Assembly: GCA_003963075.1 (NCBI GenBank)
Contig: RXJV01000012.1
Coordinates: forward strand, 1-64,000
Direction: 5' to 3'
Length of the DNA stretch: 64,000 bases
Source: Burkholderiales bacterium
GTDB taxonomy: Bacteria > Pseudomonadota > Gammaproteobacteria > Burkholderiales > Burkholderiaceae_C
Of this stretch, positions 1 through 64,000 are shown piece by piece (the stretch's first letter is position 1; every line of letters starts with the position of its first letter). Under the pieces are notes generated by a model. The model saw only the letters and a program-made list of their open reading frames with translations, ran no database searches and was not told where the DNA came from. Both the position numbers and the translations under genes were made by a program.

Positions 1-669
1 ATTGCCCGAGTTGATCGCTGCGGCAATGGCCTTGGCGTCGACGGCCACGCTACCCAAGGCGACGGCGGGGTTGCCACCGACCGTCACGGTCAGAGCCGCT
101 GCCGTGTTGCTGGCCGTGCCGATGGACTGGTTGGCCAGCGTGAAGCCCTGGTAGACGCCCAGCGCGCTGGAGCGGGCGCTGTTGATGCTGCTGATCGAGA
201 TCGTCTGGTTGGCATTGGCGCCGACCTGGAACTGCTGGGCACTGAAGCTGCCGTCGAGCAGGTTGAGGCCGTTGAACTGCGTCTGGGTTGCGACCCGGTC
301 GATTTCCTGCTGCAACTGCGTCACTTCCTGCTGCAGCGCGGTGCGGTCGCTGGCACTGTTGGTGGCGTTGGCAGACTGCACGGCCAGTTGGCGGATGCGC
401 TGCAGGTTGTTGCCGATGGAGCCCAACGCGCCTTCGGCCGTCTGCGCCAGAGAGATGCCGTCGTTGGCGTTGCGCGCCGCCTGGGCCAGACCGTTGATCT
501 GGGACGTGAAGCGCTCGCTGATGGCGAGGCCGGCGGCGTCGTCCTTGGCGCCGTTGATGCGCAGGCCGGACGACAGCCGAGAGATCGCGGTGCTCAGGGC
601 ATTCTGGTTGGTGTTCAGGTTGATCTGAGCGTTCAGCGAATTCAGGTTGGTATTGATCTGAAGTGCCAT
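1..669 (-). CDS. fliC: Flagellin (C-terminus beyond left edge)
   Basis: The 223 visible codons encode the N-terminal D0/D1 region of flagellin, the secreted filament subunit. The protein begins [15 protein letters not shown] and continues with the classic helical motifs [20 protein letters not shown] and [21 protein letters not shown]. The hypervariable central part and the C-terminal D0 helix lie outside the window. The start ATG (667-669) has a GGAG ribosome site about 9 bases upstream. A sigma-28 promoter candidate lies at 941-968, as expected for a late flagellar gene. It is divergent from flhDC. The family call is secure; the copy number of flagellin genes cannot be seen. Confidence 0.95.
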
Positions 670-1210
670 GGTTTCAATCTCCGTGGGTTGAAGTGACCCG
701 GCAAGAGCGCCGGCATCGCCGGGATGGCGCCTGCGCTGCTGCGGCTGCACTGTGCCGCGGCGCCGCTGGGCGCTGTCCCAATCAGCCGCGGGCTTGAGGA
801 CTTGACCGGCCCCGCCACCCGCTGCGCCCGGCGTGAGTCACCTCTGAGCACTGCCTTGAGGCTTCAAGGCAGCGCGCTTCGGCCGCTTACTCCGGACCAC
901 GACGCCCCGCTTGCGAACAAACGGGATGCCGTTAGGGCGTTTATCGGAACACTGCACGGCGAACTTGAGGCCACACTTGCGAATCCGACGTATCCAGGCG
1001 TCCAAGCGTGCGATCTTGCGCGCCCGAGGCCGGCTTGTCGTGATCTTTTTTGCATGGCCCGACAAACGGCACCGGCAGGCCTGTCAGGCAAATTCCTACA
1101 ACGCGTCAGGCGGCGGGCGACGCGTGCCGCCGAAGCCGGCTGATGCCGCCCGGGAGGGTGGCTGCGAACAATGCGGTTCATCACGACACGCAGCCTCACT
1201 GGAGCCCGCC
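670..1210. other. Divergent fliC-flhD intergenic region
   Basis: These 541 bases lie between flagellin (minus) and flhD (plus). I see a sigma-28 promoter candidate for fliC at 941-968, which leaves a leader of roughly 265 bases before the fliC start. I could not assign the flhDC promoter with confidence. Nothing that looks coding was found on either strand. Confidence 0.6.
941..968 (-). promoter_or_regulatory. Sigma-28 (FliA) promoter candidate for fliC
   Basis: Read on the minus strand the site is TCAA (965-968), a 16-base spacer, then TCCGATAA (941-948). The -10 matches the FliA consensus GCCGATAA at 7 of 8 positions. The spacer is one base longer than the usual 15, as it also is at the motA site. 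Confidence 0.65.
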
Positions 1211-1531
1211 ATGACCACCGAGCAGATCCTTGCCGAGATTCGGGAAACCAATCTCTCCTACCTGATGCTCGCCCAGAGCCTGATCCGCGCCGACCGCGAG
1301 CAGGCGCTCTACCGCCTGGGCATCAGCGAGGACACGGCCACCCTGATCGCGAGCCTGAGCCCGGCGCAGATCCTGAAGATCGCGACCGGCAACACGCTGC
1401 TGTGCGGCCTGCGTGTGGCCGACGATCTGGTCTGGGGCCTGATCACCAGCCATGGCAAAACCGCGGCGGGCGACAGCGTCAACCGCCTGCATGCCGCCAT
1501 CCTGATGGCCGGGCAGCAAGCCTCCGTCTGA
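1211..1531 (+). CDS. flhD: Flagellar master regulator FlhD
   Basis: This 106-residue protein is the FlhD half of the FlhD4C2 transcription activator that switches on class II flagellar genes with sigma-70. The sequence MTTEQILAEIRETNLSYLML and the segment LSPAQILKIATGNTLLCGLR match the family, which is about 110 residues long. I chose the ATG at 1211 because GGAG (1201-1204) is correctly spaced and the product then has family length; a longer in-frame ORF upstream has no family similarity. flhC follows after 57 bases. A sigma-28-type promoter on the opposite strand in that gap points into this gene. Confidence 0.96.
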   Translation: MTTEQILAEIRETNLSYLMLAQSLIRADREQALYRLGISEDTATLIASLSPAQILKIATGNTLLCGLRVADDLVWGLITSHGKTAAGDSVNRLHAAILMAGQQASV

Positions 1532-1545
1532 CCTGCCTTGGGGTG

Positions 1546-1572
1546 GTATCGGCCGCCCTTGCGCCAACTTGA
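1546..1572 (-). promoter_or_regulatory. Antisense sigma-28 promoter candidate between flhD and flhC
   Basis: On the minus strand the sequence is TCAA (1569-1572), exactly 15 bases, then GCCGATAC (1546-1553). This is a closer fit to the FliA consensus than the fliC site. It points leftward, so a transcript would run antisense through flhD and on toward fliC, which is on the same strand. Activity is inference. Confidence 0.55.
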
Positions 1573-1588
1573 GTCGAGATTGATCGCC

Positions 1589-2125
1589 ATGCGTGTAAAG
1601 AGCATCCTGTCCGAGGCCCGCCAGATCGAGCGCGCCGTGCAACTGATCCAGCTGGGCGCACGCCTGCAGGTGCTGGAGTCGGAGACCGAACTGTCCTACG
1701 AGCGGCTGCTGCGGCTCTACAAGGAGGTGTCGGGCCGCTCCCCGAGCAAGGGCCAGCTGCCGTTCTCGACCGACTGGTTCATGACCTGGCAGCCCAATAT
1801 CCATGCCAGCCTGTTTCTAAACATCCATGAGTACCTGAACAAGGCCGCGGTGGTCGACGAGATCGATACCGTCATCAAGGCCTACCAGCTTTACCTGGAG
1901 CAGACGCAGGTGCTCGACCTGGAGCCCATGCTGTCGATCACCCGTGCCTGGCGGCTGGTGAAGTTCGTCGACAACGGCATGCTGACGCTGACGCCCTGCT
2001 CCAAGTGCGGCGGGCATTTCGTCACCCATCCGCATGAGATCGCCCGGCACTACGTCTGCGGTCTGTGCAACCCGCCGGCCCGCGCGGGCAAGGGCCGCAG
2101 CCGCGGCGCCATCCAGGTGCACTGA
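1589..2125 (+). CDS. flhC: Flagellar master regulator FlhC
   Basis: This 178-residue protein is the DNA-binding partner of FlhD in the class II flagellar activator. The zinc-binding cysteines of the family are all present at residues 137, 140, 157 and 160 (CSKC and CGLC). The start MRVKSILSEARQIERAVQLI is the family start. An in-frame extension to 1538 exists but would be family-atypical, so I use the ATG at 1589. It forms an operon with flhD; downstream is a methyltransferase rather than motA directly. Confidence 0.96.
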   Translation: MRVKSILSEARQIERAVQLIQLGARLQVLESETELSYERLLRLYKEVSGRSPSKGQLPFSTDWFMTWQPNIHASLFLNIHEYLNKAAVVDEIDTVIKAYQLYLEQTQVLDLEPMLSITRAWRLVKFVDNGMLTLTPCSKCGGHFVTHPHEIARHYVCGLCNPPARAGKGRSRGAIQVH

Positions 2126-2163
2126 GCGGCTGGGCTCGGCGCCGGCTCCGTTACGCTGGCGTG

Positions 2164-2910
2164 ATGTGGATGGCACGCTGGCCGGTCTCGGCCCTGTTGG
2201 TGTGGCTGGCCTGCTGGGTGTGCCTGGCGGGCCTGCGCCGCCTGGGCGTTCCGCTGTGGACCGCCGCCGCCGTGGCGCTGCTGCTCGGCCTCGGGCTGGC
2301 CTTGCTGCATGTGCGGCGCTGGCGGCGGGTGCTGGTGGCACTGGGCTTTCCGGTCTCGGCGGCGGTGCTGGGCCTGCCGCTTCAGGCCGGCTCGGCCTGG
2401 GCGTGGCTGGTGGCGCTGGCGGTGCTCGCCTGGATCTACCCGCGCCGCGGCTGGAGCGAGGCGCCGCTGTTCCCGACGCCACGCGACGCCTTGCTGCCGC
2501 TCGCGGCCATGGTCCGTTTGCCACCGGGCGCGCGGCTGCTGGACGCCGGCTGCGGCCTCGGGCATGGGCTCGCGGCGCTGCGCCGCGCCTATCCGCAGGC
2601 CCGCCTGGAAGGCATCGAGCTGAGTGCCCCGCTGGCTTGGGCCGCTCGCCAGTGGCGGCGCGACGCCCGGGTCCGGCAGGGCGACCTCTGGGCCCAGGAC
2701 TGGAGTCCCTACGCGCTGGTCTACCTGTTTCAACGGCCCGAGACCATGGTCCGCGCCTGGGCCAAGGCCGAGGCCGAACTGGCGCCCGGCGCATGGCTGG
2801 CCAGCCTGGATTTCGAGGTGCCGGGCGTGCCGGCAGCGGCCCAGTGGTCCCTGGACGGCGGGCACCGGCTGTGGCTGTACCGGCGCGAGGTGCCGACGGC
2901 GCAGCCGTGA
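2164..2910 (+). CDS. Membrane-anchored class I SAM-dependent methyltransferase
   Basis: The 248-residue protein begins with about 90 hydrophobic residues that look like three or four membrane segments. A soluble methyltransferase domain follows. Motif I is DAGCGLGHG (residues 127-135), and EGIELS marks the end of the second strand with its SAM-ribose acid. The substrate is unknown. It sits 38 bases after flhC in the same direction and before the sigma-28 promoter of motA, so it probably shares the flhDC transcript. A GTG at 2161 could also serve as start. A flagellar role is suggested only by position. Confidence 0.75.
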   Translation: MWMARWPVSALLVWLACWVCLAGLRRLGVPLWTAAAVALLLGLGLALLHVRRWRRVLVALGFPVSAAVLGLPLQAGSAWAWLVALAVLAWIYPRRGWSEAPLFPTPRDALLPLAAMVRLPPGARLLDAGCGLGHGLAALRRAYPQARLEGIELSAPLAWAARQWRRDARVRQGDLWAQDWSPYALVYLFQRPETMVRAWAKAEAELAPGAWLASLDFEVPGVPAAAQWSLDGGHRLWLYRREVPTAQP

Positions 2911-2992
2911 CTGCCTACGCATTCGCGGCCTGGCCCCTCCGGGCGGCGTGGCAAACCGGCATACTTGCGTGCACCCGCCCAGGGCCCGGTGT

Positions 2993-3020
2993 TCAAGCTT
3001 GGTCCCCAACGCGCCGATAA
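2993..3020 (+). promoter_or_regulatory. Sigma-28 promoter for motA
   Basis: TCAA (2993-2996) is followed by a 16-base spacer and a perfect GCCGATAA (3013-3020), 28 bases before the motA start. Motor genes are classic FliA targets. Confidence 0.8.
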
Positions 3021-3048
3021 GGCCGAAATCCACCATTGACGTCAGCGC

Positions 3049-3906
3049 ATGTTCGTTCTCATCGGCTGGGCCATTTCGATGGCTTGCATCTTCGGGGTCT
3101 TCATCGCCCACGGCGGCAATATCGGCGTCATCCTGCACGCCTTGCCGTTCGAGATGATCACCATTTTCGGCGCGGCCATCGGCGCCTTCCTGGCCAACAA
3201 CCAGATGAAGGTCGTCAAAGCCACGGCGGCCGGGCTGGGGCTGTGCTTCAAGGGCAGCAAGTACAGCAAGGCCCGCTACATGGAGCTGCTGGCCCTGATG
3301 TACGACATCCTGCAAAAGGCCCGCAAGGAGGGCCTGATGTCCATCGAAAAGGATGTCGAGGACCCGCACAGCTCGCCCCTGTTCCAGAAATACCCGGTGG
3401 TGGGCAACGACCACCATGTCACCGAGTTCATCACCGACTATCTGCGCATGATGGTGTCGGGCAACTTGAACGCGCACGAGATCGAATCGCTGATGGACAG
3501 CGAGATCGAGACCCACCACCAGGAAGAACACGCGGCTGTGGCCGCCTTGCAGCGCCTGGCGGGCGGCCTGCCGGCCTTCGGCATCGTGGCGGCGGTGTTG
3601 GGCGTGGTGAACACCATGGGCTCGGTCGGCCAGCCGCCGGCGGTGCTGGGCGGCATGATCGGCTCGGCGCTGGTCGGCACCTTCCTGGGCATTCTGCTGG
3701 CCTATGGCTTTGCCGAGCCGCTGGCGGGCCTGCTGGAGCAGAAGGTGGAGGACGCCGGCAAGGAGTTCCAGTGCATCAAGACGACGCTGCTGGCCAGCAT
3801 GCAGGGCTATGCGCCCCAGGTGGCCATCGAATTCGGTCGCAAGGTGCTGTTCTCCGGCGACCGCCCGAGCTTCTCCGAGCTCGAAGGTCACGTGAAGAAG
3901 AAATGA
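3049..3906 (+). CDS. motA: Flagellar motor stator protein MotA
   Basis: The 285-residue inner-membrane protein forms the proton-conducting stator with MotB. The N-terminus MFVLIGWAISMACIFGVFIA and the membrane segments IVAAVLGVVNTMG and GGMIGSALVGTFLGILLAYG are characteristic of H+-type MotA. The cytoplasmic loop (about residues 60-170), which contacts FliG, is rich in charged residues. Length fits the family (about 285-295). A sigma-28 promoter lies directly upstream. motB follows after 134 bases that contain a GC-rich repeat-like element. Confidence 0.96.
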   Translation: MFVLIGWAISMACIFGVFIAHGGNIGVILHALPFEMITIFGAAIGAFLANNQMKVVKATAAGLGLCFKGSKYSKARYMELLALMYDILQKARKEGLMSIEKDVEDPHSSPLFQKYPVVGNDHHVTEFITDYLRMMVSGNLNAHEIESLMDSEIETHHQEEHAAVAALQRLAGGLPAFGIVAAVLGVVNTMGSVGQPPAVLGGMIGSALVGTFLGILLAYGFAEPLAGLLEQKVEDAGKEFQCIKTTLLASMQGYAPQVAIEFGRKVLFSGDRPSFSELEGHVKKK

Positions 3907-4040
3907 TCCCGCGCGCACTCACCAGCCTGCCGGCTTGGCCGGTGGCGCCCCTCGCGCGGCCGCCGTCGAGCTGGCGTGGCCCGGCGACTGGCGGCGCCCC
4001 CCTGGGGGGGCGTGCCGCAGGCACTTCGGGGGGAAGCTGA
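3907..4040 (+). repeat. GC-rich interspersed repeat-like element between motA and motB
   Basis: Most of this 134-base gap is extremely GC-rich and includes ACTGGCGGCGCCCCCC (3981-3996), a self-complementary C-run/G-run, and CTTCGGGGGG before motB. The flgF-flgE gap (37905-38025) contains a related stretch in the same order. I recall similar intergenic repeats from Comamonadaceae-type genomes, but the copy number here is not known. Confidence 0.45.
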
Positions 4041-4973
4041 ATGGCAGGGGATGCGAAGAAGCTTCAGCCCATCATCATCAAGAAGGTGAAGAAGGGCGGC
4101 CATGCGGCCCACGGCGGCGCGTGGAAGATCGCCTACGCCGACTTCGTCACGGCCATGATGGCCTTCTTCCTGCTGATGTGGCTGCTGGGCTCGACGACCG
4201 AGGGCGACAAGAAGGGCATTGCCGAGTTTTTCCAGTCGCCGCTCAAGGTGGCGATGCTCGGGGGCTCCGGGTCGGGTGACTCGTCCAGCGTGGTGCGCGG
4301 CGGCGGCAAGGACCTCACCCGCGAAACCGGCCAGGTCAAGGAGGGCGACAGCAATGCCAAGAAGTCCAGCTACACGCTGCGCGCCCTGAAAGAAGAGCAG
4401 CGCAAGGCCGAGCGGACCCGGCTGGAGCAGCTCAAGACCAAGGTCGAGCAGGTGCTGTCCGAAAACCCCAAGCTCGCGGCCCTGGGTGGGCAGATTCGCC
4501 TCGACATGACGAAGGAAGGGCTGCGCATCCAGATCGTCGATGAGGGCAACCGGCCGATGTTCGACAGCGGCAGCGCCATCGTGAAGCCCTATATGCGCGA
4601 GCTGCTGCGCGAAATGGGCAGCGTGCTGACCGAGGTGCCCAACCGGCTGACCGTCGAAGGCCACACCGACGCCCAGCCCTTCCCGGGCGGCGACAAGGGC
4701 TACAGCAACTGGGAGCTGTCGGCCGACCGTGCGAATGCGTCGCGGCGCGAGCTGGTGGCCGGCGGCTTGTCGGAGGCGCGCATGCTTCGCGTGCAGGGGC
4801 TGGCCGCGAGCAAGCTGCTCGACGCCAAGGACCCCAACGGCGCCCTGAACCGGCGCATCAGCATCATCGTGATGAACCGCGACGCCGAGGATGCCGTGCT
4901 GAAGAACCTGCCCGCAGAGGACGACGATGCCGCGCCCGCGCCAGACAGTGGCACTGCGGCGACCGCGCGCTAG
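4041..4973 (+). CDS. motB: Flagellar motor stator protein MotB
   Basis: The 310-residue protein anchors the stator to peptidoglycan. A short basic cytoplasmic tail precedes a single membrane helix AYADFVTAMMAFFLLMWLLG, which includes the essential proton-carrying aspartate (residue 34). The plug and linker follow. The C-terminal OmpA-like domain has the peptidoglycan signature VEGHTDAQPF and NRRISIIVM. The start ATG follows the motA-motB repeat. The tail after the OmpA domain is acidic and alanine-rich. All key residues are present. Confidence 0.96.
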   Translation: MAGDAKKLQPIIIKKVKKGGHAAHGGAWKIAYADFVTAMMAFFLLMWLLGSTTEGDKKGIAEFFQSPLKVAMLGGSGSGDSSSVVRGGGKDLTRETGQVKEGDSNAKKSSYTLRALKEEQRKAERTRLEQLKTKVEQVLSENPKLAALGGQIRLDMTKEGLRIQIVDEGNRPMFDSGSAIVKPYMRELLREMGSVLTEVPNRLTVEGHTDAQPFPGGDKGYSNWELSADRANASRRELVAGGLSEARMLRVQGLAASKLLDAKDPNGALNRRISIIVMNRDAEDAVLKNLPAEDDDAAPAPDSGTAATAR

Positions 4974-5089
4974 GCGTGGTTACGGAAGTGCCCCGTATCG
5001 GCAAAATGCCGCAAACTGAATCGCCCGTGCCGGCCCGCTAGATCTAGACTGCGGGCTGACCCCTGACATCCCGCCCCGAGAGGACCGCC

Positions 5090-5482
5090 ATGAGCGCTGA
5101 CATGAAATTCCTGGTTGTCGACGATTTCTCCACCATGCGCCGCATCGTGCGCGGCCTTCTCAAGGAGATCGGCTACAACAACTGCGAAGAGGCTGAGGAC
5201 GGCGTCGAGGCGCTGAACATGCTCAAGGGTGCCAAGTTCGATTTCGTCGTCAGCGACATCAACATGCCCAACATGACGGGCTTCGAGCTGCTGAAGGCGA
5301 TCAAGGAAGACCCGACCCTCAAGCACCTGCCGGTGTTGATGGTGACGGCCGAGGCCCGCAAGGAAGACATCGTGCTCGCGGCCCAGTCCGGCGCCGCCGG
5401 CTACATCGTCAAGCCCTTCACCAAGGCGACGCTGGAAGAAAAAGTCCAGAAGATCATGCAGAAGCTCGCTGCTGCAGCCTGA
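5090..5482 (+). CDS. cheY: Chemotaxis response regulator CheY
   Basis: This 130-residue single receiver domain carries the phospho-signal from the CheA kinase to the FliM switch. The acidic pocket DD (11-12), phospho-acceptor D56 in VVSDINMP, switch T86 in VLMVTAEA and K108 in VKPF are all present. It is followed by cheZ after 21 bases, so signal and signal-terminator are co-expressed. No cheA, cheW, cheR or cheB is in the window; they must lie elsewhere. Confidence 0.97.
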
Positions 5483-5503
5483 CCACGAAAAGAGGGGACC
5501 GCC

Positions 5504-6139
5504 ATGTCGATGGATCATTTGGACAAGCTGGCCGGAAGTGCTCAGCCGCTGCTTGTCTCCCCCGAGGTCTTCCAGCAGTTGGGCACCATCACCCGGACCT
5601 TGCACGACACCATGCAGCGCCTGGGCGTGATGCCCAAGCTGCAGGTGGCGACCGAGGGTCTGCCGGACGCCCGCAGCCGGCTGAGCTATATCGCCACCAA
5701 GACGGCCGCTGCCGCCGACAAGGTGCTGAATTCGGTCGATCAGGCCAAGGCGGAACATGCAGGCATCACGGCCGCGACCCAGGCGCTGGCGGCGCAGCTC
5801 GTCGCCGACCCGGTGCGTGCGGTGGCGAGCGGCGCGGTGATGAACTTCGTCAAGGATGTCGAGGCCCGCACCAGCAGCATCGACAGCCACCTGACCGACA
5901 TCATGTTGGCGCAGGACTTCCACGACCTGACCGGCCAGGTCGTCGCCAAGGTGGTGACGCTTGCCAACGACCTGGAAGACAGCCTCGTGAAGCTGCTCGT
6001 GCAGGTGGTGCCGCCGGAGCAGCGCGAGAAGGTCGATCCGAACATCCTGCAGGGCCCGGTCGTCAACCATGAAGGACGCACCGACGTCGTCGCGAACCAG
6101 GGCGAGGTCGACGACCTGCTCGCCAGCCTGGGCTTCTGA
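5504..6139 (+). CDS. cheZ: CheY-P phosphatase CheZ
   Basis: The 211-residue mainly helical protein dephosphorylates CheY-P. The active-site segment AQDFHDLTGQ holds the catalytic pair D141 and Q145 (equivalent to Escherichia coli D143 and Q147). The C-terminal peptide DDLLASLGF is the CheY-binding tail. A strong rho-independent terminator follows 15 bases after the stop, so it ends the cheY-cheZ transcript. Confidence 0.96.
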   Translation: MSMDHLDKLAGSAQPLLVSPEVFQQLGTITRTLHDTMQRLGVMPKLQVATEGLPDARSRLSYIATKTAAAADKVLNSVDQAKAEHAGITAATQALAAQLVADPVRAVASGAVMNFVKDVEARTSSIDSHLTDIMLAQDFHDLTGQVVAKVVTLANDLEDSLVKLLVQVVPPEQREKVDPNILQGPVVNHEGRTDVVANQGEVDDLLASLGF

Positions 6140-6154
6140 GCCTCGCATCATTCC

Positions 6155-6186
6155 AAACAAGCCGGCCGCGGGCCGGCTTGTTTTTT
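6155..6186 (+). terminator. Rho-independent terminator after cheZ
   Basis: The arms AAACAAGCCGGCC and GGCCGGCTTGTTT form a 13-bp stem around a GCG loop, and the sequence continues as TTTTTT to 6186. It separates cheY-cheZ from the flhB operon. Confidence 0.93.
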
Positions 6187-6306
6187 GGTGCATCGCGGTG
6201 ACCGAGGCCTGAGCGGGGCGCGGATCAGCCGGGCTTGCCGCCCGCTTTTCCGGCTCAAGTCGGGCGTGCCACCGCGAACAATGCGGTCTGCAGCAGCAGC
6301 ACCGCG

Positions 6307-7485
6307 ATGGCCGAGCACGACGCACAAGACCGCAACCTTCCCGCCTCGGCCAAGAAGATCGCGCGATCTCGGTCGGAAGGCCAGGTGCCGCGTTCGCGCG
6401 ATCTGCCCCATTTCGCGATGATGCTGGCCGGCGGCGCCGCGCTGGCCCTGGGCGGGCCGCAGATCGTCGAGACCTTGCGCCGGATGCTGAGCACCGGGCT
6501 GCGTTTCGATGCCAGCCTGCTCGCCCGGCCCGGCTTCATGGCCGACCGGCTGGTGGACATGACGCTGGCCTTCGCGATGGTCATGGGGCCGATCGGCGCG
6601 CTGCTGATGTTTGCGGCCATCGCCAGCAACCTCGCCAGCGGCGGCTGGAACTGGACGCTCAAGCCGCTGGCTCCCAGGTTCTCCCACCTGAACCCGATCG
6701 AGGGCCTGGGCCGCCTGTTCACCGGTCAGGGCCTGGGGACGGCACTCAAGGCGGTGCTGCTGGCCCTGGTGCTCGGTGTCGTGGGCGCGCTGGTCCTGAA
6801 GGAGAGGCTGGCGGCGTTCGTCGGCATCATGTCGGTGCCTTTGCCTTCGGCGCTGGCCTATGCCGGCCGGCAGCTGATGGGTGGGCTGATGCTGTTGGCC
6901 GTCGCGCTCGCGGTGTTCGCCGCCATCGACCTGCCGCTGCAGCGCCAGCTGTGGATGCGCCGCTTGCGGATGAGCCGGGAGGAGGCCAAGCAGGAACTCA
7001 AGGAGGTGGAAGGCAATGTCGAGGTCAAGGCCAAGCTGCGCGCCCGGATGCGCGAGATGGCCAAGCGACGGATGCTGTCCGCCGTGCCCCAGGCCGACCT
7101 CGTCGTGATGAACCCGACGCACTATGCGGTCGCGCTGAAGTATGTGGAAGGCAAGATGGCCGCGCCCAAGGTGGTGGCCAAGGGTGCCGATCTGCTGGCC
7201 ATGAAGATCCGCGACCTCGCCAAGGAGAGCAAGGTGCCGGTGTTGCAGCAGCCGGTGCTGGCCCGGGCGCTTTACGCGCACGCCAAGCTCGACCACGAGA
7301 TCCCCGCCGCACTGTTCGGCGCCGTGGCCCAGGTGCTGGCCTATGTCTACCAGTTGCGTGCGGCCATGGCCTCGCGCCATGCGGCCCGCCCTGAGATGCC
7401 GCATCCGCATGTGCCGCGGGAGCTCGACCCGCACAACCGGCCGGGCTGGGACGCCGACGCGGTCAGGGATGCATCGGAGTGGTGA
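6307..7485 (+). CDS. flhB: Flagellar type III secretion switch protein FlhB
   Basis: The 392-residue membrane component of the flagellar export gate controls the change from rod/hook to filament substrates. Four hydrophobic segments are followed by a cytoplasmic domain with the autocleavage site NPTH at residues 269-272, the same numbering as in E. coli. The N-terminus PASAKKIARSRSEGQVPRSRDL is the family signature. I use the ATG at 6307; upstream in-frame sequence lacks similarity. The C-terminal tail is slightly extended. It heads the flhB-flhA-flhF-flhG-fliA group. Confidence 0.96.
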   Translation: MAEHDAQDRNLPASAKKIARSRSEGQVPRSRDLPHFAMMLAGGAALALGGPQIVETLRRMLSTGLRFDASLLARPGFMADRLVDMTLAFAMVMGPIGALLMFAAIASNLASGGWNWTLKPLAPRFSHLNPIEGLGRLFTGQGLGTALKAVLLALVLGVVGALVLKERLAAFVGIMSVPLPSALAYAGRQLMGGLMLLAVALAVFAAIDLPLQRQLWMRRLRMSREEAKQELKEVEGNVEVKAKLRARMREMAKRRMLSAVPQADLVVMNPTHYAVALKYVEGKMAAPKVVAKGADLLAMKIRDLAKESKVPVLQQPVLARALYAHAKLDHEIPAALFGAVAQVLAYVYQLRAAMASRHAARPEMPHPHVPRELDPHNRPGWDADAVRDASEW

Positions 7486-7652
7486 CGATCCGGAAGGGGG
7501 GGCGCAGGACGCAACCTCAGGGCTGCTTACCCGGTGGAGCGAATAGCCCGCTGTTCGCGGGGCTGTTCGGCGATTCGAACGGCGCAGCGATGACGAAACT
7601 TGTCGCTCAGAGCGGCTGCGGATTGCTGGGATGGGTGATGGCCACTTGATGG

Positions 7653-9752
7653 GTGCTGTTCGTGAATAACCTGGTCTCCAAACTCCAGTCCTTGCTCGGC
7701 CCACGTGCCGCCGTCATTGCCGCGCTGGGTGCGCCGATTGCCGTGCTGCTGGTGCTGTCCATGATGGTGCTGCCGCTGCCGCCCTTCGTGCTGGACCTGC
7801 TGTTCACCTTCAACATCGCGATGGCGGTGATGGTGATGATGGTGGCGGCCCATATGGTGCGGCCGCTGGACTTCGCGGCCTTCCCGACCGTGCTGCTGCT
7901 GACCACGCTGATGCGCCTGTCGCTGAACGTGGCCTCCACGCGGGTGGTGCTGCTGGAGGGCCATACGGGCACCGGCGCGGCCGGCAAGGTCATCGAGAGC
8001 TTCGGGCACTTCCTGATCGGCGGCAATTTCGCGGTTGGCCTGATCGTGTTCGCGATCCTCGTCGTCATCAACTTCATCGTCGTGACCAAGGGTGCCGAGC
8101 GCATCGCCGAGGTTGGCGCGCGCTTCACCCTGGATGCGATGCCCGGCAAGCAGATGGCCGTGGACGCCGACCTGAACGCCGGCCTGATCAACGAGGCCGA
8201 GGCCAAGCGCCGCCGGGCCGAACTCTCCGACGAGGCCGATTTCTTCGGCTCGATGGACGGCGCGAGCAAGTTTGTGCGCGGTGACGCCCTGGCCGGCATG
8301 TTGATCCTGGCCATCAACATCGTCGGCGGCTTCATCATCGGCGTGGCTCAGCATGGCTTGTCTGCCGGCCAGGCGGCGGACAGCTACATCCTGCTGGCCG
8401 TCGGCGATGCGCTGGTGGCTCAGGTGCCGGCGCTGCTGATCTCGGTGGCGGCGGCCATGGTCGTGTCGCGCGTCGGCACCGACAAGGACATCGGCAGCCA
8501 GATCGGCAAACAGGTGTTCGGCTCGGCCAAGAGCATTGCGATCACGGCCGGCGTCATCGGTGCACTGGGCCTGATTCCGGGCATGCCCCACATCGTCTTC
8601 CTGCTGATCGCGTCGGGCCTGGCCTACCTCGCCTGGTGGCTGCGCAGCAAGGAGCAGGCGGTCGAGGCGGCCAAGGCGGTCAAGCCGGTCATGCCGCCCG
8701 CCGAAGGTGCCGGCGAGGCCAGCTGGGAGGACCTGGTTCCCGTCGACACGCTGGGCCTGGAGGTTGGCTATCGCTTGATCACGCTGGTCGACAAGACCCG
8801 CGAGGGCGATCTGCTCAGCCGCATCAAGGGCGTGCGCCGCAAGTTCGCGCAGGAGGTCGGTTTCCTGCCGCCGCCGGTGCACATCCGCGACAACCTCGAG
8901 CTGAGACCCAGCCAGTACCGCATCTCGCTGCGCGGCGCGGTGGTGGGCGAGGCCGAGGCCTTCCCGGGCATGTGGCTGGCCATCAACCCCGGGCACGCGA
9001 CGCAAAAGCTGATCGGCACGCCCACCACTGACCCCGCGTTCGGACTGCCGGCCTTCTGGATCGAGGAGCGGCAGAAAGAGATGGCCCAAATGAGCGGCTT
9101 TACCGTCGTTGATTGCTCGACCGTCGTGGCCACCCACCTTTCACACTTGATGCAGGTGCATGCGGCCAAGCTCCTGGGCCGTGTGGAGGCGCAGTCGCTC
9201 GTGGACCACCTCACCAAACAGGCGCCGCAATTGATCGAAGACGTGATCCCGAAGATGGTCAGCATCGCCACCCTGCAACGCGTACTCCAGCTGCTGCTGG
9301 AGGAGGGCGTACACATCCGCGACATGCGCTCCATCGTCGAGTCCATCGCCGAGAACGCCGCCACCGTGACGGACCCGGCCGAGCTGGCCCGCCGCATCCG
9401 TACCCATATCGCCCCGGCCATCGTGCAGCAGATCTACGGCTCCACCAAGGAGTTGGACGTCATTGCGTTGGAGCCCGAGCTCGAACGCCTGGTCACCCAG
9501 GCCCTGAACTCGCCGCATGGCGCCGCGCTGGACCCCGGCGTGGCCGACACCCTGGCCAAGAGCGCCGCCGAGACCGCGCAGAAGCAGGAGGACCGCGGCG
9601 TGCCGGCCACGCTGCTGGTGCCCGACCTGATCCGCGCCCCGATGGCCCGGCTGCTCAAGCGCGCCGCACCGAGGCTGAAGGTGCTGGGCCACAGCGAGAT
9701 TCCCGAAACCCACACGATTCGCATCGGCTCCATCATCGGAGGCGCGGCCTGA
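7653..9752 (+). CDS. flhA: Flagellar export gate protein FlhA
   Basis: This 699-residue protein is the largest export-gate subunit. Eight hydrophobic segments span roughly residues 20-330. The family motif PTVLLLTTLMRLSLNVASTR and the conserved cytoplasmic FHIPEP loop (EVGARFTLDAMPGKQMAVDA) are present. The C-terminal domain binds export chaperones. The start is GTG at 7653; a second GTG at 7662 is possible. The 167 bases between flhB and flhA hold nothing I can identify. Confidence 0.96.
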   Translation: MLFVNNLVSKLQSLLGPRAAVIAALGAPIAVLLVLSMMVLPLPPFVLDLLFTFNIAMAVMVMMVAAHMVRPLDFAAFPTVLLLTTLMRLSLNVASTRVVLLEGHTGTGAAGKVIESFGHFLIGGNFAVGLIVFAILVVINFIVVTKGAERIAEVGARFTLDAMPGKQMAVDADLNAGLINEAEAKRRRAELSDEADFFGSMDGASKFVRGDALAGMLILAINIVGGFIIGVAQHGLSAGQAADSYILLAVGDALVAQVPALLISVAAAMVVSRVGTDKDIGSQIGKQVFGSAKSIAITAGVIGALGLIPGMPHIVFLLIASGLAYLAWWLRSKEQAVEAAKAVKPVMPPAEGAGEASWEDLVPVDTLGLEVGYRLITLVDKTREGDLLSRIKGVRRKFAQEVGFLPPPVHIRDNLELRPSQYRISLRGAVVGEAEAFPGMWLAINPGHATQKLIGTPTTDPAFGLPAFWIEERQKEMAQMSGFTVVDCSTVVATHLSHLMQVHAAKLLGRVEAQSLVDHLTKQAPQLIEDVIPKMVSIATLQRVLQLLLEEGVHIRDMRSIVESIAENAATVTDPAELARRIRTHIAPAIVQQIYGSTKELDVIALEPELERLVTQALNSPHGAALDPGVADTLAKSAAETAQKQEDRGVPATLLVPDLIRAPMARLLKRAAPRLKVLGHSEIPETHTIRIGSIIGGAA

Positions 9753-9831
9753 TGCGCCGCGACGCTCACAAGGGCGCGCCGCGCCCGCAGTCGGTTTTTG
9801 CCGCCCTTGAGGCGGCACGGCAGGAGGCTTC

Positions 9832-11463
9832 ATGAACGTCCGCAAATTCAACGCGCCCACGTCGCGCGAAGCCCTCGCCCTGGTCAAGCAGGCCTTCGGT
9901 GCGGAGGCGGTAGTGCTGTCCAACAAGTCGATGCCCGGTGGCGTCGAGGTGCTGGCGATGGCGCCCGAGGGCATGGGTCAGATCGAGCAGATCGCCGCGA
10001 CAGCGCCGCGCACGGTGGCGCCGCCACAGGTGGCCGGCCCGACCGGTCGGGCGCCCTTCGTCGAGCGTGCCCGCCTGGAGCCCAGCTTCGGTGCCGATGT
10101 ACAGGGTGATGTCCAGCAGCTGACGATGAGCACGCTGAGCTTCCAGGACTATGTGCGCGAGCGCGTGCTGCGCCGCCGGCAGGCCGAACTCGCCGGCCAG
10201 GCCGATCCGGTGGCGCCGCCGGCCCCACGAGCCCAGCCCGCGCCGCCGGCCGGCTTGTCGTCGGACGCGGCCCGCCAGCAGCGCGAGCGCCGCGCTGCCG
10301 AGGCCATGGCCGCGCTGGCACCGCGGCGCGCTGCCCCCCCGCCGGCCAAGCCGCAGGCCCGCCCCACGCCGCCGGTGCTGCGCGACGAGATCCGGCTGCC
10401 CGCGGCCGTGCCGATGCCGCAGCGACCCGTGCCCCAGCTGGCCGAGCTCGGCAGCACCGAACCGCGGCCGCTGCCCGGCCAGCCGAGCGCGACCCAGCGC
10501 AGCCAGATGGACATGGCGGCCGAACTGCGGCAGATGCGCGGCCTTATCGAAGAGCGCTTCTCGTCGCTGGCCTTCATGGAAAAGCTGCAGCGCCAGCCGG
10601 TGCAGGCGCGGCTGACGCAGAAGCTGCTGGAGTTGGGCTTTTCGCCGGCCCTGGTGCGCAAGCTGGCCGAGAGCTGCCCGTCGGACTTTCGGGCCGGCGC
10701 GCCGCATGAGCCGGCCGACGAGACAGCCTGGGCTGCGCATGTGCTGTCGCGCAACCTGCAGACCGACGAGGCGGCGCCGGCCCTCGAGGACCGCGGCGGC
10801 GTGTTCGCGCTGATCGGCTCGACCGGCGTCGGCAAGACGACGACGACCGCCAAGCTGGCGGCTCATTTCGCCGCCAAATACGGTGCCGGCCAACTCGGCC
10901 TGATCACGCTGGACGCCTACCGCGTCGGTGCCCACGAGCAGTTGCGCGCCTACGGCCGCATCCTCGGCGTGCCGGTGCACACCGCGCACGATCGCGCGTC
11001 GCTGGACGACCTGCTGGAGCTGCTGTCCAGCAAAAAGCTGGTGCTGATCGACACCGCCGGCATGGCCCAGCGCGACAGCCGCACCCAGGAACTGCTGGAG
11101 ATGCTGGCCCATCCCAGCATCAAGAAGCTGCTGGTCATCAACGCGGCGCAGCAGGGCGAGACCATCGAGGACGTGGTCAACGCCTGGAAGGCCGCGGCCT
11201 GCGAAGGCGTCGTGCTCAGCAAGATCGACGAGGCCGTCAAGCTCGCGCCCGCGCTGGACACGCTGATCCGCCACAAGCTCAAGGTGCTGGGCGTGGCCAA
11301 CGGCCAGCGTGTGCCGGAGGACTGGCACCGCCTGCACAGCGCGGCGCTGGTGCAGCGCGCGCTCAAGGGCGCCGCCTCGGGCGCCTGGCGCATGGACAAC
11401 ACCGAGGTCAACCTGATCTTCGCCGGCGCGCCGCTGGCCGAGGGCCTGAGGGTCACCCACTGA
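9832..11463 (+). CDS. flhF: Flagellar SRP-like GTPase FlhF
   Basis: The 543-residue GTPase helps place and assemble the flagellum. The N-terminal B domain starts MNVRKFNAPTSREALALVKQ, a proline/alanine-rich linker follows (about residues 120-210), and the C-terminal NG domain has the P-loop GSTGVGKTTTTAKLAAHFA, DTAGMAQRD and SKIDEA. Its stop overlaps the start of the next gene by one base, so FlhF and the FlhG-like protein are translationally coupled. Its presence suggests polar flagellation, which is inference. Confidence 0.94.
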   Translation: MNVRKFNAPTSREALALVKQAFGAEAVVLSNKSMPGGVEVLAMAPEGMGQIEQIAATAPRTVAPPQVAGPTGRAPFVERARLEPSFGADVQGDVQQLTMSTLSFQDYVRERVLRRRQAELAGQADPVAPPAPRAQPAPPAGLSSDAARQQRERRAAEAMAALAPRRAAPPPAKPQARPTPPVLRDEIRLPAAVPMPQRPVPQLAELGSTEPRPLPGQPSATQRSQMDMAAELRQMRGLIEERFSSLAFMEKLQRQPVQARLTQKLLELGFSPALVRKLAESCPSDFRAGAPHEPADETAWAAHVLSRNLQTDEAAPALEDRGGVFALIGSTGVGKTTTTAKLAAHFAAKYGAGQLGLITLDAYRVGAHEQLRAYGRILGVPVHTAHDRASLDDLLELLSSKKLVLIDTAGMAQRDSRTQELLEMLAHPSIKKLLVINAAQQGETIEDVVNAWKAAACEGVVLSKIDEAVKLAPALDTLIRHKLKVLGVANGQRVPEDWHRLHSAALVQRALKGAASGAWRMDNTEVNLIFAGAPLAEGLRVTH

Positions 11464-12251
11464 TGAGCACCATGCCGCAAGATCAAGCCCATGGCCTGCG
11501 GCGGCTGTTCGCCGCATCCCGGACCCGTTTTGTGCCGGTGGTCAGCAACCCTCAGGTGATGGGGTCCGGCGTGTTGCTGGAGGGCCTGTGTGCCGCGTTC
11601 GCCGAGCTGAGCCTGCACACCCTGGTGGTCGATGCCGGCGAGCATTCGCCGCCGCCGTCGGAGCTGGCGCCGGTGGGCTTGTCCGACTGCATCGAGCGCC
11701 TGTCGCCCACGCTGTCCTATCTGGCGGCGCGCGGGCTGCCGCTGCGCCACATCAACGCCAACGGTTCGGCCGCGGCCTTCCTCGAAGCGGTGGCCGAGGC
11801 GGCGCCCGAGGCCGATGTCATCCTGTTGCATGCCCCGGCGGCCGAGCTGGCCCGCGTGGTGGCGTTGCGCGAGGTGCGCCCGCTGCTGCTGGCCGACACC
11901 GACCCGCACAGCGTCACCGAGGCCTACGCGGGTATGAAATGGCTCACGCAAAGGGCCGGGCTGATGGTCTACAGTCTGCTGATGGCCTGCCACCCTCAGT
12001 TGCGTGTGGCCTCCCGCATCGCGCAACAGCTCCATTCCTGCGCCGACGGCTTCCTCGGCGCGGTGCTGCGCGACTGGGCCTGCCTGGATCCCAAGGGCTC
12101 ACAGCAGGCGCCGCTCAGCCCGGAGCTGCGGCATCTGGCGCGGGAGCTGCTGCTGGCGACGCCTCCCGGCGCGGCCGTCGACGCCGCCATCGATGCGATT
12201 CCGCTGCGCCCGGCGCGCGGGGTATCTCCAGCGCGTGTGGCAGCGCACTGA
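11463..12251 (+). CDS. Degenerate FlhG/MinD-like protein without a Walker A lysine
   Basis: This 262-residue protein occupies the flhG position between flhF and fliA. The fold pattern of a MinD/ParA ATPase can be followed: strand plus loop VVSNPQVMGSGVLLEGLCAA, strand LHTLVVDAG, strand DVILLHAPAA. But the P-loop GKGGVGK is replaced by a sequence with no lysine, and the acid of the usual DxPAG segment is a histidine. It is therefore unlikely to bind or hydrolyse ATP like normal FlhG. It may act as a non-catalytic partner of FlhF. It is probably an FlhG relative judged by context; sequence alone gives moderate support. Confidence 0.7.
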   Translation: MSTMPQDQAHGLRRLFAASRTRFVPVVSNPQVMGSGVLLEGLCAAFAELSLHTLVVDAGEHSPPPSELAPVGLSDCIERLSPTLSYLAARGLPLRHINANGSAAAFLEAVAEAAPEADVILLHAPAAELARVVALREVRPLLLADTDPHSVTEAYAGMKWLTQRAGLMVYSLLMACHPQLRVASRIAQQLHSCADGFLGAVLRDWACLDPKGSQQAPLSPELRHLARELLLATPPGAAVDAAIDAIPLRPARGVSPARVAAH

Positions 12252-12430
12252 TCCCTCGCCGGAGCCGACCATGATGCCCCCACGCTCACTCCGTTCGACG
12301 CCTTGCTGGCCGCACCGCGCCGGTGGTGCGGTCCGTCGCCAGCCCGACGGCGTCCAGCGGATGCAGTCTGTGCGCGCTCAGCCCCCCGCGGGGGCGCACC
12401 AGCCCCTCAGGACGGCCGTGCGGAGCTGAT
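12252..12430. other. Non-coding GC-rich gap between flhG-like gene and fliA
   Basis: The 179 bases include the C-run/G-run CCCCCCGCGGGGGCGC (12384-12399) and two short inverted GC-rich stretches. It resembles the repeat-like gaps in motA-motB and flgF-flgE in character but is only loosely similar in sequence. Confidence 0.35.
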
Positions 12431-13144
12431 ATGTACACGCCCAAAGGACGACTCGACAACAGCACGCTGATCAAGCAGTACAGCCCGCTGGTCCGACGCC
12501 TGGCGCACCAGATGATCGCCAAGCTGCCGGCCAATGTGGAGGTGGATGACCTGATCCAGGTCGGCCTGATCGGCCTGACCGATGCGCTGTCTCGCTTCGA
12601 CGCCGAGCAGGGCGTGCAGTTCGAGACCTTCGCCACCCAGCGCATCCGCGGCGCGATGCTCGACGAGCTGCGCGGCGGCGACTGGATGAGCCGCGGCACG
12701 CGTCGCCAGCAGCGCGAGATCGAGGTCGCGGTGCACAAGGTCGAGCAGCGCCTGGGCCGCGCGCCCAGCGAGGCCGAGATCGCCGCCGAGATGGGCCTGC
12801 CGCTGGCCGAGTACCAGGAACTGCTGGGCAAGGTGCGAGGCACCCAACTGGTCTATCTGGAAGACATGACGGGCGACGATGGGGACGAAAACTTCCTGGA
12901 CCGGCATGTGGCAGACGACGCCGCGAACCCGGTGAGCCTGCTCCAGGACCACCGGATGCGCGAGGCGCTGGTGGCTGCGATCAAGAACCTGCCGGAGCGC
13001 GAGCAGTTCGTGATGAGCATGTATTACGAGCACGACATGAATCTCAAGGAGATCGCGGCCGTGCTCAACGTGACCGAGTCGAGGGTGTGCCAGTTGCACA
13101 CGCAGTCGATCGCGAGGCTGCGCGTTAAGCTGCGCGACTGGTAA
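12431..13144 (+). CDS. fliA: Flagellar sigma factor FliA (sigma-28)
   Basis: The 237-residue sigma factor directs RNA polymerase to late flagellar and chemotaxis promoters. Region 2 (YSPLVRRLAHQM through VEVDDLIQVGLIGL and FETFATQRIRGAMLDELR) and the region 4 helix-turn-helix (MNLKEIAAVLNVTESRVCQL) are intact. The ATG at 12431 has GGAG six bases upstream; an in-frame extension to 12323 crosses non-coding repeat-like sequence. Its anti-sigma factor FlgM is at 42057. Several predicted target promoters lie in this window. Confidence 0.97.
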   Translation: MYTPKGRLDNSTLIKQYSPLVRRLAHQMIAKLPANVEVDDLIQVGLIGLTDALSRFDAEQGVQFETFATQRIRGAMLDELRGGDWMSRGTRRQQREIEVAVHKVEQRLGRAPSEAEIAAEMGLPLAEYQELLGKVRGTQLVYLEDMTGDDGDENFLDRHVADDAANPVSLLQDHRMREALVAAIKNLPEREQFVMSMYYEHDMNLKEIAAVLNVTESRVCQLHTQSIARLRVKLRDW

Positions 13145-13194
13145 ACGACGGGGCGGCTGCAGCCCGACCCCGGACAAGCAGCGGGGACAAGTGC

Positions 13195-14541
13195 ATGTTC
13201 AGTTGGGCCAGGCGTGGCGGTTCGTCCACGGTCGTTCATCGCGGTGAGCCCGATGGGCGCGAAGCGGCTGCTTCGCTGCAACTCGTCAAGCGGCTGGCGC
13301 GTGCGATCTCGACGGTCGGCAAGGACGCGGCCGAGGTTCGCGGTGCGCTGGACGACACGCAGCGCGTTGTCGAACTGCAGGGCCAGGCCATGCAGGCCCT
13401 GGCGCAGCAGTTGCACCAGATCGGTCAGGCCCAGTCCGCGATCTCGGCTGCCACCGCCCAGAGTGCGGCGGCGGTACAGCGTGCGCGCGGTGCACTGGGC
13501 GTGGCCGGTGCCGAAGTGGTCGGCATGGCCACCACGTTGGCCCAGGTGTCGGACGCTGCCGCCGAGATCACCAAGATTTCGCTGCAGACCCGGCTGGTAG
13601 CCTTCAATGCCGCGGTCGAGGCGAAACATGCCGGTGAGGCCGGCCGCGGCTTCGCGGTCGTTGCCGAGGCCGTGAAGGCGCTGGCCGGCCAGGTCGAGGG
13701 CTCATCCAAGGCCATCGTCAGCGCGATTGCCAGCCTGCAGGAACGCATCGACCGATTCAGTGCCGAATTGGCCGACAACCCGCAGCGGCCGAGTCAGATC
13801 CATGCCGCCTTTCATGAGGTCGAACAGGATGTGCAGCACATTGCGACCTCGGCCGCCCAGAGCGGCGAGCAGATGCGTCTGCTCAACGAGCGCGCCCATG
13901 AACTCGAACGCGAAGTGCTGGAGGCCACGCGCGGCCTCCAGGTGGCCTTCGATGGCAGCGACCGCTTTCTGCGCATGGCCGAGGAGCTGGTTGAAGAGAT
14001 TGCCGAAAGCGGTGTGGAGGTCGACGACATGGCCTTCATCCGGATGGCCCAGCAGGCGGCCGCCGAGATCGCCGCGCTGCTGGAGGGGGCGCTGCGCGAT
14101 GGCCAGATCAGCCAGGCCGACCTGTTCGACGAGCACTACCGCCCCATCGAAGGCAGCGCGCCGCCGCAGCACACCACAAGGTTCTGCCCGCTGACCGACC
14201 GCTTGCTGCCCGCGGTGCAGGAAAGGGTGTTGGGCTTCAGCGACAAGGTGGTGTTCTGCATCGCGGCCGACCGCAACGGCTATATCGCGACGCACAACCG
14301 CCGGTACTGTCAGCCGCAGCGGCCCGGCGAGACGGTCTGGAACACGGCCAACAGCCGCTACCGCCGCATCTTCAACGACCGCACCGGTCTGGCGTCGGCG
14401 CGCAACCAGCGGCCTTTCCTGCTGCAGACCTACCGCCGCGACATGGGCGGCGGCCGCTTCGTCGTGCTCAAGGAAGTCGCCGCGCCCATCACCGTGGCTG
14501 GCCGGCATTGGGGCGGCCTGCGGCTGGCCTTCAACTTCTGA
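13195..14541 (+). CDS. Soluble chemoreceptor with N-terminal signalling hairpin and C-terminal Cache-like domain
   Basis: The 448-residue protein has no membrane segment. The receptor hairpin tip lies in the N-terminal half: residues about 130-165 read LVAFNAAVEAKHAGEAGRGF followed by AVVAEAVKALA, close to the canonical chemoreceptor tip. The C-terminal third (about residues 320-448), with DKVVFCIAADRNGYIATHN and GRHWGGLRLAF, looks like a cytoplasmic sensory domain of the Cache/PAS class. It would thus sense an internal signal with inverted domain order and pass it to CheA. It begins 50 bases after fliA with a GGGGA ribosome site. Confidence 0.8.
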   Translation: MFSWARRGGSSTVVHRGEPDGREAAASLQLVKRLARAISTVGKDAAEVRGALDDTQRVVELQGQAMQALAQQLHQIGQAQSAISAATAQSAAAVQRARGALGVAGAEVVGMATTLAQVSDAAAEITKISLQTRLVAFNAAVEAKHAGEAGRGFAVVAEAVKALAGQVEGSSKAIVSAIASLQERIDRFSAELADNPQRPSQIHAAFHEVEQDVQHIATSAAQSGEQMRLLNERAHELEREVLEATRGLQVAFDGSDRFLRMAEELVEEIAESGVEVDDMAFIRMAQQAAAEIAALLEGALRDGQISQADLFDEHYRPIEGSAPPQHTTRFCPLTDRLLPAVQERVLGFSDKVVFCIAADRNGYIATHNRRYCQPQRPGETVWNTANSRYRRIFNDRTGLASARNQRPFLLQTYRRDMGGGRFVVLKEVAAPITVAGRHWGGLRLAFNF

Positions 14542-14544
14542 GCT

Positions 14545-15264
14545 TCAGAGCCTCACCGACTGCTGGATCTCGCGGTTCAGCAGCTCCAGCCAGGTGCTGG
14601 CCTGGGGATGGGTCTTGAGGATCGCCATGTGGGTGGTCTTGATCTCGAGCGCGGGCGCCTGCCAGCGGACGGCGGCGGCCAGTTCGGGCCGCTGCGCCAG
14701 CTGGTACTCGAAGCTCGCACGCTCGGAGAACACCGCGTCGACCCGGCCGATCTGCAGCATCTCGGCGCCCGGACGCGGGTCGATGATTTCATTGAGCCGG
14801 TAGCGGCCCTCGGTCAAGGCCGGCGGCAGGTAGGAGCCGCGCTGGAAGGCGATCCTGGCGTCGGCAGGCAGCGGCGCGTCCTTGGCATCGGCACGCACGA
14901 ACAGGCCCAACTGCATGCGGGCCACCGGCAGCGAGTAGCTGAACAGCGCGTCGCGCTCCTCGTTGCGCCACAGCGAGAGCAGCAGGCATTCACCGCTTTT
15001 GGCCAGCGCATAGGCGCGCACCCAGGGCGTGCGCAACACCTGCACCTTCAGGCCGGCGGCCGCAAAGGCGCGGCGCGCCATCGCGGTCAGGCTGCCGCCA
15101 TCCGGCAGATCGGCGCTGACGTAGGGCGGGAATTCCGTGACGCATAGCGGCACAACCGTCGTGGCCGGCTGGGCATGGGCCCGACCGGCAGCGAGCAGGC
15201 CCAGCACCAGCGCAAAAGCGCTAGCGCAGTATTTGAGGTGAAGTGGGCGGGTGGAGTGATTCAT
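14545..15264 (-). CDS. Periplasmic solute-binding (family 3-like) protein
   Basis: The 239-residue protein has a signal peptide (hydrophobic core YCASAFALVLGLLAAG, probable cleavage after AHA). The mature part resembles transporter family 3 periplasmic binding proteins: VVPLCVTEFPPYVSADLPDGG at the start of lobe 1, then FSYSLPVARMQLGLFV. No transporter permease is nearby. Stand-alone proteins of this type are often accessory signalling proteins, and this one sits before a diguanylate cyclase on the same strand. Ligand unknown. Confidence 0.75.
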   Translation of the reverse strand: MNHSTRPLHLKYCASAFALVLGLLAAGRAHAQPATTVVPLCVTEFPPYVSADLPDGGSLTAMARRAFAAAGLKVQVLRTPWVRAYALAKSGECLLLSLWRNEERDALFSYSLPVARMQLGLFVRADAKDAPLPADARIAFQRGSYLPPALTEGRYRLNEIIDPRPGAEMLQIGRVDAVFSERASFEYQLAQRPELAAAVRWQAPALEIKTTHMAILKTHPQASTWLELLNREIQQSVRL

Positions 15265-15303
15265 GTGCGGACCAGCTCAGAGCTGAGCCTAGCCCGCCAT
15301 CAA

Positions 15304-17148
15304 TCATTCGGCAATGCAGGCGCGGTTTTTGCCTGTGTGTTTGGCCTCGTACAAGGCCACATCGGCACGATCCAGGGCCGTTTCCAGCGTCTCGCCCGGC
15401 CGGTAAAGGGTGACACCGGCCGAGAAGGTCACGAAGACATCCTTGCCCTCGTGGTTGAACAGCGCCGCCGACAGCGAACGCTGCAGCCTCACCAGCACCT
15501 GCTGGGCTTCGTCGAGCGGCGTGTTGGGCAGCATCAGCACGAACTCCTCGCCGCCGTAGCGCGCCACCAGGTCACCCGGCCGCAGCGAGGCCTGGGCGCG
15601 TTCGGCCAGCGACTTGAGGGCGATGTCGCCGGCGTGGTGGCCCAGGCTGTCGTTGAGCTTCTTGAAATTGTCGATGTCCAGCAGGGCCAGCGCGATCCGG
15701 GTGGTCTCGCGCTCGGCCTTGGCCTGTTCGATGCCGAAGGCCTGGATCAGGCCGCGGCGGTTGGCGATCTGCGTCAGCTGGTCGGTATGGACTTCGCTGG
15801 ACAGCCGCCGCAGCTCGCCTTCGAGCTCGTCCACCCGCTGGGCCAGCGTGGCGGCGCGGTCGTGCTCCAGCGTCAGGCGTGCCTGGGTCTGGGCCACCAG
15901 GCTCTGCACGCTGCGGCTTTCCTCCACCATCTCGCGCACCGTGCCGGCCAGGCTTTCGAGCGAATCGGCCTGCTCGATGGCGTCGGCATAGCGGCCGACG
16001 TTGTTCTGGAAGCGGTCGGTGTGCTGGCCCAGTTCGCCGAGCTCGGCCAGCATGCGCTGGATCAGGCCCTTGAGCGCATCACGGGCCTTGGAGCGCTCCT
16101 CGCGCAAGGCGCGCTGGCGCTCGCGGGTGCCGGCCAGCAGTTCGGAGACGGTTCGGACGCCGCGACCGGACAGGCCTTGAGCCAGGGTCTGGTTCATCGC
16201 CTCGGCCTGGCCCTGGGCCCAGGAGTCGTCCTCGGCCAGGTCAACGAGGCTGGAGCTCAGCTCGCGGCACAGGCCGCCGAGTTCGTCGAACAGGTGGCGG
16301 CGGTGGTCGAGCAGGTGGCGGGCGCGCAGGCACAGGGCCGCCATCCGCGCGGCCCGCTCGGGGCTGGTGCCCTGGCTCTTGAGTTCGGCCTGGGCCGCTT
16401 CAAGCTCGGCGATCAATGCATCGGCCGGCGTTGCCTCGGCCTCGGGCGAACGCAGCGCGTGGCGCACCGTGATATTGAGCTCGGCACCGATCTCGGGCCA
16501 CTGCGTCGGCGGTGCCGCTTGGGCCGCCGGGTCGCGCTGACCGGTGCGGCTGGTCTCGGCAAAGCCGGAATCGGCAAACCCGGAATTGGCGAAACCGCTG
16601 TCGGCGAAGAACTGGCTGGGGGTGCCGCCGTCCTCGCCGGTTTCGACCTCGCTGCCCTCGACGTCCTTGTCCCAGCTCTGGATCAGCTGCCCCAGGCGCT
16701 TGACGAGCTTGTGGCTGTCGGTGCGGGTCAGCTCCAGCACACGGGCGATGCCTTCCTTCTTGCGCGCCAGCGTCCAGTGCCGGCCGCCGCGCTCCAGGCC
16801 GCGCACCAGGCGTTCGATCGCCTGGGCCAGCGCCTCGGCCTGCGCGCCCGGCCCGGCGGCATCGAGCAGCTTCTCGACATCACGGAGCAGCTCGTCGTAG
16901 CGCTGCTCGCGCAATGCGGTCTGCAGCTCCTGGCGCTGCGTGCCCGAGGGCAGGGCCAGGCTGATCAGCTTGGACATCAGCTGCTGGGCCCGCTCCGGCA
17001 CGGCGCCGTTGGCAGCGGCCGCGCTGTCGGTGCCGGCTTCGATCGCATAGGCCCGGCTGTAGTTCTCCGGCGTCGGCTCCAACCGGGCCTGCGCCAGGCG
17101 TTGCAACGCCGCTTTGGCGAGTTGTGCCGGGGGCAGGCTGGCGCGCAT
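15304..17148 (-). CDS. Diguanylate cyclase with long N-terminal helical region
   Basis: The 614-residue cytoplasmic protein ends in an intact GGDEF domain that should make cyclic di-GMP: active-site GGEEF within RYGGEEFVLML, preceded five residues earlier by RPGD, the RxxD product-inhibition site. The first roughly 430 residues are mostly helical and coiled-coil-like with no recognised sensor. They contain the imperfect tandem run FADSGFANSGFADSGFAE. I start at the ATG at 17146-17148 (MRASLPPAQLAKAAL); sequence upstream is the end of the next gene in another frame. It begins 2 bases after that gene's stop, so the pair is an operon. Confidence 0.88.
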   Translation of the reverse strand: MRASLPPAQLAKAALQRLAQARLEPTPENYSRAYAIEAGTDSAAAANGAVPERAQQLMSKLISLALPSGTQRQELQTALREQRYDELLRDVEKLLDAAGPGAQAEALAQAIERLVRGLERGGRHWTLARKKEGIARVLELTRTDSHKLVKRLGQLIQSWDKDVEGSEVETGEDGGTPSQFFADSGFANSGFADSGFAETSRTGQRDPAAQAAPPTQWPEIGAELNITVRHALRSPEAEATPADALIAELEAAQAELKSQGTSPERAARMAALCLRARHLLDHRRHLFDELGGLCRELSSSLVDLAEDDSWAQGQAEAMNQTLAQGLSGRGVRTVSELLAGTRERQRALREERSKARDALKGLIQRMLAELGELGQHTDRFQNNVGRYADAIEQADSLESLAGTVREMVEESRSVQSLVAQTQARLTLEHDRAATLAQRVDELEGELRRLSSEVHTDQLTQIANRRGLIQAFGIEQAKAERETTRIALALLDIDNFKKLNDSLGHHAGDIALKSLAERAQASLRPGDLVARYGGEEFVLMLPNTPLDEAQQVLVRLQRSLSAALFNHEGKDVFVTFSAGVTLYRPGETLETALDRADVALYEAKHTGKNRACIAE

Positions 17149-17150
17149 GG

Positions 17151-19373
17151 TCAGCGTTGCCCGCGTGCCAGGTCGACGCTGGCGTCCGCCTGCGTGATCC
17201 AGGGGGCCTTGCGCGGCAGCACCGTCTGGGCGATCCAGCGCTCCAGCTCGTCGGCCGGCAGCGGCCTGCTGAACAGGAAGCCCTGCATCAGCGAGCAACC
17301 CAGGCGGTGCAGCACCTCCATCTGGCGCAGGGTCTCGACGCCCTCGGCAATGACGCGCAGGCCCAGGGCCCGCGCCAGCGCGATGATCGCGGTGACCACG
17401 GCCGAGCTCTGCGGCGTGATGCCGAGGTCGCGCACAAAGGTGCGATCGACCTTGACCTCGGAGATCGGCAGCGTGGTCAGGTAGGCCAGCGACGAATAGC
17501 CGGTGCCGAAGTCGTCGATCGAGATCTCGACGCCCACCTCGTTCAGACGGTGCAGCGACGGGATCACGTTCTGCAGGTCCTTCATCAGGTTGTTCTCGGT
17601 GATCTCGAGCTGGATCGAGCGGTGCGGCACGCCGTAGGCGCTGACGCATTGGTGGATGTGCTCGACCAGGTCGGTGCGCTCGAACAGCCGGCTGGGCAGG
17701 TTCACCGCGATGGAATCACTGAAGCCGAATTGCAGCGACCACAGCTTGGCCTGCCGTGCGGCCTCCTTCAGCGCCCATTCGGACAGCGGCACGATCAGGC
17801 CGGTTTCTTCGGCCAGCGGGATGAAGTCGGCCGGCGGCACCAGCGTGTTGCCGCGCTGCCAGCGCATCAGCGCCTCGGCACCCACCATGCGGGCGCCGCG
17901 CACATCGATCTTGGGCTGGTAGTGCAGCACGATCTCGTTGCGCTCCAGCGCCTTGTGCAGCGCGCTTTCGAGCTCCAACTTTTGCTTGCCATGGCCGGCG
18001 AGCTGGGGTGAGTAGACCGCCGAGGCGTTGCGGCCCTGGCTCTTGACCGCGTACATCGCCACGTCGGAATTGCGCAGCAGGTCGGCCATGGTCTGGCCAT
18101 CGCGCGGGTAGAGCGCGATGCCAACGCTGGCGGTCACAAAGCACTCCTGGCCGCCGACGAAGATGGGCTCGCGCAGCGCGTCGAGCACGCGCTGGGCGAC
18201 GCGCTCGGCGTCGCGCTCATCGGTCACCTCGGGCAGCAGTGCGACGAACTCGTCACCGCCGAGGCGGCCCACCGCCTCCAGGCCACGGTGGGACCGGTTG
18301 GACATGCCTCCCTCCAGCATGCCTTCCATGATCTGGTCGGAGTGGCGGACACAGCTGCGCAGCCGGCAGCCGACTTCGACCAGCAGCTCGTCGCCGGCCG
18401 CGTGGCCGAGGGTGTCGTTGATGACCTTGAAGCGATCGAGGTCGATCAACAGCAGACCAACCTCGTGGCCGCCGCGCCGCGCGCTCTCGATGGCCCGCTC
18501 GACGCGCCAGATCAACTGGCGGCGGTTCGGCAGGCCGGTCAAGGCATCGAAGTGGGCCAGCTGGCGGATGCGGTCCTCGGCCTGGCGGCGGTCGGTCACG
18601 TCCTGCAGGATGCCGGTGTAGCCGTTGACCGCGCCCTGTTCGTTGAACTCGGGCTCGGCCTCGATGTGCACGACGCGCTGGCGCCCATCGGGCAGGGTCA
18701 GCGGCAGGTCGGTGATCAGGACCGAATTGCGGGCGATGACATCGCGCAGCACGCGCAGGAAGACGTGGCGGTCGTCCACCGGCACCATGCGCATCACGCC
18801 GACGAAATCCAGCCTGTCCTGCGGGCCACGGCCAAACACGCGCAGGCCCTCGGCCGAGATCTGGAAGCCGTGGGCGACGCCGCGCCGCCATTCGAAGCTG
18901 CCCATGCGCGCCAGATCCTGGGCACGGGCCAGCTTGGCCTTGCTGCGCTCCAGCTCCTGCCGCGTGCGCGAGCTGCGCAACAGATAGCGCAGCCGGCCTT
19001 CGAGCAGGCTCCACTGCGATGACTTGACGAAGAAGTCGGTGGCCCCGGCCTGGTAGGCCCGGTTGATCGAGGCCTCGTCGTCCAGCCCGGTCAGCATCAG
19101 CACCGGCAAGGATTCGAAGCCCGGCGTCGCACGCAGCAGAGAACAGGTCTCGAAGCCGTCAAGGCCGGGCATCAGCGCGTCGAGCACCACCACGTCGGGC
19201 GCGTGGCTGGACAGCTCATCGAGAGCCTGGCTGCCGTTGTTGGTCTCGGTGACGTCGAAGCCCCGCTCGCGCAGCGCGGCGGCGGTCAGCAGCAGGTTGA
19301 CCTCGTCGTCGTCCACCAGCAGGACGCGTGGCGGATGCTTCAGGTCGTCAAGGGCTTGACCAGGTGGCGGCAT
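17151..19373 (-). CDS. REC-PAS-GGDEF-EAL cyclic di-GMP signalling protein
   Basis: This 740-residue protein has four domains: a receiver (about 15-135; phospho-acceptor in VVVLDALMPG), a PAS-type domain (about 160-270), GGDEF (LGGDEF, intact) and EAL (GAEALMRW, with ENNLMKD, IDDFGTGYSSLAYLT, KVDRTFVRDL and AEGVET present). Both making and breaking of cyclic di-GMP look chemically possible. I take the ATG at 19371-19373; a TTG at 19388 would overlap the Hpt gene. Next to an Hpt protein and a kinase, it is the likely output of a phosphorelay affecting motility. Confidence 0.92.
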   Translation of the reverse strand: MPPPGQALDDLKHPPRVLLVDDDEVNLLLTAAALRERGFDVTETNNGSQALDELSSHAPDVVVLDALMPGLDGFETCSLLRATPGFESLPVLMLTGLDDEASINRAYQAGATDFFVKSSQWSLLEGRLRYLLRSSRTRQELERSKAKLARAQDLARMGSFEWRRGVAHGFQISAEGLRVFGRGPQDRLDFVGVMRMVPVDDRHVFLRVLRDVIARNSVLITDLPLTLPDGRQRVVHIEAEPEFNEQGAVNGYTGILQDVTDRRQAEDRIRQLAHFDALTGLPNRRQLIWRVERAIESARRGGHEVGLLLIDLDRFKVINDTLGHAAGDELLVEVGCRLRSCVRHSDQIMEGMLEGGMSNRSHRGLEAVGRLGGDEFVALLPEVTDERDAERVAQRVLDALREPIFVGGQECFVTASVGIALYPRDGQTMADLLRNSDVAMYAVKSQGRNASAVYSPQLAGHGKQKLELESALHKALERNEIVLHYQPKIDVRGARMVGAEALMRWQRGNTLVPPADFIPLAEETGLIVPLSEWALKEAARQAKLWSLQFGFSDSIAVNLPSRLFERTDLVEHIHQCVSAYGVPHRSIQLEITENNLMKDLQNVIPSLHRLNEVGVEISIDDFGTGYSSLAYLTTLPISEVKVDRTFVRDLGITPQSSAVVTAIIALARALGLRVIAEGVETLRQMEVLHRLGCSLMQGFLFSRPLPADELERWIAQTVLPRKAPWITQADASVDLARGQR

Positions 19374-19384
19374 GGGGCGGGATG

Positions 19385-19753
19385 TCAAAGCAGCGCGGCC
19401 AATGCCACGCGGACCTGTTGGATGTCATGGAGCATAGCGTCGAGCTGCTCCGGCAGGCCCTCCAGGCGGCCGTCGCGCGCCATCGCCTCGATGTGCGTGC
19501 AGCGCGCCGAAAGCGCCAGCGCGCCCAGGCTGGCCGACGAGGACTTCAGCGTGTGGGTGACGTTGCGGATCACGGTGAGGTCGGGCACCGCCGCGGCGCG
19601 GGCCAGTGCGAGCTCGGGCAGCAGGCGGTCCACCGAATTCGAGAAGGCGTTGACGACGCGTGCCAACAGCTTGTTTTCCCCGGTCGGGTCGAGCTCACGC
19701 AGGCGAAGGATCGCCTCGGGGTCGAGCAGATGGTTTGACGGGGGGGCGGTCAT
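19385..19753 (-). CDS. Histidine phosphotransfer (Hpt) protein
   Basis: The 122-residue single-domain helical protein has the Hpt signature with phosphorylatable histidine H67 in NVTHTLKSSSASLGA. It would relay phosphate between a hybrid kinase or kinase and the receiver domain encoded next door, whose ATG lies 11 bases downstream. The start ATG at 19751-19753 gives family length. A much longer open frame continues upstream but is the shadow of the opposite-strand kinase. Confidence 0.85.
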   Translation of the reverse strand: MTAPPSNHLLDPEAILRLRELDPTGENKLLARVVNAFSNSVDRLLPELALARAAAVPDLTVIRNVTHTLKSSSASLGALALSARCTHIEAMARDGRLEGLPEQLDAMLHDIQQVRVALAALL

Positions 19754-19894
19754 GAGCAGGGCGTGCACGAGCACCCCGCAAATGTATCTCGGGCGGGTGG
19801 GGAGGGCGACGCGACGAAATGCACAGATTCGGGCCCTCGCTGCCTGCGCTCGCCTGGCCCCGGCACTCGATGGGCGCTGCCTACAATGCTTCGC

Positions 19895-21220
19895 ATGAAC
19901 AGCCTCAGCGACGACAGCGCGATCACGCCGCGCCGCCTGGAGCGGCGCCTGCCGATGCGGCTGCTGGTGCTGGGCCTGGCGGCCGCCGTGTTGCTGATGC
20001 TGGTGCTGGGCACCCTGGTGGTGCTGGCGCTGATCCGGGTCTGGGGCGGCGAGGTGGGTCTGGTGCATGGGGCCCTGGTGTTGACCGCCTTTTTCACCGG
20101 CGTGCTGCTGCTGGTTGCTGCGGCACTGGGCTGGCACGCAGGCGTGCGGATGACGCGCCAACGCTTGTCCGAGCCCTTGCGAGAGGTCCGCCAGCAGCTG
20201 CTGGTGCAGTCTCAGCTGCAACGCGATTGGCAATGGGCCACCGACGCCGAGCACCGGCTGGTGCGCTGGCAGGCGCCGCAGGGTGCGCCGGCATCGAGCT
20301 GGGTGGGTGCGGCGCCCGGCGCGCAGAAGTTGTGGGAGCGTTTCGAAGCCTCCGTCGCCGCCGCCGAACTGCGCCGCTGCCTGGATGCTCGCCACCCGGT
20401 GGCCGAAATGCTGCTTGGCGCCGCCTCGGGTGATGCACGCTGGCGCCTGCAGGGCTTGCCCTGCACCGATGCACAGGGCCATTTCTCTGGCTATCTGGGC
20501 ACCGCCCGGCCGGATGCGGCCGAGGCCGCGCCTGCCGCTGCGCCGGCGGATCTGGTGGCCGAGCACGAGTCCTTCAGCTACACGGTGTCGCATGATCTGC
20601 GAGCGCCGCTGCGGGTGGTCGAGGGCTTTGCGCGCATCCTCAAGGAGGACTACGGCGCGCGGCTGGACCGGGTCGGCAACGACCATCTGGACCGCGTCAT
20701 GAGCGCCGCCTCGCGCATGAACAGCATGATCGACGCGCTGCTGTCGCTGAGCCAGCTGTCCACCCGGCCGCTTGCGCGTCAGCCGGTGAACCTCTCCCAG
20801 CTCGCCGGCTATGTGATGGAAGAGCTCAAGCGTGCGGCGCCGCAGCGCGAGCTGGAGCTGGAGATCGAGCCCAACCTGGTCGCGCAAGGCGACCCGACCT
20901 TGCTGCGCATGGTGCTGGAGAACCTGCTGGGAAATGCCTGGAAGTACAGCGCCAAGGTCGAGCGCGCCGTGATCCGCTTTGGCAGCGCCCAGCAGGACGG
21001 GCGGCGCGCCTTTGTCGTGTCGGACAACGGCGCGGGATTCGACATGCGCTTCGCCGAGCGGCTGTTCGGCGTGTTCCAGCGCCTGCACAGCGCCAGCGAA
21101 TTCCAGGGTACCGGTGTCGGCCTGGCCCTGGTGCGCCGCATCATCCGCCGCCATGGCGGTGATGTCTGGGCGGAGTCGGCGGTGGGTGAGGGCGCCCGCT
21201 TCTATTTCACGCTGGCCTGA
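19895..21220 (+). CDS. Membrane sensor histidine kinase
   Basis: The 441-residue kinase has two hydrophobic segments near the N-terminus (about residues 18-45 and 55-80) with little between them, so almost no periplasmic part. A PAS-like region, a HisKA domain with the phospho-histidine in SHDLRAPLRVVEGFARIL, and a HATPase domain (ENLLGNAWKYSAK, DNGAGFDMRFAERLFGVFQR, GVGLALVRRIIRRHGG) follow. The catalytic part is of the phytochrome-like kinase class. Partner unknown: the adjacent Hpt and REC-GGDEF-EAL proteins are divergent candidates. I use the ATG at 19895 because upstream sequence overlaps the Hpt gene. Confidence 0.88.
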   Translation: MNSLSDDSAITPRRLERRLPMRLLVLGLAAAVLLMLVLGTLVVLALIRVWGGEVGLVHGALVLTAFFTGVLLLVAAALGWHAGVRMTRQRLSEPLREVRQQLLVQSQLQRDWQWATDAEHRLVRWQAPQGAPASSWVGAAPGAQKLWERFEASVAAAELRRCLDARHPVAEMLLGAASGDARWRLQGLPCTDAQGHFSGYLGTARPDAAEAAPAAAPADLVAEHESFSYTVSHDLRAPLRVVEGFARILKEDYGARLDRVGNDHLDRVMSAASRMNSMIDALLSLSQLSTRPLARQPVNLSQLAGYVMEELKRAAPQRELELEIEPNLVAQGDPTLLRMVLENLLGNAWKYSAKVERAVIRFGSAQQDGRRAFVVSDNGAGFDMRFAERLFGVFQRLHSASEFQGTGVGLALVRRIIRRHGGDVWAESAVGEGARFYFTLA

Positions 21221-21233
21221 AGGTCTTGGCCGC

Positions 21234-21839
21234 TCAGCGCGGCCCGGACCGCGCCAGCAGCTCCAGCGCTTCCACGATGCGCAGCGCCTGCGCCGGCAGG
21301 CTGTGGCCTTCGCTGGCCGCGACGCCCTCCAGCCGGGCAAGCGCCTCGTCACGCGACAGTGAATAGCGGTGCATCAGCACGCCCACGGCGAGGGCGGTCG
21401 GGTCCAGCGGAGCCGGCGCTTGCGCAGCCGGGGTGGCCGAGGCGGTCGCGGCAGGCGCCGCAGATGTCGAGGCCGTCGAGCGCGCAAATGCGGCCTCCAC
21501 GGCCGGCACGATCTGCGAAATGTCCAGCGGCTTGACCAGGTAGGCGACGGCGCCGAGTTCCTTGACCTTGGCCACGGTGGCTACGTCGGCGAAGGCGGAC
21601 AGGAACATGAAGGGCGTCTGCAGGTATTCGCGCAGATAGGCGGCCACGTCGAAGCCGGTCAGCCCCTCCATGCGGATGTCCAGCAGGGCCAGCTGCGGGC
21701 GGTGCTCGCGCGCGAGCAGGATGGCATCGTCGCCGTTGTCGGCATCGATGACCTCGAAGCCGGCCTGGGTGAGGCCGTAGCTCAGCGTTGCCAACACCAG
21801 GCGGTCGTCGTCAACGACCAGTATCTTGCCCTTGCTCAC
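21234..21839 (-). CDS. REC-ANTAR response regulator (RNA-binding antiterminator type)
   Basis: The 201-residue protein has an N-terminal receiver (D54 in LALLDIRMEG, K103 in LVKPLD), an alanine/proline-rich linker (about 120-145), and a C-terminal three-helix ANTAR domain (AVGVLMHRYSLSRDEALARL and following). ANTAR domains bind paired RNA hairpins and prevent termination. The sensor kinase is encoded directly upstream with a 9-base gap and belongs to the HisKA_2 class that typically pairs with ANTAR regulators (EutW-EutV, PdtaS-PdtaR). The RNA targets are not identified. Confidence 0.88.
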   Translation of the reverse strand: MSKGKILVVDDDRLVLATLSYGLTQAGFEVIDADNGDDAILLAREHRPQLALLDIRMEGLTGFDVAAYLREYLQTPFMFLSAFADVATVAKVKELGAVAYLVKPLDISQIVPAVEAAFARSTASTSAAPAATASATPAAQAPAPLDPTALAVGVLMHRYSLSRDEALARLEGVAASEGHSLPAQALRIVEALELLARSGPR

Positions 21840-21848
21840 CGCGCCCCT

Positions 21849-24296
21849 TTATCCCGAACTAGGCCTTGTCGCCGGATTGTGAACCACGCTGGGCGGGATC
21901 AATTCGAGGCGGCACACCACCTCGCCGCCCTGCTGCTCCAGGCTGAGGATGGCACTGCGGCGCGGCAGCAGCGCCCGCACCAGGCCCAGGCCCGACACAC
22001 CGCTGCGGATGTTCTGCAGCAGAAACCCCTCGGGCAGCCGGCCCGGGTTGACGATCTCGACCGCGACGCCCGCCGTGTCGCAGATCAACTGGCAGCGTAC
22101 CTGAGCGCCATGGCCGTGATGGAGGGCATTGCCGAGCAGCTCGTTCAGGCTCAAAGCGATCGGGATGGCCTCGGCCTCTGGCAGGCACCAGTCATCCAGC
22201 AGCGCGCCCCCCTCGGCGGCCGTCGTGATGACGCGGCCCTGCTGGCGCTGCACCGAGCCGACGATGGCGTCGAACACGCGCTTGAGCATCAGCGGCCCCG
22301 ACGCGCCGACCTGCAGGCCATAGACCTGGGCGATGGCTTGCACCTGGCCGACCGCCTCCTTCAGCACCGGCGCGACCTCGGGCCGGCGCACCGCGATCTG
22401 CTGCAGCAGGCCGGCCACGCCCTGCAGGTTGTTCTTGATGCGGTGGTGCACCTCGCGCACCAGCAACTCGCGCTGCGAAATGGCGGCCTGCAGCCGCGCC
22501 TGCTCGGCGGCGCGCTGCTCGGTGACGTCGCTGGCCACCATCAGCAGCAGCTCGGGCGCATCCTCGTCACCGACGCCGGCCAGGTGCAGCAGCCGCGCAT
22601 CCCAAACGCGCATCGCGGGGCCGGATGAAACCCGGTACTCACGCTGCACGACGGCCTGCGATTCCAGCGCTTCGCGCATGTCGGCCGCGACCCGGCCACC
22701 CAGCTCGGCACCGAACAGCTGGTCGGGCGTGCCGCCCAGCATCGTGGCCTCGGGCCGGCCCGCCAGCGCGGCCGCGGCCTGGTTGAGCTTGACGATGCGC
22801 AGGCTCTGGGCCTCGTGCAGCGTGATCGCCAGCGGCGCGCCTTCGATGATGCGGGCGAGCGAGGCCTGGGCCAGCCGGCTCTGGGCCTCGGCCTGGCGGC
22901 GGCGGTCGATGTCGAGCAGGGCGTAGGTCAGCTGGGTGGCACCGTCCTCGCGCACGGTCTGCACCGCATTGCCGATGACCCAGAACTCGCGTCCGTCGCT
23001 GCCGCGCAGCCGGCATTCGAAGACATCGCTGCCGGGCTCGGCATGGAAGGCGTGGGCGTTGTCGCCGGGCGCGAGCACGCCCATCGGCTGGCCCCGAACG
23101 TCGTCCAGCTCGCAGCCGAACATGCGCCGCGCCGAGCGGTTCATCCACTCGATGCCGCTCGGGCCGACGCTGACGATGCCCACCAGCACCGAGTCGAGCA
23201 CCGCCCGCTCGCTCTCGGCGCGCAGCAGCAGTGCGTTCTCGGCCTGGGCCTGGGCGGTCACGTCCAGCGTCACGACCGAGGTGCTGCGCCGGCCGCCGGC
23301 CAGCAGGCCCGGGGCCACGCGGGTCAGCAGCCAGCGCCGGCCCAGTTCCGGGTGGCGCACCGCATAGCGCACCTCGACGGCGTCGCCCTTCTTCAGCGCG
23401 CGCTGCAGGCGTTCGAACTCGGGCAACGAGGCGGGCTCGACGATGTCGCGGTGGATGCCTTGCAGCGAGCCCACCGACTGCTTGGCGCCGGCCTTGAACG
23501 GCGAGCCCTTGCGGTGGGCCTTGACCCAGCCAGCCTCGGGCTGGAAGGTTGCCAGGCCGACCGCGGCGGTGTCCATCACCGCGTCGAGCTGCTGGTGGGC
23601 CAGGTCGCGTTCATGCGCCGGGCTCTGGTCTTCCAGCACGGCCATCAGCAGCGTGCGGCCGCCGCGGCGGCACAGGCGCAGCCGCGCCTGCAGCCAGCGC
23701 TGCCGGCCCGCGGGGTCGACGAACTCGGCCTCGGTGAGCAGCGGGGCGTCCTGCGGCCGCGGGTCGGCCAGTGCCGGCAGCGGTGCGCCCCGGCTCCAGC
23801 CGAGCAGGGCCTGCAACAGGTCCGGCAGATCGTCCAGCCGGCGGGGCGTGCCGCCGCACAGCGCTTCGAACGCCGCGTTGTGGCGCAGCAGCGCGCCGCT
23901 GCCGGCGTCCGCCAGCAGCAGTGGCGCGGGTGACAGGGCCAGCCAGTCGTCCAGCTCAGGCTCTGCCAGGTCGGCGGTGCTGAGGTGGGCGTGCAGCAGC
24001 CAGTGGGGACGCTCCCGCACCAGATGCAGGGTGGCGCGCTGCCCGTCCGGCAGCTTGAGCGGCGGCGCCGGGGGCGGCGCACGGCCGGCATCGATGGCCT
24101 TGGTCGCGTCGCGCAGCCAGGTTTCCAGCCGCAGGCCGGCCGCCTGGCGCAGCAGCCGCCAGCCTTCGGCACTGTCGGGCCCCAGCCACGCGCGCGCGGC
24201 CGGGTTGGCACGCAGCGCGGAGAGGTCGGCCCGCAGCGTCAGCACGGGGTCGCTGACCAGGTCGAGCAGCGTGGCGGAGGCGGGCTGGCCGAACAT
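21849..24296 (-). CDS. Multi-PAS HisKA_2 sensor histidine kinase
   Basis: The 815-residue soluble kinase has several PAS-like modules over its first 590 or so residues, then a HisKA_2 dimerisation/phosphoacceptor segment ELLVREVHHRIKNNLQGVAG and a C-terminal ATPase domain with LNELLGNALHHGHG and SGLGLVRALLPRR. It should phosphorylate the ANTAR regulator 9 bases downstream. I use the ATG at 24294-24296; an earlier in-frame start would overlap the HDOD gene. No membrane segment, so the signal is probably cytoplasmic (redox, ligand or light; not determined). Confidence 0.87.
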   Translation of the reverse strand: MFGQPASATLLDLVSDPVLTLRADLSALRANPAARAWLGPDSAEGWRLLRQAAGLRLETWLRDATKAIDAGRAPPPAPPLKLPDGQRATLHLVRERPHWLLHAHLSTADLAEPELDDWLALSPAPLLLADAGSGALLRHNAAFEALCGGTPRRLDDLPDLLQALLGWSRGAPLPALADPRPQDAPLLTEAEFVDPAGRQRWLQARLRLCRRGGRTLLMAVLEDQSPAHERDLAHQQLDAVMDTAAVGLATFQPEAGWVKAHRKGSPFKAGAKQSVGSLQGIHRDIVEPASLPEFERLQRALKKGDAVEVRYAVRHPELGRRWLLTRVAPGLLAGGRRSTSVVTLDVTAQAQAENALLLRAESERAVLDSVLVGIVSVGPSGIEWMNRSARRMFGCELDDVRGQPMGVLAPGDNAHAFHAEPGSDVFECRLRGSDGREFWVIGNAVQTVREDGATQLTYALLDIDRRRQAEAQSRLAQASLARIIEGAPLAITLHEAQSLRIVKLNQAAAALAGRPEATMLGGTPDQLFGAELGGRVAADMREALESQAVVQREYRVSSGPAMRVWDARLLHLAGVGDEDAPELLLMVASDVTEQRAAEQARLQAAISQRELLVREVHHRIKNNLQGVAGLLQQIAVRRPEVAPVLKEAVGQVQAIAQVYGLQVGASGPLMLKRVFDAIVGSVQRQQGRVITTAAEGGALLDDWCLPEAEAIPIALSLNELLGNALHHGHGAQVRCQLICDTAGVAVEIVNPGRLPEGFLLQNIRSGVSGLGLVRALLPRRSAILSLEQQGGEVVCRLELIPPSVVHNPATRPSSG

Positions 24297-24318
24297 GGGG
24301 CTCAGCCGGAATGCGAAC

Positions 24319-25503
24319 TCATTCGAGCTGGGCAGCCTTGTGCAGGGCCCGCAGCACGCAGGCATTGATCTCGCCAGCCCCCAGCATCAGCGCCTCGGCG
24401 CACTCGCGGTAGTCGAACACCGACTCGGCCTCGACGGCGCGCACCAGATCGAGGTAGGGCTGGTAGGGCCCGCTGCCCTCCACCAGCGCCTGGCGCACGC
24501 GCTCGGGCACCGGAATGCTCTGCAGCAGCTTCTCGAAGGGCTGTTTGAGCATGTGGTCCAACAGCGAGAACAGGCCGCAGATGAACATCTCGTCGCGCTG
24601 CTCGCGATCGCTCATGCCCTGGGCGAACTCTTCCATCAGCAGGCCGCGACGCAGCGCGCCGTACATGATGGGGCGCATGCTGTGGTCCTTGCTGGCCGTC
24701 GTCAGCAGCAGGGCGAGCCAGCGCTTCATGCGGGCGTAGCCGAGCAGCATGATCGCGTGGCGGAAGCTCGACACCTCCACCGGCAGGCCAAAGGCGGCGG
24801 AGTTCAGGTAGCGCAGCAGCTTGAAGGCCAGGCTCGGGTCGCGTTTGAGGGTCTGCTCCAGACGCTCGACGTCCTCGCCCTGGTCGACGCGCGACATCAG
24901 CTCGACGATGACCTGCTGATCGGTGGGGATGTCCGACTTGGTGGCGCCGGGTGCGGCCTCGTAGGGGCCGTCCATGGGCCAGCCGATCACGGCGGTGGCG
25001 CCGGACTTGAAGCTCGTTTCGACGGCCGCGGCGCCACGCACGCCCGCATGCATGGCGGCGACACTGGCACCGGCGGCCTGGCCGGGTTCCAGCACGATCT
25101 GCTTGAACACCGCGGCGACCTCGGCGGGCAGCGGCGACTGGGGCTGGCCCTTGAGCACACCGCTGTGACCGGCGGCCTTGAGCGCGGCCAACGCGGCGGC
25201 GTGGGCCGGGTCGGCGGCGATGAAGGCCGGCACCTCGATCTGGGTGGGCTGGGCCGGCGGCTGGCTGATCAATGCGGTCAGCAGCGCTTCGCCCTGGGGG
25301 TTGAGCAGCTCACCGCCGCCGGGCCAGACCGCCGCCAGCGCGCCCAGCAACTCGGCATGGTCGACCGGCGCGTCGGCGCGCAGCGGAATCAGCGTGAGGC
25401 GCGTGCCCGCGATGGCGTGCTGGCGGTCGATGACCGGTGCATAGCCCAGGGCGACGCCGGGCAGAAGGGCATGGTCGAGTGCGGCGGGGGTGGAATCGGA
25501 CAT
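24319..25503 (-). CDS. EAL-like/HDOD signalling protein (YuxH/CdgJ family)
   Basis: The 394-residue protein combines an N-terminal EAL-like region without recognisable catalytic motifs (about residues 10-190) with a C-terminal HDOD domain (about 200-390; LKRDPSLAFKLLRYLNSAAFG, FRHAIMLLGYARMKRWLALLL). Vibrio CdgJ, of the same architecture, influences motility, so a regulatory rather than enzymatic role in motility is plausible here. It is on the same strand as the downstream kinase, with a 22-base gap. Confidence 0.82.
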   Translation of the reverse strand: MSDSTPAALDHALLPGVALGYAPVIDRQHAIAGTRLTLIPLRADAPVDHAELLGALAAVWPGGGELLNPQGEALLTALISQPPAQPTQIEVPAFIAADPAHAAALAALKAAGHSGVLKGQPQSPLPAEVAAVFKQIVLEPGQAAGASVAAMHAGVRGAAAVETSFKSGATAVIGWPMDGPYEAAPGATKSDIPTDQQVIVELMSRVDQGEDVERLEQTLKRDPSLAFKLLRYLNSAAFGLPVEVSSFRHAIMLLGYARMKRWLALLLTTASKDHSMRPIMYGALRRGLLMEEFAQGMSDREQRDEMFICGLFSLLDHMLKQPFEKLLQSIPVPERVRQALVEGSGPYQPYLDLVRAVEAESVFDYRECAEALMLGAGEINACVLRALHKAAQLE

Positions 25504-25645
25504 GGGCGGCGCACCAGGGTTGTAGCGGCAGAGGCTGCAGCGAAGGCTTCAGTCTGCCATGAGCACACCGCGGCGCACGCGTCCAAACGTGACTTTGCTC
25601 TCGGAGGGCGGCGCTGCGCTCGCTCCGCCACTCGCGCCGGCGCGA

Positions 25646-26929
25646 TCAGACGTTGATGTATTGGAACAACGACAGGCGCTGAACGCTGGCGTAGGTCTTG
25701 AGGGCGGCTTCGTAGCCGGTCTGCTGGTTCTGGAAGTCGGAGATGCCTTGCACCATGTCGAGGTCCTCGGCCGCGCTCTTTTCCTGGGTGTTGTACTGCT
25801 TGAGGGCGGCCAGGCGACCCTCGGTGCCGTCGAGGTTGTTGAGCCGTTCGCCGGTGGCGCTGCGCACCGTCTGCAGATTGCCCAGCACGGCGTCGATGTC
25901 GCGCAAGGTGGCGGTGTTGGCCTGGGTGATTTGCGCCGGGGGGCGCACGCCGGTGGAGAGGTCGACGATGGCCTTGTCGATCACGTCGAACAGTTTCAGG
26001 TTGTTGCTCGCGCTGGTGATCGCATAGGCATCGCCAGCGACCGTGGCGCCCGAGATCGTCACCGACATCCCGTCGACCGTGATCGCCTGGCCCGGGGTGA
26101 AGCTGCCGCTGGACACCACGCTGCCGAGGGTCTGGTCGGTCATCGTGTAGGTCTGGGTCGGCGCGTTGCCGGCGATGTCGATGCGGTAGTTGTGCCCGGT
26201 CAGCAGCGAGGGGTCGACGACGCGGCCCGGGTCGATCCAGCCGGAGGCGGGCTTGCCGGTGACGGCGTTCACCAGCGGATTGCCGGTCGCGGCATCGACC
26301 AGCTGGACCACCGGCTTGCCGGTGACGGGGTCGGTGCCGAACTTGCGCGGTGCGGTCTCGAAGCTGCCGTTGCCGCTGCGGGCCAGCTCCCAGGCTGCGC
26401 GCCCATCGATGGTGAGCTGGAAGTTGTCGATGCTGCCGGTCTGGATGCTGCCCGGCACGCCGACGTAGCTGACGCCGCCGGCCTGGTCGACAAACGGCGG
26501 ACTCGCCGAACCCTGGCCCGAAAACAGGTAGCCGCCCGAACCGTCCGGGCGGTTTGCGATGGACAGCAACTGATCGCGGATGCCCTTGAGCTTGTTGGCC
26601 AGGCCCTGGCGCTCGGAGTCGGAGTAGCTGGCGTTGCCGGCAGCGACCATGCTTTCACGGACCTGCTGCAGCAGGTCGTTGGCATTGCCGAGCGCCGCCT
26701 CGGAGAGGGTCATGCTGTTGCGGCTGGCCTCCAGGGCGCGCTGGTTGGCTTCAACCCGGCCGATGGCGGCCTGGGCGCGTTCCGCCCGGGCGGCGCCGGT
26801 GGGATCGTCGCTGGCCAGGGCGATGCGCTTGCCGGAGGTGAGCTGCTGCTGCTGGCTCTGCAGCGTCTGCTGACGCCGCTGCAGGTTGGCGATCGACGCG
26901 TCGTAGAGGTTGGCGGTGGACAGGCGCAT
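25646..26929 (-). CDS. flgL: Flagellar hook-filament junction protein FlgL (HAP3)
   Basis: The 427-residue exported protein joins filament to hook together with FlgK. The flagellin-like N-terminus MRLSTANLYDASIANLQRRQ with LTSGKRIALASDDPTGAARA, and a C-terminal helix ending in VQRLSLFQYINV, are typical. The middle part is variable. It starts 3 bases after the flgK stop and is the last gene of the flg run; about 140 bases without a clear terminator follow. Confidence 0.95.
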   Translation of the reverse strand: MRLSTANLYDASIANLQRRQQTLQSQQQQLTSGKRIALASDDPTGAARAERAQAAIGRVEANQRALEASRNSMTLSEAALGNANDLLQQVRESMVAAGNASYSDSERQGLANKLKGIRDQLLSIANRPDGSGGYLFSGQGSASPPFVDQAGGVSYVGVPGSIQTGSIDNFQLTIDGRAAWELARSGNGSFETAPRKFGTDPVTGKPVVQLVDAATGNPLVNAVTGKPASGWIDPGRVVDPSLLTGHNYRIDIAGNAPTQTYTMTDQTLGSVVSSGSFTPGQAITVDGMSVTISGATVAGDAYAITSASNNLKLFDVIDKAIVDLSTGVRPPAQITQANTATLRDIDAVLGNLQTVRSATGERLNNLDGTEGRLAALKQYNTQEKSAAEDLDMVQGISDFQNQQTGYEAALKTYASVQRLSLFQYINV

Positions 26930-26932
26930 GGC

Positions 26933-28930
26933 TTAACCCGCGATCTTCATCAGTTCGTTGAACAGCGTCTGGGCGGTCTGCAGCACCTTTGCGGCGGCCT
27001 GGTAGGCCTGCTGGTACTGGATCAGCCGCGAGGCCTCCTCGTCGAGGTTGACGCCGGCCTCGCCCGAGCGACTCGCCTCGGCTTCGCTGGCGACGGACTT
27101 CGACACGCCGGACAGGTAGTTGGCGCTCTGCACCCGCGAGCCGATGTCGCTCATCGCGCTGGCATAGGCATCGCTGATGGTGGCCCCCAGGGTGATGCTG
27201 CCGTCGGGCTGCAGTCGGCGGCCGATGAAGCCGTCGGTCTGGATGTTCAGAAAGGCCTTGGCATTGCCGTTGTTGGTGCTGGCGTATTTGGTGACATCGA
27301 TGGTGAGCGTGTCGCCGTTGCGGGGCACGCCGATGGTGCGCAGTTCGAAGCCGAGATCGATGCCGGCCGCCGGCTGGTTGCCGATCGGCTGGCCGGCCGC
27401 CCAGCTGCCGTTGAGCACGGTGCCGTTGGCCAGGGTCAGGGTGTAGAGCCGCTTTGTGGCGTCGGCCGGGTCTGTGTTGCCGAAGGCGAGCGTGATCGGC
27501 ACCTTGGGCGCGGCCGGGGCAATCGTGGTGTCGATGTTGGCATTGACCGCGTAGATGCTGTCGATGCTGAGCGTGCCGGTGTTGTTCACCGAAGTCGACG
27601 CGGTCACCGGCGAGGCCGCCGCGATGCCGGTCGGCGCCGCCAGAACGGTGCGCATGTTGACAGCCGCCGCGCTGACCGGTTCGATCTGGTAGCTCTCGCC
27701 GACGGCCGGTGCGGAGGGCGCAAAGCTGAGCTGGAAGCCGTCGACGATGTCGCCCGAGTTGACATTGCGCACCAGGCCGTCCGACAAACGGGTGAGCTGG
27801 TAGCTGCCTGCCGCCGACGAGGTGAGTCGGTAGCTGCTGGCCTGCAGCTGGCTTGCATCGACGATGCTGGCCTGCACGCCATTGACGAAGCTGCCGGACG
27901 CGTTGCGCTGGTTGGTGCTGGCGGGCAGCACGCGCGGAGGCGCGACATTGAAGATGGGGGCGCCCTTGCCCGGCGGGTTGGAGAGGTCCAGGCCGAGGCT
28001 GTTCTGGGTGTTGACGCGCGTGCCGATCGCCGCAGCCAGTTGGCCGAGCAGGTTCTTGGCGTCCTGCAGATCCTTGTTTTGGAACTGCAGCAGGGCGGCG
28101 ACACTGCCGCCGGTCAGCACGCTCTCGTCGAGCGGGCGCGTGATGCTGCCTTCGGTGATCGACACCACCGTGCGCTGCGGGTCGTAGTTGTCACCGCTGG
28201 TCTGCAGCGTTGATGCACTGTTGCCCAGCACCAGGCGCTGGCCGCCGCCAATGAAGACGCCCACCGTGTCGTCATCGGCGGGCAGCGTGGTCACCGCGAC
28301 ACGTTCGCCAAGCTGGGAGATCAGTTGCTCGCGCTGGTCAAGCAGGTCGTTCGGCGTGTGGCCGCTGCCGCGGGTCTTGGCAATCTGATCGTTGACGCTG
28401 GCGATCTGCTTGGCGAGCTGGTTGATCACGTCCACGTTCGCCTTGAGATCGCTGACGACACCGGCCTGCAGTTCGCTGAGCTGCTGGCCGGCGTTTGAGA
28501 AGCGCACCGCGAGTTCGTTCGCACGCCCCAGGGCCACCTGGCGCGCCGAGGGGTCGCTGGGGCGGCTGGTCACGTCGACCATGGCGTTCAGAAACTGCCC
28601 GGCCGCGTTGCCGATGCCGTCGGTGCCGGGCTTGAACAGTTTTTCCAGCCGTGACAGCTGTTCAGCCCGAGTCGAGTCGGCAACTGCGGTGGACTTGGAG
28701 CTGGCCGCCTCCTTGGTCAGGAATTCGTTGTGCGAGCGCTGGACGGTTTGGACGTCCACCCCCTTGCCGAAGAAGCCGGCGCCGGTGTACTGCCCCGGCG
28801 AGGTCGTCAGCACGACCGACTGGCGCGAGTAGCCCGGCGTGTTCGCGTTGGCGATGTTCTGCCCGATGGTCTGCAAGGCCGCCTGGTTGGCGAACATCGC
28901 GCGGGCGCCGAGGGAAAGCAGGCCGGCCAT
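26933..28930 (-). CDS. flgK: Flagellar hook-associated protein FlgK (HAP1)
   Basis: The 665-residue protein is the first hook-filament junction protein. The rod-hook N-terminal motif is clear in LSLGARAMFANQAALQTIGQ and NIANANTPGYSRQSVVLTTS, and the C-terminal helix EEASRLIQYQQAYQAAAKVL is family-typical. Length is somewhat above E. coli FlgK (547) because of a long central region. Export is through the flagellar type III apparatus, so no signal peptide is present. Confidence 0.95.
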   Translation of the reverse strand: MAGLLSLGARAMFANQAALQTIGQNIANANTPGYSRQSVVLTTSPGQYTGAGFFGKGVDVQTVQRSHNEFLTKEAASSKSTAVADSTRAEQLSRLEKLFKPGTDGIGNAAGQFLNAMVDVTSRPSDPSARQVALGRANELAVRFSNAGQQLSELQAGVVSDLKANVDVINQLAKQIASVNDQIAKTRGSGHTPNDLLDQREQLISQLGERVAVTTLPADDDTVGVFIGGGQRLVLGNSASTLQTSGDNYDPQRTVVSITEGSITRPLDESVLTGGSVAALLQFQNKDLQDAKNLLGQLAAAIGTRVNTQNSLGLDLSNPPGKGAPIFNVAPPRVLPASTNQRNASGSFVNGVQASIVDASQLQASSYRLTSSAAGSYQLTRLSDGLVRNVNSGDIVDGFQLSFAPSAPAVGESYQIEPVSAAAVNMRTVLAAPTGIAAASPVTASTSVNNTGTLSIDSIYAVNANIDTTIAPAAPKVPITLAFGNTDPADATKRLYTLTLANGTVLNGSWAAGQPIGNQPAAGIDLGFELRTIGVPRNGDTLTIDVTKYASTNNGNAKAFLNIQTDGFIGRRLQPDGSITLGATISDAYASAMSDIGSRVQSANYLSGVSKSVASEAEASRSGEAGVNLDEEASRLIQYQQAYQAAAKVLQTAQTLFNELMKIAG

Positions 28931-28949
28931 GGTCTCGTCCTCGTCGTGT

Positions 28950-29831
28950 TCAGGCCAGCGTGCTCTGCACGCGCTGGGTGGTCAGGATGGCCTTGGCCAG
29001 CTTGTCGGCATAGGCGGGGTCGGTGGCGTAGCCGGCCTGCTGCAGGCCGCGCGCAAAGCCGGTGGCGTTGCCGCCCTGAGCCTGCGCCACCACCTTGGCA
29101 TAGCGTTCGTTGCTGCTGATCAGCTTGGCATAGTCCCGGAAGGCCTCGTCATAGCTGGCGTAGGCGCGGAACTTCGCTGTCACCTTGTGGGCCTGGCCGT
29201 TGATGAATTCGGTGGTCTGCACGTCCACCGTGCGGCCGGTCCAACCCGGCGTGGCCTTGATGCCGAACACGTTGTAGCTCTTGCTGCCGTCGGCCGCCGT
29301 GATCTCGCGCCGGCCCCAGCCGCTCTCGTGGGCGGCCTGGGCCACCATGAAGCTGGCCGGGATGCCGGTGGCGGCGGATGCGGCACGCGCCGAGGCGTCA
29401 TGCTGCTGGATGAAGCTCTGTACATGGTTGGGAATGCCCTTGGTGGCCAGCGCCGGCAGGGCCTGGGCCAGCGTCGTCTGGCTGGCGGATTGGAGCTTCT
29501 CGGGGGTCAGGCTTTTCAGGTCCCGCATGCCCAGCTGGCGCTGCAACTGGCGCGTGATCGCCTCGGACAGGCCGCCGGGCTGGCCGCTGAGCTTGCCGGC
29601 GAACTGGCTGTCCAGCATCTCGGTGCCGAGCTGGGTCGCACTGTTGTCCAACATGCCGCTGGACAGCGTGGAAGCGCGCATGCTCTTCATGACCTCCTGC
29701 ATGAACAGGGACTCGAACTGGCGGGCGGTCTCCCGGATGCTGCCCCGGGGGTCGCGCGAGGCCTGGGCCTTGAGCTGATCGAGGCCGCCGAGGCTTTGGC
29801 CGGACACGGACTGGAAGGACGAGGAGGACAT
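28950..29831 (-). CDS. flgJ: Rod cap and peptidoglycan hydrolase FlgJ
   Basis: The 293-residue bifunctional protein has an N-terminal rod-capping domain (ARQFESLFMQEVMKSMRAST) and a C-terminal GH73 glucosaminidase domain with the catalytic glutamate in AAHESGWGRREI and the motif YNVFGIKA. It opens the cell wall for the rod. Its ATG overlaps the flgI stop by one base, showing translational coupling. Confidence 0.95.
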   Translation of the reverse strand: MSSSSFQSVSGQSLGGLDQLKAQASRDPRGSIRETARQFESLFMQEVMKSMRASTLSSGMLDNSATQLGTEMLDSQFAGKLSGQPGGLSEAITRQLQRQLGMRDLKSLTPEKLQSASQTTLAQALPALATKGIPNHVQSFIQQHDASARAASAATGIPASFMVAQAAHESGWGRREITAADGSKSYNVFGIKATPGWTGRTVDVQTTEFINGQAHKVTAKFRAYASYDEAFRDYAKLISSNERYAKVVAQAQGGNATGFARGLQQAGYATDPAYADKLAKAILTTQRVQSTLA

Positions 29832-30931
29832 CAGATCACCTCGAGCTCGGCATTGAGGGCGCCCGCGCTTTTCATGGCCTGCAGGATGGCGAGCAGATCC
29901 TGGGGCGTGGCGCCCAGCGAGTTCAAGGCCTTGACGACATCCGACAGGCGCGCGCCGGCCGGCAACTGGATCAGGCTGCCGGGCTCCTGGCGGACCGAGA
30001 TGTCGGTCTTCTCGGCCACGGCGGTCTGGCCGTTGGACAGCGCATTGGGCTGGCTGATGATCGGTGTTGAGCTGATCGTGACCGACAGGCTGCCATGGGC
30101 AACGGCGCAGGACGCCAGCGTGACGGCCTGGTTCATGACGACCGAGCCGGTGCGGGCATTGATGACGACGCGTGCCGCCGGGGTCGCCATGTCCACGTTG
30201 AGGTTCTCGACGTCGGCGAGGAAGGCGACGCGCTCGTCCGGTGTCAGCGGCGCGCGCACCCGCACCACGCGGCCGTCCAGGGCCTGGGCGGTGCCGGCGC
30301 CCTTGGCCTTGTTGATGGCCTGGGCGACGGCCCGGGCCGTGGCGAAGTCGTTGCTGTTAAGGTCGAACTGCAGGGTGTCGCCCTGGGCGAGCGGCGTGGG
30401 CACCGAGCGTTCGACGAGGGCGCCGGCGGGGATGCGGCCGGCGCTGAGATGGTTGATCTGCACCTTGGAGCCGCCCGCCGACGCGCCGGCTCCGCCCACG
30501 ACGAGGTTGCCCTGCGCGATGGCGTAGACCTGGCCGTCCGCACCGCGCAGCGGCGTGGCGATCAGCGTGCCGCCGCGCAGGCTCTTGGCATTGCCGATCG
30601 ACGACACATTGATGTCCAGCTCCTGGCCCGGCTGCGCGAAAGGCGGCAACTGCGCCGTGACGAGGACGGCGGCGATATTGCGCGGCTGCATCGTCACGCC
30701 CTGGGGCAGCAGCACGCCGAACTGCTGCAGCATGGCCGTCAGGCTTTGGCCGGTGAAGGGGGCCTGCGTGGTCTGGTCTCCGGTGCCATCCAGCCCCACC
30801 ACCAGTCCATACCCGGTCAGCGGGTTGGAGCGAACCCCCGCCACCGCCGCAACTTCCTTGATGCGGACAGCCTGGGCGACGGGGGCCAGCGCGAGTGCTA
30901 GACCGAGGAGGAGGATTTGCAGGGACTTCAC
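29831..30931 (-). CDS. flgI: Flagellar P-ring protein FlgI
   Basis: The 366-residue periplasmic protein forms the peptidoglycan ring around the rod. A Sec signal peptide (KSLQILLLGLALALAPVAQA) is followed by the highly conserved VRIKEVAAVAGVRSNPLTGY and GLVVGLDGTGDQTTQAPF. I choose the GTG at 30929-30931 because it starts directly at the signal peptide; a GTG at 30988 would add 19 unlikely residues. Normally flgH precedes flgI, but here 4.7 kb of unrelated genes lie between them. Confidence 0.92.
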   Translation of the reverse strand: MKSLQILLLGLALALAPVAQAVRIKEVAAVAGVRSNPLTGYGLVVGLDGTGDQTTQAPFTGQSLTAMLQQFGVLLPQGVTMQPRNIAAVLVTAQLPPFAQPGQELDINVSSIGNAKSLRGGTLIATPLRGADGQVYAIAQGNLVVGGAGASAGGSKVQINHLSAGRIPAGALVERSVPTPLAQGDTLQFDLNSNDFATARAVAQAINKAKGAGTAQALDGRVVRVRAPLTPDERVAFLADVENLNVDMATPAARVVINARTGSVVMNQAVTLASCAVAHGSLSVTISSTPIISQPNALSNGQTAVAEKTDISVRQEPGSLIQLPAGARLSDVVKALNSLGATPQDLLAILQAMKSAGALNAELEVI

Positions 30932-31581
30932 TCGGTCGATTCTGCGGATGCTTGAGCCCTCGAAGCGAGGGAAAAGGCCGCTGAGCACCCGTCAATTCCG
31001 CGCTGTCACTGCATCGCGTCGGTGCATTCGGCAATTTTTCAGGTGTGAGCCTGGATCGTTTCGCGATGGTTGCTGCGTCGGACTGCCCTTGAGGGTGGCA
31101 AAGATCGCGGTGGCCGTTCATGTCGCCGCGCGATTCGACACCGCCATCGGAGAAGCGACCGACCTGAAGACAGTGCGCTGCGTGGCGACGCGGTGCCGCG
31201 ACGCGTCGCCAGGCGTTTGGGTCACCGCGGCACGCCGACCCGGGCCCGCGCGTGGCCGGCCCGGGGACCGGTCGTCTGACGGTGGCACGGTTGCTGGGGT
31301 GGGCAGCAGCAAGCTTGCGCACAGGTGTTTGCGTCGGATCTGTGAAACCATTCACACCCTGGCAATGGCGAGGGCGAAAAGTTTTGTTCGCCCGCCTCGT
31401 CCGCTCCGCACCGTTCGACTTCAAACCATCTGTTTGCTGCGGCGGCTGTGGACTGGCACCGCAGATCCGGGGTGAGCTTCACCCAGATCACCCTGTTTTA
31501 GGGGGTGGTCTGACAGGTTTCTGAATGTGGGTGTCGGTAAAGTTTTAATAACCGATTCGTACCGCGCGCTGCGCCGCCGAC
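30932..31581. other. Long non-coding gap upstream of flgI
   Basis: About 650 bases without a supported gene lie between flgI and the divergent glycosyltransferase. I see a near-palindrome at 31372-31393 (arms GGGCGAA and TTCGCCC, A/T-rich centre) and a locally A/T-richer stretch around 31530-31560 that could hold a promoter for the glycosyltransferase. Short open frames here show no protein-like pattern. Confidence 0.5.
31372..31393. repeat. 22-base near-palindrome in flgI upstream region
   Basis: GGGCGAA (31372-31378) and TTCGCCC (31387-31393) are perfect inverted repeats around the 8-base centre AAGTTTTG, itself close to self-complementary. It could be an operator or a hairpin; no U-tract follows, so it is not a standard terminator. 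Confidence 0.5.
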
Positions 31582-32655
31582 ATGTTCCCGCTTTCCAAGC
31601 CTCTGACACTGGTTCACGTGGTCTTCTCCTCCCGGCTTGCGGGTGGCGAAATGCACTGCGTTGATCTGGCCAACGCGCAGGCGGCGCTGGGCCACCGTGT
31701 CCATGTGGTCGGTGTGGCGGGTTCCGCGGTCGAAGGCTCACTGGCCCCTGGCGTGCGCTTCCACGGTCTGAGATTGCCTCTGCTGCGCGGTTGGCGTGTC
31801 GCGCTGCTGGCCCGCCGCCTCGGCGCCGATGTCTGCCACGGCCACCTCGGCCCCGCGTGCAAGGCGGTCGCCTATGCGGGCAGCGCTGCCCGTGTCGGCA
31901 CGCTGCACGTCGGCTACAAGGCTCACCATCATGCCCACCTGGACGGCCTGATCTGCGTGAACCGTGCCCAGCACGACAGCCTGCCGAAGACGCGCGACAG
32001 CCTGGCCCGGCTGATCTACAACTGGGCGCCCGAGCGCGCGCCGTCCGTCCCGGCGACCGATCTGCGCGCGGAGCTGGGCCTGCAAGCCGGACAGTTGCTG
32101 GTCGGCAGCGTCGGGCGCCTCCAACACGCCAAGGGCATGGACCTGCTGGTCGCTGCCTTCAAGGCCCATGCACCGGCCGATGCGGTGCTGGCCATCCTCG
32201 GCGACGGCCCGGACCGAGCGCTGCTGGAGCAGCTCGCGGCGGATGACCCGCGCATCCGGTTGCTGGGGTTCCGCGGCGATGTGGATCAGGCGCTGCGGGC
32301 CTTTGACCTTTTCGTGTCGGCGTCTCGCGAGGAAGCCTTCCCCCTCGCCATCCTTGAGGCCATGCGTGCCGGTCGCCCGGTGCTGGCCACGGCCACCCAG
32401 GGCCCGATCGAGATGTTGGCCGGTCAGCCGGCCCGCGTCGTGCCGGTCGGTGATGCCCAAACGCTGGGCCATGCGATGGCCGAGGAACTGGCCCGTCTGC
32501 GTCAGTTGCCGGCCGAGCAGCGCAGCGTGCGCTATGCCACCCAGGCCTATGACCGCAGCCATGCGGTGGCCAAGACGCTGGCCTTCTACCAGGACGTGAT
32601 GCAGCACCGCGCTGCCCAGGCCGAGCCCATCGAGGACGAAGCGTTCGCCCGCTGA
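31582..32655 (+). CDS. Glycosyltransferase family 4 protein
   Basis: The 357-residue GT-B glycosyltransferase has an N-terminal acceptor domain opening LTLVHVVFSSRLAGGEMH and the C-terminal donor-binding domain with VGSVGRLQHAKGMDLLVAAF and the retaining-enzyme signature SREEAFPLAILEAMRAGRP. Sugar donor and acceptor cannot be read from sequence; lipopolysaccharide core or surface glycan synthesis is common for such enzymes. It begins a two-gene plus-strand unit inserted between flgI and flgH. No good ribosome site precedes the ATG. Confidence 0.85.
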   Translation: MFPLSKPLTLVHVVFSSRLAGGEMHCVDLANAQAALGHRVHVVGVAGSAVEGSLAPGVRFHGLRLPLLRGWRVALLARRLGADVCHGHLGPACKAVAYAGSAARVGTLHVGYKAHHHAHLDGLICVNRAQHDSLPKTRDSLARLIYNWAPERAPSVPATDLRAELGLQAGQLLVGSVGRLQHAKGMDLLVAAFKAHAPADAVLAILGDGPDRALLEQLAADDPRIRLLGFRGDVDQALRAFDLFVSASREEAFPLAILEAMRAGRPVLATATQGPIEMLAGQPARVVPVGDAQTLGHAMAEELARLRQLPAEQRSVRYATQAYDRSHAVAKTLAFYQDVMQHRAAQAEPIEDEAFAR

Positions 32656-32660
32656 CGCTG

Positions 32661-33593
32661 ATGCTGAGGCGGCCGCGGACCGACTTCTGGCAGGTCGGCA
32701 TCGTGCCGGCGCGTGTCGAGACGATCGACGCTGCCACACTACATGCTGCGCGAGCGCAGATCAGCTGGCTGCCGGATGCCGGGCCCTGGCGCTACCTGGC
32801 CGACCCCTTTGGCCTGGTGCGCGGTGATGCGCTGCATGTGTTTGTCGAGGCCTTCGACTACCGCAGCAAGCGCGCGACGATCGAGCGTCACGAGTTCGAG
32901 CTGCCGCGCGGATCGGAGTCGGCGCGTTGGCGTGGCCAGACCACCGTGCTGGACAAGCCTTTTCATCTGTCCTACCCGCTGGTCTTCGAGCACGAGGGCG
33001 AAACCTGGATGGTGCCCGAGAGCCACCAGGCAGGCGAGATCGCCCTCTACCGTGCCAGCGATGCGTCGCTCGATCACTGGGAGCGCGAGTGCGCGCTGCT
33101 GGGCGGCCTGCCCGGCGCAGACGCGACGCCGGTCGCGCACGGCGGGCGCTGGTGGATGTTCTACACCCTGGTCGGCCCGAACGCGCGCGACCAGCGCGAG
33201 CTGCATGTCGCGCACGCGCCCGCGCTGACCGGTCCGTGGACGCCGCTGGCCGGCAACCCGGTGCGCGTCGCCCGCGACGGTGCGCGGCCCGCCGGCCATG
33301 CCTTCGTCGGCACCGATGGCGTGCTGGTGCTGCCTGTGCAGGACAGTTCGGCCGGCTATGGCAGCGCCACCCGGTTGCTGCGCTTTCCGGTGTTGACGCC
33401 GGAGCAAGTCGTCATCGAGGCGGCAGCCGAGCGCCTCACCGGCGACCTGGTCAGCGACACCTACACCGCCGGCCTGCACACGCTATCGGGCTGCGGTGAC
33501 TTCACGCTGATCGACGTCAAGCGCATCGACCGCTCGCGTGGCCGTCAGTGGCTGGACTTCAAGCGCCGGCTGCGGCGCCTGGCCGGCCGCTGA
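32661..33593 (+). CDS. Beta-propeller-like glycan protein (GH43/GINT-like)
   Basis: The 310-residue protein starts 5 bases after the glycosyltransferase stop, so the two are co-expressed. It lacks a signal peptide. Repeated blade-like segments (YLADPFGLVRGDALHVFVEA, YPLVFEHEGETWMVPES, and ATPVAHGGRWWMFYTLVGPN) resemble the five-bladed propeller of GH43-like proteins and the N-terminal domain associated with glucosamine inositolphosphorylceramide transferases. In bacteria such proteins often accompany surface-polysaccharide genes. Activity is unknown. Confidence 0.6.
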   Translation: MLRRPRTDFWQVGIVPARVETIDAATLHAARAQISWLPDAGPWRYLADPFGLVRGDALHVFVEAFDYRSKRATIERHEFELPRGSESARWRGQTTVLDKPFHLSYPLVFEHEGETWMVPESHQAGEIALYRASDASLDHWERECALLGGLPGADATPVAHGGRWWMFYTLVGPNARDQRELHVAHAPALTGPWTPLAGNPVRVARDGARPAGHAFVGTDGVLVLPVQDSSAGYGSATRLLRFPVLTPEQVVIEAAAERLTGDLVSDTYTAGLHTLSGCGDFTLIDVKRIDRSRGRQWLDFKRRLRRLAGR

Positions 33594-33599
33594 GCGGCC

Positions 33600-34229
33600 T
33601 CACTTCGGGAAGCGCTCCAGCAGCTTGCCGTCCGCGGGCAGGCCGTACTGCGCCATGTTGAGCTGCATCGCCAGCAGCGTGTAATAGCCATTGATCGCGG
33701 TCAGGTCGACCACGCCGGGCTTGCCAAAGCGCTTCTCGGCACGCGCGTAGCTGGCGTCGGACACCCGCTTGTTGCGGTGCAGCTCGATGCAGAAGTCGTA
33801 GACGATCTCCTCGTCCTCGCTCATGCCAAGCGGCCGGCGGCCGTCGGCGATCGCGTCGACGACGGCCGGCTTGATGCCGTTCTTCAGCGCGATCGGTGCG
33901 TGCACATACCACTCATAGTCCTGCGTCCATTCGCGCGCGGTGACCAGGATGGCCAGCTCGGACAAGGTGGTGCCGATGGACGGCTTGTAGCGCAGGTAGT
34001 CGCCCATCGAGCGCGCCAGCGTCATCACCTGCGGGCTGTACATCAGCGGCTCGAACGGGCCGAACACCGGCACCTCGCGGGCGGCCAGGAACTCGTCGGC
34101 GGCCTGTTGCTGCTCGGTTGTGTAGGCAGTGGGCGGTATGGTGGCCAGCCGGGCTTGCGCGAATGCGGCGCCGCTGGTCAGCAGGGCGCACAGGCCCAGC
34201 AGGGCGGGAAGGCGGGCAAGGCGGGTCAT
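33600..34229 (-). CDS. Secreted carboxymuconolactone-decarboxylase-like protein
   Basis: The 209-residue protein has a Sec signal peptide (LPALLGLCALLTSGAAFAQA) and an all-helical domain of the AhpD/carboxymuconolactone decarboxylase class (ELAILVTAREWTQDYEWYVH, HAPIALKNGIKPAVVDAI). The CxxC of AhpD peroxidases is absent; the one relevant cysteine is in YDFCIELHRN. Start ATG 34227-34229 has GGAG upstream. It converges with the propeller gene (6 bases apart). Substrate unknown. Confidence 0.75.
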   Translation of the reverse strand: MTRLARLPALLGLCALLTSGAAFAQARLATIPPTAYTTEQQQAADEFLAAREVPVFGPFEPLMYSPQVMTLARSMGDYLRYKPSIGTTLSELAILVTAREWTQDYEWYVHAPIALKNGIKPAVVDAIADGRRPLGMSEDEEIVYDFCIELHRNKRVSDASYARAEKRFGKPGVVDLTAINGYYTLLAMQLNMAQYGLPADGKLLERFPK

Positions 34230-34326
34230 GGCGGTCTCCGTTGGGTGGTGCCGCGAGCTTGTGGCGGCCGCGTCAGGCTGAACAGCGGGAAGACACCAGT
34301 CCGGCGCCGTGCTAGCGTGCCGCGGC

Positions 34327-35586
34327 ATGACGACACTCGCCGACCGCATCGACGCTGCTGCTGCCTCACTCGAAGCCCAGGTCATCGCCTGGCGGCGCGA
34401 CCTGCATCAGCATCCCGAACTGGGCAACCGCGAGTTCCGCACGGCCGGGCTCGTCGCCGAGCATCTGCGCAGCCTTGGCTTCGACGAGGTGCGCACCGGC
34501 GTGGCCCACACCGGAGTGGTCGGTGTGCTGCGTGGCGGCAAGCCGGGCGGCGTCGTGGCGCTGCGGGCCGATATGGACGGGCTGCCCGTCACCGAACAGG
34601 TCGAACTGCCGTTCGCGTCCCGAGCGCGGGCGCTCTGGAACGGCGAGGAGGTGGGGGTGATGCATGCCTGCGGGCATGACTGCCATGTCGCGATCCTGAT
34701 GGGCGTCGCCAGCCTGCTGGCCGGGCTGCGCGACGAGATCCCGGGCACGGTGAAGTTCATCTTCCAGCCGGCCGAGGAAATGCCACCCGAGGGCGAGGAG
34801 GGCGGGGCCGCGCTGATGATCAAGGAGGGTGCGCTGGAGGCGCCCACGCCGCAGGCCATCTTTGGCCTGCATGTCACGTCCAGGCTGCCGGTGGGCGTGG
34901 TTGGCTACCGGCCCGGGCCGACGATGGCGAGTTCGGACAAGCTGCACATCACGGTGCTCGGCAAGCAGACCCACGGTGCTGCGCCCTGGCTGGGCGTGGA
35001 CCCCATCGTCACCTCGGCCCAGCTCATCCTCGGCCTGCAGACCATCGTCAGCCGCAGCGTGGACCTGAACCGCGAGCCGGCCGTCGTGACCATTGGCGCG
35101 ATCAAGGGCGGGGTGCGCGAGAACATCATCCCGGACTCGGTCGAGATGCGCGGCACCATCCGCAGCTTCGACGAGGGCATGCGTGACGACATCCATGCCC
35201 GCGTCACCGAGCTGGCCGAGGGCATCTCGACCGCAGCCCGCGCAAGCTGCCGGGTCTGCATCACCAAGAACTACCCGGTCACCGTCAACGACCCGGCGCT
35301 CACCGCGCAGATGCTGCCGACGCTGACGCGTGTCGCGAACTCGGGCCCGCGGCCGATGGGCCTGGAGCTGGTGCCCAAGGTCACCGGCGCCGAGGACTTC
35401 TCGTTCTTCCAGCGCCTGATTCCGGGGCTGTTCTTCTTTGTCGGCGTCACGCCGCCGGAGATCGATCCAAGCCAGGCCTACGCCAACCATTCGCCGCGCT
35501 TCTTCGCCGACGAGCGCGGGCTGGAGGTGGGCGTGCGGGCGTTGGCGAGCCTGGCGGTCGACTACCTGCTCAGCAAGGCCAGCTGA
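34327..35586 (+). CDS. M20 family amidohydrolase (HipO-like)
   Basis: The 419-residue metalloenzyme belongs to the M20 aminoacylase/hippurate hydrolase group. Metal and catalytic motifs are visible: WRRDLHQHPELGNREF, VALRADMDGLPV, MHACGHDCHVAILMG and FIFQPAEEMPPEGEEGG. It would cleave N-acyl or N-aryl amino acids or similar amides in the cytoplasm. The ATG at 34327 gives family length. It is the last gene of the islet between flgI and flgH, convergent with flgH (64-base gap). Confidence 0.9.
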   Translation: MTTLADRIDAAAASLEAQVIAWRRDLHQHPELGNREFRTAGLVAEHLRSLGFDEVRTGVAHTGVVGVLRGGKPGGVVALRADMDGLPVTEQVELPFASRARALWNGEEVGVMHACGHDCHVAILMGVASLLAGLRDEIPGTVKFIFQPAEEMPPEGEEGGAALMIKEGALEAPTPQAIFGLHVTSRLPVGVVGYRPGPTMASSDKLHITVLGKQTHGAAPWLGVDPIVTSAQLILGLQTIVSRSVDLNREPAVVTIGAIKGGVRENIIPDSVEMRGTIRSFDEGMRDDIHARVTELAEGISTAARASCRVCITKNYPVTVNDPALTAQMLPTLTRVANSGPRPMGLELVPKVTGAEDFSFFQRLIPGLFFFVGVTPPEIDPSQAYANHSPRFFADERGLEVGVRALASLAVDYLLSKAS

Positions 35587-35650
35587 CGCCGCCAGGTGCG
35601 CGCAGCGCCGCCATCTTCAGGGGCCTGCCAAGCCCGTGCCGCGAGGGAGA

Positions 35651-36325
35651 TCAGCTCGGCGCCAGGTTCAGGAAGAAGCGCGACAGCCAGCCGATTGCGT
35701 GTGCATCCGAGGTGGCGCCGCGGCCGCGCTGCTCGATGCGCACATTGGCCACCGAGGTCGACGGCACGGCATTGCCCTGGGCGATCGTGCGCGGATCGAC
35801 CTGGCCGGAGAAGCGCAGCACGTCGACATTGTGGTTCACGCCGATCTGCTTCTCGCCGCTGATCAGCAGATGGCCGTTGGGCAGCACGGCGGTCACGACG
35901 GCGGTGATCGCGCCGGTGAACTCGTTGGTGTTCTGGTTGCTGCCTTTGCCCTTGTTGTTGTTGGCCGAGGTGCCGGCGGCGCTGGCCAGCCCGAAGGAGT
36001 TGGTGGACACGCCGGGCAGGGCCGTGACGCCGGCTGACAGGCTGCCGGTCTTGCTCAGCTCGCTGGTGCTGGTCTGGGTGGCAGAGACCTTCTCGACGAT
36101 GTTGACGGTCAGGGTGTCGCCCACCAGCCGGGCACGGTGGTCTTCGAACAGCGGTCGGTAGGCGGCGGCCTGGTAGATGGCGCCATTGGTCGGCGCCAGC
36201 GGCACCGTCGCCGGCAGGTTGACGACCGGTGTCTGGCTCATCTCGACCCGCGGCTCGGGGTAGGGTGTGGCGCAGCCTGCGAGCAGGGCGCCGGCAACGA
36301 GGGCTGGCAGGGCAAAGTACTTCAT
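35651..36325 (-). CDS. flgH: Flagellar L-ring lipoprotein FlgH
   Basis: The 224-residue outer-membrane lipoprotein forms the L-ring. The lipobox is LAGC after a short signal peptide (MKYFALPALVAGALLAGC). The body contains YRPLFEDHRARLVGDTLTVN and LPNGHLLISGEKQIGVNHN, both diagnostic, and ends in WLSRFFLNLAPS. It starts 41 bases after flgG. Its usual neighbour flgI is displaced by the islet at 31582-35586. Confidence 0.95.
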   Translation of the reverse strand: MKYFALPALVAGALLAGCATPYPEPRVEMSQTPVVNLPATVPLAPTNGAIYQAAAYRPLFEDHRARLVGDTLTVNIVEKVSATQTSTSELSKTGSLSAGVTALPGVSTNSFGLASAAGTSANNNKGKGSNQNTNEFTGAITAVVTAVLPNGHLLISGEKQIGVNHNVDVLRFSGQVDPRTIAQGNAVPSTSVANVRIEQRGRGATSDAHAIGWLSRFFLNLAPS

Positions 36326-36366
36326 GGTGGCGCTTCCTTGTGTCAGGCCGCGAGGCCGCGAGGGGC

Positions 36367-37149
36367 CTAGATCTGTGAGAGCTTTTGCAGCATCTGGTCG
36401 GAGGTCTGCACGGCCTTTGAATTCAGCTCGTAGGCGCGCTGGGTCTGGATCATCTGCACCAGTTCCTCGACCACGTTGACGTTGGAGGTCTCGACAAAAC
36501 CCTGTTGCAGCGCGCCGAGCCCGTTGGCGTTGGGCGCGCCGGTGTTGGGCGTGCCGCTGGCCGCCGTCTCGGCGAACAGGTTCTGGCCCTTGGGGTCCAG
36601 GCCGGCCGGATTGACGAAGTTGGCGAGCTGGATCTGCCCGATGGTCTGCGTCGCCGCCTGGCCGGGCAGGGTCACGCTGACCGTGCCGTCGGCGCCGATG
36701 GTCAGGCTCTGCGCATTGGTCGGGATCGTGATGCCGGGCAACAGGGTGTAGCCGTTGCTGGTGACCATCTGGCCATTGGCGTTGAGCTGGAAGCTGCCGT
36801 CGCGCGTGTAGGCATTGGTGCCGTCGGGCAGCTGGATCTGGAAGAAGCCGTCGCCCTTGATCGCGAGGTCGAGGTTGTTGCTGGTCTGCTGAAGATTGCC
36901 CTGGCTGAAGATGCGCGCGGTGGCCACCGGCCGCACGCCCAGGCCCACCTGCAGGCCGGTGGGCAGCGTGGTCTGCTCGGTGCTGTTGGCGCCGGCCTGG
37001 CGCAGGTTCTGGTAGATCAGATCCTCGAACACCGCATGCGAGCGCTTGTAGCCATTGGTCGCGACGTTGGCGAGGTTGTGCGAGATGTTGTCCAGCTGGG
37101 TCTGCTGGGCCTGCATGCCGGTCTTGGCAATCCAGAGCGAGCGCATCAT
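36367..37149 (-). CDS. flgG: Flagellar distal rod protein FlgG
   Basis: The 260-residue rod subunit has the N-terminal motif [20 protein letters not shown] and [20 protein letters not shown], and the C-terminal [20 protein letters not shown], all strongly conserved in FlgG. It is exported by the flagellar apparatus. Length matches E. coli FlgG (260). It belongs to the flgB-to-flgH transcript. Confidence 0.97.
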
Positions 37150-37172
37150 GGTGTGGGTCCTTCGTGAGCGGC

Positions 37173-37904
37173 TCAGGTGCTGCCGAGGAGCTTGGCCGAT
37201 TGTTGGCCTTGGGTTTGGGCGATCTGCAGCAGCTTCATCTGCTGCTCGAACTGGCGGCTGGCCGAGATCATCGCGACCATGGTTTCGACCGGGCTGACGT
37301 TGGAGCCTTCCAGCGCGCCGTCCTGCAGCCGCGCGGTCGGATCGACCGGCAGATCGCCGTTGGGAGCGCGGAACAGGCCGTCGTCACCGCGGGACAGGGC
37401 CTGCGCGGTCTCGGGCGTGACGAGCTTGAGCCGGCCGATCGTGGTCGGCCGCTGGTTGGCGGCCTTGGCCGTGACGGTGCCGTCGCTGCCGATGGACAGC
37501 TGGCTGTTGGGCGGCACATTGATCGGGCCGCCATCGCCGAGCACGGGCATGCCATTGCGCATCACCAGCAGCCCCTCGCCGCTGACGTCGAGCGAGCCGG
37601 CGCGGGTGTAGGCCTCGGTGCCGTCGTTGGCCTGCACGGCGAGCCAGGCCTTGCCCTGCATGGCCACGTCGAGGTTGCGGCCGGTCGGCGTCAGCGGCCC
37701 GGGCTCGTCGTTGTAGCCGATGCTGGTCTCCAGCCCATAGGCCCGGGTGGACGCCCCGTCGCCGCGGACCGGCACCGCACGGAAGGCCTGCAGCTCGGCC
37801 CGGAAGCCGTTGGTCGTCACGTTGGCGAGGTTGTGCGACAGCACGTCCTGCCGCTGCATGGCCGCCTTGGCGCCGGCCATCGACAGGTAAATCATCCGAT
37901 CCAT
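37173..37904 (-). CDS. flgF: Flagellar proximal rod protein FlgF
   Basis: The 243-residue rod protein starts [20 protein letters not shown] with [20 protein letters not shown], the family pattern, and ends with the conserved helix preceding [12 protein letters not shown]. It lies 23 bases upstream of flgG and is separated from flgE by a GC-rich repeat-like gap of 121 bases. Confidence 0.95.
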
Positions 37905-38025
37905 GCGAACTCCTGGGCCCGGTGCGCGCGCCAGCGCCGCACCGCGTCGAGCGGCCGCACCGGCTGCGCCGGGCCACTGGCGGCGCCCCCGTGAAGGGAG
38001 GCTTGGAAAGCGCTTCGGGCGTGGC
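37905..38025 (-). repeat. GC-rich interspersed repeat-like element between flgE and flgF
   Basis: Read on the plus strand it contains GCGTCGAGC, GCCGGGCCACTGGCGGCG followed by a C-run, and GCGCTTCGGG. The same blocks in the same order occur between motA and motB (3907-4040). Two copies, both interrupting operons, point to a dispersed repeat family. Confidence 0.45.
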
Positions 38026-39342
38026 TCATCTCAGATTGACGATGGTCTGGAGCACCTGGTCCTGGGTCTTGATGGTCTGTGCGCTGGCCTGGTAGGCCCG
38101 CTGCGCGGTGACCATGTTCACCAGCTCCGCGGTGATGTCGACGTTGCTCTCTTCCAGCGCGCCGGACTGCAGCGCCCCCATGCTGCCGTCGCCCGGCACG
38201 CCGACGACGGCGTCACCCGACGCCACGGTCCGCACCCAGACATTGCCGCCCGTGGCCTGCAAGCCCTGCGGGTTGCGAAACCGCGCCAGTTCGATCTGGC
38301 CGGCCGGCTTGCTCTGCCCGTTGGAATAGCGGGCCTGGATGATGCCGTTGGTCGCGACCTGGATGCCGGTCAACTGGCCCGGCGCATAGCCGTCCTGGTT
38401 CAAGCTGGTGACCGCGAAGCTGCTGCCGTTCTCGGTCGCACCCTTTAGGTCGAACTGGATGTTTGGAATCGGCAGGGTGGTGACGCCGCTTGGGCTGGTG
38501 CTCGCCGGCACGTTCATCGTGATCGGCGCGCTCGGGCTGGTGGGCGAGCCGCCGGTGGGCGGGAAGGTGATGGTGGTGTAGGGCGTGGTCGGGTTGCCCT
38601 TGGCGTCCAACGGGATCGCGGCCCCGGACGAGTCGGTGGCAAACGGCGTGCCGTTGGCCGTGCCGTAGACGTTCCAGGTGTCGCTGCCGCTGGCCGCGGT
38701 GGCGGCCTTCTGGAAATAGAGGGTCACCGCCACTTCCTGACCCTTGGCGTCGTAGACGGTCAGCGAGGTCGCGTTGTTGTAGGTGGTGCTGTCTTTCAGG
38801 TCGATGCCGGTGCCCGTGCCGCCGCCTGGCGCCGTGGGCTTGAGGCGCGAGTCGAGGTTGAACTCGATCTTCACGCTGGTCGTCAGTGCGGGCGGGATGC
38901 CGCCGGTGGGCAGCAGCAAGGGCTGGGCGATGCCGGGCTGGATCACGCCGGCGCCGTTGGCCGGGTAGCCGAGCAGCTTGAGCTGGTTGTTGTTGACGAT
39001 ATAGCCGTCCTTGCTGACCTTGAACTGGCCGTTGCGGCTGTAGCGCGCCGGGTTCAGCCCGTCGCTGACCTGGAAGAAGCCGCCGCCGTTGATGGCCAGG
39101 TCCATCGGGTTTTCGGTGGCCGTGATATTGCCCTGCGAGAACTGCTGGGCGACCGACTGCAACTGGGTGCCGATACCGATCTGGTTCTGGCCTGCACCGT
39201 TCAGTGCGGCGGCATAGACGTCGGCGAATTCAGCCCGCGAGCCCTTGGAGCCATAGGTGCCGGAGTTGGCAATGTTGTTGCCGATCACGTCGAGGTTCTT
39301 TGACGCGGCGTTGAGCCCGGAGAGGCCTTGCTGGAAGCTCAT
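38026..39342 (-). CDS. flgE: Flagellar hook protein FlgE
   Basis: The 438-residue hook subunit begins MSFQQGLSGLNAASKNLDVI with GNNIANSGTYGSKGSRAEFA, and ends with the helix ITAELVNMVTAQRAYQASAQ TIKTQDQVLQ, both diagnostic. It is made after the FlgD cap gene (30 bases upstream on this strand). Length is within the usual FlgE range (about 400-450). Confidence 0.96.
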   Translation of the reverse strand: MSFQQGLSGLNAASKNLDVIGNNIANSGTYGSKGSRAEFADVYAAALNGAGQNQIGIGTQLQSVAQQFSQGNITATENPMDLAINGGGFFQVSDGLNPARYSRNGQFKVSKDGYIVNNNQLKLLGYPANGAGVIQPGIAQPLLLPTGGIPPALTTSVKIEFNLDSRLKPTAPGGGTGTGIDLKDSTTYNNATSLTVYDAKGQEVAVTLYFQKAATAASGSDTWNVYGTANGTPFATDSSGAAIPLDAKGNPTTPYTTITFPPTGGSPTSPSAPITMNVPASTSPSGVTTLPIPNIQFDLKGATENGSSFAVTSLNQDGYAPGQLTGIQVATNGIIQARYSNGQSKPAGQIELARFRNPQGLQATGGNVWVRTVASGDAVVGVPGDGSMGALQSGALEESNVDITAELVNMVTAQRAYQASAQTIKTQDQVLQTIVNLR

Positions 39343-39372
39343 GAGGAGTCCTTGCTGTCGTGCGGTGAGGGA

Positions 39373-40020
39373 TCAGTTGACGGCCGACACGGCCGTGTAG
39401 TCGACGGCGCCCAGGCGGTCCAGCTTGAGCATGACGCTGCCGTTGCCGCTGTACACGGCGCTGACCTTGTCATAGGCGTAGGTGGTCGACTTGACCGGTG
39501 CCGAGCCGTTGGTGGCCGTGATGCGGTACTTCAGTTCGCTGCCTTCGGAGACCAGCGTGCCGGCCTTCCAGCTGAAGGTCTGGCGCCCCTGGGCCTGGGC
39601 GCCGAGCTGCTGCGTGTCGATGACGTTGCCGGCCGCGCCGAGGATCTCGAGCTTGACGTTCTGGGCCGCACCGTCGAGTTCGTAGCAGCCCTCGGCCGCG
39701 CCCTTGACGACCTGGATCTGGTTGCCCGGCACGCTGACCCCGCGGCCGACCAGCGAGACCGCCTGCAGCGCCTGCATCTGGCTGAGCTGCGAGCCCAGGC
39801 CATTGATGCTGGTGTTCACCGTCGACAGGCTGGTGACCTGCTGGATCTGCGCCATCTGGCTGGTCACCTGGGCGTTGTCCATCGGGTTGAGCGGATCCTG
39901 GTTGTTCATCTGAGCGACCAGCAGCTTCAGGAAGCGGTCCTGGGTGTCGGCGGCGTTCTTCGTGCTGGTCGCGCTGCGGCCGGTGGCGCTGCTGCTGCCG
40001 TTGAGTGCGGAGACGTCCAT
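39373..40020 (-). CDS. flgD: Hook-capping protein FlgD
   Basis: The 215-residue cap protein is needed for hook polymerisation. The N-terminal domain has the family motif DRFLKLLVAQMNNQDPLNPM and TSQMAQIQQVTSLSTVN. The C-terminal FlgD Ig-like/Tudor part follows. It is followed by flgE and preceded by a 200-base gap after flgC. Confidence 0.95.
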   Translation of the reverse strand: MDVSALNGSSSATGRSATSTKNAADTQDRFLKLLVAQMNNQDPLNPMDNAQVTSQMAQIQQVTSLSTVNTSINGLGSQLSQMQALQAVSLVGRGVSVPGNQIQVVKGAAEGCYELDGAAQNVKLEILGAAGNVIDTQQLGAQAQGRQTFSWKAGTLVSEGSELKYRITATNGSAPVKSTTYAYDKVSAVYSGNGSVMLKLDRLGAVDYTAVSAVN

Positions 40021-40220
40021 GGCTCAATCCATTTCCAAAGAGTGCGGCGCGGTAAACGTCCGCACGGTCGAGCGGCAGCGGCCGATCCGGCCTTGCCCGG
40101 CCGCAGGGGGCTGCCAGCGGCTGAGCTCGCGTCGCTCGCCAGGCACAAGCCGTCCGGCGGACGCCGGGTGTCCGGGCTCGCTCCCCTGGACGGCAGAGCG
40201 CAGAGCGGGTGCGCGGTGGG
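40021..40220. other. GC-rich gap between flgC and flgD
   Basis: The 200-base stretch is unusually long for this operon. It contains several short inverted GC repeats (for example GGCCGATCCGGCC, 40080-40092), but I found no convincing copy of the element seen at 3907-4040. No gene is visible. Confidence 0.4.
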
Positions 40221-40637
40221 TCATGACTGGCCGAGTTGCAGGGTCTTGAGCAGCAGGCTCTTGGCCGTGCCCATGACTTCGATGTTGTTCTGGTAGGAGC
40301 GCGAGGCCGAGATCATGTTGACCATCTCCTCCACCGGGTTCACGTTGGAATAGGTCACATAGCCGTCGGCGTCGGCCTGCGGGTGCTTGGGATCGTGCAC
40401 ACGGCGCCCGGGCGTCTGGTCCTCGGTGATGCTGGACACGCGCACGCCGGCGTTGCCGCTGTCCTGGCCGGCGCCCATCAGCGTGGTCTGGAACACGACC
40501 TGGCGGGCCTTGTAGGCCTGGCCGTCCGGCCCCGCCACCGTGTCGGCATTGGCGAGGTTGCTGGCCACCACGTTCAGGCGCTGGCTCTGCGCGCTGACGG
40601 CGCTGCCGCTGACGCTGAAAATCTGGAACATCGACAT
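40221..40637 (-). CDS. flgC: Flagellar proximal rod protein FlgC
   Basis: The 138-residue protein has the rod motif MSMFQIFSVSGSAVSAQSQR with NVVASNLANADTVAGPDGQ and the C-terminal segment YSNVNPVEEMVNMISASRSY. Length matches the family (about 134-140). It is 23 bases downstream of flgB. Confidence 0.96.
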   Translation of the reverse strand: MSMFQIFSVSGSAVSAQSQRLNVVASNLANADTVAGPDGQAYKARQVVFQTTLMGAGQDSGNAGVRVSSITEDQTPGRRVHDPKHPQADADGYVTYSNVNPVEEMVNMISASRSYQNNIEVMGTAKSLLLKTLQLGQS

Positions 40638-40660
40638 GGTTCAGCCCTCCTGCCGCCGCA

Positions 40661-41074
40661 TCAGCTCTGGTTGTGCGACTTCATCGCATCCAGCGTCGTG
40701 CGCACCGAACCGTTGATGAAGCGCAGCGTGGCCTCGTACTTCACCGTGTTGTCGGCAAAGCTGGCGCGCTCGCGGTCCATGTCCACGCCGTTGCTGTCGA
40801 GGCTGGTCTGGGCCTGCAGGGCATAGGCCTTGCCGCTTTCACCCCGGGCGCCCGCCAGGGGCGCGATGTGGCCGGCCTGGGTGGTGGCCAGCGCGCCGGG
40901 CGTGCCGATCTCACCGGTCGCCTCGCGCAGCGCCCGTGCAAAGTCGATCTCGCGGGCCTGGTAGCCCGGGGTGTCGGCATTGGCGATGTTGCTGGCAAGC
41001 AGGCGCTGGCGCTCCGCCCTCAGCGTGAGCGCCTGGGTCTGGAAGTTCAGCGTGTCGGTGAGTCGGTTCAGCAT
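40661..41074 (-). CDS. flgB: Flagellar proximal rod protein FlgB
   Basis: The 137-residue protein begins MLNRLTDTLNFQTQALTLRA and has RQRLLASNIANADTPGYQAR, the FlgB/rod signature, and ends near VDMDRERASFADNTVKYEAT. I start at the ATG at 41072-41074; the longer open frame upstream lies in the flgA-flgB promoter region. It is the first gene of the flgBCDEFGH unit, divergent from flgA. Confidence 0.95.
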   Translation of the reverse strand: MLNRLTDTLNFQTQALTLRAERQRLLASNIANADTPGYQAREIDFARALREATGEIGTPGALATTQAGHIAPLAGARGESGKAYALQAQTSLDSNGVDMDRERASFADNTVKYEATLRFINGSVRTTLDAMKSHNQS

Positions 41075-41219
41075 GTCGGGCCCCAAGGAGTTGTGCGGCC
41101 GGGGCGGCGCTTGCGTGGATTGTTCTGTCGCAGCGCCGCAAACATGAGCGGGATTAACGGTGCCAAAGCCGGTCAATTCCGACCCAGGGCGGCGGGCCGA
41201 CATCCCTAGAGTGGCGGTC

Positions 41220-41918
41220 ATGCTGCGCTGGATTGCGTCCCTGTCGCTCCTGCTGGCCACCACGCTGAGCGCCTGGGGGCAGACGGTGCTCGACCCTTCG
41301 CTGATCGAGCGCGTGCGTCAACTGGCCGAGACGGCCGCCCGCGCAACGGCGCCGCCCAACACCCGAGTCGCGGTCGAAATCGGCCAGCTCGACCCCCGGC
41401 TGCGGCTCTCTCCCTGCCTGCAGGTGCAGCCCTATCTGCCGCCCGGCATGGCCGTTTGGGGGCGCAGCCGCATCGGGTTGCGCTGCGTCGAGGGCCCGGT
41501 GCGCTGGAACGTCACGCTGCCGGTGCGCGTGGCGGTGTTCGGTCGCGCCGTGGTTGCGAATGCCTCCCTGCCCGCGGGCACCGTCCTGGCTCAAGATCAG
41601 CTGGCGCTGGCCGATATCGACATCGCTGCGGAAGCCGGGGCGGTCTTTACCGATCCCAAGCTGCTGCTGGGCCGGGCCTTGGCGCGCCCGCTTGCGGCCG
41701 CCGAGGCCGTGCGTGCGCCGGCGCTGAAGGCCCGGCAATGGTTTGCGGCCGGCGAAACCGTGCAGGTGCACGTGGCCGGCGAGGGTTTTGCCGTGGTCGC
41801 CGAGGCTCAGGCGCTCAGCGCGGGCATCGAGGGGCAGGAGGTCAGGGTCAGGTTCGAGAACGGTCGCCTCGCCAGCGGCCGGGCGGTCGGCGAGCGCCGG
41901 GTGGAGCTGTGGCTGTGA
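41220..41918 (+). CDS. flgA: P-ring assembly chaperone FlgA
   Basis: The 232-residue periplasmic protein helps FlgI polymerise. It has a Sec signal peptide (LRWIASLSLLLATTLSAWGQ) and SAF/FlgA domain features: PAGTVLAQDQLALADIDI and ARPLAAAEAVRAPALKARQ WFAAGETV. The start ATG at 41220 gives a clean signal peptide. A sigma-28-like promoter lies inside the gene at 41591-41617, pointing to flgM. Confidence 0.93.
   Translation: MLRWIASLSLLLATTLSAWGQTVLDPSLIERVRQLAETAARATAPPNTRVAVEIGQLDPRLRLSPCLQVQPYLPPGMAVWGRSRIGLRCVEGPVRWNVTLPVRVAVFGRAVVANASLPAGTVLAQDQLALADIDIAAEAGAVFTDPKLLLGRALARPLAAAEAVRAPALKARQWFAAGETVQVHVAGEGFAVVAEAQALSAGIEGQEVRVRFENGRLASGRAVGERRVELWL
41591..41617 (+). promoter_or_regulatory. 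Intragenic sigma-28 promoter candidate inside flgA
   Basis: TCAA (41591-41594), a 15-base spacer and GCCGATAT (41610-41617) match the FliA pattern in sense orientation, about 450 bases before flgM. The codons here are also constrained by FlgA, so chance is possible. Confidence 0.4.
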
Positions 41919-41970
41919 GCAATTCGCCACGGTGGCGCCGATCTGACCGGAAAAACCCGGTATTTCTGGC

Positions 41971-41997
41971 TCAAGAAGCGCCGCGCGAAGCCGATAC
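41971..41997 (+). promoter_or_regulatory. Sigma-28 promoter for flgM
   Basis: TCAA (41971-41974), a 15-base spacer and GCCGATAC (41990-41997) lie 59 bases before the flgM start. FliA-dependent flgM transcription is the standard feedback arrangement. Confidence 0.8.
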
Positions 41998-42056
41998 AGG
42001 AGGAAACTCCCCGGCATCGCCCGCCTTTGGGGAGCGCCTGCACCTTGGAGAAGCCC

Positions 42057-42395
42057 ATGAAGATCGGTAACAGCCACGACGGCATCACCAGCCCGCCCAA
42101 GGCTGAGCGCAGCGCCGCGCGCCCGCCCGAGGTTGCCGTCAAGGGCGCGAACGAGTCGGTTCAGCCGAGCGTCAAGGCCGTTTCACCGCCACCGAGCGCC
42201 AAGGTCGCGATCTCGAGCGCCGCCCAGGCCGCCGCGAGCTCCGCCGCCACCGAGGTCAGCTTCGACAGTGCCAAGGTCGGCCGCATCTCCCAGGCCATCA
42301 GCGAGGGCAAGTTCACGGTCAATGCGAACGCGATCGCGGACAAGCTGGTCGCAAATGCGCAAGAATTGCTCAAGGCTCGCGCCAACAAGCATTGA
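42057..42395 (+). CDS. flgM: Anti-sigma-28 factor FlgM
   Basis: The 112-residue protein holds FliA inactive until it is exported through the finished hook. The C-terminal sigma-binding region is recognisable: VSFDSAKVGRISQAISEGKF followed by TVNANAIADKLVANAQELLK. The N-terminal half is low-complexity and probably disordered. GGAG lies 8 bases before the ATG. Its own sigma-28 promoter precedes it and flgN follows after 4 bases. Confidence 0.94.
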   Translation: MKIGNSHDGITSPPKAERSAARPPEVAVKGANESVQPSVKAVSPPPSAKVAISSAAQAAASSAATEVSFDSAKVGRISQAISEGKFTVNANAIADKLVANAQELLKARANKH

Positions 42396-42399
42396 CACT

Positions 42400-42792
42400 A
42401 TGACCGCCACCGTCTCGCCCACCCCGCTCGGCTCCGAGCTTGAAGCCCCGCTGCTGGCCGTCGAAGCGGCGCTGAACCAGCTCGGCGACGCGCTGGCCCG
42501 CCGTGACGCGGCGGCCATCGAGCAGCATGCCGCCGAGTTGCATCAGCACCTCGCCAGCGCGGTGCAAAGCTTCGCGGAGGCGGCCCGCACCGGCAGCGTG
42601 CCGGCAGCATTGCGCAACCGCCTGGTGCGTGCTGGCGGCCTGCTCGCCGCCCAGCGTGAGGCGCTGGCCCGCGGCAATGCCTCGCTGGACCGCGCGCTCG
42701 ACGTGCTGATCCCGAGCGAGCCCAGCGGTCTCTACGGTGCTGGCGGCAAGGCCGAGCGGCGCAGCCACGGCGGCGGCAGCTTCATCGCCTGA
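42400..42792 (+). CDS. flgN: Flagellar export chaperone FlgN
   Basis: The 130-residue mainly helical protein is the chaperone of FlgK and FlgL. Recognition rests on helical pattern, size and position directly after flgM. A longer open frame begins upstream but overlaps flgM out of frame, so I use the ATG at 42400. The transcript ends at a clear terminator 25 bases after the stop. Confidence 0.82.
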   Translation: MTATVSPTPLGSELEAPLLAVEAALNQLGDALARRDAAAIEQHAAELHQHLASAVQSFAEAARTGSVPAALRNRLVRAGGLLAAQREALARGNASLDRALDVLIPSEPSGLYGAGGKAERRSHGGGSFIA

Positions 42793-42816
42793 GCGCCCCA
42801 ACTGTCCGAAGCTCCA

Positions 42817-42845
42817 GAGCCACCCGCCGGGTGGCTCTTTCATTT
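42817..42845 (+). terminator. Rho-independent terminator after flgN
   Basis: GAGCCACCC and GGGTGGCTC form a 9-bp stem with a GCC loop, followed by TTTCATTT. It ends the flgA-flgM-flgN transcript. Confidence 0.88.
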
Positions 42846-42862
42846 CCGGGCGTCGGCGGTGA

Positions 42863-43294
42863 TCAGCGCGTGGCGGCCTGGCGCACCTTGTCGAGATAGG
42901 CGTGACCGTCGGGCGGCAGCCCGCTGCGCTGCGAGGCCCAGATCATCTCGCCCAGCGCCTCCATCGCAGTGTGGTGCGCTTCATGCCGCGAGTTGCGCTT
43001 GGCGGCCAGCAGGTCGATGGCCTGGCGGATGCCGGCCGGCTGGTCGATCGCATGCTGCTCGGTGATCGTCAGGTGCATGGACAGGTGCAGGAAGGGGTTG
43101 GTGCGGCCTTCCTCGACCGTGTAGACCTTCTCCAGTGCGCCGGCCTCGTCGGCCAGGTCGACGTGGTACTCCGGGTGCTCGGCGATCCAGTCGGCGGCCA
43201 GGGCCTCCATCGGAATCAGCGGCGCGCCCTCGCGCCATTTGCGGTAGGTGGCGCAGAAGAAGCGCCGGACTTCGAGCTGGGAGGGGGCGAACAT
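42863..43294 (-). CDS. DUF1841 family protein
   Basis: The 143-residue protein matches the betaproteobacterial DUF1841 family: MFAPSQLEVRRFFCATYRKW near the start, then NPFLHLSMHLTITEQHAIDQ and the histidine-rich RHEAHHTAMEALGEMIW. The conserved histidines suggest metal binding, but no function is known to me. It is convergent with flgN and lies 28 bases after the adenylosuccinate-synthetase paralogue on the same strand. Confidence 0.85.
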   Translation of the reverse strand: MFAPSQLEVRRFFCATYRKWREGAPLIPMEALAADWIAEHPEYHVDLADEAGALEKVYTVEEGRTNPFLHLSMHLTITEQHAIDQPAGIRQAIDLLAAKRNSRHEAHHTAMEALGEMIWASQRSGLPPDGHAYLDKVRQAATR

Positions 43295-43322
43295 GGGCCG
43301 ATTGTCACCAGCTCAGCCGGGT

Positions 43323-44612
43323 TCAGTTGCGGACCGTGGCGTGCCACTGCACGTCATCGGGCCGCGGGCTGTCGGACGTGGCGGCGATCGGGGCGCCTGC
43401 GGTGTGCGCCAGCCGCGCCAGCAGCGCCTCGCCATCCAGGATACCGGCTGCGTACTCCGGCCTGACCTGCTGCAACCACGCGGTGCTGTCGTCGGCGGGC
43501 AGCATGCTCGCGGTGTCGCCTGCGGGCGTGCGGTAGCCGTGGCACCAGCGCAGCCCGGCGGGCAGCGCATCGAGGTGGCTCACCAGCAGGCCGTCCAGTG
43601 GCCCGCAGGCGGCCACGGCATGGCGCAGCAGCACGGCATCCGGGTGGCCGCGCCGGAAGCGCCCCTGAAAGCCGTCGTCGCCGTTGTGCGGCTCGGGCAG
43701 CCCGTCCAGCGCGGCGTCCTGCGTGGGGAAGGGGCCCGCGCCATGGCGGGTGAGGTAGCTGCGCAGGATGCCGTAGCGGCGCAGCGGCGTGCGCAGGCCG
43801 AGGTCCGCCAGCACTGCCTCGGCGGCCGCGGGCGTGGTGCGGCTCCAGGTGGTGTGAGGGTGGAAGCCGTGTTCTTCGTCCAGCAGCACGCCCTGTGCGC
43901 CTTCGAACACCACGCCACCCGGCGCGGCCAGCTGTGCGGCCAGCGCATCCGGCGTGCAGCCAGGGGCCCGGCGCCAGGCGTCGTGGGCCAGCGCGAGCCA
44001 CGGCTCGGCCAGCTCGGGCCGCTGCAGCGTGGCCCAGTCGTCGGCCGCTGCGGCGCTGGGCGCGTGCGGCCACTGGGCTTGCAGCCACGCCTGCTGCTCG
44101 CGCAGCCGTGCCATCGCGCGGGCGGGGTGGGCGAGGTCGGCGTAGTGCAGGGTCAGGCCGGGCTGAGCCAGCGAGAGCGCCACGGTCTCGCCGAAGCCCA
44201 CGCCGCAGCTGCCGTGGGCCGCGGTGCCGCGCGCATGTTCACGCAGGCGGCCGGCGGCCTGCAGGTAGGGCGTGGTCACGCGGCAGCGGGCATCGATCCG
44301 CAGCCGCTGCCAGGCGTCGGCCACGCCCACGCGCGCCAGCGCGGCGGCCTCGTGGTGCAGTGCGCCGGGGTGGACCACGACCGGCGCGGCCAGCACCGTG
44401 ACGACCCCGGGCACGAAGCTGCCGGCGCCCCATTGCGAGAACGTGTGGTGCCGGCCGTCGGGCAGCACCACGTTGTGGCCGGCCTGGGCGCCGCCGTTGA
44501 AGCGCACGACGGTGTGCGCGCCGTGGCTGCGCACCCAGGCGTCGGTGAACCGGCCCTTGCCGGCGTCGCCAAAGCCGAGGTCGACCAGCGCGACGCAGGC
44601 CGGGGCCGCCAC
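43323..44612 (-). CDS. Divergent adenylosuccinate-synthetase (PurA-like) paralogue
   Basis: The 429-residue protein keeps the PurA fold and part of its active site: P-loop-like FGDAGKGRFTD (catalytic aspartate D16 and K19), NGGAQAGHN (catalytic H46), FEGAQGVLLDEEHG and THE segment LTRHGAGPFPT. It departs from PurA at the guanine-nucleotide and substrate loops: GRRRRTGW becomes QGRFRRGHPD, TKLD becomes SHLD, and STGPDR is unrecognisable. It probably joins an amino acid to an unusual nucleotide, or uses another NTP. The start is a GTG at 44610-44612, 4 bases after the VWA gene stop. It is unlikely to be the housekeeping purA. Confidence 0.75.
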   Translation of the reverse strand: MAAPACVALVDLGFGDAGKGRFTDAWVRSHGAHTVVRFNGGAQAGHNVVLPDGRHHTFSQWGAGSFVPGVVTVLAAPVVVHPGALHHEAAALARVGVADAWQRLRIDARCRVTTPYLQAAGRLREHARGTAAHGSCGVGFGETVALSLAQPGLTLHYADLAHPARAMARLREQQAWLQAQWPHAPSAAAADDWATLQRPELAEPWLALAHDAWRRAPGCTPDALAAQLAAPGGVVFEGAQGVLLDEEHGFHPHTTWSRTTPAAAEAVLADLGLRTPLRRYGILRSYLTRHGAGPFPTQDAALDGLPEPHNGDDGFQGRFRRGHPDAVLLRHAVAACGPLDGLLVSHLDALPAGLRWCHGYRTPAGDTASMLPADDSTAWLQQVRPEYAAGILDGEALLARLAHTAGAPIAATSDSPRPDDVQWHATVRN

Positions 44613-44616
44613 GCCT

Positions 44617-45600
44617 TCAGCCCAACAGCCGCTTCCACCAGCCGCCGGTGGCAGGGGCGGCTGCGGGCCGCGCACCCGGGCGCAGCGGCAGGCCCACCGT
44701 ACCGGGGCGCAGCAGCGCGGCATAGGGCCGCAGGGCGCGCACGACGGCGCTGACACGGTCGCGTGCCAGGCCCTGGCTGGCCAGCGCGCGGGCCGCGGCG
44801 TCCAGGTCGGGCAGGCGGCCTTCGGTCAGGCCCACCAGGGCGGCCGCCACATAGCAGGTGTCGTCGGGCGACTCCATGCAGATCACATGGTCGCCGAGCA
44901 GGTCGCGCCAGCGGTCCTCGCAGCGCTGGCGGCGCTGCAGGTCGGGGATCAGGAAGAACAGGTGGTACTGCTCGGCCGCGGCGGCGATGGCCTCCTCGAC
45001 CGGGATGTCCTCGTCAAGCTGGTCGCCCAGCAGCGTGCCCACCTGGTGGCGCGAGACGGCGGGGTAGGGCAGCTCGTCCCCGGTCATGAACATGTAGCCC
45101 CGGTGGCGGCGTTGGACCCAGCTGTCGGTGTCGGTGTGGCGCGCCAGCAGGTAGAACGCCAGCTCGTAGCTTTCCGAGCCGGTGCCGCCCCCGCCGCCCT
45201 CCAGGTAGCTCCAGGTCAGCCACTGGTCGATGAGCTCGGCGGTGGACTCGAACTGGCCCACCTGCAGCGGCGCGTTGTCGGAGGTGGCGTCGCCGATGGC
45301 CATGAACAGCACCTGCGGATCCTCGATCGCGCAGGCCTGCAGCAGGCGCATGAACTGCGGCAGGTCGCGCTGCGCCAGCGCGCGCGGGATGTCGCCCATC
45401 GAGCCGGTCACGTCGAGGGCGAACGCGATGGGCAGGGCGCGGGGGTGGTCGGCGCTGTCGCGCGACTCGCGCACGGTCAGGCCGCGCGGGTTCATCAGCG
45501 GGTGGCAGCCGGTCTGGCGGAACACCTCCTCCGCGCTGAGGCTGGCGCGGTCGGCCAGCAGCGCCGCGTGCGCGGCGTGTGAGTAGTTGCCGTGTCCCAT
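44617..45600 (-). CDS. Von Willebrand factor A (VWA) domain protein
   Basis: The 327-residue soluble protein contains a VWA domain with a metal-ion adhesion site: DVTGS (residues 63-67, variant of DxSxS), GGGGGTGSESYE and FMTGDE. N-terminal 55 residues and a proline/arginine-rich C-terminal tail flank it. VWA proteins with kinases are known from tellurite-type stress systems (TerY-P triad). GGGAG precedes the ATG. It lies between the kinase-like gene (23 bases) and the PurA paralogue. Confidence 0.82.
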   Translation of the reverse strand: MGHGNYSHAAHAALLADRASLSAEEVFRQTGCHPLMNPRGLTVRESRDSADHPRALPIAFALDVTGSMGDIPRALAQRDLPQFMRLLQACAIEDPQVLFMAIGDATSDNAPLQVGQFESTAELIDQWLTWSYLEGGGGGTGSESYELAFYLLARHTDTDSWVQRRHRGYMFMTGDELPYPAVSRHQVGTLLGDQLDEDIPVEEAIAAAAEQYHLFFLIPDLQRRQRCEDRWRDLLGDHVICMESPDDTCYVAAALVGLTEGRLPDLDAAARALASQGLARDRVSAVVRALRPYAALLRPGTVGLPLRPGARPAAAPATGGWWKRLLG

Positions 45601-45623
45601 GTGGGGTCTCCCTGGATGTGTGG

Positions 45624-46562
45624 TCAGGCGCGCTGCGGGTCGAAGGGCACGAAGCGCGGCGGGCCGAAGTCTGCCAGCGCCGCGGCGCTGAGCTGGCGGA
45701 TCAGGCCGGCGGCGCCCTCGTGGCGGCACCGGTCTCGGTCCTCGCTGGCGCGCCGCAGCAGCGCGGCCAGCGCTGGCGGGCAGCGCGCAGGCAGGGCCGG
45801 GGCGCTGTCGCCCGGGCCCGCCAGGGCGGCGCGCACCGCCCAGGCGGACTGCTGCAGGTCCACGGCCGGGTCGCCGTGGCGGGTGGCGCGCCCCCAGCCG
45901 ACGAGGTGCACGCCATGGTCCGTCGGGTGGATCAGCCAGTGCTCTGGCCGCAAGTCACCGTGGCACCAGCCGTGGCCGTGCAGGTACTCCAGCAGCTCCA
46001 GCACGCGGCGCCACAGCCAGACCGCATGCCGCGGGTCGGCCAGCCCCTCGGGGCGCAGCGCCAGCACGTCGGCCAGGCTGCCCCAAAAGCCAGGCCAGGC
46101 GCGCATCGCCAGGGCGGTGCCGGAGGCCGTGGCGCCCTGCGCCAGCAGTTGCGGCAGGCGCAGCGAGAAGTAGGCGCTGCCCGGGCCGCTCAGGCGCTGG
46201 ATCTCCCGCAGCGTGTCGGCCTCGCGGGCCAGCCGGTCGGCCGCCTCGGCGGGCGCGCGCTTGATCACGCCACGCAGCCGGCCCGTGCCCTGGCGTTCGG
46301 CGAGCCAGGCCTCGGCGCGCTCGCCCTGGCCGAGCGGCGCCAGCAGCCGGTAGGTGCTGCCGGCCAGGCGCACCACGTCATCGCCCTGCAGCGGCGGATG
46401 GGCGCGCGCCCAGGCCGCGCGGAACGTGGCCCGCTCCACCCAGCGGGTGTTCAGCGTGACCTGGGCCTGGCAGTAGCTGCAGGTCACCGCGCGCCACAGC
46501 GCCTGCCGCGGCAGGCTGCCGCCGCATTGCGGGCAGCTGGGGCTGCTGAAGGCCGCGCTCAT
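45624..46562 (-). CDS. Zinc-ribbon protein with divergent protein-kinase domain
   Basis: The 312-residue protein starts with a zinc ribbon (cysteines 10, 13, 28, 31) followed by a kinase-like domain. Glycine loop LGQGERAEAW, lysine K101 and helix-C glutamate E114 are present. The catalytic loop is HGDLRPEHW (residues 201-209): the aspartate is kept, but the usual asparagine is histidine. DFG is replaced by GWG (222-224). It may be a pseudokinase or an atypical kinase. Its ATG overlaps the SIR2 stop by ATGA. A longer open frame upstream is a shadow of the SIR2 gene. Confidence 0.78.
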   Translation of the reverse strand: MSAAFSSPSCPQCGGSLPRQALWRAVTCSYCQAQVTLNTRWVERATFRAAWARAHPPLQGDDVVRLAGSTYRLLAPLGQGERAEAWLAERQGTGRLRGVIKRAPAEAADRLAREADTLREIQRLSGPGSAYFSLRLPQLLAQGATASGTALAMRAWPGFWGSLADVLALRPEGLADPRHAVWLWRRVLELLEYLHGHGWCHGDLRPEHWLIHPTDHGVHLVGWGRATRHGDPAVDLQQSAWAVRAALAGPGDSAPALPARCPPALAALLRRASEDRDRCRHEGAAGLIRQLSAAALADFGPPRFVPFDPQRA

Positions 46563-47386
46563 GCCAGCCGCTCCGCGAGCGCGGTCAGCGCCGCCAGCGC
46601 CCCGGCGCCCAGGCCCACGCCGAACGCCGGCGCGACGGCCGGCTCGCGCAGGTTGATGCGCACGATCTGCCCACGGTGGGTGGCGATGACGAGCTGGCTG
46701 AAATGGCGCACCGAGGGCACGGCCGTGCCCGCACCGATTTCCACCACGACCGGCCGCTCTGCGCGTGCCAGCCAGGTGGACAGCCGCGTTGCCTGGGCCT
46801 GGTAGCGCTCGCCCGCCCAGCCCCAGTCGCCGAACATCAGCAGGTTGGGCCGGGCCAGGCCGCCGCAGCCGGGGCAGGCCGGCAGCGGGCCGCGCCAGCG
46901 GCAAGCGGCATCATCGACCTCGGGCTGCAGCGCGTCGGCCGGCCACGGCGCCTGGCCGCAGCCGCGCAGGCATTGCAGCCAGTGCAGCGAGCCGTGGCAT
47001 TCGTGCAGCGGCAGGTCGTTGAACCCGGCGCGCTGGAACTGCCCGTCGACATTGCTGGTGAACACGGCGCCGCCGTGCACCTTCCGGTCCGCCCATTGCC
47101 GCAGCAGCGCAAAGCCGGCATGCGGCACGGTGCGCCGGTACAGCGCCAGCCGGTGGCCGTAGAAGCCCCAGGCGAGTTCGGGGTCGCGCTCGAAGGTGAG
47201 CGGCGAGGCCACGGTCGTGAAGTCCAATCCCGCCCGCCCCAGGGCCGGGTAGGCGCGCCAGAAGCCCTCGCGGCCGCGGAAGTCTGGCAGGCCGGAGTCC
47301 ACGCCCAGGCCGGCGCCGGCAGCGATCACGAGGGCATCGGCCTGGGCGATGAGTTCGGCCGCGGTGTCGAGGCCCTGCGGGTTCAT
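46559..47386 (-). CDS. SIR2-family NAD-dependent deacylase
   Basis: The 275-residue sirtuin has GAGLGVDSGLPDFRG (24-38), TSNVDG (110-115), the catalytic H131 in HECHGSLH, and a structural zinc site (C139, C143, C171, C174). NAD-site segment GAGTAVPSVRHF follows. It should remove acyl groups from lysine or transfer ADP-ribose using NAD+. It is single-domain and soluble. ATGA overlaps join it to the Kef antiporter gene upstream and the kinase-like gene downstream, so it is translated as part of one unit. Confidence 0.88.
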   Translation of the reverse strand: MNPQGLDTAAELIAQADALVIAAGAGLGVDSGLPDFRGREGFWRAYPALGRAGLDFTTVASPLTFERDPELAWGFYGHRLALYRRTVPHAGFALLRQWADRKVHGGAVFTSNVDGQFQRAGFNDLPLHECHGSLHWLQCLRGCGQAPWPADALQPEVDDAACRWRGPLPACPGCGGLARPNLLMFGDWGWAGERYQAQATRLSTWLARAERPVVVEIGAGTAVPSVRHFSQLVIATHRGQIVRINLREPAVAPAFGVGLGAGALAALTALAERLA

Positions 47387-49230
47387 GGCGCGGGGTCGGC
47401 GGGCGGCTTGTCCCAGCCGGCGCGCTGCGCCTTGCGGTGATGCTCCTCGGCCGCGCGCTCCGCGGCGATGAGCTGGTCGAACTGCTGCAGGCCGAGCTTG
47501 GCGGCGGCGATCAGCGCGCTCTCGTCGCGCCGCAGCGGCACCATCTGTTCCATCAGCTCCAGGTTGTGGCGCTTGAAGCGCAGGGCCTGGCGGCGCGCCG
47601 CATGGGGCTCCATGCCGGTCAGCTCCAGCACGCTGCGCGCACTCAGCAGGGCCGACTCGAAGGTCTCGCGCTCCACATGCGTGATGCCCAGCTCCCGCAG
47701 CCGGTAGTAGTGCTGCACATTGCGCGCCCGCGCCACGATGGCGAGCTGCGGGAAGTGCTCGCGCGCCAGCTCGGCCAGCTCCAGGCTTTGGGCCATGTCG
47801 TCGATGGCAATGACCAGTACCCGCGCGGTGGCGGCGCCGGCGCTCTTGAGCAGGTCCAGCCGGGTGGCGTCGCCGTAGTACACCGTCCAGCCGAAGCGGC
47901 GCAGGCTCTCGATGGCCTCGGCGTCCTGGTCGAGCACGGTGGCCTGCAGGCCGTTGGCGCGCAGCAGCCGGCCAACGACCTGGCCATAGCGGCCGCTGCC
48001 GGCAATGATGATGGGTGCCGGCGGCGGCGGTACCTCGTTGCGTTTCTTGGTGGCGCCAATGCGCGCGAGCTTGCGCGACATCAGCCGGTCGCCGCCGTTG
48101 AGCAGCAACGGTGTCAGCGCCAGCGACAGCGCCACCGCCGCCACCAGGGCCGAGTTCTGCGCCGCGTTGATCATGCCCTCGCCCTGTGCAAGCTGGAACA
48201 CGACGAAGCCGAACTCGCCGCCCTGGGCCAGCAGGATGACGAAGGCCGGCCGCTCGACCAGCGGGATCTTCATCCAGGTGGCCATGGCCACCAGCACCGG
48301 GATCTTGCACAGCAGCAGCGCGGCCAGCAGGGTCAGCACGAAGCCCGGCTGCGCGGCGACGGCATGCAGGTCCAGCCCCATGCCGACCGCGATGAAGAAC
48401 AGGCCGAGCAGCAGGCCCTTGAAGGGCTCCAGGTCGGTCTCCAGCTCGCGGCGGTATTCGCTTTCGGCCAGCAGCACGCCGGCCAGGAAGGCGCCCAGCG
48501 CCATCGACAGGCCCACCGCCTGCATCAGCGCGGCGGTGCCCAGCACCAGCAGCAGGGCCGCGGCGGTGAAGATCTCGGGCGTCTTGCTGCGGGCGATCCA
48601 GCGCAGCGCCGGGCGCAGCAGCAGCCGGCCGCCGAAGATGATGGTGACGATGGCGCCCACCGCCTTGGCCGCCGCCAGCCAGGTGCGGCCGTCGTTGTCG
48701 CCATGCCCGCCGCTGAGTGCCAGCACCGGCACCAGGGCCAGCACCGGGATGGCGGCGATGTCCTGCAGCAGCGCGACCGACAGGATGCTCTCGCCGGCCG
48801 TGGTGCGGCCAAGGTTGCGCTCGGCCAGCACCGCCAGCGCGACCGCCGTGGACGACATCGCCAGCCCGAGGCTGACGACCAGCGACAAACGCCACGGGTG
48901 GCCGGTGGCGATGCCCAGGGCCGTCAACACCGCCGTGCAACCCAGCAGCTGCACGCTGCCCCAGCCGAAGATCGGCCGGCGCATCGCCCACAGCCGCTTG
49001 GGCTCCAGCTCCAGGCCGACGAGGAAGAGCATCAGCACCACGCCGAGCTCGGCCACCTCGGGGATGGCGGTGGACTCCGGGATCAGCCCCAGCACCTCGG
49101 GGCCGATCAGCAGGCCGGCGACGAGGTAGCCGAGGATGGCGCCGAGCCGCAGGTAGCGGGCCAGCGGCACCGCCAGCACCGCCGCCGCGAGGAAGACCAG
49201 GGGCAGTTGCAGCCAGCTGCCGTGGCTCAT
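47383..49230 (-). CDS. Kef-type K+/H+ antiporter with RCK (TrkA-N) domain
   Basis: The 615-residue protein has about 12 hydrophobic segments (residues 1-390) of the CPA2 family (GAILGYLVAGLLIGPEVLGL, AMSSTAVALAVLAERNLG), and a cytoplasmic NAD-binding RCK domain with GSGRYGQVVGRLL (about 420) and YYGDATRLDLL. In E. coli KefB/KefC this domain gates potassium efflux in response to glutathione adducts. The start ATG overlaps the upstream oxidoreductase stop (ATGA). KefB versus KefC cannot be decided. Confidence 0.9.
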   Translation of the reverse strand: MSHGSWLQLPLVFLAAAVLAVPLARYLRLGAILGYLVAGLLIGPEVLGLIPESTAIPEVAELGVVLMLFLVGLELEPKRLWAMRRPIFGWGSVQLLGCTAVLTALGIATGHPWRLSLVVSLGLAMSSTAVALAVLAERNLGRTTAGESILSVALLQDIAAIPVLALVPVLALSGGHGDNDGRTWLAAAKAVGAIVTIIFGGRLLLRPALRWIARSKTPEIFTAAALLLVLGTAALMQAVGLSMALGAFLAGVLLAESEYRRELETDLEPFKGLLLGLFFIAVGMGLDLHAVAAQPGFVLTLLAALLLCKIPVLVAMATWMKIPLVERPAFVILLAQGGEFGFVVFQLAQGEGMINAAQNSALVAAVALSLALTPLLLNGGDRLMSRKLARIGATKKRNEVPPPPAPIIIAGSGRYGQVVGRLLRANGLQATVLDQDAEAIESLRRFGWTVYYGDATRLDLLKSAGAATARVLVIAIDDMAQSLELAELAREHFPQLAIVARARNVQHYYRLRELGITHVERETFESALLSARSVLELTGMEPHAARRQALRFKRHNLELMEQMVPLRRDESALIAAAKLGLQQFDQLIAAERAAEEHHRKAQRAGWDKPPADPAP

Positions 49231-49883
49231 GACGAGGCCCCCGCTTCGAATTCGGTGAAGAGCGGCGGCCGCTCGTCCAGGCCCACGGCCTCCTCGTCGC
49301 CCACTTCGGGCGCGGCGAGGGACTCGCACCAGTCGGGGTAGTGGGCCAGGCGCTTGGCGAACAGCTCGGCATGGGCCTGCACCTCGGCATCGGTCACGCG
49401 GTGGGCGCCGTGCAGGATCTGCGGCGGCAGGTAGTGCATGCCGCAGGTCTTGGCGGACTGCTGGTAGGGCAGCAGGAACTCAGCGATGTCGTGGTGGTTG
49501 TGGCCGCCGGGCGCGTAGGCCTGGGCCGTGCCGCCGGTGGAGGCCACCAGCCAGAAGTCCTTGCCATGCAGCGCCGTGCCGCCGGGGCCGTAGGCCCAGC
49601 CCAGGCGCAGCACCTCGTCGAACCAGAGCTTCTGCAGGGCCGGCATGCTGTACCAGTAGATCGGGTGCAGCAGCACGACCAGCTTGGCCGCCGCCAGCGC
49701 ACGCTGTTCGGCCTCGACATGGATGTGGAAGTCCGGGTAGAGGCGGTAGAGGTCGCGCAGCTCGACGCGGTCCGCCGCGGGGCTCGTGCGCAGCGTGGTG
49801 AGCAGGCTGCGGGTCACGTGCGAGCGGGCGAGGTCCGGGTGGGCGGCGAGGACGAGGATGTCGCGGACGGTACGTTCAGGCAT
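49227..49883 (-). CDS. KefF/KefG-like NAD(P)H quinone oxidoreductase
   Basis: The 218-residue flavodoxin-like flavoprotein begins DILVLAAHPDLARSHVTRSL and has LHPIYWYSMPALQKLWFDEV and the segment GWAYGPGGTALHGK, typical of Kef ancillary proteins that activate the antiporter and may reduce quinones. It is the first gene of the Kef-SIR2-kinase-VWA-PurA-like operon. The divergent MaoC gene starts 51 bases away, so the promoters are in that gap. Confidence 0.9.
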   Translation of the reverse strand: MPERTVRDILVLAAHPDLARSHVTRSLLTTLRTSPAADRVELRDLYRLYPDFHIHVEAEQRALAAAKLVVLLHPIYWYSMPALQKLWFDEVLRLGWAYGPGGTALHGKDFWLVASTGGTAQAYAPGGHNHHDIAEFLLPYQQSAKTCGMHYLPPQILHGAHRVTDAEVQAHAELFAKRLAHYPDWCESLAAPEVGDEEAVGLDERPPLFTEFEAGASS

Positions 49884-49934
49884 GGGCGGCTAGGGTAGCG
49901 TGCCTGGGCGTCAATTCACTCCTCGTCAGCCCCG

Positions 49935-50390
49935 ATGCGCTATTTCGATACCCTTGCCGACCTCGAACGCCTGATCGGCCAGCCCCTGGGCCACAGCGAC
50001 TGGATCACCGTCGACCAGGCCCGCGTGAACGCCTTTGCCGAGGCGACCGAAGACCGCCAGTGGATCCATGTCGACCCCGAGCGGGCGAAGGCCGGCCCGT
50101 TCGGCGGTCCTATCGCCCACGGCTTCCTGACCTTGTCGCTGATCCCTTACTTCTTCGAGACCGGCTTTGCGGTGCGCGAGACCCGCATGGTCGTGAACTA
50201 CGGGCTCAACAAGGTGCGCTTCACGGCGCCGGTGCCGGTGGGCAGCCGGCTGCGCGCGGCCTTCAAGCTGCTGGCGCTGGACGATGTGGCCGGCGGCGCC
50301 AGGCAGCTGACGGTGGAGGTGGCCATCGAGGCCGAGGGCGCCGCCAAGCCGGTCTGCGTGGCGGAGAGCCTGGCGCGGCATTACCGCTGA
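49935..50390 (+). CDS. MaoC-like hydratase
   Basis: The 151-residue single hot-dog domain protein has the MaoC/NodN hydratase-2 pattern: FAEATEDRQWIHVDPERAK with catalytic D and H, FGGPIAHGFLTLSLIP. It would hydrate enoyl-thioesters. It is close to the nodulation-protein-N-like group common in Burkholderiales. The gene is monocistronic, convergent with scpA (9 bases). Confidence 0.9.
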   Translation: MRYFDTLADLERLIGQPLGHSDWITVDQARVNAFAEATEDRQWIHVDPERAKAGPFGGPIAHGFLTLSLIPYFFETGFAVRETRMVVNYGLNKVRFTAPVPVGSRLRAAFKLLALDDVAGGARQLTVEVAIEAEGAAKPVCVAESLARHYR

Positions 50391-50399
50391 GGCCTTGCT

Positions 50400-51242
50400 T
50401 CAGGCCGCGCTGTAGGCCAGCCGCACGTAGATCGGCGCAAACGCCTCGGCCTGGGTGATCTCCAGCAGCCGCTCGCGGGCCAGTTCGAGCATCGCGATGA
50501 AGGTGACGACCAGCACGGCCTGGCCGCGGCTCACGTCGAACAGGTCCTCGAACTCGACGAAGCGCTGGCCCTGCAGCCGGCGCAGCACCAGGCTCATGTG
50601 CTCACGCACCGACAGCTGCTCGCGACTGATCTTGTGGTGCTGGTTGAGCTTGGCGCGCTTGAGGATGTCCAGCCAGGCCTCTCGCAGGTCGTTGGCATTG
50701 ACGTCGGGAAAGGTGGGGGTGAGCGACTGCTCGATGTGCACCTGGGCGCGCAGGAAGTCTCGGCCCAGCACGGGCAGCCGGTCCAGCCGCGCGGCGGCCA
50801 GCTTCATCTGCTCGTACTCCAGCAGCCGGCGCACCAGCTCGGCGCGAGGGTCCTCGGGCTCCTTGCCGTCGTCGGTCTTCTTCGGCGGCAGCAGCATGCG
50901 CGACTTGATCTCGATCAGCATCGCCGCCATCAGCAGGTACTCGCTGGCCAGCTCCAGGTTGTGCTGGCGGATCTGGTCGACGTAGCTCAGGTACTGGCGC
51001 GTGACGTCGGCCAGCGGGATGTCGAGGATGTTGAAGTTCTGCTTGCGGATCAGGTAGAGCAGCAGGTCCAGCGGGCCCTGGAAGGCCTCCAGGAAGACCT
51101 CCAGCGCATCCGGCGGGATGTAGAGGTCCAGCGGCAGCTGGAACAGCGGCTCACCGTACAGGCGAGCGACGGCCACCGTGTCGACCGCTTCGGGCAGATC
51201 CGATTCGACGGGGCTGGCGTCGTCAGCCAGGGCCGGCGTCAC
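50400..51242 (-). CDS. scpA: Segregation and condensation protein A
   Basis: The 280-residue kleisin bridges the SMC heads in the chromosome condensation complex. Signature segments FLEAFQGPLDLLLYLIRKQN with NILDIPLADVTRQYLSYVDQ, and ASEYLLMAAMLIEIKSRMLL are clear. The C-terminal winged helix is recognisable around VTFIAMLELARERLL. Start is GTG (51240-51242), 3 bases after the DUF3460 gene stop. scpB and smc are not in the window. Confidence 0.95.
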   Translation of the reverse strand: MTPALADDASPVESDLPEAVDTVAVARLYGEPLFQLPLDLYIPPDALEVFLEAFQGPLDLLLYLIRKQNFNILDIPLADVTRQYLSYVDQIRQHNLELASEYLLMAAMLIEIKSRMLLPPKKTDDGKEPEDPRAELVRRLLEYEQMKLAAARLDRLPVLGRDFLRAQVHIEQSLTPTFPDVNANDLREAWLDILKRAKLNQHHKISREQLSVREHMSLVLRRLQGQRFVEFEDLFDVSRGQAVLVVTFIAMLELARERLLEITQAEAFAPIYVRLAYSAA

Positions 51243-51245
51243 GGC

Positions 51246-51449
51246 TTACTTGTTCTCGGTCTGATAGACGTAGGGCTTCTGCGCGACGCGGGCCTGGTCG
51301 AAGCCGGCCTGGGCCTGGCGGTCCTGGGCCTTGTCCCACAGCAGGGCGCGGCCGGCGCGTTGCTCGGCCTCCAGCGTGGGGCGCTGGGCCTTGAGCTGCT
51401 CGATGAATTGGGTGACGTCGGACTTGTAGGGCTTCCAGAACAGCGGCAT
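51246..51449 (-). CDS. DUF3460 family small protein
   Basis: The 67-residue protein matches the small betaproteobacterial DUF3460 family, with SDVTQFIEQLKAQRPTLEAE and RAGRALLWDK, and ends in PYVYQTENK. Function is unknown. I use the ATG at 51447-51449; a TTG at 51464 would give 72 residues. It is translated just before scpA, and the pair appears to be an operon. Confidence 0.85.
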   Translation of the reverse strand: MPLFWKPYKSDVTQFIEQLKAQRPTLEAEQRAGRALLWDKAQDRQAQAGFDQARVAQKPYVYQTENK

Positions 51450-51467
51450 GACTTCGGGCCTCAAACA

Positions 51468-53120
51468 CTAGGGCGCGGATTTTAAGTCGGCCAGCCCGGG
51501 CACGATGCCGGCCTCGCCCAGTTCGGCCGCGAGGCCGGCCCGCTCCAGCAGGCTCAGCGGCTGGGCGTTGACATGGGCCAGCACCAGGGCCACGCCGCGC
51601 CGCGCCAGCGCCCGGTGCAGGTCGCGCATCGCCTCGACGCCCGAGGTGTCCAGCATGATCAGGCGGTGCATCTCGAACACGACGGCCCGGGTGCCGGCGG
51701 GCAGCTGCTCGGGCAGCGGCTCGAGCTTGCCGACGGCGCCGAAGAACAGGCCGCCGTACAGCTCGTAGGCCACCACGCCGTCCGGCAAGGGCTGGTCGTC
51801 CACGCGCTGCAGCGTGAACAGCTGGCTCATGCGGTAGACGAAGAACAGGCAGGCCGCCACCAGGCCAACCTCCACGGCCACCGTGAGGTCGGCCACCACG
51901 GTGAGGGTGAAGGTGCCCAGCAGCAGGGTGCGGTAGGTCAGGTTGAAGCGGCGCAGCCGCGCGAACTCGTGCCAGTCGCCCATGTTCCAGGCCACGACGA
52001 GCAGGATGCCGGCCAAGGCGGCCAGCGGCACATGCACCGCCAGCGGCGCCGCCAGCAGCAGCACCAGCAGCAGCGCGGCGGCATGCACCATGCCGGCCAC
52101 CGGGCTGGTGGCGCCGGCGCGGATGTTGGTGACGGTGCGGGCGATGGTGCCGGTGGCCGGCAGGCCGCCGAACAGCGGCGCAGCCAGGTTGGCGATGCCC
52201 TGGGCCATCAGCTCCTGGTTGGGGTCGTGGCGGGGCAGGTCAGGCGTGAGCTTGTCGGCCACGCGGGCGCACAGCAGCGATTCGATGGCGCCCAGCAGCG
52301 CCAGCGTCAGCGTCGGGATCACCAGCTGGCGCATGCCGGCCCAGTGCATGTCGGGCCAGGCGAGCGGCGGCAGGGCCCGCGGGATGCCGCCGAAGCGGCT
52401 GCCGATGGTCTCCAGCGGCAGGGCCAGCCCCGCGGTGGCAAGTGTGGCGCCGGCCAGAGCGATGACGGTGCCGGGCAGCAGCGCCATCGCCCGGCGCCAG
52501 CCGGTGAGCGGTAAGTCGGCCGCGATGTTCTTGGGCCAGAGCAGCACCACGGCCATGCAGGCGAGGGCCATCGCGGGTGCGGCCGGGTTCAGCGTGGCGG
52601 CGTGGTCGGCAATGGCCCCGATCTGGCCGAAGAAGTCGGCCGGCATCTGGGCGATCCGCAACCCGAGCAGGTCCTTCAGCTGGGCCAGCGCGATCAGCAC
52701 CGCGATGCCGTTGGTGAAGCCGGTGACGATGGCGACCGGGATGTAGCGCACCAGGCCGCCGAGCTTGAGGGCGCCCATCGCGAACAGCAGCACGCCGGCG
52801 CCCATCGTCGCGATCAGCAGGTTGGCCAGTCCATGGCGCTGCAGGATGCCGTAGACCACGACGATGAAGGCGCCCGCCGGCCCGCCGATCTGCACGCTGG
52901 AGCCCCCGAGCAGCGAGATCAGGAAGCCGGCGACGATGGCCGTGGCCAGGCCCTGCTCGGGCCGCAGGCCCGAGGCGATGGCGAAGGCCAGCGCCAGCGG
53001 CAGCGCGACGATGCCGACCGTCAGGCCGGCGCCCAGGTCGGCGAACAGCTGCTCGCGGCGGTAGCCCCTCAGCAGCGCGAGGCTGCGGGGGCGGAAGGGG
53101 TGAAGCTGAGGCAGGGGCAT
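51468..53120 (-). CDS. SulP family anion transporter with STAS domain
   Basis: The 550-residue inner-membrane protein has about 11-12 helices, the SulP signature near the N-terminus (LTVGIVALPLALAFAIASGL and RPEQGLATAIVAGFLISLLG) and a C-terminal cytoplasmic STAS domain (about 440-550; VVFEMHRLIMLDTSGVEAMR). The family carries sulfate, bicarbonate or dicarboxylates; the substrate here is not decidable. It is 18 bases downstream of no coding partner and appears to stand alone upstream of DUF3460. Confidence 0.92.
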   Translation of the reverse strand: MPLPQLHPFRPRSLALLRGYRREQLFADLGAGLTVGIVALPLALAFAIASGLRPEQGLATAIVAGFLISLLGGSSVQIGGPAGAFIVVVYGILQRHGLANLLIATMGAGVLLFAMGALKLGGLVRYIPVAIVTGFTNGIAVLIALAQLKDLLGLRIAQMPADFFGQIGAIADHAATLNPAAPAMALACMAVVLLWPKNIAADLPLTGWRRAMALLPGTVIALAGATLATAGLALPLETIGSRFGGIPRALPPLAWPDMHWAGMRQLVIPTLTLALLGAIESLLCARVADKLTPDLPRHDPNQELMAQGIANLAAPLFGGLPATGTIARTVTNIRAGATSPVAGMVHAAALLLVLLLAAPLAVHVPLAALAGILLVVAWNMGDWHEFARLRRFNLTYRTLLLGTFTLTVVADLTVAVEVGLVAACLFFVYRMSQLFTLQRVDDQPLPDGVVAYELYGGLFFGAVGKLEPLPEQLPAGTRAVVFEMHRLIMLDTSGVEAMRDLHRALARRGVALVLAHVNAQPLSLLERAGLAAELGEAGIVPGLADLKSAP

Positions 53121-53251
53121 GGGCTCTCCGGGCGGTGGCGTGACGCGGGGAACGTCCTGCCCGGAGGGCCGCAGTGGTAGCGCTCGGCGATGAAGCGGCG
53201 CCGGCGCGAAGGACCGAGGTGGGTCGTCATCGCTGCCCCGGCCCCGTCACT

Positions 53252-55297
53252 TCAGCGCACCCGCATGCCCGGTTGGGCGCCGGGGAAGGGCTCGAGCACA
53301 AAGATGCCCGGGTGAGCCTTTTCATCAGCGTGGCTGGCCGCCAGCACCATGCCCTCGCTGAGGCCGAACTTCATCTTGCGCGGCGCGAGATTGGCAACCA
53401 TGACGGTCAGCTTGCCTTCGAGGTCTTCGGGCTGGTAGGCGCTCTTGATGCCGCTGAAGACGTTGCGCGTGCGGCCTTCGCCCACGTCCAGCGTCAGGCG
53501 CAGCAGCTTGTCCGAACCTTCGACGTGCTCGGCCTTGACGATCTTGGCGATGCGCAGGTCGACCTTGGCAAAGTCATCGATCTTGATTTCGTCGGCAATG
53601 TCTTCGCCACCCGGGATCACCTTGGGCGCGGGTGGCGCTTCGAACAGCTGCTCGACCTTGGCCAGGTCCACGCGCTGCATCAGGTGCTGGTAGGCGCCGA
53701 TCTGGTGGCCGCCGAGCGCGCGGGCGCTATCGCTCCACTGCAGCGGCTCGACCTTCAGGAAGGCTTCGACCTGCTGGGCCAGCGCCGGCAGCACCGGCTT
53801 CAAGTAGATCGTCAGCAGCCGGAAGGCCTCGATGCAGACGCTGCAGACATCGTGCAGGGCCGCGTCCATGCCCTCCTGCTTGGCGAGTTCCCAGGGCTTG
53901 TGCTGGTCGACAAACTCGTTGACCTTGTCGGCCAGGGCCATGATCTCGCGCAGTGCCTTGCCGAACTCGCGGGTCTCGTAGAGCTCGGCGATGGTGCTGC
54001 TCTGCGCGCGCAGCGCATCCAGCAGCGCGCGACCTTCCACGCCGAGGTCGGCGCTCAGGCGGCCGTCGAAGCGCTTGGCCAGGAAGCCGGCGGCGCGCGA
54101 CGCGATGTTGATGAACTTGCCGACCAGGTCGCTGTTGACGCGGGCGACGAAGTCCTCGGGGTTGAAGTCGATGTCCTCGACGCGGTTGTTCAGCTTGGCG
54201 GCGATGTAGTAGCGCAACCATTCGGCGTTCAGGCCCAGGCTCAGGTACTTCAGCGGGTCCAGCCCGGTGCCGCGGCTCTTGCTCATCTTCTCGCCGCCGT
54301 TGACGGTCATGAAGCCGTGCACGAAGACGTGGTTGGGTGTCTTGCGGCCGCTGAAGTGCAGCATGGCCGGCCAGAACAGCGTGTGGAAGTAGGTGATGTC
54401 CTTGCCGATGAAGTGGATCTGCTCGGTGGACGGGTCGTTCACGAAGGCGTCGAAGTCCTTGCCGATCTTGCCGAAGTAGTTCTTCAGCGAGGCCAGGTAG
54501 CCGATGGGCGCGTCCAGCCAGACGTAGAAGTACTTGCCCGGCGCGTCCGGGATCTCGATGCCGAAGTAGGGCGCGTCGCGGCTGATGTCCCAGTCGCTCA
54601 GGCGGTTGTTGCCGTCTTCATCGGGCTCGAACCATTCGCGGATCTTGTTCAGCACCTCGGGCTGCAGGCGGCCGGGCGTCTGGGTCCAGTCGGTCAGGAA
54701 GCTCACGCAGCGCGGGTCGCTGAGCTTGAAGAAGTAGTGCTCGCTGGTCTTGAGCACCGGCGTCGCGCCGGACAGCACCGAGTAGGGGTTCTTCAGCTCG
54801 GTGGGCGCGTAGACCGCGCCGCAGACCTCGCAGGAGTCGCCGTACTGGTCCTTGGCGCCGCACTTGGGGCATTCGCCCTTGATGAAGCGGTCCGGCAGGA
54901 ACATCGACTTGTCGGGGTCGAAGAACTGCTCGATGGTCTTGGTCGAGATCAGCTCGTTGTGGCGCAGCGCGAGGTAGACGGCCTTGGAGAGTTCGTGGTT
55001 CTCGGGGCCGTCGGTGGAGTGCCAGTTGTCGAAGCTGATGTGAAAGCCGTCGAGGTACTGCTTGCGGCCGGCGGCGATGCCGGCGACGAAGTCCTGCGGT
55101 GTCTTGCCGGCCTTCTCGGCCGCGATCATGATCGGCGCGCCGTGGGCGTCGTCCGCGCAGACAAAGTGCACCTGCGAGCCCGCCATGCGCTGGTAGCGAA
55201 CCCAGATGTCGGCCTGGGTGTACTCCATGATGTGGCCGATGTGGAAACCGGCGTTCGCATAGGGCAGGGCGGTGGTGACGAAAAGCTGGCGGGTCAT
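53252..55297 (-). CDS. metG: Methionyl-tRNA synthetase
   Basis: The 681-residue enzyme charges tRNA-Met. Class I motifs are present: HIGH-type ([17 protein letters not shown]) and KMSKS in [12 protein letters not shown]. Two CxxC pairs in the connective zinc region ([18 protein letters not shown]) put it in the two-knuckle type. The C-terminal EMAP/Trbp-like tRNA-binding domain ([20 protein letters not shown]) is fused. The essential gene is complete. Confidence 0.98.
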
Positions 55298-55329
55298 GGA
55301 GACGTCAGAACGGACGAAAGCGGCGGATT

Positions 55330-55512
55330 TTAGGTTTGCGGTTCGGTCGGGCCAGCCTCGTCGGTTGGCGGTTCCGCGTCGTCGGGAGTCGCTTCGGCAC
55401 TGCCGTCATCGGCGGGCTTGCCGTTCAGCTTGCGCTGGCGCTTTTCCTCGGCCTTGCGTTTTTTCGCGAGCTCGCGCTGGCGCTTCTCGTAGCTGTAGTT
55501 GGGCGTTGCCAA
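55330..55512 (-). CDS. Small basic/acidic hypothetical protein with TTG start
   Basis: The 60-residue product begins (L/M)[20 protein letters not shown], a strongly basic helix, and has an acidic proline-rich tail. Similar small proteins are widespread in betaproteobacteria, function unknown. I assign the TTG at 55510-55512 because AGGAG is 8 bases upstream. The longer reading to 55590 lacks a ribosome site. It is 32 bases upstream of metG on the same strand. Confidence 0.65.
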
Positions 55513-56119
55513 GGGCTGATCTCCTGGGGCGCCCGCAAGTCTGCGGGCGGTGCCCAATGTAACCCGCCCGTCCCGGCCAGATGAATCCACAGTTGGGAAG
55601 GAAAGCTACAGAACACCTCAAGGAAGGCGCCTAAGTCACTGATTCGTAAAGGTGCAGCAAGCTATCCACTGTCGCTGTGGAAAACTTTGTGGAGAACCCG
55701 GCTTGGTCGCCGCCAAGTCCTTGTTCAGTGCGGGCCCGCTTAGGTTGCTGAATTTTTGGGCAGTCCGGTCGTTTCTATATGAATCAACCACTTAGCGAGT
55801 TTCCGGGCGGCGTGGGCGGTGCGCATCGCTTCAGGGTCCAAAGCCCTTGACCACCGACGCAGATGGGGATAAGTCAAGCCACCTCGGGCGGATGTCACGC
55901 GTCTGCAGGACAGCTTCGCAGGCCTTGTCCCCGTCGGCTGTGGACAAATCTGTGGGCCGGCTGACGACAGCCGGCCTAAGTCATTGATCTGCCACAACGC
56001 AGCCTGGCCTGCACGCTTTTGTGGCGGCTTCCGTCGGCGGCCCGTCGGGCAGTCCCCATGCCTTCGGGTCGGAGGGCGCGGCTAAACTCGCGGCCTTTTG
56101 AACGGGCGGCAGCGGCGCA
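55513..56119. other. Non-coding region before minC with DnaA-box-like cluster
   Basis: About 600 bases contain no supported gene. Four 9-mers differ by one base from the DnaA box TTATCCACA on the minus strand: 55676-55684 (TTTTCCACA), 55688-55696 (TTCTCCACA), 55864-55872 (TTATCCCCA) and 55939-55947 (TTGTCCACA). There is an A/T-richer stretch at 55741-55800 and a perfect 9-bp hairpin GGCCGGCTG/CAGCCGGCC (55955-55976). Confidence 0.5.
55955..55976. repeat. Perfect inverted repeat upstream of minC
   Basis: GGCCGGCTG and CAGCCGGCC form a 9-bp stem around the tetraloop ACGA. No U-run follows on either strand, so it is not a standard terminator. Confidence 0.6.
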
Positions 56120-56965
56120 ATGGCGGACACGACAAGGGAAGGCAGCGGGCGCACCAAGGGTGCTTCGCGTGCCGGCGCTTTCGAATTGAAGTCGCGGCGC
56201 TTCAGCCTGCTGGGCCTGGTGCTGCACAGCGCCGACATGGCCGAGATCAAGGACGCTTGGGCGCAGCGTGCAGGCTCGGGGGGCTTTGAACACGAGCCTG
56301 TCGTCATCGACCTGAGTCAGTTGCCGCGCGTGCCGGCCGCCGCGCTGGTCGACGGCCAGGCGCCGCTGGCGCTCGATTGCCCGGCGCCGGTTGATCTGCG
56401 CTCCATCGTCGCGCTGCTGCGCGCGAGCGAGCTCCAGCCGGTGGCGGTGGCCGGTGCGACCGCCGAGGAACTGGCCCTGGCGCGTGAACTGGGCCTGGCC
56501 GATGCTGCCGATGAGCCCCTGGCCGAGCGTGGGCCGCCGCCGGCCGCAGCCGCCGAGGTGGTGCGCGAGGTGGTGCGTGAGATCACGGTCGAGAAGATCG
56601 TCGAGAAGCCGGTTCCGGTGGCAACGCCGGCGCCAACCCTGGTCATCGACAAGCCGCTGCGCTCGGGCCAGCAGGTCTATGCCAAGGGCGGCGACCTGGT
56701 CGTGCTGGCCGTTGTGAGCCACGGTGCCGAGGTCATTGCCGACGGCAGCATCCACATCTATGCGCCGCTGCGTGGCAAGGCGATCGCCGGCGCGCGCGGC
56801 GACACCACGGCACGCATCTACACGCAAAGCCTGGAGGCCGAGCTGCTGGCCATCGCGGGCATCTACCGCACCGCCGAGAACCCGCTGCCACCCGAGGTGG
56901 CGGGCCAGCCGGCGCAAGTGCTGTTGCAAGGCGAAAAGCTGCTGCTGCAGCCTCTGAACACCTGA
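56120..56965 (+). CDS. minC: Septum site-determining protein MinC
   Basis: The 281-residue inhibitor of FtsZ has an N-terminal domain ([20 protein letters not shown]), a linker with [20 protein letters not shown], and the conserved C-terminal beta domain ([40 protein letters not shown]). A slightly longer linker than E. coli MinC (231 residues) explains the length. It starts the minCDE operon. Confidence 0.95.
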
Positions 56966-56993
56966 TTTGATCGAAACGCAAGGAAGCATCCAG

Positions 56994-57809
56994 ATGACCA
57001 AGATCGTCGTCGTCACCTCCGGCAAGGGCGGGGTCGGCAAGACCACCACCAGCGCGAGCTTTGCCACCGGCCTCGCGATGCGCGGCCACAAGACCTGCGT
57101 CATCGACTTCGACGTGGGCCTGCGCAACCTCGACCTGATCATGGGCGTTGAGCGCCGCGTGGTGTACGACCTGATCAATGTCATCAACGACGAGATCAAG
57201 CTGACGCAGGCCCTCATCAAGGACAAGCAGCTCGACAAGCTCTACATCCTGGCGGCCTCGCAGACCCGCGACAAGGACGCGCTCAAGCAGGAAGGCGTCG
57301 AGCGCGTGCTGAACGAACTGAAGGAGATGGAGTTTGACTACATCGTCTGCGATTCGCCGGCCGGCATCGAGACCGGCGCGCTGATGGCGATGCACTACGC
57401 CGACGAGGCGTTGGTGGTGACCAACCCCGAGGTCTCGTCGGTCCGCGACAGCGACCGCATCCTTGGCATGCTCAGCAGCAAGACCAAGCGCGCCATCGAA
57501 GGTGCCGAGCCCGTCAAGGAGCATCTGCTCATCACGCGCTACAACCCCAACCGCGTCGAAGGCGGCCAGATGCTGAGCCTGGACGACATCCACGAGATCC
57601 TGCGCACGCCGCTGATCGGCGTCATCCCCGAAAGCGAGAGCGTGCTGCAGGCGTCCAACCAGGGCACGCCGGCCATCCATCTCGCGGGCACCGATGTGGC
57701 CGAGGCCTACAAGGATGTGGTGGCGCGTTTTCTTGGCGAAGACAAGCCGATGCGCTTCACCGAGGCGGTGAAGCCGAGCTGGTTCAAGCGCGTCTTCGGG
57801 GCGAAGTGA
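56994..57809 (+). CDS. minD: Septum site-determining ATPase MinD
   Basis: The 271-residue ATPase carries MinC to the membrane. The deviant Walker [13 protein letters not shown], the motif [13 protein letters not shown], and the C-terminal amphipathic helix ([12 protein letters not shown]) are present. I start at the ATG at 56994 ([10 protein letters not shown]), the family start. It lies between minC (28 bases) and minE (13 bases). Confidence 0.98.
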
Positions 57810-57822
57810 AGGGAGCCGCACG

Positions 57823-58080
57823 ATGGGATTCCTGAACTTCTTTCTCGGCGAAAAAAAGAGCTCGGCCAGCGTCGCCAAGGAAAGGCTGCAGCTCATCCTC
57901 GCGCACGAGCGCAACGGCCGCAGCTCCAGCCCCGACTACCTGCCCCAACTGCAGAAGGAGTTGGTGGCGGTCATCAGCAAATACGTGTCGATCAACCCGG
58001 ACGACATCAAGGTCCACATGGAGCGCCAGGGCGACCTGGAGGTGCTCGAAGTGAAGATCGAGCTGCCCGAGGCCAAGTAA
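57823..58080 (+). CDS. minE: Cell division topological specificity factor MinE
   Basis: The 85-residue protein oscillates with MinD. The N-terminal membrane-binding [20 protein letters not shown] and the MinD-contact helix [13 protein letters not shown] are conserved, and the C-terminal specificity domain is complete. Last gene of minCDE. A GC hairpin follows at 58083-58112. Confidence 0.97.
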
Positions 58081-58082
58081 GC

Positions 58083-58112
58083 GGCAGCCCGCGGGCCGAG
58101 CGCCCGGCTGCC
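58083..58112 (+). terminator. GC hairpin after minE without U-tract
   Basis: GGCAGCC (58083-58089) pairs with GGCTGCC (58106-58112), with an inner GGGC/GCCC. No run of T follows, so it may support termination only weakly. Confidence 0.3.
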
Positions 58113-58221
58113 CCAGGCCGGCTTGCGCCGACCCAAGCGCTGTGGCGGCAGCCGCGCCTCTGTGTGCAGGACCGGTTGCGCCTGTTTGCGGCCCGCCCGG
58201 CAACACCAGGCAAGCGGCCGA

Positions 58222-58812
58222 CTACTCGTGGGTGAACTGGTCGGAGTTCTTGCCCTTGAACTGCGCGTAGTAGCGCTTGATGGCGGCCATGTCGGCCTCC
58301 ACGTCGCCCGTCGGCTTGAACAGCGGGCCCAGGCCCACCAGCTTGCGCGGGTAGTCCATATAGGCCATCACGATCGGCAGCTTGGCCGTCGCGGCGATCC
58401 AGTAGAAGCCGGTCTTCCAGTACACCGTCTTGCTGCGCGTGCCCTCGGGCGGCACGATCAGCTGCACTGGGCCGTCAGCGGCCAGCAGGGCCTCGGCCGA
58501 GGCCGCGACGAGGTTGTTGCTCTTGCTGCGGTCTACCGGGATGCCGCCCAGATAGCGCATCAGGCCGCCAAACGGGAACTTGAAGATCGAGGCCTTGCCC
58601 ATCCAGTAGGGCGTGAGCCGCAGCGCGAACGCGGCAAACAAGGTGTAGGGCAGGTCCCAATTGCTGGTGTGGGGGGCGGCGATGAAGACGCTCTTGCGCG
58701 CCTCAGGCAGGAGTTCGCCCTGGACGGTCCAGCCGGCCAGCCGGAGCCAGGCCAGGGACACGCCGCGCAGCAGGCTGCTGACGCCGGGCGTTGTGAAAAT
58801 GGTGCGATGCAT
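58222..58812 (-). CDS. Lysophospholipid-type 1-acyltransferase
   Basis: The 196-residue protein belongs to the PlsC-like acyltransferase superfamily. The catalytic HxxxxD is HTSNWD and the glycine-rich PEGTR motif is present as PPEGTRSKT. It would transfer fatty acyl chains to lysophospholipid or similar. I use the ATG at 58810-58812; a GTG at 58833 could add 7 residues. Single gene, convergent with minE. Confidence 0.85.
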   Translation of the reverse strand: MHRTIFTTPGVSSLLRGVSLAWLRLAGWTVQGELLPEARKSVFIAAPHTSNWDLPYTLFAAFALRLTPYWMGKASIFKFPFGGLMRYLGGIPVDRSKSNNLVAASAEALLAADGPVQLIVPPEGTRSKTVYWKTGFYWIAATAKLPIVMAYMDYPRKLVGLGPLFKPTGDVEADMAAIKRYYAQFKGKNSDQFTHE

Positions 58813-58917
58813 GCCCGGATTGTCCGGTGTCACGGGACTGCCTCAAACTGAGGCAGCGCAAGAAACTCGCTGTTCTGCCAAGCACTTGGGCCCGCCGCCC
58901 GCAGCCTGTCCCCGCGG

Positions 58918-58938
58918 TTGTCCACAGCGGCTGTGGAC
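58918..58938. repeat. DnaA-like inverted repeat between acyltransferase and ferredoxin
   Basis: TTGTCCACA (58918-58926) differs by one base from a DnaA box and is part of the inverted repeat GTCCACAG-CGG-CTGTGGAC (58920-58938). The preceding CTGTCCCCGCGG parallels TTGTCCCCGTCGG at 55925-55937. Confidence 0.5.
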
Positions 58939-58952
58939 GGCGTGAGCGGTGC

Positions 58953-59240
58953 TCAGGCCCAAGCCAGCGTCACATCACTGCGCGGCTCCGCCACGCAGGG
59001 CAGGATGAAGCCGTCGGCCTTCTCTTCGGCCGACAGGCCCGGCCACGGGATCCGGTGCTCGATGCGCCCCTCGACCAGCTTCGCGAGGCAGCTGCGGCAG
59101 CTGCCGTTGCGGCAGGACCAGGGGAAGGCGACGCCGGCGGCCAGGCCGGCCAGCAGCAGGGTCTGGTTCGCCGGGGCGGCGAAGCTTTCACCGCCGGGCA
59201 GCAGCGTCACGCGGAATGTCTCGCACATGACCGCCATCAT
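58953..59240 (-). CDS. Plant-type [2Fe-2S] ferredoxin
   Basis: The 95-residue protein binds one 2Fe-2S cluster through CRNGSCRSC (C-x4-C-x2-C) and the distal cysteine in FILPCVAEP. It would carry electrons to an unidentified partner. Start may be the ATG at 59240 or a later one at 59228; ribosome sites do not decide. It has no adjacent reductase gene. Confidence 0.88.
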   Translation of the reverse strand: MMAVMCETFRVTLLPGGESFAAPANQTLLLAGLAAGVAFPWSCRNGSCRSCLAKLVEGRIEHRIPWPGLSAEEKADGFILPCVAEPRSDVTLAWA

Positions 59241-59287
59241 GCCGTCTCGGCTCTAGCATCCGGCCGCCGGCCCGCAAGGCCGGCAGC

Positions 59288-59441
59288 GTTCTCAGGGCGG
59301 GGTGGAATTCCCCACCGGCGGTAGGCGTTCGATGGCTCGCCATCGAGTGCGAGCCCGCGAGCGCCTGGGCCACAGCGTGGCCCAGGGTCAGCAGACCTGG
59401 TGCAAAGCCAGGGCCGACGGTCACAGTCCGGATGAAAGAGA
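59288..59441 (+). ncRNA. FMN riboswitch (RFN element)
   Basis: The conserved aptamer pieces occur in order: TCAGGGCGGGGTGGAATTCC, CCACCGGCGGT, GAGCCCGCGAGCG, GGTCAGCAGACCTGGTG and CCGACGGTCACAGTCCGGAT, ending GATGAAAGAGA. It precedes ribH by about 93 bases. The spacer contains a hairpin (59454-59480) that may be part of the expression platform. FMN should lower ribH expression. Confidence 0.95.
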
Positions 59442-59533
59442 TCGCGTCGTGTCGCCGCACTCGTCTTGGCGAGGTGCGGCGCTGCTGCGTTCGCTTGCCC
59501 TGATTCTGGAAACCCGTCTTTCAAGAGGACACC

Positions 59534-60025
59534 ATGAATCAGCCCCTCCTTCCCAGCTTCAAGCTGTCCCGCCTGCCGCGGGTGGCCATCCTGGCCGCCA
59601 GCTGGCACAAGGACATCGTCGGCGTGGCCGTGTCGGCCATCCGCCATGAATTCGACCGATGTCGAATCCCACCCGAGCAGGTCAGCGTGATCGAGGTGCC
59701 CGGCGCCTTCGAAATCCCGCTGCATGCCCAGCGCCTGGCGCGCAGCGGCCGCTTTGATGCCGTCATTGCCTGCGGCCTCGTCGTGGACGGCGGCATCTAC
59801 CGACATGACTTCGTCGGCCAGACCGTCATCCAGGCGCTGATGGACGTGCAGCTGGCCACCGATGTGCCGGTGTTCTCCTGCGTGCTGACGCCGCATCACT
59901 TCCACGAGCATGGCGAGCACAAGCGCTTCTTCGCCGAGCACTTCTCGACCAAGGGTGTCGAGGTGGCGCGCGCCTGTCTCGCGACAATAGCGAGCCTGGA
60001 CCAGCTGAACGCGCTGGCCGCCTGA
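59534..60025 (+). CDS. ribH: 6,7-dimethyl-8-ribityllumazine synthase (RibH2-like)
   Basis: The 163-residue enzyme makes the penultimate riboflavin precursor. The substrate-binding motif VPGAFEIPLHAQRLARSGRF and AVIACGLVVDGGIYRHDFV are typical of the second (type II, RibH2) lumazine synthases. An FMN riboswitch controls it, and AAGAGGA precedes the ATG. No other riboflavin gene is near. A GC hairpin follows the stop. Confidence 0.93.
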   Translation: MNQPLLPSFKLSRLPRVAILAASWHKDIVGVAVSAIRHEFDRCRIPPEQVSVIEVPGAFEIPLHAQRLARSGRFDAVIACGLVVDGGIYRHDFVGQTVIQALMDVQLATDVPVFSCVLTPHHFHEHGEHKRFFAEHFSTKGVEVARACLATIASLDQLNALAA

Positions 60026-60035
60026 CCTCGCCCCC

Positions 60036-60063
60036 GGCGCGGCGCCTTCGCAGGCGCCGCGCC
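60036..60063 (+). terminator. GC hairpin after ribH (weak U-tract)
   Basis: GGCGCGGCGCC and GGCGCCGCGCC form a perfect 11-bp stem with a TTCGCA loop, followed only by TCGTTG. It is likely to stall polymerase between ribH and the peptidase gene. Confidence 0.55.
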
Positions 60064-60079
60064 TCGTTGAACCGACCGC

Positions 60080-60574
60080 ATGCTTGCCGCCCGCTACCTC
60101 GCCGGCTATCCCCCCGATCTCATCCAACAGGCCGAGCAGCTGCGCCTGGACGGCCGGCTGGCCGAGCACCTCGCACGCCGCCTGCCCGAGGCCCACGCGG
60201 TGCGCAGCGACTCGGCACTGTTCGATTACGTGAACGAACTCAAGGCCCGCCATCTGCGCAATGCGGCGCCGCTGAACTTCGTCGGCTTCGACGCCAAGCT
60301 GCGCGTGCTGCAGCAGGCCCTGGGTACCCACACCCGCCGCACCCAGGTGCAGGGCGCGCGGCTGAAGATGCGCCGCGAGATCCGCGTCGCCACGCTGTTC
60401 AAGGACGCGCCGGCCGCGCTGCTGCGCATGATCGTCGTGCACGAGCTGGCCCACCTGCGCGAGCTGGAGCACAACAAGGCCTTCTACGCGCTGTGCCAGC
60501 ACATGGAGCCCGACTACTTCCAGCTTGAGTTCGACCTGCGCCTGTACCTGATGCTGCAGGAGGACGCGAAGTGA
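60080..60574 (+). CDS. YgjP-type M48-like metallopeptidase
   Basis: The 164-residue protein matches the YgjP/DUF45 family; the zinc motif HELAH in RMIVVHELAHLRELEHNKAF with downstream FYALCQHMEPDYF is complete. It is a cytoplasmic protease-like protein of uncertain substrate. Its stop overlaps the dusC start (GTGA), so the two genes are coupled. Confidence 0.87.
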   Translation: MLAARYLAGYPPDLIQQAEQLRLDGRLAEHLARRLPEAHAVRSDSALFDYVNELKARHLRNAAPLNFVGFDAKLRVLQQALGTHTRRTQVQGARLKMRREIRVATLFKDAPAALLRMIVVHELAHLRELEHNKAFYALCQHMEPDYFQLEFDLRLYLMLQEDAK

Positions 60575-61506
60575 TCCTGCTGGCGCCCATGGAGGGCTTG
60601 CTCGACCATATCCTGCGCGACGTGCTCACCCGTGTGGGCGGCGTGGACCGTTGCGTCAGCGAGTTCATCCGCGTTACCGACCAGCTGCTACCGCCGCGCG
60701 TGTTCACCCGCATCGTGCCGGAGCTCAAGACCGGTGGCCGCACCGCCGCCGGCGTGCCGGTGCATCCGCAACTGCTGGGCTCGGACGTCCACTGCCTGGC
60801 CGAGAACGCGGCCCGCCTGGCGACCTTGAAACCCGAGGGGATCGATCTGAACTTCGGCTGCCCGGCCAAGTGCGTGAACCGCCACCGCGGCGGTGCGGTG
60901 CTGCTCGACGAGCCGGAGTTGATTCACGCCATCGTGGCCGCCGTGCGCCGCGCGGTGCCGGCCGAGGTGATGGTGTCCGCCAAGATGCGCCTGGGTTACA
61001 TGGACACCAGCAAGACCCTGGACGTGGCTCGCGCCATCCATGCCGCCGGCGCGCAGGAGATCGTCGTGCATGCCCGCACCAAGGCCGACGGCTACAAGCC
61101 GCCGGCCTACTGGGAGCGCGTCGCCGAGGTGCGCGAGGCCGTGCCGCTCACGGTCATTGCCAATGGCGAGATCTGGACCGTCGAGCATGCCGCGCTGGCG
61201 CGCCAACGCAGCGGTTGCGAGCACCTGATGCTGGGCCGCGGCATGGTGGCCGACCCGTTCCTGGCCCGGCGCGTGGCGGGCGATTGCGCCGGCCCGCGGC
61301 CCTGGGCCGAGCTGCTGCCGCTGATGCGCCTCTTCTTCGACCAGGTCCGCGCGACGGTCGCGCCCCGGCACCAGGGCGGGCGGCTCAAGCAGTGGTTGCA
61401 CTATCTGCGCCGCGCCTACCCGCAGGCTCAAGACGCCTATGCCGAGCTGCGTACCGTCAACGCGGCGGATGAGCTGGCCCGACGGCTTTTCGGCGCACCG
61501 GGTTGA
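60571..61506 (+). CDS. dusC: tRNA-dihydrouridine(16) synthase DusC
   Basis: The 311-residue FMN enzyme reduces uridine 16 in tRNA. It starts ILLAPMEGLLDHILRDVLT and has NFGCPAKCVNRHRGGAVLL with the catalytic cysteine C97, then VSAKMRLGYMDTSKTLDVAR and EIVVHARTKADGYKPPAYWE. The GTG start overlaps the previous stop. The FGCPAKCVNRHRGG form and length favour DusC over DusA or DusB. Confidence 0.94.
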   Translation: MILLAPMEGLLDHILRDVLTRVGGVDRCVSEFIRVTDQLLPPRVFTRIVPELKTGGRTAAGVPVHPQLLGSDVHCLAENAARLATLKPEGIDLNFGCPAKCVNRHRGGAVLLDEPELIHAIVAAVRRAVPAEVMVSAKMRLGYMDTSKTLDVARAIHAAGAQEIVVHARTKADGYKPPAYWERVAEVREAVPLTVIANGEIWTVEHAALARQRSGCEHLMLGRGMVADPFLARRVAGDCAGPRPWAELLPLMRLFFDQVRATVAPRHQGGRLKQWLHYLRRAYPQAQDAYAELRTVNAADELARRLFGAPG

Positions 61507-61513
61507 GCCAGGC

Positions 61514-63193
61514 TCAGAAGGGCTCCCAGGCAAGCTCGCCTTCGGGCCGGGCGGCACGGGGCGCAGCGAACCCGGCCGACCGGCGCGTGGGAGCCGGCTT
61601 GGCGCGTTGAACCGCGGCAGGCGGCTCCACACTCGGTGTCGCGGCGGCGTCGACCTGGAACCGGGCGACCGCACCGGCCAGGGCCTGGGCCTGTTGAGCC
61701 AGGCTGACCGCAGCGGCCGCGCTTTCCTCCACCAGGGCCGCGTTCTGTTGCGTGACCTGGTCCATCTGCGTGACGGCGTCATTCACTTGCTCGATGCCCC
61801 GGCTTTGTTCGCTGGCGGTGCCGGCAATCTCCGCGATCAGGCCGGTGACCCGGTTGACCTGCTCGACGATGTCGCGCACCGCCTCGCCGGCCTCGGTGAC
61901 CTGGCGGCTCCCCGTCTCGACCTTGTCGACGCTGGTACCAATCAGGGCCTTGATCTCCTTGGCGGCTTCGGCGCTGCGCTGGGCCAACACGCGCACCTCG
62001 CTGGCGACCACGGCGAAGCCGCGCCCCTGCTCGCCGGCGCGCGCGGCCTCCACCGCGGCGTTCAGCGCGAGGATGTTGGTCTGGAAGGCGATGCCGTCGA
62101 TGACGCCGATGATGTCCACGATCCTGCGGCTGGCGGCGGTGATTTCGTCCATCGTGGTGACGACCTGACCGACGACCTGGCCGCCATACACCGCGGCCGC
62201 GCTGGCATTGGCGGCCAGGTTGCTGGCAGCGCGCGCGGTTTCGGCGCTCTGCCGCACGGTGGCGGTCAGCTCCTCCATCGAGCTGGCGGTTTCCTGCAGA
62301 CTCGACGCCTGCTGCTCGGTGCGGCTGGAGAGGTCTTGGTTGCCGGCAGCGATCTGCGTTGAGGCGGTGGTGACCGAATCGACGCCCGAGCGCACGGTCG
62401 CGACCACGCGCCGCAACGAGCCGATCGTTTCCGCGAGGGCGGCCTGCAGCTGGCCGAGTTCGTCACCCCGGGTCACGCCAACGTGCACGGTCAGGTCACC
62501 GCCAGCCACGGTCCTCAGGTCGGCCACCACGGCGGCGACAGGGCCGGTCACTGAGCGCGTCACCAGCAGGCCTGCCGCCATCGCGACGGCCAGGCCCAGC
62601 AGCGTGGTGATGACCGTCAGATGGGTGGCGCTGTCGACGGTCGTCATCGTGCCTTTGCCCGCCTGCTCCATGAGCCTTTCCTGGTACGCGACCATTTGGT
62701 CCAGTTGCTTCATGTAGTCGAGCTGGCGTGGCCGCAGCGTACCGAGCAGTGCGAGCTTGGCTGCGGCGATGTCGTCGCTCTGGACCCGCCCGAGGAAGTC
62801 GGTCTGCGCCGCGAGGTAGGCCTTGCGCTCCTCCTGCAACTTGTCGAACAGCGCCCGCCCGTCCACGGTGGCGACGCGACGCTCGAGTTCGTCGTACTTG
62901 GCCGTCAGGCGCTCGCGCGAGGCCATCAAGGACTTGATCTCCTCGTCCCGCTGCGCGCGCGAGTCCATGATCACCAGGTTGCGTGTGATGCGGGCTTGCA
63001 GGTTGATGTCGGCGCCGATCTCGTTGACCAGCTTGACCTTGACGTACAGGTCGTTGAGCACTTGGTCCATGTCGGCGCGCACGCCCGAGAGGCTGTAGCC
63101 GGCAATCAGCGCCATGCCTGTCATCAGCAGGGCGACGAGGGCAAAAGCCGACCCGAGCCGGGTGCCGATGCGCAGGTTTTTCAGGGCGTTCAT
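61514..63193 (-). CDS. Membrane methyl-accepting chemotaxis protein
   Basis: The 559-residue receptor has an N-terminal membrane helix (about 13-32), a periplasmic four-helix-bundle-type sensor (about 33-190), a second membrane helix ([20 protein letters not shown]), a HAMP domain, and the signalling hairpin tip [20 protein letters not shown] with [20 protein letters not shown]. The C-terminal end AWEPF fits the CheR-binding WxxF tether. GGAG precedes the ATG. It ends 7 bases from the dusC stop (convergent). Ligand unknown. Confidence 0.95.
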
Positions 63194-63485
63194 GGGATCT
63201 CCGATGAAGACTGGGTCGGGCGCCAGCCCGAGCGGGCATGGTGAGAGGAGGTCGATGTTCTTGGTTTGTCCAGTTCAAATGTTAAAATGATAAAAACGAT
63301 GAATCAAGTGCTGAACAAGATCGCCGCGAATTAATCGAGACAAAAGTCGCGAGCTTTTTTGCCTTCATCCGACTTAATCGATAAAAACGATACTCAAAGT
63401 CGGGGATATTTGTCCTGTTGTCGAAAAAACAAAGCCGCCCGGGCGTCTTGCGCCGGGGCGGCCGTGAGGGCGAGGCGGGCGGGGG
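63194..63485. other. A/T-rich intergenic region with direct repeats
   Basis: This 292-base gap contains a stretch far richer in A/T than the rest of the window (63280-63420). It has two exact copies of GATAAAAACGAT (63289-63300 and 63380-63391), two copies of TTAATCGA, and the peroxiredoxin terminator at 63424-63462. The chemoreceptor promoter must lie here. No coding sequence is visible. Confidence 0.6.
63424..63462 (-). terminator. Rho-independent terminator for the peroxiredoxin gene
   Basis: On the minus strand GCCGCCCCGGCG pairs with CGCCCGGGCGGC (one mismatch, loop CAAGA), followed by TTTGTTTTTT. It ends the transcript of the peroxiredoxin gene. Confidence 0.85.
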
Positions 63486-64000
63486 TCAGCCTGGCTGCTT
63501 GGTGATGCGCAGATAGGGTTTGGGTGCCTTCCAGCCGGCCGGGAATAGCGTCTTGGCGTCTTCGTCCGACACCGAGCCGGCGATGATGACGTCCTCGCCC
63601 TGCTTCCAGTTCACCGGCGTCGCGACCTTGTGCTTGGCGGTGAGCTGGATGCTGTCGAGCACGCGCAGGATCTCGTCGAAGTTGCGACCCGTCGTCATCG
63701 GGTAGGTCAGGATCAGCTTGATGCGCTTGTCCGGGCCGACGATGAAGACCGAGCGCACCGTGGCATTGGTCGCGGCCGTGCGGCCCTCGGAACTGCCTTC
63801 GGTGTCGGCCGGCAGCATGTTGTAGAGCTTGGCGACGTGCAGGTCATGGTCGCCGATCATCGGGTACTTGGGCAGGTAGCCCTGGGTCTCCTCGATGTCT
63901 GCGGCCCAGCGGTGGTGGTTGTCCACCGGGTCGACCGACAGGCCGATCAGCTTGGCGCCGCGGCGGGTGAACTCGGGCTCGATCTTGGCCATGTAGCCCA
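63486..64000 (-). CDS. 1-Cys peroxiredoxin (N-terminus beyond right edge)
   Basis: The visible 171 residues are the bulk of a Prx6-type peroxidase: (GY)MAKIEPEFTRRGAKLIGLSV, DPVDNHHRWAADIEETQG, SVFIVGPDKRIKLILTYPMT and TTGRNFDEILRVLDSIQL. Reading upstream from 63992 the frame remains open, so the protein continues past the edge, where the catalytic PVCTTE-type cysteine should be. It would reduce peroxides. The terminator lies just downstream. Confidence 0.93.
   Translation of the reverse strand, partial: GYMAKIEPEFTRRGAKLIGLSVDPVDNHHRWAADIEETQGYLPKYPMIGDHDLHVAKLYNMLPADTEGSSEGRTAATNATVRSVFIVGPDKRIKLILTYPMTTGRNFDEILRVLDSIQLTAKHKVATPVNWKQGEDVIIAGSVSDEDAKTLFPAGWKAPKPYLRITKQPG

Follow-up and report, generated by a model that had tools for sequence, protein, structure and literature searches.

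The question raised by this locus is whether six tightly packed genes on one strand of the window, the whole 64,000-nucleotide stretch of DNA analyzed here, serve one pathway. The earlier note proposed that they do, as a system that senses redox or electrophile stress and makes or edits a nucleotide-like signal, and it named as an alternative that Kef and its oxidoreductase form a separate, older unit. The sequence bears out the arrangement it described: the genes for KefF, KefC, SIR2, a kinase-like protein (KIN), a VWA protein and a PurA-like protein all lie on the minus strand where that note had placed them, with ATGA overlaps at 49227–49230, 47383–47386 and 46559–46562, a gap of 23 bases from KIN to VWA, and a gap of 4 bases from VWA to the GTG of the PurA-like gene. 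The features of the locus are as follows.

49227–49883, minus strand: KefF oxidoreductase, a native neighbour outside the cassette
47383–49230, minus strand: KefC, a native neighbour outside the cassette
46559–47386, minus strand: SIR2 gene, native, downstream of KefC and outside the cassette; its stop overlaps the KIN start via the junction
45624–46562, minus strand: KIN, zinc ribbon (C10, C13, C28, C31) and predicted pseudokinase, cassette gene 1
44617–45600, minus strand: most conserved cassette member, a VWA protein that carries the MIDAS-like motifs DVTGSM and TGDE
43323 to about 44612, minus strand: PurA-like ligase, a paralogue of adenylosuccinate synthetase, with a GTG start
about 43310 to 46551, no strand assigned: estimated span of the insert, based on where blastn alignments to the cassette-free relatives L111 and L113 break off
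42863–43294, minus strand: DUF1841 gene, native, flanking the insert at its opposite end

Two units at one locus

Comparison with relatives reveals that the six genes are two units, an old KefF–KefC–(SIR2)–DUF1841 order and a KIN–VWA–PurA-like insert placed between SIR2 and DUF1841. The VWA gene is found in 0 of 99 relatives and the three-gene insert is absent from all 99, while KefC and DUF1841 share one locus in 17 of the 19 genus relatives. Six of these 19 have a SIR2 match, which in five (L111–L115) directly follows KefC. In L111 the blastn breakpoints leave 0 bases between the flanks of the insert and in L113 they leave 2, and we therefore read the SIR2/KIN overlap as the insertion junction. 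Three relatives have other contents at the insertion spot, among them a HipA-like gene and a kinase gene. KefF and KefC both exceed their NCBIfam equivalog cut-offs (254 against 210 bits and 808 against 752 bits), which identifies a glutathione-gated Kef system whose two members are native neighbours only, and the SIR2 protein matches PF02146 with 64 bits against a cut-off of 24. Composition does not mark the insert, since G+C is 78% in KIN, 73% in VWA and 76% in the PurA-like gene against 69–74% in the flanking genes, with similar GC3; a foreign composition is rejected, and the values fit either an insertion long ago or a donor whose G+C was similar.

The single strand and the three ATGA overlaps mean that a single transcript is possible at the window locus, and they favor a six-gene redox or electrophile pathway that includes Kef and SIR2. 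As a conserved system, however, that pathway is refuted, both by the insert breakpoints in relatives and by the finding that SIR2, KefF and KefC have no tblastn match at 1e-4 in 80 VWA-bearing loci of 5–17 kb each, and we consider it extremely improbable; close packing on one strand does not here imply one pathway. It is the alternative, Kef and its oxidoreductase as a separate older unit, that stands. The earlier note had also joined SIR2 to the kinase-like, VWA and PurA-like genes as a four-gene module, which was to fail if the four almost never co-occurred in other genomes, and had asked whether Kef is always present. The KIN–VWA–PurA core of that module does co-occur almost always, whereas SIR2, near 0 of the 80 loci, belongs with Kef, and Kef is likewise not a constant companion. 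The breakpoints and the absence of SIR2 and Kef near these loci thus lead us to reject the six-gene and the four-gene module alike.

A cassette of bacteria and phages

Across other genomes, VWA is followed by the PurA-like gene, at no more than 3 kb and with both on one strand, in 88 of 92 bacterial loci and 81 of 83 viral ones, counts that are not independent, as Variovorax contributes a large share of the 80 loci. Of the misses, three of the four in bacteria and both in viruses have at most 111 bases to the contig end, and the remaining bacterial one (L078) is genuine. Where the contig could accommodate both genes, 169 loci out of 170 have the pair together, so VWA and the PurA-like protein most likely do one job. 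KIN precedes the pair in 86 of 92 bacterial and 29 of 83 viral loci. Left out of these locus counts were L147, L148 and L241, taken as repeats of L034, L044 and L043, together with L138 and L139, which share contigs with L173 and L172; L172 and L173 are alike and were both counted, and L153 and L154 are counted as viral and look bacterial, with VWA proteins 68 and 67% identical to that of the window.

KIN–VWA–PurA-like is apparently a cassette without earlier description, common to distant bacteria and many phages. Carriers include Proteobacteria, Verrucomicrobia, Chloroflexi, Myxococcales and Rhodococcus, as well as phages of Mycobacterium, Rhizobium and Vibrio, and the distribution is patchy (7 of 397 genomes in a sample of the phylum). 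Searches of CC-licensed PMC text found no paper that pairs adenylosuccinate (synthetase) with von Willebrand/VWA or with NrtR, and a term search for 'adenylosuccin' found nothing in PMC7824862 and PMC7159879. Some 200 genes of isolated phages, now annotated as hypothetical or as adenylosuccinate synthetase, would, if our reading is right, gain a pointer to function. Neighbouring genes were clustered from frame-scored gene calls. Among the commonest 25 of 34 viral neighbour families (70 neighbours searched against Pfam), we found T4-like structural, replication and assorted genes, with no NAD or other common theme. The J-domain and intein candidates score below their cut-offs.

The VWA protein has no Pfam or NCBIfam match up to E 0.1 but does match phrog_2971 (1e-51). 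The best Foldseek matches of its structure model (pLDDT 76.7) are integrin I-like/VWA domains at E 3e-4, with TM-scores by query of only 0.34–0.40 in the best six. The DVTGSM and TGDE motifs are conserved across the VWA proteins, and we assign a VWA fold with a DxSxS-like MIDAS despite the absent Pfam VWA match.

KIN barely exceeds the Pfam APH cut-off (26.1 against 23.2) and falls under that of Pkinase, and its structure model has a confident kinase fold, preceded by an N-terminal zinc ribbon. The window protein keeps HGD and has GWG in place of DFG. In the other 83 bacterial rows, Lys101 and Glu114 are kept in 77 and 78, respectively, the HRD aspartate is present in 38, and the DFG aspartate is replaced by Gly in 79, so that neither the window protein nor most bacterial rows have both the HRD and the DFG aspartate of an active kinase. 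From these residues, bacterial KIN looks like a pseudokinase. The DFG aspartate is kept in 16 of 21 viral rows and the KIN of Cane17 exceeds the Pkinase cut-off, and for these reasons the phage forms may be active kinases.

A zinc-ribbon kinase-fold protein next to a VWA protein brings to mind the TerY-P triad, which is described in PMC11090510 as a VWA protein, a PP2C phosphatase and a kinase with a zinc ribbon, and the earlier note had compared the pair with tellurite-type stress systems. A related switch would have VWA and the kinase-like protein sense a stress or phage signal, upon which the PurA-like protein makes a nucleotide messenger. The partial likeness to the triad, the patchy distribution and a match of KIN to the PD-T4-6 kinases of PADLOC (best E 3e-9, 35 bits) all speak for it. 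Yet KIN carries its ribbon at the N-terminus rather than, as in TerY-P, the C-terminus, most bacterial forms have lost the kinase residues (the DFG aspartate in the window protein included), and a PurA-like ligase stands where the triad would have its phosphatase: a scan of nine proteins encoded between 42863 and 51242 of the window found no PP2C, and none is present at other loci among the 25 commonest of 113 and of 34 neighbour families. The comparison with a Ter-type VWA and kinase pair does not carry over to TerY-P membership. Of six proteins scanned with PADLOC only KIN matched, VWA and the PurA-like protein giving none, which does not make an anti-phage defence system; moreover, the cassette is common in phages themselves, and the mixed genes at the insertion spot in relatives also weigh against such a role. 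We judge this switch distinctly unlikely.

The PurA-like ligase

That the locus encodes a PurA paralogue, a class of protein that makes or edits nucleotides, was claimed in the earlier note and is upheld. The protein matches Adenylsucc_synt (PF00709) with 185 bits against a cut-off of 27, which places it in the Pfam family, and it is homologous to PurA (PDB 1ade, 3hid) across residues 10–375. A housekeeping purA is present elsewhere in the genome (G000:C108, 591 bits), which makes the gene at 43323–44612 a paralogue, and the two proteins are 30% identical. The NCBIfam equivalog cut-offs for adenylosuccinate synthase are missed by a wide margin (148 against 402 bits and 120 against 396).

The active site is divided in its conservation. 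The window protein keeps the equivalents of Asp13, Lys16, His41, Gln224 and Asp333 and departs from PurA at Asn38, Thr129, Thr301 and Lys331. An alignment of 166 rows (87 bacterial and 79 viral, with a few near duplicates) has Asp13, Lys16 and His41 in 164 of them, the other two being gaps. T255, at the T239 position, is near-invariant. We take Asn38, Thr129, Arg143, Thr301, Arg303 and Lys331 of PurA to be substrate-site positions, for the IMP 5'-phosphate and the amino-acid loop. Asn38 is replaced by Gln in 161 of 166 rows, Thr129 by Cys in 144, Thr301 by Gln in 162 and Lys331 by His or Cys in 157, and the basic residue at 131 is also replaced in most. The PurA-like family, unlike PurA also in its coupling to VWA, thus mostly lacks four residues of the phosphate and amino-acid sites, namely Asn38, Thr129, Thr301 and the basic one at 131.

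Could the gene supply a spare, regulated adenylosuccinate synthetase, which converts IMP to adenylosuccinate and so provides more AMP/ATP for NAD synthesis, with VWA and KIN tuning it? The retained catalytic residues agree with this, as do the genes for NAD salvage, an ATP-consuming pathway, that adjoin the cassette at some loci. Against it stand the family-wide pattern of substrate-site replacements, the low equivalog score and the full purA in the same genome, and we regard it as unlikely.

A second known relative is PurZ/PurZ0 of Z-DNA phages, likewise a PurA paralogue carried on phages, and RefSeq and PHROGs label phage members of our family 2-aminooxy adenylosuccinate synthetase. The cassette might on that basis make 2-aminoadenine precursors for phage DNA. 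In PurZ, Ser replaces Asp13 in 147 of 147 phage sequences (PMC12884076), whereas the PurA-like rows keep Asp13, and we reject a PurZ identity because of this residue. The PurZ model also gives 32 bits, far under its cut-off of 300, and the PurA-like gene is found in bacterial genomes besides phages. Modified-base synthesis of this kind has, in our estimate, almost no probability. If our own reading is right, the family would be a second non-canonical branch of PurA beside PurZ.

A possible connection to NAD in some hosts

The earlier note drew NAD into the picture through SIR2, which consumes NAD+. That link is rejected, since SIR2 goes with the Kef operon, but NAD in part returns by another route, in the NrtR regulators and NAD salvage genes that accompany the cassette in other genomes. 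A regulator with the NrtR_WHD domain is divergent from or leads the cassette in several proteobacterial lineages, and nine of nine proteobacterial examples scanned exceed the NrtR_WHD cut-off. An NrtR-like HMM match occurs in 21 of 92 bacterial loci, two of them Rhodococcus Nudix genes of which the one scanned is under the cut-off (18.8 against 27); no match is present in the other 71 bacterial loci or in any of the 83 viral ones. Ten genomes with the cassette or the dyad were drawn by kinship for an NrtR test: six have NrtR, and in each of the six (G142, G235, G304, G334, G856 and G907, from five genera) a copy is located no more than about 1 kb from VWA. In 29 further carriers, from 69 genome loci free of NrtR, the regulator is encoded elsewhere in 14 and absent in 15. 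None was found in the genome of the window.

NAD salvage genes adjoin the cassette in 6 of 80 loci, with pncB, nadE, nadM and a PncA-like gene represented. In the two examples scanned, PncB and NadE score above their NCBIfam cut-offs; NadM is under its NCBIfam cut-off (321.5 against 409) but over the Pfam Nudix and cytidylyltransferase cut-offs, and the PncA-like protein is far below its own (21.6 against 174). No NAD gene had a tblastn match in 80 viral loci. A phosphoribosyltransferase (PRTase) and a Nudix gene of Rhizobium phages were dropped as NAD genes, because PF15610 is a ComF-like PRTase. The arrangement resembles an NrtR regulon in having the regulator gene beside the cassette and NAD genes at some loci, and differs from one in that the cassette encodes no known NAD enzyme and most bacterial loci have no nearby NrtR. 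ADP-ribose releases NrtR of M. smegmatis from DNA (PMC6800001), and proteins of this family can have other regulatory targets (PMC4666351).

Taken together, we give an even chance to a PurA-fold ligase with a near-constant VWA partner, usually accompanied by a pseudokinase in bacteria, that was inserted behind an unrelated Kef–SIR2 operon and acts on a substrate other than IMP, tied to NAD in some hosts. By analogy with PurA, the ligase would use GTP to activate a purine-type compound at its 6-oxo group and would then attach an amino acid or amine there, the compound differing from IMP with its free 5'-phosphate. The pseudokinase, of zinc-ribbon or J-like type, and VWA, with its putative metal site, may hold, fold or switch the ligase. 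Cassette expression in some hosts would track NAD status via NrtR, and because of this linkage we consider the turnover of NAD or ADP-ribose the likeliest context of the product. The window genome would instead express the cassette as the tail of the Kef–SIR2 transcript or from its own promoter. A more specific proposal, which we think quite unlikely, is a new NAD-linked pathway in which a dinucleotide, such as deaminated NAD, or a compound resembling ADP-ribose receives an amino acid or ammonia equivalent on its 6-oxopurine half, as repair or as a new signal, with VWA and the pseudokinase as dedicated scaffold, NrtR as a switch in some bacteria, and phages steering the NAD pool of the host. 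If our reading is right, the operons with NrtR and NAD salvage genes offer a concrete entry to the substrate of the ligase.

Two minor observations concern these loci. A weak VWA match in G839 (L237, E 5e-5) lies outside the NrtR tally. The motif ACTAAGT, picked after inspection of the same upstream regions and a shared half-site only in related hosts, occurs 13 times, both strands counted, across the 80 loci (1.23 Mb), with eight occurrences in the 3.85 kb of 12 upstream regions.

A three-gene cassette beside the Kef and SIR2 genes

The earlier note had read six genes here as one coupled operon and one redox or electrophile stress pathway:

49227–49883, minus strand, KefF
47383–49230, minus strand, KefC
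46559–47386, minus strand, SIR2
45624–46562, minus strand, kinase-like protein (KIN)
44617–45600, minus strand, VWA protein
43323 to about 44612, minus strand, PurA-like protein, an adenylosuccinate synthetase paralogue
42863–43294, minus strand, DUF1841, beyond the six

The window sequence bears out the six ORFs on a shared strand, the three ATGA overlaps, and the gaps of 23 bases between KIN and VWA and 4 bases between VWA and PurA-like. In profile searches KefF and KefC score above equivalog cut-offs, and SIR2 and the PurA paralogue above their Pfam cut-offs; KIN was identified from modest matches and its predicted fold, and VWA via a phage family and its predicted fold. The canonical purA lies at another place in the window's genome.

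A single six-gene unit is not what gene order in relatives, breakpoints and the neighbourhoods of VWA loci describe; they point to two units. KefF-KefC and DUF1841 lie within one locus in 17 of 19 genus relatives, the exceptions being G003, which is split across contigs, and G010, which has no DUF1841 match. SIR2 directly follows KefC in five of the 19 (L111, L112, L113, L114 and L115), and G001, the sixth with a match, has a more distantly related SIR2 (52%) at another site. The VWA gene was absent from all 99 relatives searched. When the window region is compared with L111 and L113 using blastn, the match falls into two blocks, ending at about 46551 and resuming at 43309 in window coordinates, which are 0 bases apart in L111 and 2 in L113; the cassette therefore sits in what is, in those relatives, a short gap that separates the SIR2 stop from DUF1841. 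The overlap of the KIN start with the SIR2 stop would then be the present state after placement of the cassette in that gap.

The reverse history, a cassette lost from every one of these relatives, is possible but a poor fit, since other genera have the cassette genes at other places, and tblastn of 5–17 kb of each of 80 related VWA loci found SIR2, KefF, KefC or DUF1841 in none of them. This result likewise speaks against Kef and SIR2 as conserved partners; the earlier note picked up a real oddity, but with the wrong edges. As for the insertion favored here, the gap between KefC/SIR2 and DUF1841 is an insertion-prone spot, and it is occupied by other genes in three genus relatives (G017, G009 and G016), of which a kinase and a HipA-like gene were confirmed with Pfam:

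L114, 6751–10878, other genes in the gap
L118, 3270–4508, other genes in the gap
L127, 5919–7270, other genes in the gap

The gap contents are a protein kinase gene and PEP-CTERM-like genes (by eye), and a HipA-like gene.

Distribution of the KIN-VWA-PurA-like cassette

The expected co-occurrence held for KIN, VWA and PurA-like, which travel together, but not for SIR2 and Kef, which are near 0 of 80 VWA loci. A VWA protein scan of a species-genome collection gave 87 relatives, the best 80 of which were used, and the viral collection gave 266, again with the best 80 used. Once plasmid records, genome samples drawn by kinship and the viral loci had been added and repeats removed, the set comprised 92 bacterial and 83 viral loci. 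VWA is followed on its own strand, no more than 3 kb downstream, by PurA-like in 88 bacterial and 81 viral loci, and the distance is at most 150 bases in 83 and 54 of them, respectively. KIN is upstream of VWA in 86 bacterial and 29 viral loci; these counts are not independent, as the best 80 loci were picked by similarity to the window VWA and many are Variovorax. Three bacterial misses of PurA-like and both viral ones reach a contig end, leaving L078 as the sole real exception.

Hosts among the best 80 are Betaproteobacteria, Verrucomicrobia, Chloroflexi, Myxococcales, other deltaproteobacterial MAGs, one Acidobacteria MAG and one Fibrobacteria MAG; Rhodococcus and alphaproteobacterial carriers came from plasmids and samples. 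The module is sparse: a phylum sample of 397 genomes has it in 7 (the window's own genome counted), and a sample of 387 from the class to which G235 belongs has it in 3. Two order samples gave 6 of 249, with G839 a weak match, and 2 of 250; the samples overlap. Isolated phages carry the VWA gene in 206 records (188 Mycobacterium, 10 Rhizobium, 6 Vibrio and 2 others).

A second VWA copy follows PurA-like in Pyxidicoccus and Myxococcus relatives (L083 11960–12865; L084 8001–8906). In 31 of 80 viral loci (e.g. L178 6556–6924) the gene ahead of VWA encodes a protein of about 122 residues that belongs to no Pfam family. Members of a protein cluster, of which the one scanned is above the TROVE (Ro60-like) cut-off, are found at a distance of up to 7 kb from VWA-PurA in 9 of 80 viral loci (e.g. 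L160 5247–6836). In Rhizobium phage RHph_Y65 (L133 2819–5155), VWA-PurA is preceded, at a distance of a few genes, by genes for a HAD hydrolase, a PRTase_3 (PF15610) and a Nudix protein, an arrangement that recalls the PRTase and HAD signal genes in Ter systems.

The three proteins and their apparent novelty

In alignment, the PurA-like protein keeps the catalytic residues and shows a family-wide pattern of changes. In PurA crystallography the IMP 5'-phosphate is held by Asn38, Thr129, Thr239 and Arg143, the aspartate by Thr301, Arg303 and Arg305, and the guanine of GTP by Lys331 and Asp333; the equivalents of Thr239, Arg305 and Asp333 are kept. With these roles, the phosphate and amino-acid sites would be altered and the activation chemistry retained, and GTP use is probably retained as well. 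Identity with PurZ was rejected on a failed membership test. RefSeq phage records (e.g. NC_054716.1) name members 2-aminooxy adenylosuccinate synthetase; these keep Asp13, and therefore do not look like PurZ.

KIN has a kinase fold in its predicted structure (pLDDT 90.4). A four-cysteine ribbon is present in 78 of 83 bacterial rows of the alignment; Rhodococcus, Alphaproteobacteria and some phages have, by eye, an HPD-type motif in its place. Of five such proteins scanned, three gave DnaJ matches, which at 26.8, 22.1 and 16.1 fall just or well short of the 27.8 cut-off, and L132 has none at E 0.01. Lys101 and Glu114 are retained across the bacterial family, but Gly replaces the DFG Asp in 79 of 83 rows and 38 of the 83 have the HRD Asp; the window KIN reads HGD at the HRD motif and GWG at the DFG motif.

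Thirty-three other VWA members are 53–70% identical to the window protein, with motifs DVTGSM and TGDE. The VWA of Mycobacterium phage Cane17 (gene 251, L004 3921–5738) carries a long insert immediately before the conserved TGDE, with Hint and intein matches under cut-off (18.5 vs 29.7; 16.3 vs 35.8). If the insert is an intein, its position would point to a critical function for TGDE.

PMC12884076 found 481 phage PurA homologues, with 147 phage sequences assigned to PurZ and other PurA homologues serving as root; the VWA-linked family is probably among these non-PurZ homologues. Openly licensed PMC text searched for adenylosuccinate synthetase with VWA or NrtR yielded no description of the VWA-PurA pair. 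The KIN-VWA-PurA core is apparently an undescribed cassette, likely with a new enzymatic activity. Its parts belong to known superfamilies, but the cassette did not pass the tests for membership in known systems: a TerY-P triad was rejected on its membership test, and a known defence system using PADLOC.

NAD salvage genes and NrtR

The genes pncB-nadE-nadM adjoin the cassette in 6 of 80 loci (L005, L006, L018, L028, L031 and L035), accompanied in four by a PncA-like gene. They run straight into KIN in four and are divergent in L005 and L035, where nrtR lies between them and KIN; the L035 KIN is a partial match only. PncB and NadE are over NCBIfam cut-offs in both loci scanned (L018 and L005). 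L018 NadM is below its NCBIfam cut-off (321.5 vs 409) but above the Pfam Nudix and cytidylyltransferase cut-offs, and the PncA-like proteins scanned are below cut-off.

NrtR-like regulators are present in 21 of 92 bacterial loci. The NrtR_WHD cut-off was passed by all nine proteobacterial examples scanned (L005, L018, L134, L149, L150, L151, L152, L239 and L240) and not reached by the Rhodococcus Nudix gene of L132. A search of ten genomes from the kinship samples and the window's genome found NrtR in six of the ten (G142, G235, G304, G334, G856 and G907, with G142 and G304 of the same genus), in each with a copy within about 1 kb of VWA, and no NrtR_WHD match in G415, G477, G564, G1139 or the window's genome. 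Seven further genomes, picked for a nearby NrtR, have a single copy each, except G489 with three. Speaking against such a tie, among 69 genome loci without a nearby NrtR, 29 carriers were tested and 14 have NrtR elsewhere in the genome; in two of these (L028 and L031) the cassette nonetheless lies behind the NAD genes.

The motif ACTAAGT (both strands) occurs 13 times in the 1.23 Mb of the 80 loci, and eight of these fall within the 3.85 kb of 12 upstream regions, spread over seven of them, though the motif was chosen after inspecting these same regions and the hosts are related. The sequence GCAACTAA is present in 5 of the 12. According to PMC6800001, M. smegmatis NrtR represses NAD genes and is released by ADP-ribose. 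Several proteobacterial lineages support a link of the cassette to NAD status; phages lend it no support, and it was not seen in the genome of the window itself. In 6 of 80 loci (L019, L021, L024, L025, L026 and L035), all of them Massilia or Janthinobacterium records, NrtR and KIN are separated by an SPFH/Band 7 protein.
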